Source: Ignavibacteriae bacterium HGW-Ignavibacteriae-1 (lineage in GTDB: Bacteria > Bacteroidota > Ignavibacteria > Kapaibacteriales > UBA2268). From it: a stretch of DNA of 38,252 nucleotides. Each line of letters opens with the position of its first letter. The first letter of the stretch is position 1. A program made the translations under genes and the position numbers. The stretch is from the NCBI GenBank assembly GCA_002839825.1, contig PGYU01000024.1, positions 1 to 38,252 of the forward strand, given 5' to 3'. The notes under the pieces are model-generated. The model saw nothing but the letters and a program-made list of their open reading frames with translations, made no database searches and was not told where the DNA came from. This document shows positions 1 to 38,252 of this stretch, one piece after another.

Positions 1-175
1 AATCTCGATGTTCGATGCAAGCGGCAAAGAAGTAGCAGTCTTATTTGATGGCACACAAAACAGTGGTGAACACACATTGGACATAAGTGTAGGCAACTAC
101 GCAAGTGGCACTTACACATTAGTATTGCAAAGTGGCAACATCCACTTGACAACTCCTGTGACAATCGTGAAATAA
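1..175 (+). CDS. C-terminal end of a T9SS type A sorting-domain protein (5' end outside window)
   Basis: The frame beginning at base 2 is open from the window edge to a TAA at 173-175 and encodes 57 residues. They read as the last part of a type IX secretion C-terminal sorting domain: a beta-strand with 'FDASGKEVAVLFDG', then 'GEHTLDISVGNYASGTYTLVLQSG' (quoted here only as its key pattern of small Gly/Ser/Thr turns and the 'ASGTYTLVL' strand), ending in a basic 'VTIVK' tail. In this family the domain directs export across the outer membrane and surface attachment or release. The passenger domain lies upstream of the window, so its function cannot be stated. A strong terminator follows 27 bases downstream. 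Confidence 0.8.
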   Translation, partial: ISMFDASGKEVAVLFDGTQNSGEHTLDISVGNYASGTYTLVLQSGNIHLTTPVTIVK

Positions 176-201
176 TCACACACGCTTAAGATAAAGCAAT
201 T

Positions 202-232
202 AAGCCCTTGGCAAAAGCCAAGGGCTTTTTTT
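202..232 (+). terminator. Rho-independent terminator after the T9SS cargo gene
   Basis: A perfect 11-bp inverted repeat (AAGCCCTTGGC at 202-212, GCCAAGGGCTT at 217-227) encloses an AAAA loop and runs into an uninterrupted T tract to 232. This is a textbook intrinsic terminator for the gene ending at 175. Confidence 0.9.
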
Positions 233-526
233 ATGTTGAAAAATTAATAACATAATAATATTTATTTATTTATTTATTACAAAATAGATAATAAATATTT
301 AATTAGCATATATTCTATTTAATTATAAATAACTATTATTTGAAAAAAATATATTTGCGAATAAAATCGGATAATATTCAAATAATTATTTAATAATGTT
401 TATTTTCTTAATAAATAATATCTAATTCCCTACTTGTTCATATTTGACTAAATTTTCTTATATTTGGCATTGAGTTTTTGCAGTCATGTAAAATGAATTT
501 GTGAAATGGAAAAGGAGTAGGGCTTT
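233..526. other. AT-rich intergenic stretch upstream of the DUF389 gene
   Basis: About 290 bases, mostly A/T homopolymer-like and TTTATT/AATAAT runs. No open frame, tRNA-like fold or repeat of the families found elsewhere in the window was seen. It carries the TAnnTTTG box at 459-466 and the ribosome binding site AAAAGGAG shortly before the ATG at 527. Confidence 0.6.
459..466 (+). promoter_or_regulatory. Putative Bacteroidota-type -7 box for the DUF389 gene
   Basis: TATATTTG matches the TAnnTTTG -7 consensus of Bacteroidota primary sigma factors and lies about 60 bases before the ATG at 527. A TTTG at 443-446 is the only nearby -33 candidate, but its 12-base spacing is shorter than the usual 17-19, so the call is tentative. 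Confidence 0.4.
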
Positions 527-1852
527 ATGATACATTTTGACTTAGTTCATAAGATTTTCAGCTACATAAATCTTGAGAGCGAAGTTGATGATTTCGACAA
601 GATTCACGAATCTATCGAAAAGGACTTGAACTTCAAGGGTACAAACCTTTGGATTTTGGCGTTCGCTATCATCATAGCCTCAGTTGGCTTGAATATGAAT
701 TCGACTGCAGTAATCATCGGAGCGATGTTGATTTCGCCATTGATGGGTCCTATCAACGGTATGGGTTATAGTATTGCGACATATAATATGCCCTTGTTCC
801 GCAAAGCTGCCAAGAATTTCTCTTTTGCCGTCATAGCAAGTTTGATAGCTTCAACAGCTTATTTTGCGATTACACCAATTTCCACTGCTCATTCAGAATT
901 GTTGGCACGTACAAGCCCGACGATTTACGATGTACTGATTGCACTTTTTGGCGGTCTTGCCGGCATCGTAGCCATCAGCAGCCGACAGAAAGGTAACGTC
1001 ATTCCCGGCGTGGCGATTGCAACTGCACTTATGCCGCCGCTATGCACCTCAGGCTACGGATTGGCTACCGGACAGTGGAACTTCTTTTTCGGTGCATTTT
1101 ACCTATTCACCATCAATACTGTTTTCATCGCCATTTCATCGGTTGTCATATCGCAAATTCTGCAATTCCCAATCAGAACATTGGTTGATGCCGACCAAAA
1201 AACGCGCGTAAATCGTCTCATTTCCCTTGTCATTGCGATTGTACTGATTCCAAGCATTTATTTCGGATATAATCTTGTCCAGAAAGAAAAGTTTGTCGGA
1301 AATGCTAACGACTTTGTCAAGCGGATAAACGTTGTGGAGGGGAGCTATTTGTTGAAGCACGATATTGATGCAAGTAACAGGAAATTGCTTTTGATTTATG
1401 GTGGTTCCACTTTATCCGATGAACAGAAGGGTATAATCCGCGACAGAGCAAATGATTTCTCGCTCGAAGAAGCTACAATCGAGTATCAACAAGGCTTTTC
1501 ATTCGACGAAATTGCCAACCAAAGTAACGAAGCAAACGATTTGAAAGCTGAAATGAATAGATTGAATTTGATTGTCAAGGAAAAAGATCGTGTGATTCAG
1601 AACTATGAGGATAGGAAGCATCTTGGAAGTCAAATTTTGGACGAAGTAAAAATCATGTATCCGCAGGTATTGAAATGCTCCTATGCCGAAACGTACATTT
1701 TTATCGAATCTCAGCCCGAGCCCGAAAGAGTTGACTTAGTGGTGTTAACTTTGGAAGGGAAAAAACTCCCGGACAAGGACCGTGAAAAAATCGAGACTTG
1801 GCTCAAAACTCGTTTAAATTCCGAAAAAGTTAAAGTCTATTTTGAGAATTAA
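527..1852 (+). CDS. DUF389 family (TIGR00341-like) multi-pass membrane protein
   Basis: This 441-residue protein carries the DUF389 signature block around residues 50-80 (GLNMNSTAVIIGAMLISPLM), followed by a series of hydrophobic segments to about residue 250: roughly 40-58, 60-80, 97-115, 133-152, 160-180, 186-210 and 230-250. The remaining 190 residues are soluble and include a short coiled-coil-like stretch around 340-365 (LKAEMNRLNLIVKEKDRVI). Family function is not established; members are conserved inner-membrane proteins. The start is well supported by AAAAGGAG about 10 bases upstream of the ATG. The gene stands alone, 88 bases before the aminotransferase gene on the same strand. Confidence 0.85.
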   Translation: MIHFDLVHKIFSYINLESEVDDFDKIHESIEKDLNFKGTNLWILAFAIIIASVGLNMNSTAVIIGAMLISPLMGPINGMGYSIATYNMPLFRKAAKNFSFAVIASLIASTAYFAITPISTAHSELLARTSPTIYDVLIALFGGLAGIVAISSRQKGNVIPGVAIATALMPPLCTSGYGLATGQWNFFFGAFYLFTINTVFIAISSVVISQILQFPIRTLVDADQKTRVNRLISLVIAIVLIPSIYFGYNLVQKEKFVGNANDFVKRINVVEGSYLLKHDIDASNRKLLLIYGGSTLSDEQKGIIRDRANDFSLEEATIEYQQGFSFDEIANQSNEANDLKAEMNRLNLIVKEKDRVIQNYEDRKHLGSQILDEVKIMYPQVLKCSYAETYIFIESQPEPERVDLVVLTLEGKKLPDKDREKIETWLKTRLNSEKVKVYFEN

Positions 1853-1940
1853 TTAATATAATTTTACAAAATAAACGTCGAATAAAAGAATTGCACAGAT
1901 AATTCGTAACTTATGTATTGAAAAATAATATGATTGCGAA

Positions 1941-3056
1941 ATGTCACTTATTATACCTGAATACATAAAGGCTCTTGACCCTTACAAGCCCGGCAACCAA
2001 CGCCGCGAGGCTGCTTTTAAGCACGACGTGAAGATGGTTTTCAGCCTTGCGTCGAACGAAAACCCAATTGGCACTTCGACGAAAGTGATTCAGGCGATTA
2101 TGGACTCAGTGAGCGGTATCGGGCTTTACCCTGATCCCGCTTCGACTGATTTAGTGGCTGCTTTAGCCGCAAAATTTGATAAAAATCCTAATCAAATCGT
2201 GTGCGGGCATGGCTCCGAATCACTCATGGCACACATCGTCAATGCCTTTTCGGACATCAACGAGCGGGTTTTGACTTCGCGTGGCACTTTTGCCGGAATT
2301 TATGTCAAAACGCATAAGAACGGGCGAAAGCTAAACCGTGTGCCACTGCTGAATTACGGCTATGATTTGGAGAAGCTCCTGACGAGAATTCACCCAAATA
2401 CACGAATCATCTACATCTCAAACCCGAACAATCCGACAGGAACGATGATTCCGAAAGATGAATTAGATTGGTTCTTGGCTCAGATACCGGATAATATTTT
2501 GATTGTGCTCGACGAAGCATACTCATATTACGCTGCTCAACACGAAGGCTACGTCAATGGTTTGCAGTATGATTTGCCAAACTTAATCGTTCTCCAAACT
2601 TTATCGAAAACGCACGGCTTGGCAGGTATGAGAGTGGGTTATGCAATCGGTCCCGAAGAGCTAATCAGCACTTTGTACAAGGTGAAATTACCGTTCGAGC
2701 CGAGTCTTTTGGCGCAAAAAGCCGCAGTCGCCGCTCTGAGCGATGACGATTTTTTGACCGAAACGATTAGGATTAATTCAATCAGCCTCAAAATGTTTTT
2801 AGCATTATTCGACAAACTTGGAATTAAATACGCTAATCCATACGCCAATTTTGTGATGATAATTATGGAATCGGAACAATTTGCAGCTGATTTTTGCAGA
2901 CATACTTTCGAGCACGGCGTTTCCGTCAGAAATTGCAAGCCTTTCGGGTTGGCAAATTGTGTCAGAATTTCGACAGGTACCGAAGAACAAACTGAATATG
3001 CGTGTCAAGTTTTCGAACACGTTTATAATGATATGATAAATAATATTATTAATTAA
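1941..3056 (+). CDS. hisC: Histidinol-phosphate aminotransferase-like PLP enzyme (fold type I)
   Basis: The 371-residue product has the landmarks of class I/II aminotransferases of the HisC branch: ASNENPIG near residues 37-44, SNPNNPTG at 160-167, the PLP-ring aspartate in DEAY at 191-194, and the Schiff-base lysine in SKTHGLAGMRVGYA (Lys223). HisC converts imidazole-acetol phosphate and glutamate to histidinol phosphate, and close relatives accept aromatic 2-oxo acids. No other histidine biosynthesis gene is nearby. The next gene, 11 bases downstream, is a fumarylacetoacetase-like hydrolase, so an aromatic amino acid aminotransferase role is an alternative. The symbol names the family, not a proven substrate. 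Confidence 0.8.
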   Translation: MSLIIPEYIKALDPYKPGNQRREAAFKHDVKMVFSLASNENPIGTSTKVIQAIMDSVSGIGLYPDPASTDLVAALAAKFDKNPNQIVCGHGSESLMAHIVNAFSDINERVLTSRGTFAGIYVKTHKNGRKLNRVPLLNYGYDLEKLLTRIHPNTRIIYISNPNNPTGTMIPKDELDWFLAQIPDNILIVLDEAYSYYAAQHEGYVNGLQYDLPNLIVLQTLSKTHGLAGMRVGYAIGPEELISTLYKVKLPFEPSLLAQKAAVAALSDDDFLTETIRINSISLKMFLALFDKLGIKYANPYANFVMIIMESEQFAADFCRHTFEHGVSVRNCKPFGLANCVRISTGTEEQTEYACQVFEHVYNDMINNIIN

Positions 3057-3067
3057 TCTAAGATATA

Positions 3068-4087
3068 ATGAAATTAGTAACTTACATAAACTCGAAAGGA
3101 AATTATATTCCCGGAATAAATATTTCCGGACATATATTTAATTTAATTGCAGCATCACAAATAATCGGTAAAATCATCCCTGACACGATTCTCGGGATTA
3201 TCGAATCCGGTGATGAAGCAATGGAAACGGTTCGTGAAATTGAGCAAAAAATTATTAGTTCGGGCATAAATCCCGATACGGATTTAGTCAAACTCATTTC
3301 CCCAATTCCTAATCCGCCATCATGTCGCGATGCCTACGCTTTTCGTCAGCATGTGGAATCGGCTCGCCGCAATCGCGGAGTAGAAATGATTCCCGAATTT
3401 GACGAATACCCAATATTTTACTTCACCAATCACAACGCAATTTTTGGCGAAGGCGATATTTGGGTAGAAAAGGACCATCTCGAAAAGCTGGATTTCGAGC
3501 TCGAATGGGCAGCTGTTATCGGCAAAACCGGCAAGAATGTCCCTTCGAGTGAGGCAGATAATTATATCGCAGGATTTACAATTATGAATGATTTGTCTGC
3601 GCGGCTTTTGCAAATGGAGGAAATGAAATTAAATCTCGGACCCGCTAAGGGCAAGGATTTTGCGACTACGCTGGGACCATTTCTCATCACTCCGGACGAA
3701 CTTGAAGAATATAAAACATCAACTCCTTTCGGCAACCAATATAATCTGAAAATGGAAGCTTATCACAATGGTGAGTTGATTTCATCGGGAAACACAGCCG
3801 ATATGACATGGACTTTTGCTGAGATTATCGAACGAGTCTCATACGGTGTTGATATTCGTCCGGGCGAGGTCATCGGCTCGGGAACTGTTGGAACGGGCTG
3901 CTATTTGGAACTTAACGGCACACGCGCCCGAATTGCTAAAGAATCAGGCGAAAATTACACACCTGTGTGGTTGCAACCCAACGACGAAATTTCGCTCAAA
4001 ATTGATATGCTCGGCACTTTGACTAATCGAATTATTTATTCAAATACCGATTATTCAATATTATCAAAAAAGAAAATAAATAATTAA
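3068..4087 (+). CDS. Fumarylacetoacetate hydrolase family protein
   Basis: 339 residues, of the FAH fold. Residues aligned by eye with mouse fumarylacetoacetase are present: the metal-ligand Asp88 seven residues before the catalytic-type His95 (DAYAFRQH), metal ligands Glu144 and Glu146 (DFELEWA), Asp175 (MNDLSAR), and Lys196 within GPAKGKDFATTLGPFL. Keeping both the His and the full metal set argues for a true C-C bond hydrolase acting on fumarylacetoacetate or a similar acylpyruvate. It sits between a HisC-like aminotransferase (11-base gap) and a flavin reductase-like gene (24-base gap), all on the plus strand, which suggests co-transcription and possibly aromatic amino acid breakdown. The substrate is inferred only. 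Confidence 0.85.
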   Translation: MKLVTYINSKGNYIPGINISGHIFNLIAASQIIGKIIPDTILGIIESGDEAMETVREIEQKIISSGINPDTDLVKLISPIPNPPSCRDAYAFRQHVESARRNRGVEMIPEFDEYPIFYFTNHNAIFGEGDIWVEKDHLEKLDFELEWAAVIGKTGKNVPSSEADNYIAGFTIMNDLSARLLQMEEMKLNLGPAKGKDFATTLGPFLITPDELEEYKTSTPFGNQYNLKMEAYHNGELISSGNTADMTWTFAEIIERVSYGVDIRPGEVIGSGTVGTGCYLELNGTRARIAKESGENYTPVWLQPNDEISLKIDMLGTLTNRIIYSNTDYSILSKKKINN

Positions 4088-4111
4088 TTAATTAAATAAA
4101 AGAGAAATAAA

Positions 4112-5062
4112 ATGCTTCAATTTAATCCCAAAGAATTATCAATTCCTGACGTCCAAAAGCTTATGCAAGGCGGAATAGCACCACGTCCGATTTCATTTGT
4201 ATCAACAATGTCCAATGACGGAATCCCAAATTTATCGCCTTTTTCATTTTATAATGCTTTCAGTTCCAATCCGCCGATTGTCGTGTTTTCTCCGTCTCGC
4301 AGCGGCAGAACCAACAAAACTAAGGACACTTATAATAATTTGATGGAAAATGGCGAATGTGTAATCCAAGCGGTGACATACGATATGCTTGAGCAGATGA
4401 ACCTGGCATCATCCGAATTCGCACCAGAAGTTAATGAATTTGAGGTGACAGGCTTTACTCCGATTGAATCGAAACTAATCAAACCTTTCAGGGTGAAAGA
4501 ATCGCCGTTTCAGATGGAATGCAAGCTCCGACAAATGTATGGGATGGGCGACGGTCCATCGGCAGGGAATTTAGCCGTTTGCGAGATTTTAATGTTCCAT
4601 GTGGACGAATCAATTCTGAATAACGGTGCAATTGACCCGCAATTGATTGACCACGTCGGGCGGAACGGCGGCTCGTGGTACACTCGCGCATCGGGAGACG
4701 CTATTTTTGAACTTGAAAAGCCCAAACATGCCGACCCAATTGGCTATTCTGCAATTCCGGAGCAAATTCGCAATTCGTTTATACTTTCGGGCAATGATAT
4801 TGGAAAGCTCGCAAGTTGCATTGCTATTCCGGATAAGGCATTTGTAGATGAATTTCTGTCCGAAATCGAAGTTCGCGAAGCATCGATGGAAACATTCAAT
4901 CGTTATGCATCAGTCGGCGAATATACCGAAATGCTTTCGATAGCACTACACTATCATAGTGTCCAAGCCCCAAACGCGAAGCAGATGCTCGAACTAACGG
5001 CAAAAATCGCCTTATCGTTTAATGATACTGATTGCGCCTGGGTCGCTTTGCTTGTAAATTAA
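4112..5062 (+). CDS. Flavin reductase-like (FMN-binding split-barrel) protein
   Basis: The 316-residue protein begins with the split-barrel pattern of the flavin reductase/DIM6-NTAB family: IAPRPISFVSTMSNDG, then NLSPFSFYNAFSSNPPIVVFS, where conserved Ser/Pro positions contact FMN phosphate. A later SPFQMECKL and GNLAVCEI complete the barrel by about residue 195. The remaining 120 or so residues are a C-terminal extension (from EKPKHADPIGYSAIP on) that I do not recognise. Members reduce flavins or act as FMN-dependent oxidoreductases. It follows the FAH-like gene by 24 bases and is probably the last gene of that transcript; its stop meets the convergent T9SS gene end to end at 5062/5063. Confidence 0.8.
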   Translation: MLQFNPKELSIPDVQKLMQGGIAPRPISFVSTMSNDGIPNLSPFSFYNAFSSNPPIVVFSPSRSGRTNKTKDTYNNLMENGECVIQAVTYDMLEQMNLASSEFAPEVNEFEVTGFTPIESKLIKPFRVKESPFQMECKLRQMYGMGDGPSAGNLAVCEILMFHVDESILNNGAIDPQLIDHVGRNGGSWYTRASGDAIFELEKPKHADPIGYSAIPEQIRNSFILSGNDIGKLASCIAIPDKAFVDEFLSEIEVREASMETFNRYASVGEYTEMLSIALHYHSVQAPNAKQMLELTAKIALSFNDTDCAWVALLVN

Positions 5063-5839
5063 TTATATTTTGATGAATTTCTTGATTTTATTACCGAATT
5101 TCACAAAATAAATACCTTGTGGAAATTTCGATATATCAAGTCTTTTGAGCATTGAATTTTCGGAGCGAATATCAATATTTTGCTTTGTCATCAAAATGCC
5201 CAAGGGGCTTATTATTTCGACAGTATTATTTTCAATATCAAATAATTCATCACCAACATAAATATCAACATAATCGCTTGCCGGATTTGGTATAATTCTA
5301 AAGTCTGACAAATCGTTGTTTATTTGCTCATCTACACTAACAGTCGTTGAATATTTAAGTAGAATCATATTTGGTCCACCTGCCCAACCAACATTTGGTT
5401 CTGAAAAATATATTGTTTCTAATCTTTGATTTGTGATCGGTTCAAAATATGTCGTTTCGTAATTTTGGATATTTACTTTACAAATAAATCCATTTAAACC
5501 ACATAAGAATAATTCAGATTCATTTCCGAAGTCAGCATCATAAATCATATTATCTGTAACTTTAAGATATTCCCAACTTTGTCCTCCATCCTTAGAATAA
5601 TAAAATCCATACTCTCCAACTAAGAAAAATTCTAAATCATTAAGAATCAATAATTTTTTAAAATATTTCTCATTGTTTTCATTTTTGTCAGCGATTTCAC
5701 CTACCGAGACCCAGTCTGCTCCGGTATTGCTTTTCATTAGAAAAAATACGTCGTCATTAAAGCATAATAAAAAATGAACACCATTTTGAAAATATCCCAA
5801 AATTGGTAAATAACCAGATATTCTATCAATTTCTGTCAT
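5063..5839 (-). CDS. C-terminal part of a T9SS-exported propeller-like protein (downstream half of a gene split by a TGA)
   Basis: The open frame encodes 258 residues with no signal peptide at its start. It has one clear Asp-box (SKDGGQSW) and one degenerate one (SNTGADW), typical of BNR/sortilin/Ycf48-like beta-propellers. The final 80 or so residues are a type A T9SS sorting domain (IIPNPASDYVDIYVG ... FPQGIYFVKFGNKIKKFIKI). A T9SS passenger needs an N-terminal signal peptide, which this frame lacks. The preceding frame (5843-6367), on the same strand and in the same reading frame, supplies one. The two are separated only by TGA GTA before this ATG, so they are best read as one 434-residue gene interrupted by a stop. 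Confidence 0.7.
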   Translation of the reverse strand: MTEIDRISGYLPILGYFQNGVHFLLCFNDDVFFLMKSNTGADWVSVGEIADKNENNEKYFKKLLILNDLEFFLVGEYGFYYSKDGGQSWEYLKVTDNMIYDADFGNESELFLCGLNGFICKVNIQNYETTYFEPITNQRLETIYFSEPNVGWAGGPNMILLKYSTTVSVDEQINNDLSDFRIIPNPASDYVDIYVGDELFDIENNTVEIISPLGILMTKQNIDIRSENSMLKRLDISKFPQGIYFVKFGNKIKKFIKI

Positions 5840-5842
5840 TAC

Positions 5843-6367
5843 TCAGTTTGAAAATTTCATAACCTTCGAGCTGTCTTGAATCACTAATATTCCATTTCCT
5901 TCTGGGTTAACATTTGAATATATAGTTCTGTGATTTCCAAAAACTCCTTGGTCGTACGAATAGGACTCCCATGCATATTTATTCCAGGATTGACCGGGAA
6001 TTGTGTCTCTTGGTATAACTTCAAATACGAATGAAGATTCAAAAAATGGACTACCTTCAAAATTGTAATAAACGCCATAAACTACAATTGCAGTGTCTGA
6101 CTTATATGAAATATCATTCATATAAGTATCCCAATCTATGAAGTTTATCAATTGAACGGGGTTTTTGTCCTTAACATAAATATGTATCATAGACCGTGCT
6201 GAAAAAAGGTGGTCTGAGTCGAATGAACTAAGTATATCAATATAATTATTTATAATGATCTCATCGCTTTTCAGGTTTATGATTTCCCAAACAGGCTCGG
6301 ATGCTTTTGTAGTAGTGCATGATAATAATATCACCATAATCGCAAACGATGTAACTAAACTTTTCAT
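5843..6367 (-). CDS. N-terminal part of the split T9SS protein, with signal peptide/lipobox-like start
   Basis: 174 residues starting with a Sec-type signal (MKSLVTSFAIMVILLSC), where LLSC could be a lipobox or merely the end of the h-region. The rest is rich in beta-strand patterns (SFVFEVIPRDTIPG, GNGILVIQDSSKVMKFSN) without a named family. The stop TGA at 5845-5843 is followed in the same frame by GTA and then the ATG of the next entry, so the two frames differ by one stop codon. Read through, they give signal peptide, propeller body and T9SS sorting domain, a normal architecture. The ATG at 6367 is supported by TGGAGTT just upstream and by a TATATTTG box at 6405-6398. Confidence 0.65.
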   Translation of the reverse strand: MKSLVTSFAIMVILLSCTTTKASEPVWEIINLKSDEIIINNYIDILSSFDSDHLFSARSMIHIYVKDKNPVQLINFIDWDTYMNDISYKSDTAIVVYGVYYNFEGSPFFESSFVFEVIPRDTIPGQSWNKYAWESYSYDQGVFGNHRTIYSNVNPEGNGILVIQDSSKVMKFSN

Positions 6368-6397
6368 TTTAACTCCATTTAAATAATATTCATGTTA

Positions 6398-6405
6398 CAA
6401 ATATA
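6398..6405 (-). promoter_or_regulatory. Putative -7 box (TATATTTG) for the split T9SS gene
   Basis: On the minus strand TATATTTG lies about 30 bases before the ATG at 6367 and matches TAnnTTTG. No good TTTG -33 partner was found at 17-19 bases; a TTG about 15 bases upstream is the nearest. Confidence 0.4.
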
Positions 6406-6465
6406 ATCATAATACCATAACAATAACAACATAAAATAAGTTACAAAAATACTTACAAAGATAAA

Positions 6466-6497
6466 AAAAGGGTTGCCTCATTTGAAGCAACCCTTTT
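6466..6497 (-). terminator. Intrinsic terminator downstream of dnaK
   Basis: An 11-bp perfect inverted repeat (6466-6476 with 6487-6497, core GGGTTGC/GCAACCC) has a 10-base loop. On the minus strand it is followed by a run of seven T. It begins 22 bases after the dnaK stop. Confidence 0.85.
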
Positions 6498-6518
6498 AAA
6501 ATCAGTTATATATAAGTT

Positions 6519-8435
6519 CTATTCTTTATCTTTCTTTGTATCGTCATCAACTACAGTATATTCTGCTTCTTCTACGCCATCATCTTTCTTCGGCTCTTGC
6601 TGTTGTTCGCCACCCGGATTTTGTCCTTGTCCGCCGGCTCCTTTGTACATTTCCGAAGATGCTGCTGACCATGCGTTGTTCAATTCGTCCATCGCCGAAC
6701 GAATATCACCCGGATTGTCTTTAATAGAATTTGCCAAACGTGTCTTAGCAGCCTCGATTTTTTCTTTGTTCTCGGGAGTCATTTTGTCACCCAAATCTTT
6801 CATCTGCTTATCGGTCGAATAAACAAGCGCATCGGCTTGATTACGTAAATCAATTTCTTCCTTACGTTTTTTATCTTCTTCTCCATATTTTTGAGCGTCA
6901 GATTTCATTTTTTCAACTTCATCTTTCGACATTCCACCTGAAGATTCGATACGGATATTTTGCTCCTTATTCGTTGCTTTGTCTTTTGCCGCTACTGCTA
7001 AAATACCGTTTGCGTCAATATCAAAAGTAACTTCAACTTGCGGAATACCTCTCGCAGCCGGTGGGATACCGTCAAGATGGAATCTGCCGAGTGAGCGGTT
7101 ATCGCGTGCCATCGAGCGTTCGCCTTGCAAAATATGTATTTCAACCGATGTTTGGCTGTCTGCCGCTGTCGAGAATATTTCTGATTTGCGAGTTGGGATA
7201 GTCGTATTCGCAGGAATCATCGGTGTCAATACTCCACCGAGAGTTTCAATACCCAAAGTCAAAGGAGTGACGTCGAGCAACAACACGTCGCTAACATCGC
7301 CCGATAGTACGCCGCCTTGGATTGCCGCACCAACTGCAACGACTTCATCAGGATTAACTCCACGTGAAGCATCTTTTCCGAAGAATCTCTTGACAAGTTC
7401 TTGAATTTTCGGGATACGAGTCGAACCACCAACCAAAATCACATCATTAATATCTGTAGGTGTCATTTTGGCATCTTTCAAAGCTTGTTCACACGGACCT
7501 AAAGTTTTCTCGAATAAATCAGCACAAAGATTTTCAAATTTGGCGCGTGTCAAATTTATATTTAAGTGCTTTGGACCGTCTGCAGTAGCAGTTATGAACG
7601 GCAAATTGACGTCCGTTTGGAGCATTTGCGATAGCTCGACTTTGGCTTTTTCGGAAGCTTCGCGAAGTCTTTGCAATGCCATCGCATCTTTACGTAAATC
7701 AATTCCTTCGAGATTCTTGAATTCATCTGCCAAAAAGTCAATCAAACGTTGGTCGAAGTTGTCGCCACCAAGGTGCGTATCACCATTAGTTGACTTCACT
7801 TCAAACACTCCATCGCCGATTTCGAGAATCGAGATGTCAAATGTACCGCCGCCAAGGTCATAAACCGCAACAGTCATTGATTGCCCTTTCTTGTCCAATC
7901 CATAAGCCAATGCAGCAGCAGTCGGCTCGTTGATAATACGACGAACAGTCAAACCTGCGATTTCGCCCGCATCTTTTGTAGCTTGGCGCTGCGAATCATT
8001 AAAATATGCCGGAACGGTAATTACAGCCTCTGTGACTTTTTGTCCGAGGTAATCTTCGGCAGTTTGCTTCATTTTTTGCAAAATCATCGCCGAAATTTCG
8101 GGTGGTGAATACTTTTTACCGTCAATGTCAACACGCAGTGACTGCCCATCTTTCGAAGGAACAACAGTGAAAGGTACCATTTTGGCTTCTTCGGTCACTT
8201 CGTTCAATCTTCTGCCCATAAAACGCTTTATCGAATAAATAGTATTTTTGGGATTTGTGACAGATTGGCGCTTAGCTTGCTGCCCAACCAGACGTTCTCC
8301 ATTTTTTGTGAATGCAACCATCGAGGGGGTTGTTCTTGTTCCCTCGCTATTGGCTATTACTACGGGCGACGAGCCTTCCATTACAGAAACGCAAGAATTC
8401 GTTGTTCCTAAGTCTATTCCAATTATTTTACTCAT
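6519..8435 (-). CDS. dnaK: Chaperone protein DnaK (Hsp70)
   Basis: 638 residues, full length for bacterial DnaK. The ATPase domain (about 1-385) opens with [17 protein letters not shown] and includes [24 protein letters not shown] and [12 protein letters not shown]. The linker and substrate-binding domain follow ([19 protein letters not shown], then [14 protein letters not shown]). The helical lid ends in a Gly/Gln-rich linker and an acidic tail ([12 protein letters not shown]). It acts in the cytosol with DnaJ and GrpE, neither of which is in this window. No CIRCE operator was seen upstream, so HrcA control is not indicated. TGGAGTT lies just before the ATG. A terminator follows, so the gene is monocistronic. 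Confidence 0.98.
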
Positions 8436-8573
8436 TTTATAACTCCATTTGTTTTAAATTATGTGAAATTTTGTCATCAATTGTCAAATTGTCATTAATT
8501 ACAAGAAAAAATGTCACTAAAAAGCAACATACATATAACTGTGAAAATACCATGCCAAAAATATTATGCAAGT

Positions 8574-8655
8574 AGGGGATAGGGTTTTGGGGCTTGGGGT
8601 TTGGATTTTGGGGTTCGAGGTTTGGGGTTCGATGTTCGAGGTTCGGGGTTTGGTG
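8574..8655 (+). repeat. G-rich GGGGTTT/GGGGTTC tract heading repeat element 1
   Basis: About 80 bases in which runs of three or four G alternate with TT, TTC or CTT (GGGGTTTGG, GGGGTTCG). The tract starts with AAGTAGGGG, exactly as the tract at 11548 does. The G runs are on the same strand as the hairpin modules that follow. Four or more close G runs make quadruplex formation possible. Confidence 0.85.
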
Positions 8656-8990
8656 TTATATCCCGAAGGGATATAATATGAATAACCCCGTATGAAATGC
8701 GGGGAACGAAGCAGATGCACCTTCGAAACCACGAAGTGGTTAAATATGAATAACCCCGTATGAAATGCGGGGAACGAAGCATACGCACCTTTTTCAAACC
8801 ACGAAGTGGTTAAATATGAATAACCCCGTATGAAATGCGGGGAACGAAGCATACGCACCCCAAAACAATAGATTTCGGTCTTAGGTTATTACCACGAAGT
8901 GGTTAAATATGAATAACCCCGTATGAAATGCGGGGAAAAGAAGCATACGCACCCACTTAAACCACGAAGTGGTTGAATATCTATAAAACA
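8656..8990 (+). repeat. Array of hairpin modules (four full units and one partial), element 1
   Basis: Units start near 8656, 8728, 8798 and 8890, with a partial one at 8960. Each has a short head hairpin with a GAA loop: TATCCC-GAA-GGGATA in the first unit and ACCAC-GAA-GTGGT in the others. Then come AATATGAATAA, a second hairpin CCCCGTATGAAATGCGGGG (stem CCCCGTAT/ATGCGGGG with one T-G pair, loop GAA), and the tail AACGAAGCATACGCACC. The unit at 8890 has AAAAGAAGC in place of AACGAAGC. The partial copy at 8960 pairs the same head with a different body, GAATATCTATAAAACAT, also found at 11708. Unit spacing is 62-92 bases. No protein-coding signal is credible here. Confidence 0.9.
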
Positions 8991-8993
8991 TCC

Positions 8994-9030
8994 AACCTTC
9001 CGAAGGTTTGAAACCTTCGGAAGGTTTTTT
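8994..9030 (+). terminator. Perfect 15-bp inverted repeat with T tract (copy 1 of AACCTTCCGAAGGTT hairpin)
   Basis: AACCTTCCGAAGGTT (8994-9008) pairs with AACCTTCGGAAGGTT (9012-9026) across TGA and is followed by TTTT. It has the form of an intrinsic terminator but belongs to the dispersed repeat family, with an identical copy at 13714 and a covarying copy at 11727. No plus-strand gene ends just upstream, so termination may not be its main role. Confidence 0.7.
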
Positions 9031-9036
9031 ATTTGC

Positions 9037-9114
9037 ACCCTTTGTGTCCTTTGCGTCCTTTGCGTCCTTTGTGTCTTCTATGTGTCCTTTGTGTCTTCTT
9101 TGCGACCTTTGCGG
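9037..9114 (+). repeat. Degenerate tandem TCCTTTGYG tract, element 1
   Basis: Roughly eight loosely repeated 9-mers of the form TCCTTTGTG/TCCTTTGCG/TCTTCTTTGCG run into GCGGTTAGATTG. On the minus strand they read as AACCGCAAAGG followed by CGCAAAGGA repeats. I recall similar AACCGCAAAG-NN-CGCAAAG tracts in intergenic DNA of unrelated bacteria; their function is unknown. The same tract recurs at 11765-11849. Confidence 0.75.
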
Positions 9115-9159
9115 TTAGATTGTATTTAATGTCCGGTGAGTTGTTTGTGTCCGGTCTTT
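9106..9159 (+). repeat. 54-bp perfect direct repeat, copy 1
   Basis: From CCTTTGCGG through GTCCGGTCTTT the 54 bases are identical to 11841-11894 in the same orientation. They include two copies of GTCCGGT separated by GAGTTGTTTGT. The two copies bracket the three surface-protein genes. Confidence 0.9.
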
Positions 9160-9403
9160 GTTACAAAAACCCTAAAACATGCACTTTAATTTCAGGCTGT
9201 CTTTGTAACAACTGACAGAACAAGATAATATTCGGTGCAATTTGTACAACTAAAATCATATTCGGCAAACCTAATTTATAAAATTAACAATGCGAATAAT
9301 ACATTGCTGGTAGGCTGTATAAAATATTTGTTATATATAAAATTAATCGTATATTTAACATATTCGCTTTTGTAATTTTATTATAACTATATGGAGTTTT
9401 GGT

Positions 9404-10105
9404 ATGAAGAAATCATTTTTACTAATTTTTTGCTTTTTAATGCACTCAAGTGTAATGCTCTTTTCCCAGAATGTCGGTATCAACAATGACGCAAGTCAAC
9501 CGCACAGTTCTGCTATGTTGGATGTCATGTCCACGGACAAAGGCTTATTAATTCCGCGTATGACAATGGCAGAAAGAGATTTGATAGCTTCGCCTGCTAC
9601 CGGCTTAATGATTTATCAAACTACTAATACTGCGGGTTTCTACTATTATAATGGTTCAGCGTGGACATCGGTTAGTGGTTCATCATCGCAAGGTTTAGCT
9701 GAATATGCTTATATCTATAATTTAGTTTCAGAAGCAACTGTTGCCGTAGAAGCAGACGTTCCATTCAGCAATAATGGAACAATTGTTGGTACAATTACTC
9801 ACACTCCCGGCACAAGTACGATAACTTTAGGCACTGCGGGAGATTATTCCATATTTTTTAACGTCTCCGCTGTTGAGCCATGTCAATTCGCATTAATTCA
9901 AAACGGTGTAGCTGTGGCGGGTTCAATTTATGGTTCAGGTGCAGGTACACAGATAAATTCGGGCATGGTTATTATTACAGCAGCAGCCGGCGATGTTTTG
10001 ACTTTGAGAAATCATACTTCAGCAGCTGCGGTAACTTTACAAACATTAGCCGGTGGAACAAATATTAATGCAAATGCTTCAATCATGATTCAAAAATTAA
10101 ACTAA
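9404..10105 (+). CDS. Secreted protein with phage-tail/adhesin-type N-terminus and BclA-C-like C-terminal domain
   Basis: 233 residues with a Sec signal peptide (cleavage likely after LFSQ, about residue 22). The next stretch (VGINNDASQPHSSAMLDV, STDKGLLIPRM, ASPATGLMIYQT, GFYYYNGSAW; residues 23-92) is the widespread Bacteroidota module that usually begins long surface or trimeric tail-like proteins. Residues from about 105 to the end, with VPFSNNGTIVGTITH and the Thr/Ala/Gly-rich strands to NASIMIQKLN, resemble the C1q/TNF-like C-terminal domain of Bacillus exosporium protein BclA. No collagen-like repeat joins the two. TGGAGTT precedes the ATG. It is the first of three same-strand genes for exported proteins. 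Confidence 0.7.
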   Translation: MKKSFLLIFCFLMHSSVMLFSQNVGINNDASQPHSSAMLDVMSTDKGLLIPRMTMAERDLIASPATGLMIYQTTNTAGFYYYNGSAWTSVSGSSSQGLAEYAYIYNLVSEATVAVEADVPFSNNGTIVGTITHTPGTSTITLGTAGDYSIFFNVSAVEPCQFALIQNGVAVAGSIYGSGAGTQINSGMVIITAAAGDVLTLRNHTSAAAVTLQTLAGGTNINANASIMIQKLN

Positions 10106-10175
10106 ATTTTAGTCATTCCATTTTGTATGATTTTTAATCACGCAATAATGGATATAAATTAAAGGAAATTTATTA

Positions 10176-11048
10176 ATGAAAAAATATATAATTTGCATTA
10201 CATTTGTTTACATTCTGATTACTCAATTTACTAATGCACAAGGTTTAAATAACGGTGCCACAATCGTGATTGAGAGCGGTGCAAAATTGCTTATATCCGG
10301 TGGTAATTATACAAATTTTGGCGATGCAAGCAACAATGGTGAAATTGATTTAGATGGTGAAATTTATATTACCGGTGATTTTGTAAATAATGCTCCTTCA
10401 GGTGGAGTATTTGTCAATAGAGATTCTGATGGTAAAGTTATTTTCAATGGTGCCGGAAATTCAATTATTTCAGGTACAAGTCCAGATTCAATTCTTTTTG
10501 AAAATATAACTGTCGAATCTTCCGCCACAATTACTAATAATCATTTATCATCTATCAGAGGTGATTTGACTTTAGTTGGGGCTGATAAAAATATTACAAT
10601 CGGTACCGGAAATTTATTTGTTCAGGGACAAATTATCGGAACAAATCATTCAATTACTGCGGTTTCAGAGGGATATTTATTATTAAACGCACAAGCAAGT
10701 GTCCAACGTGATTTCCCGATGGGCGACGGAACTAATCATTATACTTTAAAAATAATTTCAGGAATTGCACCGACAAAAGCTATTTCTGTCAGAATGGTCG
10801 AGCAATCAGTTCCCGGGGCAATTAATGACCCGATGCTGTTTTGGGACGTCGCAGGCGATAATAATTTAAATGCAACAGTTATTTTACGTATGGATAAATC
10901 GGCAATTGCACCTAAGACATTGAATACTAATAGTATATTGCGATTCTTCGACGGTGATGAATATATCCCAATGACTGAAGAGCAAGTCACGATTAACGAC
11001 ATGGGCACATATTACGAGATTGAAATAATTAATGTTAATCAATTTTAA
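10176..11048 (+). CDS. Secreted beta-solenoid-like protein of unknown function
   Basis: 290 residues with a signal peptide (MKKYIICITFVYILITQFTNA, cleavage near residue 21-22). The mature part has repeated short strands with Gly, Asn and Asp turns (GATIVIESGAKLLISGGNYTN, with a Gly/Asn turn every strand), then GDLTLVGADKNITIGTGNLFVQG. This is what right-handed beta-solenoids and 'autotransporter-like' G8/PbH1 stretches look like in Bacteroidota surface proteins. No T9SS sorting domain, LPxTG or lipobox is visible, and the gene stops at VNQF without a typical anchor. It lies 70 bases after the BclA-C-like gene and 22 bases before the IPTL-CTERM gene; the three may form one secreted assembly. 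Confidence 0.6.
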   Translation: MKKYIICITFVYILITQFTNAQGLNNGATIVIESGAKLLISGGNYTNFGDASNNGEIDLDGEIYITGDFVNNAPSGGVFVNRDSDGKVIFNGAGNSIISGTSPDSILFENITVESSATITNNHLSSIRGDLTLVGADKNITIGTGNLFVQGQIIGTNHSITAVSEGYLLLNAQASVQRDFPMGDGTNHYTLKIISGIAPTKAISVRMVEQSVPGAINDPMLFWDVAGDNNLNATVILRMDKSAIAPKTLNTNSILRFFDGDEYIPMTEEQVTINDMGTYYEIEIINVNQF

Positions 11049-11070
11049 ATAAATATAAAAGAAAAACTAA

Positions 11071-11544
11071 ATGAAAAAATTAATTATTTATATCGCAATA
11101 TTACTATTCGCAAATGTCGCTATGAGAGCAGATTGGGGATTATTCGAAGCAATGATTTCGACCCAACCGGTCTATAATATCACAAATAATTCCGCAATAA
11201 GTGGCGGCTCCATCAATTTAACCGTTGACGACAACGATGTCACCGAAAAAGGCGTCGTTTGGTCAACTTCGACGATGCCAACAACCTTAGTCAACAACGG
11301 AATTACCGAACAAGGTCCCGGACCAACATCGGGCAATTCAACCATATTTGCATCGAATCTTACGGGTATGCAATTAGGCACAAAATATTATGTCCGTGCC
11401 TACATGGTGAACGTTGACGGCACATTCTACGGTCAGCAACGCATATTCACCACCATCCCCACGCTTGGCGAATGGGGCTTAATCGCTCTCGGACTCCTTT
11501 TCGCAAGCTTCGGTGGCTGGTTCGTCATGCGCAAAATGATGTAA
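11071..11544 (+). CDS. IPTL-CTERM sorting-signal protein with Fn3-like domain
   Basis: 157 residues. A signal-like N-terminus (to about residue 18-20) is followed by one extracellular beta-domain with the GVVWSTSTMPT, GNSTIFASNLTGM and LGTKYYVRAYMVN pattern common in Bacteroidota Fn3/Ig-like repeats. The C-terminus is the tripartite sorting signal IPTLGEWG, a hydrophobic helix (LIALGLLFASFGGWFV) and a basic tail (MRKMM). This matches the IPTL-CTERM class, known to be processed by an exosortase-H-type enzyme that is not in this window. The stop codon TAA overlaps the start of the next G-rich repeat tract (AAGTAGGGG). Confidence 0.8.
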   Translation: MKKLIIYIAILLFANVAMRADWGLFEAMISTQPVYNITNNSAISGGSINLTVDDNDVTEKGVVWSTSTMPTTLVNNGITEQGPGPTSGNSTIFASNLTGMQLGTKYYVRAYMVNVDGTFYGQQRIFTTIPTLGEWGLIALGLLFASFGGWFVMRKMM

Positions 11545-11547
11545 GTA

Positions 11548-11610
11548 GGGGTTTGGGTTTAGGGGCTTGGTGTTTGGGTTTTGGGGTTCGGGTTTGGGGT
11601 TCGGGTTTGG
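11548..11610 (+). repeat. G-rich GGGGTTT/GGGTTC tract heading repeat element 2
   Basis: About 60 bases of G runs separated by TTT, TTC or CTT, starting immediately after the IPTL-CTERM stop codon with AAGTAGGGG. It has the same make-up and orientation relative to the hairpin modules as the tract at 8574. Confidence 0.85.
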
Positions 11611-11622
11611 TTATGAGTTTTT

Positions 11623-11721
11623 TACCACGAAGTGGTTAAATATGAATAACCCCGTATGAAATGCGGGGAACGAAGCATACGCAACCCAAAACAAGCCCGA
11701 AGGGCTTGAATATCTATAAAA
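11623..11721 (+). repeat. Hairpin modules of repeat element 2
   Basis: One full unit (11623-11686: ACCAC-GAA-GTGGT head, AATATGAATAA, CCCCGTATGAAATGCGGGG hairpin, AACGAAGCATACGCA tail) is followed by a third head type, CAAGCCC-GAA-GGGCTTG (11692-11708), joined to the second body GAATATCTATAAAACAT. That second body also follows the ACCAC head at 8975, so heads and bodies combine freely. Confidence 0.9.
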
Positions 11722-11726
11722 CATTT

Positions 11727-11763
11727 AACCTTCCGAAGCTTCTAAAGCTTCGGAAGGTTTTTT
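11727..11763 (+). terminator. 15-bp inverted repeat with T tract (covarying copy 2)
   Basis: AACCTTCCGAAGCTT (11727-11741) pairs with AAGCTTCGGAAGGTT (11745-11759) and is followed by TTTTTT-like sequence. Relative to 8994 and 13714 one base of each arm has changed (G to C, C to G), keeping the pair. It sits about 180 bases after the IPTL-CTERM gene and could end that transcript. Confidence 0.7.
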
Positions 11764-11764
11764 C

Positions 11765-11849
11765 TTTGTGCCCTTTGTGTCTTCTTTGTTTCCTTTGCGT
11801 CCTTTGTGTCTTCTTTGTGCCCTTTGTGCCTACTTTGTGTCCTTTGCGG
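11765..11849 (+). repeat. Degenerate tandem TCCTTTGYG tract, element 2
   Basis: A run of TCTTCTTTG, TCCTTTGCG, CCCTTTGTG and similar 9-mers leads into CCTTTGCGGTTAG, in the same position and orientation as at 9037. Open frames here are low-complexity (Leu/Cys/Pro/Val) artefacts. Confidence 0.75.
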
Positions 11850-11894
11850 TTAGATTGTATTTAATGTCCGGTGAGTTGTTTGTGTCCGGTCTTT
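11841..11894 (+). repeat. 54-bp perfect direct repeat, copy 2
   Basis: Identical over 54 bases to 9106-9159, same orientation, and ending in GTCCGGTCTTT. The sequences diverge directly after it (GTTACA at copy 1, ATAACA here). Confidence 0.9.
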
Positions 11895-11926
11895 ATAACA
11901 AAGACAGAACTATATACATAATTTCT

Positions 11927-11934
11927 TATATTTG
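11927..11934 (+). promoter_or_regulatory. Putative -7 box (TATATTTG) for the methyltransferase remnant/HEPN transcript
   Basis: TATATTTG matches TAnnTTTG and lies 31 bases before the ATG at 11966. No TTTG was found at the expected -33 spacing. If real, the promoter drives both the remnant and the overlapping HEPN gene. Confidence 0.4.
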
Positions 11935-11965
11935 TAAAAATGAATATTGAATAAGAGAATTTGAA

Positions 11966-12097
11966 ATGAATCAATTGATATTAGGCGATTGCCTCGAAGT
12001 GATGCAGAAGATGGATTCCGAATCCGTTGATTCCGAAGGCTTAGAAGCTATCGAAGTCATCAAACTAAAAGTCAACGGCGCAGTGGAGAGGGAGTGA
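11966..12097 (+). pseudogene. Remnant of a DNA methyltransferase gene (N-terminus fused to a short tail)
   Basis: A 43-codon frame starts MNQLILGDCLEVMQKMDSES, the usual beginning of site-specific DNA (adenine- or cytosine-N4) methyltransferases, where LGDCLEVM starts the cofactor region. In intact relatives the SVD is soon followed by the catalytic DPPY/DPPF motif. Here SVD runs straight into SEGLEAIEVIKLKVNG and stops, so the catalytic and target-recognition parts are absent. An in-frame internal deletion that joined the two ends of the gene would explain this. The TGA overlaps the next gene's ATG (TGATG), a coupling typical of methyltransferase-partner operons. The short frame may now serve as a leader for the HEPN gene. 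The tail assignment is inference. Confidence 0.55.
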
Positions 12098-13656
12098 TGG
12101 AAGATAATAAAACCATTGAAGCCTTAAATGAAATTAATGACATAGCTGATATATCATTTGACCAGAAAAATAAAGACGGACTGAATGCCGCTTTGAAATT
12201 ATGTAATAAATATGATCAAGAAGCTATAAATGAAGTTGAAGTTGTCTATTTGAATTTTATTATGGCTAATATATATAATTATCTATCTTATGCTGAAAAT
12301 AATTATAAAACAAAAGGGTATGATTTAAATAATAAATATAATGAAAGAGAACTATTCCATTTAAGATATGCAATGAGTTTGAATAGTTTTAATGAATTAT
12401 TAAAAAAACAACCTAAATTATATTTTAGTATATTAACAAATTATGCAAATTTATTAAATTTTCTTGGACGAACTATAGAAGCAATTATCCAATGGAATTA
12501 TTGTTTAGAAATAAATCCAAAATTTTCTATGGCACAATGTAATCTAGCACTTGGTTTAATAACTTATGCTTATTGGCTTTATGATAATGAACATAGAAAT
12601 ATTTTTAGAGCAAAAATCAAATACCTATTTAAGTCTGCATTAAAAGGTGATATTTCAAACGAAGCACGAGAAGATATTCATAGAAATCTAAAATATTTCA
12701 CCAAAATACCATCAAATAAAATATTACTATGGTTAAAAAATGAATCTAAAATTGGTACTTCAAAGCAAGAAATCGCTTATAGAAATTGGGTACTAAAAAA
12801 AGAGTTGTTTCTAAATCCTTTAAATGATTTATGTAAATACAGTATCGCTGCTTCTGATGAATTACATTTACCTAATATGATTGATTCAATAAAAATTGAA
12901 AAAAAATCTTATTTTGGTTTTTTTAATAACCTTAAACAAGAATTTGTTTCAGCACGATTTTTGTTTTATGAATCCACTGATAATTACAAATTTACTCCTC
13001 ATTTTTCAGATAAAGGAGTTTTGCTTTATGATGTATCTATAGATTTTACTTTATTTAATTATGATACTGAAAAATTGAAATATTGTTTTCGCTCATTATA
13101 TTCGATATTTGACAAAATAGCTTATTTTATAAATAAATATTTAAATTTAGAGATAAGTGATAATAAAGTCGATTTTAGTAATGTATGGTATGAAAAAGGA
13201 AATAGAAGAAGTGGAGTATTTCATAATAAAATAATAAATTCACAAAATATATTTTTAAGGGGTTTATTTTGGCTTCATAAAGATATTTATAACAACAATG
13301 ATGTAAGTGGATATTTAACCGATCCCGATGCAGTTAAAATAAAAGAAATAAGGAACCACCTTGAACATAAATATTTAAAAGTGCATAATTCAATTTGGGA
13401 AAAAGACAAACATATATTAGATGATTTTCGTGATAAATTGAGTTACGATTTTCGTGATAAATTGAGTTATGATATATCTATAATTGAGTTTGAAAGAATT
13501 TGCTTAAAATTAATAAAATTAGTGAGAGCATCAATAATATCATTATCATTAATGGTTAAAATAGAAGAAGATAAATTTAAAGAAGGTTTAGATGAAAAGG
13601 AGATTGCCGAGATTCCAATTGATATTATAAATGATAAATATAAAATTAAATTTTAG
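12097..13656 (+). CDS. TPR-containing protein with C-terminal HEPN domain (LA2681-like), probable RNase toxin/defence protein
   Basis: 519 residues from the ATG at 12097, which overlaps the TGA of the methyltransferase remnant. A GTG three bases upstream is also in frame. Residues about 30-210 are alpha-helical with a recognisable TPR unit (YANLLNFLGRTIEAIIQWNYCLEINP). The C-terminal third is all-helical and contains IRNHLEHKYL, in which Arg419, Asn420 and His424 form the RNxxxH motif of HEPN ribonucleases. The size and TPR-plus-HEPN layout recall the LA2681-like HEPN family. HEPN proteins of toxins and phage-defence systems cut RNA. An 8-residue duplication (DFRDKLSY repeated, residues 443-458) lies just after the motif. 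Base composition is clearly more A/T-rich than the flanking genes, consistent with horizontal acquisition. Confidence 0.7.
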   Translation: MEDNKTIEALNEINDIADISFDQKNKDGLNAALKLCNKYDQEAINEVEVVYLNFIMANIYNYLSYAENNYKTKGYDLNNKYNERELFHLRYAMSLNSFNELLKKQPKLYFSILTNYANLLNFLGRTIEAIIQWNYCLEINPKFSMAQCNLALGLITYAYWLYDNEHRNIFRAKIKYLFKSALKGDISNEAREDIHRNLKYFTKIPSNKILLWLKNESKIGTSKQEIAYRNWVLKKELFLNPLNDLCKYSIAASDELHLPNMIDSIKIEKKSYFGFFNNLKQEFVSARFLFYESTDNYKFTPHFSDKGVLLYDVSIDFTLFNYDTEKLKYCFRSLYSIFDKIAYFINKYLNLEISDNKVDFSNVWYEKGNRRSGVFHNKIINSQNIFLRGLFWLHKDIYNNNDVSGYLTDPDAVKIKEIRNHLEHKYLKVHNSIWEKDKHILDDFRDKLSYDFRDKLSYDISIIEFERICLKLIKLVRASIISLSLMVKIEEDKFKEGLDEKEIAEIPIDIINDKYKIKF

Positions 13657-13713
13657 CTTTTAGGATAGAACGTTGTTGCGGTTACTACAAAAACATTTCT
13701 CCATTAAACATTT

Positions 13714-13749
13714 AACCTTCCGAAGGTTTGAAACCTTCGGAAGGTTTAT
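13714..13749 (+). terminator. 15-bp inverted repeat (copy 3), between convergent genes
   Basis: AACCTTCCGAAGGTT (13714-13728) and AACCTTCGGAAGGTT (13732-13746) are identical to the copy at 8994. It lies between the stops of the HEPN gene (13656) and the octaheme cytochrome gene (13764, minus) and could terminate either one. The T tract on the plus strand is short (TTTATTTATT). Confidence 0.65.
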
Positions 13750-13763
13750 TTATTAAAAGCTTT

Positions 13764-15170
13764 TTAATCTTTAATTAGCTTATTTTTTACTCTACCGCCC
13801 TTTTTCATCGGGTCATCGCTGTATCCTAACTCATTCCAATCTATCAATCCACTCTTGCTATGGCAACTGGTGCATTTAATTGCCTGGTCTTTTGGGGCTA
13901 CCATATGATGTAATGGTTGGAGCATTACTGTTTCCACAAAATCAAATTTCCCCGAATAGGCAAGATTGACGCTTTTCATACCATTTTCAGCAGCTTTGTT
14001 CCAATCGTAGCCTTTTTCAAAACCACCTTCGCCAAATAGTTTTGGTACAATCAAATAATTATTCACGACATCATAAATCTGTTTGCCGCGTATAATTTTA
14101 AAGGGATAAATCTTTGCTTTTGAATCACTTATTGAGCCATTTAGCACATTTAAATGAATTGGTTGCGATTCAAATTTATCTCCAATCTCATAATAATCGG
14201 CTTTACCATTAAACCACCTGTAAACCGGCTTCACGTTCTTTTCCCAATTTAAATCGCCTCGCATCTTTGAATATGACAAATGTGTGTCATCTAAATTTGT
14301 ATCTTCTTTCAAGCCGGCGGTTTGCCAATTCCAACCCGTCAAAGTAAAGTTTTCCTTTGCAATGCTTGGAATATGACAACTTTCACAAGCTATGGCATCT
14401 AAATGTCTTCCGAGGAGCTTATTTTTGTGAATTTCTTTCTTATTATTGTCGTGACAATCTGTGCAAGATATATGGTTTGTTCCCGAAGCAATCGAACTGT
14501 GTCCTGCGCCCTTGATTTTATGGTTTTCGGATTTATGACAACTTACGCAATCAAATCCTTGCCCGCCCATATGAACGTCTTGTTTCTTCTTGTCATCGAG
14601 CAGCGCAATGTCTAAGCCACCATGATTCAAATCTTTACCACCGCCACGTTCGAAATGGCAAGTCCCACAATTGCTAATTTTAGATTTGCCGACTGATTGG
14701 GCTGCTTTCACCAAATCTTCGCCTGAAAAGGGGGCGCTCGCATTTCGATTCTTGCTGTAAATACCTGAATTATCATGGCAAACAAGACAATCAATGTTTT
14801 CGGGATTTGTGAAATCGAAGGTTGAATCTTTCCATCCGAAGCTTGGATGGCAACTTGTACACGCCTCTTCGTTGGAATTGATGTTTATGAATGTATTATT
14901 GAAACCGTTTCTCTTACCGGTTCTAACCATGCCCTTGCCTTCTACTTGATGCTCCTCGCCCAACCATAACCAATGACGGGATTGAAGCACATCGTCAGCT
15001 TCGTCAGCATGGCATCCTATGCATGCTTTTGTAATCTCCTGTGGCGTTGTAAATGGACCCGAAATCATCGCAGAATGGTCCACACTTTCAGTCTCTGTTC
15101 TGAGACCCAAATATGAAATGAAAATCATAATAATTATAATCGCAAAAACCGAAGAATTGAACTTTGTCAT
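13764..15170 (-). CDS. Octaheme c-type cytochrome, tetrathionate reductase (OTR) family
   Basis: 468 residues from ATG 15170, chosen because AGGAGAGAG precedes it; a frame-extending start at 15224 lacks this. A signal anchor (SSVFAIIIIMIFISYLG) leads into a periplasmic protein with exactly eight CxxCH haem sites: CIGCH, CTSCH, CLVCH, CGTCH, CVSCH, CTDCH, CESCH and CTSCH. Their spacing and the conserved SRHWLWLG and WNWQTAGL segments fit the tetrathionate reductase family octaheme cytochromes (Shewanella OTR type). These reduce tetrathionate, nitrite or hydroxylamine in vitro; the physiological substrate is uncertain. No quinol dehydrogenase or maturation gene is adjacent. The next minus-strand gene upstream encodes a small secreted protein. 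Confidence 0.85.
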   Translation of the reverse strand: MTKFNSSVFAIIIIMIFISYLGLRTETESVDHSAMISGPFTTPQEITKACIGCHADEADDVLQSRHWLWLGEEHQVEGKGMVRTGKRNGFNNTFININSNEEACTSCHPSFGWKDSTFDFTNPENIDCLVCHDNSGIYSKNRNASAPFSGEDLVKAAQSVGKSKISNCGTCHFERGGGKDLNHGGLDIALLDDKKKQDVHMGGQGFDCVSCHKSENHKIKGAGHSSIASGTNHISCTDCHDNNKKEIHKNKLLGRHLDAIACESCHIPSIAKENFTLTGWNWQTAGLKEDTNLDDTHLSYSKMRGDLNWEKNVKPVYRWFNGKADYYEIGDKFESQPIHLNVLNGSISDSKAKIYPFKIIRGKQIYDVVNNYLIVPKLFGEGGFEKGYDWNKAAENGMKSVNLAYSGKFDFVETVMLQPLHHMVAPKDQAIKCTSCHSKSGLIDWNELGYSDDPMKKGGRVKNKLIKD

Positions 15171-15271
15171 AATCTCTCTCCTCGTATAAATAACACATAT
15201 GAACAACAAACCTATAAAATACAAACGAAAAAAGCAAATAGATATTTTCGGATAGAACGCTGTTAAGTTCT

Positions 15272-15886
15272 TTAAAATTCACCTTGTTCTTTGAGCATAG
15301 AATATAATGCATCAAGGCTATAGAACCCTGCCCATAGCCCCATTGTTTGTTGAGCAGGCGTGAACTTTTTTTGGATGAGGTTACCAACTTTAGTCATCGT
15401 ATGAGCGATATAACCAATCGATGCTAAACCGCCGGAACCAAGTGAAGCTATAACCCATTCCATAGTGCTAATGTTTATGCTCTTGTCCAAATTTTCCAGC
15501 GAACGTTGCAGTTCAGGTGGATTTGAAATTGGAAGTGGTTCATTTGGGTCAACTACGAATTTAATAGTTCGTGATTTAAGTATTTTTCCCTCAGTAAACA
15601 TTGCGGGTGTGTTAAGATATAGATTGAATTTAATGATGGATTGATTTGTGTTTTCCGGGTTTGGTTGAATAGTCAATTCCTTAATCCAAAAGGAATACTT
15701 TTCGCCTATTTCAACCATTGATATCCAGTTAACTGTTTTAAGCATCTCTAAAATACCTGCTTTTACAGCTTGCATTTCTAAAGATTTGTCGGTAAACTTT
15801 GTCTTTACATCAATTTTTGTTTGGCTCATCACCTCAATAAAAGAAAAGACGAAAATAATGCTAAGCACAAGCACAAACTTTTTCAT
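15272..15886 (-). CDS. Secreted protein of unknown function
   Basis: About 204 residues from the ATG that begins MKKFVLVLSIIFVFSF; a GTG two codons upstream is in frame, but the GAGG placement suits the ATG. The signal peptide probably ends at MSQ (about residue 22). The mature part has alternating beta-strands (KYSFWIKELTIQ, QSIIKFNLYLNTPAMFTEG, SRTIKFVVDP), then a glycine-rich hydrophobic stretch (WVIASLGSGGLASIGYIA) near residue 150 that could be a membrane-associated helix. I do not recognise the family. It lies about 100 bases upstream of the octaheme cytochrome gene on the same strand, so co-transcription is possible but not shown. Confidence 0.6.
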   Translation of the reverse strand: MKKFVLVLSIIFVFSFIEVMSQTKIDVKTKFTDKSLEMQAVKAGILEMLKTVNWISMVEIGEKYSFWIKELTIQPNPENTNQSIIKFNLYLNTPAMFTEGKILKSRTIKFVVDPNEPLPISNPPELQRSLENLDKSINISTMEWVIASLGSGGLASIGYIAHTMTKVGNLIQKKFTPAQQTMGLWAGFYSLDALYSMLKEQGEF

Positions 15887-15956
15887 AAACACCTCATTAA
15901 AAATTGCTTAAATTAATATGCTATTGTCCTGTCTTTGTTACAATTGACGGACTCAT

Positions 15957-16085
15957 AAACCACGAAGTGGTTAAATTTGAATAACCCCGTATGAAATGCG
16001 GGGAACGAAGCAGACGAGGTGGATGTATTATTTTTACCCACGGTTAAAACCGTGGGCTATGTTCAGACAGAACGCTGTTCTGTCC
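15957..16085. repeat. Hairpin module cluster between the secreted protein gene and the thiolase operon
   Basis: One copy of the hairpin unit (15957-16017: ACCAC-GAA-GTGGT head, AATTTGAATAA, CCCCGTATGAAATGCGGGG) is followed by two other hairpins: CCCACGGTT-AA-AACCGTGGG at 16037-16056 and GACAGAAC-GCT-GTTCTGTC at 16066-16084. Just before the unit is TGTCTTTGTTACAATTGACGG (15932-15952), related to the hairpin at 36337. No G-rich tract is attached to this copy. The hairpin at 16037-16056 lies downstream of the thiolase stop and may also end that operon. Confidence 0.85.
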
Positions 16086-16107
16086 CTACAATTATAATTG
16101 TCAAATC

Positions 16108-17310
16108 CTACACCCTCTCAATAATTACGGCGTAACCTTGACCGACGCCTACGCACATGGTGCAGAGGGCGTACTTGGCGTTTCGTTCGATTAATTCGTA
16201 GGTGGCTGTGGTGAGCAATCTGGCGCCCGTCATGCCCAATGGGTGACCTAAGGCGATTGCTCCACCGTTGGGATTGAGCCTGCTGTCGGTGGCTGCGATG
16301 CCCCATTCGTTCAAACATGCCAAACTTTGTGCGGCGAATGCCTCGTTTAGCTCGATTACATCCATGTCGTCGAATGTCAATCCGGCTTTTTTCAGGGCTT
16401 TGTTCGCGGCTTCTACCGGACCGACTCCCATAATTCGCGGCTCGACGCCAACGACGGCTGATGCAACTATGCGGCTCAGTGGTGTAATTTTATTATTCGA
16501 AATGCCGTTTGGAGAAGCGATTATTAATGCACAAGCGCCATCATTGATGCCTGATGCGTTGCCTGCGGTGACCGAGCCGACTGCTTTGAATGCCGGTTTG
16601 AGTTTGGATAGTGTTTCGACGGTCGTTTCATCGCGAATGAATTCGTCTTCGGCAAAAGTGGTGCTACTTTTCTTGCCGACTATTTCTACACCGACGATTT
16701 CTTTTGCCAATCTGCCACTGTTTCGGGCTGCGACGGCTTTCATTTGCGAATTGAATGCGAATTCATCTTGGTCGTAGCGGCTGATTTTCCATAGCTCGGC
16801 GACGTTTTCGGCGGTTTCGCCCATGGAATCGGTGCCGTACATTTCCTTCATTTTCGGGTTTACAAATCGCCACCCAATCGAGGTGTCGTAAATTTGCACA
16901 TTTCTGGAATAGGCGGCATCGGCTTTGCTCATCACGAAGGGTGCGCGCGTCATGCTTTCGACTCCTCCGGCGATGAACAAATCTCCGTCTCCGGCTGCGA
17001 TTGCTCTCGATGCTTGGATTACAGCGGACATCCCCGAGGCGCAAAGTCTGTTGACGGTTTCGCCAGGTACAGACCAGGGCAATCCTGCGAGTAGTAACGC
17101 CATACGAGCTACATCGCGATTGTCTTCGCCCGCTTGGTTTGCATTACCCAAAATCACGTCGTCTATTAGTGCAGGGTCAATTTGCGGGTTGCGTTTGATT
17201 AATTCTCTGATTGTCAGTGCAGCCATGTCATCAGGGCGAACGGAAGCAAGTGTGCCGCCGTGTTTGCCTATGGGTGTGCGAATTGCGTCGCATATATATG
17301 CAGTTTTCAT
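16108..17310 (-). CDS. Thiolase family acyl-CoA acetyltransferase (3-oxoadipyl-CoA thiolase-like)
   Basis: 400 residues, usual thiolase length. The nucleophile is Cys90 in VNRLCASGM, the catalytic His356 is in GGAIALGHPLGMTGAR, and the acid/base Cys386 is in CTMCVGVGQGYA; the conserved ELNEAFAAQ is also present. The stretch GNANQAGEDNRDVARMALLLAGLP is typical of the PcaF/PaaJ (3-oxoadipyl-CoA thiolase) branch, which cleaves beta-ketoadipyl-CoA to acetyl-CoA and succinyl-CoA. In this phylum such enzymes are often general 3-ketoacyl-CoA thiolases, and no aromatic-ring degradation gene is beside it. It is the last gene of a four-gene minus-strand run, 15 bases after the lipoprotein gene. Confidence 0.9.
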   Translation of the reverse strand: MKTAYICDAIRTPIGKHGGTLASVRPDDMAALTIRELIKRNPQIDPALIDDVILGNANQAGEDNRDVARMALLLAGLPWSVPGETVNRLCASGMSAVIQASRAIAAGDGDLFIAGGVESMTRAPFVMSKADAAYSRNVQIYDTSIGWRFVNPKMKEMYGTDSMGETAENVAELWKISRYDQDEFAFNSQMKAVAARNSGRLAKEIVGVEIVGKKSSTTFAEDEFIRDETTVETLSKLKPAFKAVGSVTAGNASGINDGACALIIASPNGISNNKITPLSRIVASAVVGVEPRIMGVGPVEAANKALKKAGLTFDDMDVIELNEAFAAQSLACLNEWGIAATDSRLNPNGGAIALGHPLGMTGARLLTTATYELIERNAKYALCTMCVGVGQGYAVIIERV

Positions 17311-17325
17311 CTTGTGCCTATTGGA

Positions 17326-17796
17326 TTATTTCTCTTTTGGTTGAAATTTGCTGTAATCAAGGGGTTCAATTATAACATCAGTCGGGCTATATTCCGTGAT
17401 GTACCATCTATCGGCAATTTGAGCGGTTTGGTAGCCCACGAGTTTCATGTAATCATATTCAATATTGCAAAGGAATTTTCGGGATTGAAGCGTATCTACT
17501 TCAACTGAGGTCACTTGACGCATATAGAGCATTCTTTTCAATCTTGCAACGGTGAAATAGTTCTCATAGCGCTCGATGGCACTCATCATACTGCCGTCTT
17601 TGTGTGCCAAAATCTGCGAAGCCGCCGGAATGTTATTGCTATCTAACTCTGCTTTGAAAAGATACACTGCTCCCAATGCCGATTCCTGGGTCAAATTCAC
17701 CGTAGGCAATACTTCAATTTTATGACCTATGACAAATATTTCGCACCCGGCAAATGTCAGTATAATTAGTAGCAGAATAAGATTACGTATTTTCAT
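17326..17796 (-). CDS. Small lipoprotein, possibly NTF2-like
   Basis: 156 residues with a clear lipoprotein signal (MKIRNLILLLIILTFAGC, lipobox FAGC). The mature part has a helical stretch (ESALGAVYLFKAELDSNNIPAAS) followed by beta-strands (KFLCNIEYDYMKLVGYQTAQIADRWYITEY, quoted as two strands YDYMKLVGYQ and DRWYITEY). That is the order seen in NTF2-like or DUF4878-type lipoproteins. The family name is a guess from pattern; the lipoprotein call is firm. It overlaps the alpha/beta hydrolase gene by 4 bases and is followed by the thiolase gene after 15 bases, so it is translated from the same message. Confidence 0.65.
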   Translation of the reverse strand: MKIRNLILLLIILTFAGCEIFVIGHKIEVLPTVNLTQESALGAVYLFKAELDSNNIPAASQILAHKDGSMMSAIERYENYFTVARLKRMLYMRQVTSVEVDTLQSRKFLCNIEYDYMKLVGYQTAQIADRWYITEYSPTDVIIEPLDYSKFQPKEK

Positions 17797-18641
17797 AATT
17801 TAAAAAATTCTATTGTTTTACTTGTTGCTTCAATCAATTCCTTCGCGGGTTCATCCAATGGGTGTCTTGCACCAAATGTATGACCCGTATGTTCAATGAC
17901 GTTTATTTCCGAATTATTGATATGTTTGACGTTGTCATAAATTTCGTAAGCTTCGGAAAGTTTGACCGTAATATCTATCCGACCGTGCAGTACAAGCACC
18001 GGACATTGAATTGATTTACATGCATCAAGAACAGCATTTTGCGAAAAATTTGTATCTTTATCCAAGAGATATGAATAATTCAGCTTTAAAATTTGTCCCG
18101 TTTGTTGAATTTTCACTTCGGCAAATCCCTGTTCTTTCCAAATTTTCTTTTGGCGCTCGGTATTTCGGTTGATTTGCGAAACAGCAGCCCAAGAAGCAAT
18201 TCCTGCGATATCATTTCGCTTAGAAGCTGTAAATAGCGATACAGCCCCACCTAACGAATGTCCGGCAAGGTAAATCATCCCATTCCAAGTGGGGAAGGGA
18301 TTGACAGTATTTTTGATTTCCTTATATAAAAAATCCAGAACTGTGTTCAAATCGGCGATTTCTTGCGAAAGAGTATTTTGCGAAAACATTGTTTCGTCGT
18401 AACGCATGGCGACAGGGTCTGCTATGCCATTGAACGAAAAATCGAAATTGACAGCAATGAAGCCACTTTCGGCGAATTGCTCACAGACATATGGAATGAA
18501 ACCCCAATCTTTGAAGGATTTGAATCCGTGCGAAAAGACCACGACAGGCACCGAAGACTTCAACTCGTCGTCGAGTCGGAAGTCAGCACTGATTAAATTT
18601 CCATTACTATTGAAAATTCTGCGATTAACTAACTGAATCAT
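17793..18641 (-). CDS. Alpha/beta hydrolase (esterase/lipase-like)
   Basis: 282 residues of the alpha/beta hydrolase fold. The oxyanion region is FSHGFKSFKDWGF (residues 36-48), the nucleophile elbow is GHSLGGA with Ser129, a probable acid is the Asp in VLHGRIDITV, and the catalytic His is in EHTGHTFG near the end. No signal peptide is seen, so it is probably cytosolic. This family includes BAAT/acyl-CoA thioesterase-like and dienelactone-hydrolase-like esterases; the substrate is unknown. It is 3 bases downstream of the M28 peptidase gene and overlaps the lipoprotein gene by 4 bases. Confidence 0.8.
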   Translation of the reverse strand: MIQLVNRRIFNSNGNLISADFRLDDELKSSVPVVVFSHGFKSFKDWGFIPYVCEQFAESGFIAVNFDFSFNGIADPVAMRYDETMFSQNTLSQEIADLNTVLDFLYKEIKNTVNPFPTWNGMIYLAGHSLGGAVSLFTASKRNDIAGIASWAAVSQINRNTERQKKIWKEQGFAEVKIQQTGQILKLNYSYLLDKDTNFSQNAVLDACKSIQCPVLVLHGRIDITVKLSEAYEIYDNVKHINNSEINVIEHTGHTFGARHPLDEPAKELIEATSKTIEFFKL

Positions 18642-18644
18642 TAT

Positions 18645-20495
18645 TTATTTTTTTGCAGTCAAAGTCACATCAAACATCATTTCAGCTTTTTCTTCACCGC
18701 GTAGTATTTTCACTTTGAGCACATCTCCAGCTTTGAATTCGCGGATTTTGTACATGAAATCGTGCAAATTTTTGATGCTTGTGCCTTCAATTTCCGTGAT
18801 AATATCATTTTTGAGCAAACCTGCTTTATCTGCGGGGCTTCCGGGACTTGCACCACCGATTTTGCAACCAAGCGGGCTTTCCTCGAAATCAGGAATTATA
18901 CCGAACCAAACATCAGCATATCCGCTCTCGCGTTTCGGTTGATGACTATTCGATACCGTTGTAACGGCGGTGAATTCCAAATGTGCAGGATAATCAGCGA
19001 TTGATTGAGTAAATTGGCGAATGAAATCAACTACGAGAGCCGTACCTTCGTAGTTAAGTTTGTTCCATGTGTCGCTCGGTTTGTGATAATCTTCGTGCAA
19101 TCCTGTGAAGAACATCATCACCGGCTTATCATTAGAATAAAAACTTGCATGGTCGCTCGGTCCGTATGCATCACTTGCACGAATCAATTTGAATTTATTT
19201 ATTGGCTCGAGCGAATCAATTACAGATGCAAAACTGGGTGAGGTTGCAGTGCCAAACACGGTCAATTCATCAGCGCGTAGTCTTCCAATCATGTCCAAAT
19301 TAACCATTCCGACAATATTTTCCATTCCTACAAAAGAGTTTTGTGTAAAATAGCGCGAACCATTCAATCCTGTCTCTTCGGCTGTGAAGGCTGCAAAAAT
19401 CAATGAGCGGCGTGGAGGATTGGCAGCGAAATAATGAGCTAATTCGATTAATCCGGCGACTCCCGAAGCGTTATCGTCAGCACCGTTGTGAATCATTTGG
19501 CGCTTTCCGCGATATTGCGAGGTCGGACCGCCATAACCGAGATGGTCATAATGCGCCCCAATGACGACATATTGGTCTGCCAACTTAGCATCAGTGCCTT
19601 TTACATAGCCGACGATGTTATGAGTTGGAGCCTTCGTGTCTTTCAAATCTGTTTGTAAAGTGACTTCAGTATTCGGCAAGTGCATGCTCATTGGCTTTTT
19701 ATTTTTCATGATAGTGTTTTCGAGTAATTGCAGCGGATGCTCTTTTGTGAATAATTTGGACAAAGTTTGTCTCCAAGCTTGGACAGCGACTATCCCGGCT
19801 TCACTGCCGATATTCTCGAAATTCAGGCGCTCAAATACATTCATCGAATCGCCTTGGATACGCACCATTATTACTCCGATAGCTCCTTTGCTTTTGGCAT
19901 TCGATAACTTGTAACGCAAGCTGCGAAAGCTGTTGAATTCCGTTTCGGGCTTTTCGCCATCGGGAGTTTCATTGAGCAATACTACAATTTTGCCTGTAAC
20001 ATCAATACCTGCATAATCATCATAATTAAGATTGGGAGCACTAATGCCAAAGCCAACAAAAGCAACTTCGGCTTTGACTCTCGAATTTTGGCTATAAGCA
20101 AGTGGCATGAAATCCTGCCCTACAGTCCATGGTTGAGCTACTCGAGGCAATCGCTCTTTTGGAATTCCCGGGCGAATGATGGTTGTTTCGACGATTACAA
20201 TATTGCTATCGCCGAGCTCTTTACCTATAACAACGTTCAATCCTTGCTTGTATGAATCTTTGAACATTTTCAAACCGGACGAGCGGAATTGATTTTCTAT
20301 GTATTCTTCGGCGAGTTTCATTTCCGGAGTGCCCGGAAATCTGCCCTTCAATTGGTCGCTTGACAAAAATTTGACGTGGTCTCGGAGCTTATCTTTCGCT
20401 TCTGTTTGGGCTTCGAGGCTTTGTAGAGTGAAGTTGAACCCTAAAATTAGAGCTATTATGGGAAGAAAAAATCTGTATAAAATATTCGTTTTCAT
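18645..20495 (-). CDS. Secreted M28 family zinc aminopeptidase with PA and PDZ domains
   Basis: 616 residues from ATG 20495, which follows AGGTACGAT; an in-frame start 12 codons upstream would place charged residues before the signal peptide (TNILYRFFLPIIALILGF). The order is PA-like insertion (about 110-260), M28 catalytic core (about 280-500) and a C-terminal PDZ domain (KIGGASPGSPADKAGLLKND to the end). All five zinc ligands of co-catalytic M28 enzymes can be read: His in AHYDHLG, Asp in NGADDNASG, Glu-Glu in FTAEETG, Asp in NLDMIG and His in PSDHASFY. It should cleave N-terminal residues from peptides in the periplasm or outside. It is the first gene of the four-gene minus-strand run. Confidence 0.9.
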   Translation of the reverse strand: MKTNILYRFFLPIIALILGFNFTLQSLEAQTEAKDKLRDHVKFLSSDQLKGRFPGTPEMKLAEEYIENQFRSSGLKMFKDSYKQGLNVVIGKELGDSNIVIVETTIIRPGIPKERLPRVAQPWTVGQDFMPLAYSQNSRVKAEVAFVGFGISAPNLNYDDYAGIDVTGKIVVLLNETPDGEKPETEFNSFRSLRYKLSNAKSKGAIGVIMVRIQGDSMNVFERLNFENIGSEAGIVAVQAWRQTLSKLFTKEHPLQLLENTIMKNKKPMSMHLPNTEVTLQTDLKDTKAPTHNIVGYVKGTDAKLADQYVVIGAHYDHLGYGGPTSQYRGKRQMIHNGADDNASGVAGLIELAHYFAANPPRRSLIFAAFTAEETGLNGSRYFTQNSFVGMENIVGMVNLDMIGRLRADELTVFGTATSPSFASVIDSLEPINKFKLIRASDAYGPSDHASFYSNDKPVMMFFTGLHEDYHKPSDTWNKLNYEGTALVVDFIRQFTQSIADYPAHLEFTAVTTVSNSHQPKRESGYADVWFGIIPDFEESPLGCKIGGASPGSPADKAGLLKNDIITEIEGTSIKNLHDFMYKIREFKAGDVLKVKILRGEEKAEMMFDVTLTAKK

Positions 20496-20656
20496 ATCGT
20501 ACCTGACATATTTTTTAATTAACTCTTTCAAAAATAACTTATTATTACAATATTTTCAAGAAAATACGCCACAATATTAATAATAATTGCCGATTTTCGT
20601 ATTTATCAAACCGAGAATCATTCAAAATATAGACGTATTAGGGCATAATAGATAAA

Positions 20657-21724
20657 ATGAAAGTTGCAGTTTTGTTATCAGGTGGAGTTGACAGCTCCGT
20701 TGCATTAAATTTGCTGAAAGAGCAAGGGCATGAATTGACGGCGTTTTATCTCAAAATCTGGCTCGAAGAAGAGCTTGCATTTTTAGGTGATTGCCCTTGG
20801 GAAGAGGATTTGGATTTTGCTCGTAAAGTTTGCGATGCTGAAGGAGTTCCTCTCGAAATAGTAAATATGCAGGAGGAATACCTCAATACTGTGGTCGAAT
20901 ACACGATTACTGAGCTAAAAGCCGGAAGGACTCCAAGCCCGGATATTATGTGCAATCGTCATATCAAATTTGGTCAATTTTTCACAAAAGTGGATTTGCT
21001 CAAGAAATTCGATAAAGTTGCTTCGGGACATTATGCATCCATCGAAGAAGTGGACGGATTGTTCTATTTGAAAGAATCGCCCGACCCGGTGAAGTGCCAG
21101 ACTTACTTTTTGACATATTTAGACCAATCTCAGCTTTCAAAGATTCTTTTTCCGCTCGGATCGTATAACAAGGCTCAGATTCGTGAATTGGCTAAGGATT
21201 TTGATTTGCCGAATTCACAACGCAAGGATTCGCAAGGGATTTGTTTCTTGGGGAAAATTAAGTATAATGACTTCATCAAATTTCATCTTGGCGAACAAAT
21301 TGGCGATATTGTAGAAATTGAAAGTGGCAAGACGATTGGCAAACACAAGGGATTCTGGTTTCATACTATCGGACAAAGGACAGGATTGGGTTTGAGCGGC
21401 GGTCCTTGGTATGTTGTAAAAAAGGACATTGAGCAAAATATAGTTTACATTTCTAAAGATAGCCAAACTAATAAGACTTCGCACGATAAATTTGCAGTTT
21501 ATAATTTGAATTGGATTACCACAGCACCTACGACTGACACTTTGCAAGTGAAAATTCGGCATGGAGCTCAGAAATATAATTGCAAAATTCAACTTATGCC
21601 GGATAACCGTGCATTTGTAGAATTGGATGAACCCGACCAAGGGATTGCCACCGGACAATTTGCGATTTTTTACGATAAGGGATATTGTCTGGGCGGTGGT
21701 GTTATTGAGCAGTTGCCCGAATAA
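20657..21724 (+). CDS. mnmA: tRNA-specific 2-thiouridylase MnmA
   Basis: 355 residues. The N-terminal PP-loop SGGVDSS (8-14) binds ATP. The two catalytic cysteines are present: Cys99 in TPSPDIMCNRHIKF and Cys196 in DSQGICFLG. The central and C-terminal beta-barrels carry GFWFHTIGQRTGLGLSGGPWYV and the final GQFAIFYDKGYCLGGGVI. MnmA makes the s2U34 modification of tRNA Lys, Glu and Gln in the cytosol, using sulfur relayed from a cysteine desulfurase. It is transcribed alone from its own promoter region. Its last 23 bases overlap the 3' end of the convergent aspartokinase gene. Confidence 0.95.
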   Translation: MKVAVLLSGGVDSSVALNLLKEQGHELTAFYLKIWLEEELAFLGDCPWEEDLDFARKVCDAEGVPLEIVNMQEEYLNTVVEYTITELKAGRTPSPDIMCNRHIKFGQFFTKVDLLKKFDKVASGHYASIEEVDGLFYLKESPDPVKCQTYFLTYLDQSQLSKILFPLGSYNKAQIRELAKDFDLPNSQRKDSQGICFLGKIKYNDFIKFHLGEQIGDIVEIESGKTIGKHKGFWFHTIGQRTGLGLSGGPWYVVKKDIEQNIVYISKDSQTNKTSHDKFAVYNLNWITTAPTTDTLQVKIRHGAQKYNCKIQLMPDNRAFVELDEPDQGIATGQFAIFYDKGYCLGGGVIEQLPE

Positions 21725-23072
21725 CCAACTTGTCATGAATCTGCTGCAAATCTAATGGAGTATCACAAGTGATGATAATCGAATTACCCGTTGGGCTTTG
21801 GTAGAAATCAATTTTCGGCTTCGTGATGCCAAGTTCAACCATTTTTGAAATTGCCATTATTTCATCATCCAATCTCAAATTTTCGCCCGTAATCGCACAT
21901 CCAAAAATCGGCTCGGGAACTTTGCCGTTTGATTGCAACACCATTAAATTTGTTTTGTCCGGCACCATTGCAATAATCAGCCCATTATACGCAATTATGG
22001 AACTATATATAATTGTTGAATTCGTTGCCATTATTCTCTGCGAAAGATTATGTACTTCATTCACACAGGCTTTTGCATCGTCAGCCGCAATCCTGAAAAT
22101 ATATAAATCTTTCAGATTGATAATCGAATGAATTTCAGATTCAGAATCAACATTCTCGTTGATAATTTTTGTCCCCAAGAAAGCACTATTCATCGTATTC
22201 ATGACGTTTACCGGGATTTGGGCTTCCAAAGCCGGCAAAATTGTCTTTGGGTGTAGTACTTTTGCACCAAAATATGACATTTCGAGCATTTCGCTTATTG
22301 AAATTTTGTCTATACTTTTGGCATTTGGGACCAATCTCGGGTCGGCAGTCATCACGCCGTCCACGTCAGTATAAATATCAATCGAATCAATTTCATAATC
22401 GTTTTTCGCCATGCAAGCACCAATTATTGATGCCGAAAAATCCGAACCGCCTCTGCCCAAAGTCGTTGTTTTCAATTGTGTGCTTCGCGCGATAAATCCT
22501 TGTGTCACAGCAATATGATAATCTCCGGCAATCATTGGCTCAATGAGTTCAGATTTAATTTTCTCGGTAATCAAGGCGTATTGTGGGTTTGCGTGACAAT
22601 AATTGCTATCGGTAATCATGAAATTACGCGAATCTGCAAGAAATGATTTGATTCCTGAATCTAAGAGTGCAAAATGTATTACCGTGGAGGAAACCAATTC
22701 ACCCTTTGCCAGAGCCGAATCAATAGCCGAACCGTGGCATTCCTTCAAAAAATTTATACTTTCCAATAGTTCCTTCAGTTCATTCAGATGAGCTTTTACC
22801 TGATTCTCCGCTTCACGGATTAGTTCAGAATCTGAAATCACTTCCTCTATCAAACCCAAAGCACGCATTTCGATTCTATAAACGAATTCTTGCGCTTTTT
22901 CCAAATTGTTCAAAGCTGTCTCAGTCGCTTCGGTAATCAAATCGGTTACTTTCGCAAAAGCTGAAAATACCGCAACAGAACCTTTGGGAGAGGATTCGAT
23001 TATTGAAATAAGCTGTTTAATAGCAACAGCAGTCCCGACAGATGTGCCACCGAATTTGAGGATTTTGGGCAT
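21702..23072 (-). CDS. lysC: Aspartate kinase (monofunctional)
   Basis: 456 residues from ATG 23072. The frame extends 4 codons upstream, but ATG 23072 gives the standard MPKILKFGGTSVG start and lies 1 base after the preceding gene's stop (TAATATG). The kinase domain has KFGGTSVG (6-13), TTTLGRGGSDFSAS and TDVDGVMTADPR. Two ACT-type regulatory domains follow (about residues 300-456, including IFGCAITGENLRL). The enzyme phosphorylates aspartate at the head of the lysine, threonine, methionine and diaminopimelate pathways. The length suits a monofunctional LysC, not a fusion with homoserine dehydrogenase. Its 3' end overlaps mnmA by 23 bases on the opposite strand. Confidence 0.93.
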   Translation of the reverse strand: MPKILKFGGTSVGTAVAIKQLISIIESSPKGSVAVFSAFAKVTDLITEATETALNNLEKAQEFVYRIEMRALGLIEEVISDSELIREAENQVKAHLNELKELLESINFLKECHGSAIDSALAKGELVSSTVIHFALLDSGIKSFLADSRNFMITDSNYCHANPQYALITEKIKSELIEPMIAGDYHIAVTQGFIARSTQLKTTTLGRGGSDFSASIIGACMAKNDYEIDSIDIYTDVDGVMTADPRLVPNAKSIDKISISEMLEMSYFGAKVLHPKTILPALEAQIPVNVMNTMNSAFLGTKIINENVDSESEIHSIINLKDLYIFRIAADDAKACVNEVHNLSQRIMATNSTIIYSSIIAYNGLIIAMVPDKTNLMVLQSNGKVPEPIFGCAITGENLRLDDEIMAISKMVELGITKPKIDFYQSPTGNSIIITCDTPLDLQQIHDKLVIRATAQ

Positions 23073-23073
23073 A

Positions 23074-23715
23074 TTACAGGTCAATGAATGATGTCAAATG
23101 CTCGGCACTTTTCAAATGCACCAAAACACCATCGGCTACAAGTTCGGCTACAGCTTTTTTGGCACTTTCGACCGTAATCTTACTTTTGAAAGCGAAATGC
23201 CAAATGTCAATCGGGCTGACTGATATTTGCAAAGCAAGTATTTGAGCCAAACTCATTTTCTTTTTTTCCAAGAACAATGTTTTCGATGATTCGACCAAGA
23301 GCTTGGATTCATCGTCCACCATATGGTCTTCGGTGAAGTAGTAATTGTCGTTTTTGGTCAAATCGCAAATAGGGAAACCACGATAATCGGAATCAATCAA
23401 GTAGGGCAAAAAAGCAATACTTACGACGTAAGGTGAGATTGCTTCATCTTCCCATAAGTCATCCCAAACTGGTCTATCCGCTAATTTGAGCCATTCAAAA
23501 AATTCGATTTCGCGATGAGGCAGATTAATCAATGTGGATTTTGGCAAATAATCCATAACTATTTTTGCTTGAGCCGGAGAAGCAGAACTGTACAATTCTT
23601 CGGGCAAAATTACTAAGCCGTCCTGAGCTACAAGTTTTTTGCAAATTTCGTGTATTTGTAAATCGGTCAATTTTTTTTCCGAATTAGTTGATATTAATAA
23701 TGTAAAAATAAACAA
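23074..23715 (-). CDS. Conserved protein of unknown function, coupled to aspartokinase
   Basis: 213 codons are open. No ATG is available near the 5' end, so the start is uncertain: TTG 23715 (MFIFTLLIS) or a later TTG beginning LTDLQIHEICKKL. The sequence is acidic and aromatic-rich (HREIEFFEWLKLADRPVWDDLWEDE). The last 60 or so residues (MSLAQILALQISVSPIDIWHFAFKSKITVESAKKAVAEL) suggest a helical, winged-helix-like segment ending in VADGVLVHLKS. I do not recognise a family. The stop is separated by one base from the lysC ATG, so the two are almost certainly co-translated. No membrane helix is certain. Confidence 0.6.
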   Translation of the reverse strand: MFIFTLLISTNSEKKLTDLQIHEICKKLVAQDGLVILPEELYSSASPAQAKIVMDYLPKSTLINLPHREIEFFEWLKLADRPVWDDLWEDEAISPYVVSIAFLPYLIDSDYRGFPICDLTKNDNYYFTEDHMVDDESKLLVESSKTLFLEKKKMSLAQILALQISVSPIDIWHFAFKSKITVESAKKAVAELVADGVLVHLKSAEHLTSFIDL

Positions 23716-23782
23716 TATAGTTCAAAAATTAGTGCATTTTGCCAAAAATGCTGTGCAATAATGTATTGGCAAATCTGTTTAT

Positions 23783-24802
23783 ATGAGTTTGAAAAATCCG
23801 ATGTCATTTTTGAGCAAAATATGGAACCCTGAGCATTATCATGGTGCAAACAAACGAGGAACTTTCTTCGAGGGTTGGTATTACAAAAATGTCAGTTACA
23901 ATGGAGAAAGCATTGTATCAATAATCCCGGGGATTTTCAGATCCAAAGACAAATCCAAAGAACACGCTTTCATTCAATTTATTGATGGTAAAAGCAACCA
24001 AACTACATATTACCGATTTGATATAAAAGAATTCCGAGCTTCTGATAAACCTTTCGAAATCCAAATCGGAGAATGTGTTTTCAATAATCGCGAAATTTTT
24101 ATTGATATCCGCCGAGAGGATTCGTTAACTTATGGGCATATCAAATTGGGCGATTTGGCGCCGTGGCCCATAACAACATTTTCGCCGGGAGCAATGGGAT
24201 GGTACGGATTTGTGCCCACAATGGAATGCAATCACGGCGTATTGAGTATGAGCCACAAAATTGAGGGTAAACTCTTAGTCAACGATAAAGTTTATATTCT
24301 TGCTCGCGGCAAAGGCTACATTGAAAAAGATTGGGGCAAATCATTCCCGTCCGCTTATGTTTGGATGCAAAGCAATCACTTTACGCATAAGGGAACCTCC
24401 TTAATGGCTTCAGTAGCGAGAATTCCTTGGGTAATCGGTTCTTTCAAAGGATTGTTGATGGGATTGATGATTAATGATAAGTTGTTCAAATTTGCAACTT
24501 ATACCGGTGCGAAACTTTCTCATTTGGAAATTAACGATGAAGTGGTTGATTTCCGTGTTTATGACCGCAAATATATCCTAAATGTAAAGGTAAAAAGAGT
24601 TGCAGGTGGATTACTCAAAGCTCCATACGAAAAACAAATGCTCGAACGAGTAACCGAATCTTTAAACTCGGAAATAGAACTCGAACTTTACAAGTTTAAG
24701 GGTCTTCGCAATTCGGAATTAATCTATTCGGACATAGCACAATATTCCGGGTTGGAAGTTACCGGAGATACAAATTACCTCATAGTACCTAAAGACTATT
24801 AA
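23783..24802 (+). CDS. Tocopherol cyclase-like family protein
   Basis: 339 residues. The N-terminus NPEHYHGANKRGTFFEGWYYK is the hallmark of the tocopherol cyclase-like family (PF14249 type). Later family marks include FSPGAMGWYGFVP and KGYIEKDWGKSFPSAYVWMQSNHF (around residues 185-205), where the Glu-Lys-Asp-Trp-Gly core is conserved. Plant and cyanobacterial members close the chromanol ring of tocopherol. Members in non-photosynthetic bacteria lack that pathway and their substrate is unknown. No prenylquinone gene is nearby. It is divergent from the lysC-linked unknown gene (67-base gap) and precedes an AbgT transporter on the same strand. Confidence 0.8.
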   Translation: MSLKNPMSFLSKIWNPEHYHGANKRGTFFEGWYYKNVSYNGESIVSIIPGIFRSKDKSKEHAFIQFIDGKSNQTTYYRFDIKEFRASDKPFEIQIGECVFNNREIFIDIRREDSLTYGHIKLGDLAPWPITTFSPGAMGWYGFVPTMECNHGVLSMSHKIEGKLLVNDKVYILARGKGYIEKDWGKSFPSAYVWMQSNHFTHKGTSLMASVARIPWVIGSFKGLLMGLMINDKLFKFATYTGAKLSHLEINDEVVDFRVYDRKYILNVKVKRVAGGLLKAPYEKQMLERVTESLNSEIELELYKFKGLRNSELIYSDIAQYSGLEVTGDTNYLIVPKDY

Positions 24803-24882
24803 TAAAATTTGGTTTAGCTAAAAAATAATTTAAATCTCTTATTGTCTATTTCAATTTGATTTTTCAATTAATAGCAAAACGA

Positions 24883-26433
24883 ATGACTAAAAAAGAAGGT
24901 ACCAAATTAGATTTAATCGGCAAATTCTTATTAATTGTCGAAAAATTAGGAAACGCACTCCCACATCCCGCTACTTTATTTGCTCTATTGGCTATTGCAG
25001 TCGTTATAATGTCATGGATAGCATCTTTGATTGGTTTTACCGCAAACCATCCGAGCACGGGCGAATTAATTGAGCCTGTTAATTTATTATCGGAGCAGGG
25101 CATTCACATGATAATCACCAAAATGGTGACAAATTTCACGTCATTTGCTCCACTCGGTACTGTATTAGTTGCAATGTTGGGTATCGGAATTGCTGAGAGT
25201 TCTGGCTTGATTGGTACTTCTCTAAGGTTGCTCGTAATTTCTTCTCCTCGTAAATTATTGACTTTCGTAATTATTCTCGCAGGTATCATTTCCAATACTG
25301 CAAGCGAGGTCGGTTATGTATTGCTTGTGCCATTGGGCGGGATTATTTTCCATGCTGTTGGCAGACATCCCATTGGTGGTATAGCGGCTGCTTTTGCAGG
25401 TGTTTCCGGCGGATATAGTGCAAATCTATTATTAGGCACAATTGACCCGCTCTTAGCCGGGCTATCTGAAGAAGCCGCAAGAATCATAGACCCAAGTTAT
25501 ACTGTCAATCCCGCTTCAAACTATTATTTTTTAGTAGCATCAGTGCCATTGATTGCTTTAGCAGGCACTTGGGTAACAGAGAAAATTGTTATGCCGAGAT
25601 TAGGCGATTATGAGGGTACTCTCGAAAAAGAAGAATTACGGAAATTAACACAAAGCGAGAAAAAGGGGCTGATGTATGCTATTATTGCATCGCTTATATT
25701 TGCTATTGTTTTAGCTATCGGTGTCATCCCCGAAGATGGCTTCCTGCGTGGAGATATTGACCCGGAAACAGGGGTTCGCAGCGTGTTGCGTTCACCCTTT
25801 ATGCGAGGCATAGTTGCATTTATTTTCCTTGGAGCATCATTTGCAGGTATTTCTTATGGAATTGGAGCCGGAACTTTCAAAAGTGATTCGGACGTAATGC
25901 ATGGAATGGGTAAATCTATGGAAGCACTCGGTCTGTACATTGTACTTACATTTTTTGCTGCTCAATTCGTTGCGTATTTCAATTGGACTAATCTCGGGAA
26001 AATATTCGCAGTAGAGGGGGCGCTCGTATTGCAATCTTCAGGATTGGGACCCATACCGCTTATTTTAGCTTTTATTGCCCTCACCTCAGTGATGAACCTT
26101 GTAATGGGTAGTGCATCTGCAAAATGGGCATTGATGGCACCAATTTTCATCCCCATGTTTATGCTTTTGGGCTATTCACCGGAGTTTGTCCAAGCGGCTT
26201 ATCGCGTCGGTGATAGTGTATCGAATATTATATCGCCAATGATGTCGTATTTTGCATTGATTGTTGCATTTTTTGCCAAATATGATAAAAAAGCCGGAAT
26301 CGGCACCATTGTATCGGTAATGTTGCCTTATACTTTCGTATTCTTTATCGCTTGGTCAACTTTCATGATTATATGGATACTCTTAGGATTGCCGGTTGGT
26401 CCGGACGCTCCGCTGTTCATAGACCAACCGTAA
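24883..26433 (+). CDS. AbgT family transporter
   Basis: 516 residues from ATG 24883; the frame is open for nine codons upstream to a TTG, but MTKKEG is the more usual start. The protein is almost wholly hydrophobic, with about a dozen membrane segments. Family marks include [14 protein letters not shown] near the N-terminus, [41 protein letters not shown] and, near the C-terminus, [26 protein letters not shown]. AbgT proteins were first described as p-aminobenzoyl-glutamate importers; later work on YdaH and MtrF showed proton-driven efflux of sulfonamides. Which of these applies here is unknown. It ends 14 bases before the convergent sensor gene. Confidence 0.9.
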
Positions 26434-26447
26434 TAAAAAGAATTAAA

Positions 26448-28178
26448 TTAGATGGGCAATTCAATTCTGAACGAGTTGCCCATTTGAGTGCTTGATTGGG
26501 CGATAATCTTGCCTTTGAGCAATTCTGTAATCATTGCAGCAGTCAACAAACCCAAACGAGTTTCGCGGCTTTCTTTAATTTTGAAGTAATTATCTAAGGA
26601 TTCTTTCGGGATTACATCACCATTATCAACGATTTCGATTAAGAGTTTGTTCTTGTCAATACCGACTGCAAGTTCGAGTCTGCCGTTGTTTCCGGATGCA
26701 GAGGCTGCATCAATTCCATTCGAAATAAGAATTTGCAATAATGAATACAAGGCATACTTGTCCGTTTTTACTTTTTCCAAGTTCTCTGCAAAACTAAGAT
26801 TTATGGTTACATTTTGCGATGATGCAATTTCTTGAAATTCTGAATAAACTTCTTCGATTATTTTGTTAATATTTTGGTTTTGTAAGGTGACTTGATAGCC
26901 TTTGGCAATTGTCACAAAAATATTTATAATTTTGTTTTTGATATTGAATTTAGTTCGCAAATTTGCCCAAGCTTTATCAAGTACTTCTTTAGTCGCGGTG
27001 TGGCGAAGATTTTCGTAATCATCTAAATATTTGTTCTGTTCCTCTAACAATAATTCAATGTTGCTTTCCAAAGAAAGGAATGTAGTCGAAACAGCATCTT
27101 GTTCCAACATCAATTTTTCATGCTCGAGTTCCTTAATTTTGCGCAAATCTTGCAAAAAAGCCACTCTGCCCATAACGTTTTTCTTAGTGCGGATAATGAA
27201 AGCATTCATTCTGACAGGGATTTCGGTTCCATCAGTAGCAACGATATTGAATTCTTTGTTTTTGACTATACTTCCGTCTTCGTCATAATCTTCAAAGAAT
27301 TCCTTTGGCATCAATTCTTGAATCTTGGGAATTCCGGGCTTGCGTGGTATTGACCATTTTAGCATTTCACGAGCGGCTTCATTGAAAATCTGAACTTTAC
27401 CCCGATGAGTCAAAGCTACAATTCCATCTGCTGAACTTTCAATCAAATCGGAATAAAAGTCATGTGCATGATGCAATTGTTCTTGAAGTTGGTTCAATTC
27501 GGTTATATCGGCAGCAATTTCCATTACGTGTGATACGCCGTCAGGATTTTTAGCAATTGGAATTGTCGAAATCATCAAATGGGCTTTTTCTCCGGATTTG
27601 GTCATCCCGACTTGGGCACCAATTTGCTCTATACCTTCGGAAAAGGCAAGAACTGTTGGTGAAGTCATGTACTCATAGCCACGTTTTTTGGATTGCTCGG
27701 TGTTAAATATGCTGTGATGTTCGCCGAAAGTGTCGCGATATCTCTCATTGGCACGAAGAACTTTCAAATTTTTATCAACTATCGAAATATAGCAGGGAAC
27801 TTTTTCAAACAAAATGTTGAATTCTTTTTGCCAATGTCCGGATTCTGCTGTTCCATGGAAGATACAAAGGACTTCTTTGATATCACCGTTTTGTGCAAAA
27901 AGTGGAATGAAAGTCGCCACATTATAGTCTGTTCTGATTTCGTTTGGACTACCTGAAACATATTGAACTGCCTCTTCGCCGGTTTCGAATACTCGCTTGA
28001 TGTTTAGAATTACATCTGTGTTCGCAAATCTTGATTCCGAAGTTCTTAAGCTTGCATCTTGTTTCATACCGGTAAGCTCGGTGAACTTATTATTGGCAAG
28101 TCGTAATTTCAAATCCTTTTGTATCAAAGCTACACCAAAAGGTAGAAAGTCAAGCAATTCATTTTCCGAAATTTTCAT
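26448..28178 (-). CDS. PAS-domain sensor protein with histidine-kinase-like ATPase domain (atypical)
   Basis: 576 residues without membrane segments. Three PAS domains are visible: about 5-115 (LLDFLPFGVALIQKDLKLRLANNKF), 120-235 (LFEKVPCYISIVDKNLKVLRANERYRDTFG) and 240-355 (LIESSADGIVALTHRGKVQIFNEAAREML). A coiled-coil-like linker follows. The C-terminus is an HATPase: N-box LLQILISNGIDAAS, a G1 box reading VDNGDVIP instead of DxGxG, and a final GNSFRIELPI. No H-box of the HELRNPL kind is seen; the only nearby histidine is in ENLRHTATKE. Cytosolic signalling is likely, but phosphotransfer activity is doubtful or unusual. No response regulator gene is adjacent. Confidence 0.75.
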   Translation of the reverse strand: MKISENELLDFLPFGVALIQKDLKLRLANNKFTELTGMKQDASLRTSESRFANTDVILNIKRVFETGEEAVQYVSGSPNEIRTDYNVATFIPLFAQNGDIKEVLCIFHGTAESGHWQKEFNILFEKVPCYISIVDKNLKVLRANERYRDTFGEHHSIFNTEQSKKRGYEYMTSPTVLAFSEGIEQIGAQVGMTKSGEKAHLMISTIPIAKNPDGVSHVMEIAADITELNQLQEQLHHAHDFYSDLIESSADGIVALTHRGKVQIFNEAAREMLKWSIPRKPGIPKIQELMPKEFFEDYDEDGSIVKNKEFNIVATDGTEIPVRMNAFIIRTKKNVMGRVAFLQDLRKIKELEHEKLMLEQDAVSTTFLSLESNIELLLEEQNKYLDDYENLRHTATKEVLDKAWANLRTKFNIKNKIINIFVTIAKGYQVTLQNQNINKIIEEVYSEFQEIASSQNVTINLSFAENLEKVKTDKYALYSLLQILISNGIDAASASGNNGRLELAVGIDKNKLLIEIVDNGDVIPKESLDNYFKIKESRETRLGLLTAAMITELLKGKIIAQSSTQMGNSFRIELPI

Positions 28179-28369
28179 TATTTTTTTCTCATTTTAATAT
28201 AATTTTTTCACAATTAAAATTTTAAGTAAAGTACGAAATTTTTCCTTACAATACAAGTTAATAGTTAAGAATTCAAATTAAGAAAATTATTTTAAATTAA
28301 CATATCTAACAGATATTCAATTCTCCTAAATGAATAGCATTTGATAAAGACGAATATTAAATTGAAGTG

Positions 28370-29506
28370 TTATAACAAAAAACAATTTTCGTAGTGCGGA
28401 CCACAATCATGAGTCAAGACAGGTAATTCTAAAGCTCGAACTGCGATATCGAGCAGAAAGTTTTTGGTCTCACCATTGTCCGGAAAATCATTCGACCCAT
28501 CCGGAACTACACCTGTAGCATAGTGCTTAAGCGGCATTTCTATCATTTTTTGTGAGTACAAAGTGAAGCTATTATAAGTATGTCCGTTCTTGTAGAGCAT
28601 TGTGTTTGCTATCCAAGCATTTATTATCGGCTCTGGGTCTTCTTTCAGCATGTAAAATTTGTCGAATCGTTCTTGAAACTTTACTATCAAAGCATCATTT
28701 TTGTGAATTAGCTTTGTATCTAATTTTTGGCGTAATTTATCGGTAAATTCATTTTGGTGAGAAATGAAGTAATCCATAAGTTGCCTGAAATCATTGATCC
28801 CGAGTTGCTCGAGTATGGTTTTGTTGTCGAGCGATACCATAATCCGTGCGGCTTCGTTCATCAGCTTATAATTTACGGGAATTCTCATCACACAACATGC
28901 AAGCTCTTTTTCGCGCGAATTTCTGTGAAAAAGTATTTTATTATTTGCATTGGGATAATATTTCGTTATTGACTTGAGGACAGATTCTGTCCCGTTGGAC
29001 ATGAAACTATCGCATTTTATTTTGCGTCCGGACATTCTGTGAAGCATCTTATCCCAAATTTCCGGAGTGTCCTCGTTGGCAACATCATATGCCAAAACAA
29101 AGCCCGAAAGAGCATCAATGGCAAATATGGCAAACATTGTGTTGCTTTCGTTATCTCCAACCGAACAAGCGAAACTTTTCCCGGCGAGAATGATTTGTTT
29201 GGGGTGGTGCGATACTACCAAAGAATCAATATAGTTTTCCCAATGCGGGAATCCTTTCAGGTAATCACGGAGCTTTTGGTTGATTCGGCGTGGGGAACTC
29301 TTGTACATATCAGCTAAGTCTCGATATGTGCTTCCCAAGAGATAATCTTGAGCCAAATCACCAATATCAGTCTTCTCATTATCATAGACCAACACCCAAG
29401 TCCTGCCGCAATCGCGACATCTCATGCGTGTCTTACCAATTGGGCTCTTACCGTGTCTGGTAATCCTGTCACTCTTACAATAAATACAATCTATAGTATC
29501 ACTCAT
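28370..29506 (-). CDS. Zinc-ribbon transposase-derived protein (IS1/IS1595-like), probably domesticated
   Basis: 378 residues from ATG 29506, or 396 from an in-frame ATG at 29560. The zinc ribbon has two CxxC pairs (CIYC and CRDC) with HGKSPIGKTRMRC between, very like InsA of IS1. A helix-turn-helix follows (YRDLADMYKSSPRRINQKL). The RNase H-like region keeps MFAIFAIDALSGFVLAYDV. However, the position of the first catalytic Asp (usually an Asp-Gly after hydrophobic residues) reads ILAGKSFACS. The CDSFMSNG Asp and the SREKE Glu could be the other two. No terminal inverted repeats or target duplication were seen in the flanks (28180-28369, 29561-29816). It may be a DNA-binding protein and not an active transposase. 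Confidence 0.65.
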   Translation of the reverse strand: MSDTIDCIYCKSDRITRHGKSPIGKTRMRCRDCGRTWVLVYDNEKTDIGDLAQDYLLGSTYRDLADMYKSSPRRINQKLRDYLKGFPHWENYIDSLVVSHHPKQIILAGKSFACSVGDNESNTMFAIFAIDALSGFVLAYDVANEDTPEIWDKMLHRMSGRKIKCDSFMSNGTESVLKSITKYYPNANNKILFHRNSREKELACCVMRIPVNYKLMNEAARIMVSLDNKTILEQLGINDFRQLMDYFISHQNEFTDKLRQKLDTKLIHKNDALIVKFQERFDKFYMLKEDPEPIINAWIANTMLYKNGHTYNSFTLYSQKMIEMPLKHYATGVVPDGSNDFPDNGETKNFLLDIAVRALELPVLTHDCGPHYENCFLL

Positions 29507-29767
29507 GAATCTTTTTCTTTTGTCAAGCCAAATTCCATAAACATGCTTCACTCCAAGCATACTAATTTAAGACGTACCAAAAGTAAAATTCATACGTAAA
29601 AGTCGAAATCAATTTAGTTTGTTAGTAATAAAACAAAGATAAGCATGGATTGTCAAGTAGAAAAATTAAAATAAAGTTAAGACATTCAACTCATTAATAA
29701 TGTGATATATACAATGTTTATAAAAGTATGGAAATCACTTTCTATACTATAATTAAGCATTTTTTTG

Positions 29768-29775
29768 TATTTTTG
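29768..29775 (+). promoter_or_regulatory. Putative -7 box (TATTTTTG) for the glgA operon
   Basis: TATTTTTG matches TAnnTTTG and lies about 42 bases before the glgA ATG at 29817. The -33 element was not identified. Confidence 0.35.
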
Positions 29776-29816
29776 TAAGATTGGATAAACTGAAATTGGA
29801 CATATAATAAGATAAG

Positions 29817-31295
29817 ATGGCAAAACCACTAAACATTCTGTTCGTATCGAGTGAGGTCTTCCCTTTTGCAAAAGAGAGTGGAATTGCCGATGTATCATAT
29901 GCTTTGCCAATTGCTTTGAGGCATATGGGACATGATGTAAGGTTGATGTTACCCAAATATGGCACAATTTCCGAACGCAGAAACCGAATTTACGAGATTA
30001 ACAGATTACGCGATATACCAATCGAATTAGGCGATAAAATTGAATTTACCACAGTTAAGTCCACTTCTGTCGTAAGCCCGGGAACAAAAGTTCAAGCATA
30101 TGTTACATCTCACATCGGATATTTCGAGGAGAAAACGGGTGTTTATCACGACCCTGAAACTTGGATTGAATATCAAGATAATGCCGAAAGATTCATTTTC
30201 TTCAACAAAAGCGTAGTCGAAACCTGCAATTTGCTTGGTTGGTTCCCCGATATTATTCATTGTAACGATTGGCAAACAGCACTTCTACCGGCATTAATCC
30301 GTACCTCCGGAAACGAAAAATTCAAAAATACAGGCACTGTGTTTACCATTCACAATTTCTATCGTCAAGGTGTGTATGGATTACACGAGTTTGCAAAGAC
30401 AGGATTGGATAAAAGTGTGTTACCGAATTTTAAACATAAAAATCAACTGAATTTAATGAAGGGTGCCATTCATTATTCGAATTATATCACTACGGTCAGC
30501 CCTACTTATGCTCAGGAGATTTTGCAGGATAAAAAGTATTCCAATGGTTTGAACGAAGTGCTCAAAGAACGCAGCGACAGCTTCAAAGGTATTTTGAACG
30601 GAATTGATTCCGTCGGCTGGAATCCGGCTCGGGATACATTAATAATAGAAAAATTCAAGAAAGATTACGAAACTTTCAAAATAAGTAACAAAATTGCTTT
30701 ATGCAAAATTTTTGGGCTTGAATATAAAAAAGATGTTCCGCTTTTTGCAATGATACCCCGAATCGGCTATCAAAAAGGTGTGGGTCTGATTATCGAAGCG
30801 GCAGAAGAAATTTTCTCGAAAGATATTCAGTTCATTTTGCTTGGTCAAGGCGATGCTGATTTGAAAGAACAGTTGACTGAAATTGCCAACAAGCATCCTG
30901 AAAAAGTCAAGCTCAGATATGAGTTTAACGAGGATTTGTCTCATCAAGTCGAAGCCGGCTGCAATTTTTTCCTAATGCCATCACAATACGAGCCATGTGG
31001 TCTGAATCTTATGTATTCGATAGTTTACGGAGCAATACCAATAGTCCGAGCTACAGGTGGAATGAAAGATATAGCCGTCGATGTCCGAAACGAGCTTGAA
31101 GGCAATGCAATAGTGTTCGATAATTACAATTCTAAGGAATTAGCAGTAGCATTCAATCGTGCTGTTGAACTTTACTCAAACAATGAATTATTCACTACGA
31201 TTGCCGAACGCGGAATGAAAGCAAATTATTCATGGACCGAATCGGCTAAAGAATACGAATCAATATACAAATCTATCATCAAAGAACTTTCATGA
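29817..31295 (+). CDS. glgA: Glycogen/starch synthase (GT5 family)
   Basis: 492 residues, typical GlgA length. The N-terminal GT5 domain has ILFVSSEVFPFAKESGIADV, CNDWQTALLPALI, FTIHNFYRQG and YITTVSPTYAQEI. The C-terminal GT-B half has IPRIGYQKGVGLIIEA, the catalytic-region MPSQYEPCGLNLMYS and the second nucleotide-binding motif RATGGMKD. GlgA transfers glucose from ADP-glucose (or UDP-glucose) to growing glycogen in the cytosol. The first substrate-binding loop reads KESGIADV (residues 19-26), not the usual KxGGLADV, a point substitution in a normally strict motif. The gene overlaps the next by 4 bases (ATGA). No glgB or glgC gene is in the window. Confidence 0.92.
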   Translation: MAKPLNILFVSSEVFPFAKESGIADVSYALPIALRHMGHDVRLMLPKYGTISERRNRIYEINRLRDIPIELGDKIEFTTVKSTSVVSPGTKVQAYVTSHIGYFEEKTGVYHDPETWIEYQDNAERFIFFNKSVVETCNLLGWFPDIIHCNDWQTALLPALIRTSGNEKFKNTGTVFTIHNFYRQGVYGLHEFAKTGLDKSVLPNFKHKNQLNLMKGAIHYSNYITTVSPTYAQEILQDKKYSNGLNEVLKERSDSFKGILNGIDSVGWNPARDTLIIEKFKKDYETFKISNKIALCKIFGLEYKKDVPLFAMIPRIGYQKGVGLIIEAAEEIFSKDIQFILLGQGDADLKEQLTEIANKHPEKVKLRYEFNEDLSHQVEAGCNFFLMPSQYEPCGLNLMYSIVYGAIPIVRATGGMKDIAVDVRNELEGNAIVFDNYNSKELAVAFNRAVELYSNNELFTTIAERGMKANYSWTESAKEYESIYKSIIKELS

Positions 31296-32539
31296 GTCAA
31301 TTCTTAAAAATTTTATTGATTGCTTTAGTTGTCATTTTTGCACTAAAATTTTCGGGATGCAATGAGCAGCCCTCAAAAATTGCAATCAATTTGTTGCCCG
31401 ATACATCACAAATCAAAGGCATTAGTTCAGCTGATACTCAATTGATTACATCGCAACGAGTCTTTCAAGCGGATTTCCCACTTTTTAATATGGGTGGAAT
31501 ACTTATTGGGAAATCCAACGGTATAACTGCCGCTGCTATTACTAGTTTTGCGTTTATTCCCGATACATTAGACCACTTGAAAATCGAAGATTTAGAAAAC
31601 GTCAAGCTTACAATTTTCCCTCATCGTTATGCTTTGGGAGACACAAATTCGGGCTATTTCGGATTTGATATTTACAAAATTAATAGGCGGTGGGCTGTTG
31701 ACACTACCACATATGATTCATTATTTGTAGTTCCTGCCAATTACTATGACCCTATTCCTGTGGCATCATGGTCGGGCAAAATCCTTTTGAAAGATTCTTT
31801 GGAAACTGTTACTATTGACTTAACCAAGGAATTAATTCTTGAATGGCTCAGGACTGAAACGGTTTTCGTACCTGATTCGGGCAAGGATGTCAAACGTATA
31901 ATTCCAAATTATGGATTGATACTCGTTCCGCATCAACAAAGCAATATAATTCATCGCTTTTACGGAAATTCGCCAACGGCTGATTTATCTTCTTTAATTA
32001 GAATTGATTATCGCGATGGCAGCGACAGTTTGCGTGAATTGAATTTGGTCTCGGGTGTTGATATGACTTTCTTGGACACTCCGATGCCTGATACGAGCTA
32101 CATCGTTATGCAAAATGGTGCAAATTATTGGACTGAATTGGAATTTGATTTGAGCATGATACCTCAGTTTTCAGGGATTCACAAAACTCAACTTACATTG
32201 CATTTCGTTCCGGAGCTATCATATAGAGGCAACATTAAATTAGACACAACAGTGCTCGAGGCAAATTTCTTTTTAGATGATTATTTGAATCCGATTTTCC
32301 AATTTACAGGTTCAAATGCTCAAAACATTAACGAATTCTTTTTCCCGAGTTTTACTTCGGCTGTTCAGTATTGGAACAGAACCACAGGCAAAGGCTCGCT
32401 GGTTATTATGCCTCATACGATTAACAACCAAGCGCGGCAATTAGACAGATACGTATTCTATGGACTAAATCATCCCGATGTATCAAAACGCCCGTCGCTA
32501 AAAGTAATTTACTCAACAAATCCATCAATGTTTGAATAA
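31292..32539 (+). CDS. Lipoprotein of unknown function, beta-rich
   Basis: 415 residues with a lipoprotein-type start (FLKILLIALVVIFALKFSGC, Cys23). The mature protein is beta-rich and appears to hold two similar halves with repeated strand patterns, one with FGFDIYKINRRWAVDTTTYDS and WSGKILLKDS, the other ending LDRYVFYGLNHPDVSKRPSLKVIYS. The pattern 'sum of small domains ending in RPSLKVIYS' is reminiscent of DNRLRE-type carbohydrate-surface domains, but I cannot confirm the family. Its ATG overlaps the glgA stop (ATGA), and the outer-membrane protein gene follows 5 bases later, so the three are translationally linked. A cell-envelope role is likely. Confidence 0.6.
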   Translation: MSQFLKILLIALVVIFALKFSGCNEQPSKIAINLLPDTSQIKGISSADTQLITSQRVFQADFPLFNMGGILIGKSNGITAAAITSFAFIPDTLDHLKIEDLENVKLTIFPHRYALGDTNSGYFGFDIYKINRRWAVDTTTYDSLFVVPANYYDPIPVASWSGKILLKDSLETVTIDLTKELILEWLRTETVFVPDSGKDVKRIIPNYGLILVPHQQSNIIHRFYGNSPTADLSSLIRIDYRDGSDSLRELNLVSGVDMTFLDTPMPDTSYIVMQNGANYWTELEFDLSMIPQFSGIHKTQLTLHFVPELSYRGNIKLDTTVLEANFFLDDYLNPIFQFTGSNAQNINEFFFPSFTSAVQYWNRTTGKGSLVIMPHTINNQARQLDRYVFYGLNHPDVSKRPSLKVIYSTNPSMFE

Positions 32540-32544
32540 AAATT

Positions 32545-33774
32545 ATGCTTAAAAGATTAATAATTATATTGTTTGCGATATTAACGGCAACTCCCGCATT
32601 CAGTCAGGGTGGTTTGAATTATTCCATTTTCGGTGTCGGAGACATCAACTCCACCGGCAATGCTTCTTATGATGGTGTCGGCGGCACATCTATTGCCTTT
32701 CCATCCGAAAATTCTATCAATTTTCGCAATCCCGCAATGTGGTCATATGTCACTACAACAAGAATCAACGTGGGATACAAATTCAACCAAACATTAGCAT
32801 TCTCGGATTTGCAGGATTCATACCAAAATTCAGGAACATTGAACGGAATCAGCGGATTGTTTATGATTGATACCGCAATGGGAATAGCAGCAAGCTTTGG
32901 GATTCATCCATATAGCAATATCAATTATATGATTGCATCTCCGATTAAAGAAACTGTCAATGACATTTATCTTGACGGCAGAACGATATACCAAGGCAAA
33001 GGCGGCATTTCGATGCTTTATTTCGGTGGTTCCACCAAAATAACGCAATATGTTTCAGTCGGGGCATCTGTGTTTTCGACATTCGGGAAAGTGTCCTCAT
33101 TACGCAAAACGGAGTATTTCGGCGACCCATACGCTTTTACATATATTTCCTCAAGAAATGAATTTTTCAGCGGATTTGGATTTAAAGCCGGTTTATCGGT
33201 CAAACCAATGTCCAATCTCACATTAGGTTTTTATTATGAAAATCAACCAAATCTTGATGTAGAAACTGATATTGTATTCGAATCATCACTATTGCCCGAT
33301 ACATCAATTTCGCGAGTTAATGCAGTTCTGATGCCTGATGCTTTCGGATTCGGAATCGCCTATGAAACAGGAAAGTTTATAATTGGCGCCGATTTATCCA
33401 TGCAAGATTTCTCGAATTTCAACTATAACAATTTGGATAATTCGACCTACAAATCCGGTATGGTAGTTTCTGCAGGAATTAACAGACCCGGTAACAAAAA
33501 CTTGAGTGCACCTATTGCGGACAGGATTTCTTACAAATTAGGCGGATATTTCAAACAACATTACTTCTCCGTTTATGGCAACGAAATCACCGAAATGGCG
33601 GCATCCATAGGATTCCAAGTACCATGGTCGGGCACTTTCATCAGCGATATTGCCTTTACAATGGGCTCACGCGGCACTCAAACCGATGGCTTAATTCGCG
33701 AATATTTCGGAAAGCTTTCTGTTGATGTAAGTATCGGCGAAACTTGGTTCAAACCTTTCAAACGCGATTATTAA
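32545..33774 (+). CDS. Outer membrane beta-barrel protein (FadL/PorV-like)
   Basis: 409 residues with a signal peptide (MLKRLIIILFAILTATPAFS, cleavage near residue 20). The mature part begins LNYSIFGVGDINSTGNASYDGVGG, with SINFRNPAMWSY further on, the N-terminal pattern of FadL/OmpP1-like and PorV-like barrels that starts with a Gly-rich plug region and an Asn-Pro-Ala motif. Alternating aromatic/hydrophobic strands follow to the C-terminus (SVSIGETWFKPFKRDY). It may be an outer-membrane transporter or a T9SS accessory barrel. It lies 5 bases after the lipoprotein gene, and these two may form an envelope pair. The barrel call is from pattern only. Confidence 0.7.
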   Translation: MLKRLIIILFAILTATPAFSQGGLNYSIFGVGDINSTGNASYDGVGGTSIAFPSENSINFRNPAMWSYVTTTRINVGYKFNQTLAFSDLQDSYQNSGTLNGISGLFMIDTAMGIAASFGIHPYSNINYMIASPIKETVNDIYLDGRTIYQGKGGISMLYFGGSTKITQYVSVGASVFSTFGKVSSLRKTEYFGDPYAFTYISSRNEFFSGFGFKAGLSVKPMSNLTLGFYYENQPNLDVETDIVFESSLLPDTSISRVNAVLMPDAFGFGIAYETGKFIIGADLSMQDFSNFNYNNLDNSTYKSGMVVSAGINRPGNKNLSAPIADRISYKLGGYFKQHYFSVYGNEITEMAASIGFQVPWSGTFISDIAFTMGSRGTQTDGLIREYFGKLSVDVSIGETWFKPFKRDY

Positions 33775-33854
33775 CAAATAATTCCATAGATTCCACAAGT
33801 CAAAAGCGTTCCTTAAACGTTATTATAACGTATTATAAACTTATACTTTAAAAA

Positions 33855-34397
33855 ATGGAATCAATAAATAATTTTCATGCAACAACCGTGCTTGGGGTAA
33901 TCCGCGACGGTAAAGCTGCAATGGGCTCGGATGGACAGGTAACATTAGGCAACACTGTCGTCAAACATTCTGCCCGCAAAATTCGCAAATTATACAATGG
34001 CACTATACTCGCAGGATTTGCCGGAGCCACTGCCGATGCTTTTACTTTGTTAGAAAGATTTGAAGAAAAATTGGAATCTCATCGCGGGAATTTGCAACGC
34101 GCTTCAATTGATTTGGCTAAAGATTGGCGTTCCGACAGATTTTTGAGACGTTTGGAAGCGATGATGGCAGTAATGAACAATACCGAAGCATTTTTATTAA
34201 GCGGAAATGGCGACGTCATCGAGCCCGATGACAAAATAATTTCCATCGGTTCAGGCGGACCCTACGCTTTGAGTGCCGCACGCGCAATGCTCGATAACAC
34301 TTCCTTGTCTGCTGCCGAAATGGTAAAAAAATCGCTGACAATTGCCGGCGAAATTTGCATTTATACTAATCTCTCCATTCATGTGGAAGAGCTTTAA
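33855..34397 (+). CDS. hslV: ATP-dependent protease subunit HslV (ClpQ)
   Basis: 180 residues. The proteolytic N-terminal threonine is expected at Thr10 in [13 protein letters not shown], after removal of a nine-residue propeptide (E. coli HslV starts TT directly after Met). The family marks [55 protein letters not shown] and [19 protein letters not shown] are all present. HslV forms a double hexamer that degrades proteins unfolded by HslU, mainly in heat shock. The start gives the standard length with propeptide. hslU follows 31 bases downstream. Confidence 0.96.
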
Positions 34398-34428
34398 TCT
34401 TTTTTTAAATAATGGATAATACTTTAAA

Positions 34429-35844
34429 ATGAACGAAATAATTCAAGAAACTGAAAATCAATCAACGCAACAATTCGTAATTAAAGAAGATACGCAATTG
34501 ACTCCTCGTCAGATTGTGTCGGAGTTAGATAAATATATAATCGGACAAAATGCGGCTAAAAAGGCAGTGGCAATCGCTTTGCGTAACAGATGGAGACGTC
34601 AGAGCGTCACTGATGACATTCGCGAAGAAATCATGCCGAATAATATCATCATGATTGGTCCTACCGGTGTTGGTAAGACTGAAATTGCTCGCAGATTGGC
34701 AAAATTATCGAATGCTCCATTTGTCAAAGTGGAAGCAACCAAATTTACCGAAGTCGGCTATGTTGGGCGCGATGTTGAATCTATGATTCGTGATTTGGCA
34801 GAGCGTTCTGTAGCAATTGTCCGCGAAGAACACACTACGGGCAAAAAGCATGATGCACAAATTGCAGCCGAAAATCGTATCTTGGACATTCTGATTCCGC
34901 CTGTCAAAAGGGCGCCATCATTCGACACAGCCTCCGAAAATGAAGTTGAGGAAAATGCTCGCACTCGCGAAAAATTCCGCAGTATGCTCCGAAAAGGAGT
35001 ATTGGACGAGCGAATGATTGAACTCGATGTACTCGTTGACCAAACTCCAAATCTGCAAGTGCTCGGTCCGATGGGAATGGATGAAATGGGGATGAACTTA
35101 CAAGATATGTTTGGCTCAATAATGCCCAAAAAGAACAAAAAACGTAAAATGAGAGTCGGTGACGCTCGCACATTTTTAGAAAAAGAAGAAGCCGAAAAAC
35201 TAATTGACATGGAAGCTGTTATCAAAGAAGCAATTCGCAGAACCGAAAATTCGGGTATCGTGTTTATAGATGAAATTGACAAAATTGCTTCTAAATCTAC
35301 TGCCGGAAGTAGTGGTCCCGACGTTTCTCGCGAAGGTGTGCAACGAGATTTGTTGCCTATTGTAGAAGGTTGCTCGGTCAACACAAAGTATGGTCCGGTG
35401 CATACCGACCACATACTTTTTATAGCATCAGGCGCATTCCATGTGTCAAAACCATCCGATTTGGTTCCTGAGCTTCAAGGACGTTTTCCGATTAGAGTGG
35501 AATTGCAAAGTTTGACCGAAGATGATTTCATCAAAATTTTGACTCAACCTGAAAACGCTTTAATCAAGCAATACAAAGCTCTGATTGCAACCGAAGATGT
35601 TATTCTGGAATTTGACGAATCTGCAATTAAGGAAATTGCCTCAATCGCAGCCACCGTCAACGAAGAAGTGACAAATATCGGTGCTCGACGTTTGCATACA
35701 ATTATGACAAGTTTGCTCGAAGACATAATGTTCAACGCACCGGATAATATCGAAGTCGGAACAATCAAAATAGACTCGGCAAAAGTCCGAAGCACGCTCG
35801 ACAAAATTGTTACAAATATTGACATTTCAAAATATATTTTGTAG
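34429..35844 (+). CDS. hslU: ATP-dependent protease ATPase subunit HslU (ClpY)
   Basis: 471 residues. [34 protein letters not shown] is the family N-terminus (key residues 25-57), followed by Walker A GPTGVGKT (77-84), [13 protein letters not shown] (pore-loop region) and Walker [13 protein letters not shown]. The intermediate (I) domain lies between about 145 and 260, with the Met/Lys-rich [15 protein letters not shown] segment. The C-terminus DISKYIL is the peptide that docks in HslV to activate it. The enzyme unfolds substrates and feeds them to HslV. The I domain makes the protein somewhat longer than the E. coli one (443). It pairs with hslV upstream; a DUF1801 gene begins 7 bases after its stop. 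Confidence 0.96.
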
Positions 35845-35851
35845 GATTTTA

Positions 35852-36313
35852 ATGACGATTAAAGCCGAAACATTCGAAGAATACCTCTCTCAAGTTCCCG
35901 AAGAGAGAAAAGAAGCTATTGCTCGATTGCGACAGGTATTGAAAGACAATTTGCCGGAAGGATTTGAAGAAGGTATTGGATATAATATGCCGGGTTTTGA
36001 TGTGCCGCACACGCTCTACCCGGCAGGTTATCATTGCGACCCAAAGCAACCACTACCTTTTGTGGGATTTGCATCGCAGAAAAATTTCATCGCTTTCTAT
36101 CATATGGGAATCTACGCTATTCCTGAGCTCTACGAATGGTTCATCAGTGAATATCCAAATCATAGCAAAGCAAAGTTGGACATGGGCAAAAGCTGCGTCC
36201 GCTTTAAAAAGCCTGAGCAAATCCCTTTTGAATTGATAGCTCAACTCGCTCAAAAAATCACTCCCCAACAATGGATTGAAATTTACGAAGCAAATTATAA
36301 ACCCAAGAAATAA
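35852..36313 (+). CDS. DUF1801 family protein (YdhG-like)
   Basis: 153 residues from ATG 35852; an in-frame ATG at 35807 lies inside hslU and is less likely. The protein has the DUF1801 pattern: ETFEEYLSQVPEERKEAIARLRQVLKDNLP, GFEEGIGYNMPGFDVP, then LPFVGFASQKNFIAFYHMGIYAIPEL and a final CVRFKKPEQIPFELIAQLA. Members are small cytosolic proteins; Bacillus YdhG has been described as an iron chaperone, but the general function is unclear. The gene starts 7 bases after hslU and may ride on the same message. No signal peptide. Confidence 0.8.
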   Translation: MTIKAETFEEYLSQVPEERKEAIARLRQVLKDNLPEGFEEGIGYNMPGFDVPHTLYPAGYHCDPKQPLPFVGFASQKNFIAFYHMGIYAIPELYEWFISEYPNHSKAKLDMGKSCVRFKKPEQIPFELIAQLAQKITPQQWIEIYEANYKPKK

Positions 36314-36336
36314 GAGAAAAAACATTCAATGATTTT

Positions 36337-36365
36337 GTCCTGTCAGTTGTTACAACTGACGGGAC
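36337..36365. repeat. Long hairpin with 13-bp stem (GTCCTGTCAGTTG family)
   Basis: GTCC-T-GTCAGTTG (36337-36349) pairs with CAACTGAC-GGGAC (36353-36365, one T-G pair) around a TTA loop, 24 bases after the DUF1801 stop. Related but unpaired or shorter sequences occur at 9197 (TGTCTTTGTAACAACTGACAG) and 15932. It could terminate the hslVU transcript but lacks a T tract. Confidence 0.75.
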
Positions 36366-36606
36366 GATGTCTTATCCTCCAATATCTTGACAAACATAGC
36401 CCACGAATTTATTCGTGGGAAAACTAAGAAACATCTTAAAACATATATCAACACATAATAAACTAACAGCTTCGGGCTTGTTTTAGCTATTGCGGTATTC
36501 ATATTTCTGTATATATTAAACCACTTCGTGGTTTGAAAATGTTGCATATGATTCTTTCCCCGCATTTCATACGGGGTTATTCATATTCTATCCCTTCGGG
36601 ATATAA
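36366..36606 (-). repeat. Repeat element 3 (minus orientation): hairpin modules
   Basis: Reading the minus strand from 36605, a TATCCC-GAA-GGGATA head joins GAATATGAATAA, the CCCCGTATGAAATGCGGGG hairpin and the tail AAAGAATCATATGCAAC (36605-36541). Next is an ACCAC-GAA-GTGGT head (36534-36518) with a longer, diverged body. Further on, CCCACGAAT/ATTCGTGGG (36400-36419) is another hairpin of the CCCACGG type seen at 16037. This is the only copy in the opposite orientation. Confidence 0.85.
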
Positions 36607-36665
36607 CCCCAAACCCCAAAACCCAAAACCCCAAACCCCAAACCCCAAACCCCAAACCCCAAACC
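36607..36665 (-). repeat. CCCCAAA tandem tract (GGGGTTT on the minus strand), element 3
   Basis: About eight copies of the heptamer CCCCAAA, the last five perfect. On the minus strand this is a (GGGGTTT)n tract that leads into the TATCCC-GAA-GGGATA head, the same order and strand relation as at 8574-8655. It is the cleanest of the three tracts and has strong quadruplex potential. Confidence 0.9.
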
Positions 36666-36863
36666 AATTATTCCCGACATTATGAAACTTGTTGAAATCA
36701 AATTACTCAACTGATTCTTAATGCGAAACTATTTTATTATCGCATCGTATAAGATTCTACGCAGAAAGCAAACAAAAATTGAATTTTGTGCCTTAACGTT
36801 CAACTGTGTTGGTTTTTCTACTTTTTTTAATAAGGATTTACTTAATTTTAAATTGGAGTTTTC
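36666..36863. other. Upstream region of the serine protease gene
   Basis: About 200 bases with no open frame. TTGGAGTT lies 6-7 bases before the ATG at 36864, the same TGGAGTT leader as at dnaK and 9404. No confident promoter box was found. Confidence 0.5.
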
Positions 36864-38252
36864 ATGGGATTTTCATTGAAGTTTTTGTTGGTGTTAGTAA
36901 TTGTAGTTTTTTTGATAAGCCCTATTATGGCTGATGGCATAAAAGATGATGGTCCTGATTTGCAAATCATAGGTGGAGTAAACGCAGATATTGAAGACTA
37001 TCCCTGGCAAATAGCAATTTTTACTGTGGATCTTGATGGCAATTTGGAAGAGCAAATGTGTGGCGGGTCTATAATTGACCCATTTTGGATACTAACAGCA
37101 GCACATTGCGTTCTAGATGATGCTCATAAAACGCAAAAAATTGTAGCTCATATCACTCGACGCTCCCAACCCGGGCAAGGGCAAATTATTGAGATTTCGG
37201 ATTACATTATTCACGAGGGTTTCGATACCGAAATTATTCAAAGTGATGTAGCATTGCTCAGACTTGCTTACCCAATTGACACATCAAAATTTGGTTCAAA
37301 ACCTATCCGACTTCTTTCGCCGGATGAAGAACAAAATGGTTTTGTTGCTCCCGGAACGCTGGCTACAACTACAGGATGGGGAATGACAATCTACGGAGGC
37401 GATGCATCAGAATGGCTCCAAGTCACATCATTGCCGATTATTTCTTTAGAAACTGCAAATCAATGGTTCTCAGAAACTAATATACCAATTGAAGTAACCG
37501 CAGATATGTTACCTTGCGGATACGAGGAAGGTGGTAAAAGTAGCTGCCATGGCGATAGCGGTGGTCCATTATTTGTCAAAGATAATACTGATACTTGGGC
37601 ACTTGCCGGCATCACTTCTTGGGGTGCAATTTGTGCGGGAGTCAAGCAACCTGCTGTTTATACCCGAGTTCCTTATTTTTATGATTGGATTATTTCTCAC
37701 TCCAAACTTGGCATTGATGATGTGCCGACCGAAAACGATTACGTCGAAAATGTTAGAATGATTATTCCGAAAAATGTTTACTCGTGCGATGATTACACAA
37801 ATTTTGGAGATGTTCTTGTCAGAAATATGGGCTTGAATGATTTAACAAGTTTTGAAATAATTGTGAAAACCGGCAGCTCACCTGATGATATTACCAAAAC
37901 CGAAAGTCAAGTTATTACTTTGGAAAAAAGTTTACCTCCGATGGGTTCTAAAAGAATTCAAATCCCAAATATTCATCCTGACGATGTTGGTAGAAACTAT
38001 ATCGAAGTTGAGCTCAGTAAACCGAATGGTAACAATGTTGCTATCCAAAATTCTTCTAAAGGTCAATATTTTAATTATTCCGGAATCACCCCCCTTGTAC
38101 TTAGTATTGATTTGGAAGAATTATCACAGTTGGAAATTCAGGTGTTTTCACTTAGCAAAAACGAATCGAAAAGTCTTGCAACATTTATGTCTGATGATGC
38201 CGGTAAAAAGCACCAATTTGATAATTGTCTTCCTGAAGGTGAGTATCATTTA
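36864..38252 (+). CDS. Secreted trypsin-like (S1A) serine protease, 3' end outside window
   Basis: Open from ATG 36864 to the window edge: 463 codons without a stop. A signal peptide (LKFLLVLVIVVFLISPIMA) is followed by a short pro-region and then IIGGVNADIEDYPWQIAIF, the mature S1A start. The catalytic triad is clear: His in WILTAAHCV, Asp in SDVALLRL and Ser in SCHGDSGGPLF. The residue six before the catalytic Ser (chymotrypsin 189) is Ser (KSSCHGDS), so chymotrypsin-like specificity is more likely than trypsin-like. The activation bond would follow Gln (DLQ-IIGG), not Arg or Lys. After the protease (about residue 285) a CARDB-like beta-domain begins (NVYSCDDYTNFGDVLVRNMG). A T9SS sorting domain may lie beyond the edge. 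Confidence 0.9.
   Translation, partial: MGFSLKFLLVLVIVVFLISPIMADGIKDDGPDLQIIGGVNADIEDYPWQIAIFTVDLDGNLEEQMCGGSIIDPFWILTAAHCVLDDAHKTQKIVAHITRRSQPGQGQIIEISDYIIHEGFDTEIIQSDVALLRLAYPIDTSKFGSKPIRLLSPDEEQNGFVAPGTLATTTGWGMTIYGGDASEWLQVTSLPIISLETANQWFSETNIPIEVTADMLPCGYEEGGKSSCHGDSGGPLFVKDNTDTWALAGITSWGAICAGVKQPAVYTRVPYFYDWIISHSKLGIDDVPTENDYVENVRMIIPKNVYSCDDYTNFGDVLVRNMGLNDLTSFEIIVKTGSSPDDITKTESQVITLEKSLPPMGSKRIQIPNIHPDDVGRNYIEVELSKPNGNNVAIQNSSKGQYFNYSGITPLVLSIDLEELSQLEIQVFSLSKNESKSLATFMSDDAGKKHQFDNCLPEGEYHL

Follow-up and report, generated by a model that had tools for sequence, protein, structure and literature searches.

The window, meaning the whole analyzed stretch of 38,252 nucleotides (contig C39) from Ignavibacteriae bacterium HGW-Ignavibacteriae-1, carries repeat units built of (i) a head hairpin, (ii) the linker TTRAATRTGAATAR, (iii) a body hairpin, (iv) a spacer some 20 nt long, and, in most cases, (v) a second head. 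Seven identical body hairpins, CCCCGTATGAAATGCGGGG, are present, six on the forward and one on the reverse strand; because their pairing includes a G·T wobble, they fold fully on the listed strand only. An array at 8659-8991 holds four bodies and five heads head-to-tail on the forward strand, spaced 68-93 nt apart. Its unit 1 combines the head TATCCC-GAA-GGGATA (8659-8673) with the body CCCCGTAT-GAA-ATGCGGGG (8686-8704). Units 2, 3, and 4 each have the head ACCAC-GAA-GTGGT (8728-8740, 8798-8810, and 8891-8903) followed by the body hairpin (8754-8772, 8824-8842, and 8917-8935), and the array closes with a terminal ACCAC-GAA-GTGGT head that bears a second tail, AATATCTATAAAACAT (8961-8991).

Further units lie on the forward strand at 11624-11724 and 15959-16003 and inverted at 36520-36603. 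The unit at 11624-11724 consists of an ACCAC-GAA-GTGGT head (11624-11636), a body (11650-11668), and a terminal CAAGCCC-GAA-GGGCTTG head with the AATATCTATAAAACAT tail (11692-11724), while the lone unit at 15959 has an ACCAC-GAA-GTGGT head (15959-15971) and a body (15985-16003) without a terminal head. On the reverse strand, a first head TATCCC-GAA-GGGATA (36589-36603) precedes the body (36558-36576) and a terminal ACCAC-GAA-GTGGT head (36520-36532). The ten heads thus comprise three stem types (ACCAC seven times, TATCCC twice, and CAAGCCC once), all with a GAA loop, and account for 10 of the 12 perfect GAA-triloop hairpins with stems of at least 5 bp in the window. Heads are followed by either of two tails, AATATGAATAA plus the body or AATATCTATAAAACAT (at 8976 and 11709). 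A re-scan of the window confirmed the copy coordinates given in the initial annotation, which had also described at least three types of fully paired, GAA-looped heads and two different tails combining with them; both are real features of the window. Scanned against Rfam 15, the window gave no match that reached a gathering score.

The genome from which the window derives (G000; 3.2 Mb, 98.8% complete, 43 contigs) contains 30 matches to the body at up to three mismatches, distributed over eight contigs. A reversed control pattern has none under the same threshold, and the body repeats are therefore not attributable to chance. The two other genomes of the genus that were compared, G001 and the sister species G002, have three and 34 bodies, respectively. 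Heads are paired in 28 of the 30 G000 units and are of the ACCAC type in 13, of ATCC(C/T) types in 14, and of the AAGCCC type in one (two TATCCC heads were assigned by eye), with the loops GAA (25), GTAA (2), and AAA (1). The two broken heads are composites: at C30:22105, an ACCAC left arm and a GGGCT right arm are joined at GAA, and at C36:41754, a body left arm and a head right arm are joined at GAAA. The heads are thus modular, and both odd junctions coincide with the loop. Several arrays end in a final head that has no body and carries a tail like AATATCTATAAAACAT instead. On the basis of simple ORF calls, 9 of 13 arrays lie 3′ of a same-strand gene and 4 of 13 do not; the array at 8656 sits in a divergent gap, and those at 15957, at 36518, and on C42 are antisense to both neighbors.

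The units extend well beyond the genus. A broad pattern, which constrained neither the head nor most of the body stem but fixed G.AA in the body loop and CCCC/GGGG in the stem, matches 97 stretches of GTDB contigs and no stretch of viral contigs. The matches fall mainly in Bacteroidota, including Saprospiraceae, Chitinophagaceae, Siphonobacter, Parabacteroides, Segetibacter, and Dyadobacter, and units are also found in several Candidatus Parabeggiatoa; single matches are titled Thermoanaerobaculia, Anaerolineaceae, and Desulfobulbaceae, for which binning or naming errors are possible. An alignment of 71 rows (nine from G000-G002 and 62 of the 77 distinct units, with L012 incomplete) has 92.8% paired cells compared with 80.6% in shuffles, and none of 500 shuffles was as high. 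Slid versions of the structure reach 31-63% paired cells. Compensated changes occur at 9 of 14 pairs, with 126 both-side cells compared with 31 expected from shuffles, and all six pairs of the head helix, which is usually 6 bp long with outer AA/TT, have both-side changes. The two-hairpin fold is kept by compensated changes, and the head stems vary with compensation, as the initial annotation had supposed from the window; the uncompensated stem changes that it had named as a refutation did not materialize. A covariance model of the aligned set, limited to 15 scored candidates per genome, has matches at E ≤ 1e-3 in 40 of the 395 Bacteroidota genomes sampled.

Loop identity is relaxed relative to the window. 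The gathering pattern fixed G.AA in the body, whose loops therefore provide no independent evidence. Heads could be parsed outside the genus set in 75 of the 77 distinct units (80 of the 97 loci), and 58 of these 75 have a GNA or GNNA loop: GNA in 52 (GAA 37, GGA 9, GTA 3, and GCA 3) and GNNA in six. The rule for the head loop is thus GNA/GNNA, and the invariant GAA loop of the initial annotation, already reduced to 25 of 28 heads across G000, falls to 37 of 75 in other genomes. GNA and GNNA loops on G-C stems are described in PMC4686876 and PMC6479982 as extraordinarily stable DNA mini-hairpins. Any argument from loop stability rests on this literature, since ViennaRNA energies computed for all 64 triloops with DNA and RNA parameters do not discriminate among loops and show no preference for GNA. 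The listed strand has 25 G·T and 8 A·C cells (p 0.005) alongside 35 other mismatches; as the rows are related to one another, this excess is no more than suggestive. Wobbles and loops both point to the listed strand as the folding strand, and neither by itself separates DNA from RNA.

The best unit copies flank a gene of 148-149 aa in four genomes (four complete ORFs). Its products score 68.8-86.3 bits with Pfam Y1_Tnp and 55.8-67.6 bits with NCBIfam transpos_IS200 (cut-off 55). A profile search against solved structures retrieves the ISHp608 transposase 2a6m (E 4.7e-8) with the HUH and Y...Q residues aligned, whereas a single-sequence PDB search with the transposase gave no match. The four aligned proteins share Y-x3-Q-x2-HH and lack the Y...NP motif of class 2. 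According to PMC6006769 (Quentin 2018), members of TnpA_Y1 subclass 1.2 have 148 aa and the motifs DH[IV]H, WQ, and YIKNQKEHH, and Table 1 of that paper lists REP as “no” for the subclass. The matched stretches of 23 clade rows conform to (D/N)H(L/I/V)H, often with L where PMC6006769 gives I/V and with N at the first position in L247 and L261. WQ is present in 21 of the 23 rows (WA in L250 and L277), and Y...Q..HH is present in 22 (RH in L267). On these motifs, the gene is assigned to TnpA subclass 1.2 with a fit that is not letter-perfect. It is thus not a class 2 RAYT, and the RAYT named in the initial annotation does not apply in its narrow sense. A 33-row tree separates 23 high-scoring proteins (L277 included) from nine lower-scoring ones by a branch supported at 100/100; the grouping is by score, and the very long outgroup branch leaves the rooting unsure.

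Unit and gene are associated. A profile built from the four proteins, which were chosen as seeds because elements flanked their genes, matches in 164 of 395 Bacteroidota genomes with a gap in score: 24 genes in 22 genomes reach at least 196 bits, and all others remain at or below 166 bits. The unit is present in 20 of the 22 high-scoring genomes, in 13 of 142 with lower-scoring matches only, and in 7 of 231 without a match, G000 being one of these seven. With the four seed genomes removed, the comparison is 16 of 18 versus 13 of 142 (p 2e-12). Half of the element-bearing genomes (20 of 40) have no high-scoring TnpA. The flanks were inspected within 500 nt at one locus per genome, covering 22 of the 24 high-scoring genes (L247-L268), and a broken gene copy with unit copies on one side (L271) was excluded from both groups. 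At E ≤ 1e-3, copies occur on both sides of 13 loci, on one side of seven, and on neither side of two (L265 and L266, with weak hits only), and the seven lower-scoring controls have none. Relaxing the threshold to E ≤ 0.1 gives counts for both, one, and no sides of 15/7/0 and 0/2/5, respectively, the two controls having one weak hit each. The nearest copies at the 13 two-sided loci converge on the gene in eight cases, diverge in two, and are not inverted in three. Approached from the unit, 3 of the 97 unit-holding loci contain a high-scoring gene and one contains a lower-scoring gene; copies lie on both sides of the gene at L144 (Chitinophagaceae nzgw146) and L167 (HyVt-532).

Within the genus, G002 possesses the gene (tnpA, L277, C5:269571-270011). 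Upstream of it are three full tandem units with the body CCATAGGTGAAACCTATGG, and downstream, in inverted orientation, are six tandem units, three of which have exactly the CCCCGTATGAAATGCGGGG body of the window and three of which are one mismatch away. The transposase profile search found no match to tnpA in G000 or G001, and the 1.2-kb array-tnpA-array block is absent from the matching site in G000 (C12:21224-21298) and G001, where its place, between flanks that are 94/85% (G000) and 87/82% (G001) identical, is taken by 75-83 nt containing a different hairpin. The comparison establishes presence or absence of the block and not the direction of change, and a contig gap could hide a tnpA elsewhere in G000. 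A region of G000 (C14:89.5-91.0 kb) was considered as a remnant cassette and rejected: it has two weak hits (E 1.2e-5 and 5.5e-4), between which lies a 337-aa ORF, and no match to the tnpA profile.

Unit number also differs between the species. The site of 36520-36603 has five bodies in G002 compared with one in the window; one flank (36513-37600) is 92% identical, and the other best matches another G002 contig. The G002 heads at this site are of the ACCAC type, while the first head of the window there is of the TATCCC type. At the probable G002 counterpart of 11624-11724, two bodies are found compared with one, although the preceding gene has paralogues and orthology is not certain. The intergenic DNA beside the thiolase gene that matches the one at 15957 differs in both G001 and G002.

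Among known systems, the units invite comparison with the TnpA_REP/REP pair, or REPtron, of class 2 (Quentin 2018, PMC6006769; Corneloup 2021, PMC8266576). In both, hairpins are dispersed between genes and flank a HUH/Y1 gene of low copy number, have short loops and strand specificity, and form inverted pairs in some genomes. Such flanking holds at 20 of 22 loci and in G002; it does not hold in G000, where the gene is absent. The differences are a unit of two hairpins joined by a conserved linker, the lack of a GT[AG]G foot, a gene of subclass 1.2 (Y...Q..HH in place of Y...NP), and several head stems per genome. Bench-studied REP systems pair GTAG-footed hairpins with class 2 TnpA enzymes (PMC8266576). 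Inspection by eye shows no GTRG immediately 5′ of the heads in the listed units. The repeats of subclass 2.6 and class 3 are likewise described without a GT[AG]G foot in PMC6006769. The units are classed as REP-like and not as canonical REPs, because both the foot and the class 2 motif were looked for and are lacking.

The gene otherwise fits the account of subclass 1.2 in Quentin 2018: a protein of roughly 148 aa with HUH, WQ in most cases, and Y...Q..HH, encoded at low copy number in Bacteroidetes. It departs from the “REP: no” entry in that one clade here has a two-hairpin unit, the published negative having been obtained with other genomes and methods. With IS200/IS605 elements (IS608), the gene shares the catalytic core, as its HUH and Y...Q residues align with those in the ISHp608 transposase structure; unlike them, it has repeat arrays on both flanks, mostly inverted, a low copy number, and units that occur without the gene.

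REPINs, attributed to Bertels and Rainey in 2011, reportedly consist of two hairpin repeats in inverted orientation. In HyVt-532, 15 of 16 loci are likewise an inverted pair of units with a short middle, except that each half has three hairpins (head, body, and second head). The arrays of the window differ further in running head-to-tail.

The observations thus comprise a conserved fold, dispersal of the units, their turnover between species of the genus, and their association with subclass 1.2 tnpA in many Bacteroidota, the sister species included. The window copies themselves are probably non-autonomous, REP-like mobile DNA elements that TnpA would cut and move. The GNA-loop hairpins would fold when the listed strand is single-stranded, for instance on the lagging-strand template, and TnpA may recognize the hairpin shape, the loop, and the conserved linker. 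Its tyrosine would then cut the single strand at or near the linker and join it elsewhere. Strand cutting and transfer are known for TnpA_REP and IS200 enzymes (PMC8266576). The G000 copies would be the products of an enzyme that has since been lost or is missing from the assembly, and tandem growth, loss, and head exchange could arise by slippage or recombination as well as by the enzyme. The REP-type element with a TnpA-like single-strand endonuclease proposed in the initial annotation is borne out by association, as units flank the gene at 20 of 22 loci compared with 0 of 7 controls and G002 has them there with the exact body of the window; the transcribed RNA that it had offered as the other option appears less likely, considering the absence of Rfam matches and the mixed gene orientation.

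That RNA reading, in which the hairpins belong to a transcribed structured RNA (a regulatory element, an mRNA end, or a small RNA) and are read as such, is unlikely but draws on real observations: compensated changes and wobbles would look alike in RNA, and 9 of the 13 G000 arrays are 3′ of a same-strand gene by simple ORF calls. This last count and the repeats beside a lower-scoring G002 gene (L278, below) shift some weight from the REP-like to the RNA reading. The window has no Rfam match at gathering scores, however, 4 of 13 arrays do not follow a same-strand gene, and inverted pairs in HyVt-532 and the adjoining gene for a single-strand DNA transposase also speak against RNA.

Passive repeats, spread by replication slippage and recombination without an enzyme, would explain why the head-to-tail arrays, built of units of about 70 nt, vary in unit number from species to species, and the head chimera at C30:22105 and the body/head fusion at C36:41754 do resemble slippage between hairpins. 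The nearness to tnpA would then reflect a shared intergenic preference, which is difficult to square with 20 of 22 flanked tnpA loci compared with 0 of 7 controls or with units on eight G000 contigs, across Bacteroidota, and in Parabeggiatoa, and we regard a wholly passive origin as quite unlikely. Very unlikely, finally, are shortened, MITE-like derivatives of ordinary IS200/IS605 insertion sequences. The gene does exceed the NCBIfam transpos_IS200 cut-off, and species either have the entire block or lack it, as such derivation would have it. Its flanks, in contrast, are multi-copy and mostly inverted and not two distinct ends. The several near-identical gene copies per genome typical of IS200/IS605 were not seen either: Table 1 of PMC6006769 gives IS200-type genes (subclass 1.1) a mean of 4.8 copies in each genome, 99.4% identical, whereas the 24 high-scoring genes here are spread over 22 genomes.

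The second tail of the window heads appears to have a separate source. G002 has a second subclass 1.2 gene, the lower-scoring L278 (C25:4658-5092), which adjoins repeats in which a single hairpin is followed by a tail (CGAAGTGGTTACATATCTATAA and its variants). The unit model gives one-sided hits at this gene (E 3.2e-4 and 7.7e-4, from a smaller search) that coincide with the one-hairpin repeats, and it gives no hit at another lower-scoring G002 gene, L279. The one-hairpin pattern matches at eight places in C25:5111-5495 and, with one mismatch, at the terminal head of the window at 8965; because of this match, the second “body” of the initial annotation probably represents the tail of a one-hairpin repeat that belongs to another transposase.

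Repeats may be general in subclass 1.2, as 7 of 8 lower-scoring loci have at least one perfect hairpin in their flanks. The 250-nt flanks of these eight loci contain 28 perfect hairpins (stem of at least 6 bp), a few of them A/T-rich, compared with 2.9 in shuffles. A more far-reaching proposal, possible yet doubtful, is that subclass 1.2 TnpAs across Bacteroidota run an undescribed REP class of their own, that the enzyme of one clade reads hairpin shape and GNA loop and not stem sequence, and that heads are cassettes which the enzyme exchanges at the loop or linker, including between the one- and two-hairpin families of one genome.

Beyond the papers cited here, searches of open-licence PMC text, PMC12306157 and PMC3733652 included, turned up no description of this repeat or of subclass 1.2 REPs, and a text search for CCCGAAGGG produced nothing relevant, judged by title, among the matches listed. 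An enzyme subclass described as repeat-free sits here between repeats of an unusual two-hairpin type that are found in 40 of the 395 genomes. If the enzyme acts on the units, the two would form a new enzyme-substrate pair, one that maintains pairing and loop but leaves the stem sequence free to vary, and the system would offer a test case for folded-DNA recognition by single-strand transposases and for repeat diversification within one genome.

Several additional features were noted. The lower-scoring subclass 1.2 transposase genes at L269, L270, and L273-L276 have their own simple triloop hairpins in the flanks, and tails such as TTAATAG or TTTGTAG come after some of these. The sole Y1 gene found in G000 is L031 (C31, 1312-1869, reverse strand), which encodes a RAYT-like protein of 185 aa with YIHQNP and 64.3 bits to NF047646, below the cut-off of 80. 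It sits among AGACTTCCGAAGTCT hairpins, with which it perhaps forms a separate REP-like pair; as a cognate enzyme of the units it was rejected, given its RAYT-like nature and the other hairpins beside the gene.

A G-rich, TTTGGGG-like tract, read from the sequence, lies directly 5′ of the first array (8575-8655, forward strand). Similar tracts are found at about 11545-11620, at 36605-36665, and at the G002 locus matching the latter, and they directly precede several arrays in the genus, not every one; a G-quadruplex or an insertion preference is possible. Unit arrays also follow, in several places, genes that end like the IPTL-CTERM gene of the window (11071-11544), as in G000 on C36 and at C14:5.3 kb and in G002 on C10, and this gene family and the arrays may duplicate together. 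Another abundant hairpin repeat, CCCACGGTTAAAACCGTGGGCTATGTT, is found in the window at 16034-16090 (with GACAGAACGCTGTTCTGTCC) and at about 36400-36420 and is matched many times by BLAST in each of the three genomes of the genus. A relative of it occupies the site in G000 where the transposase block is absent.
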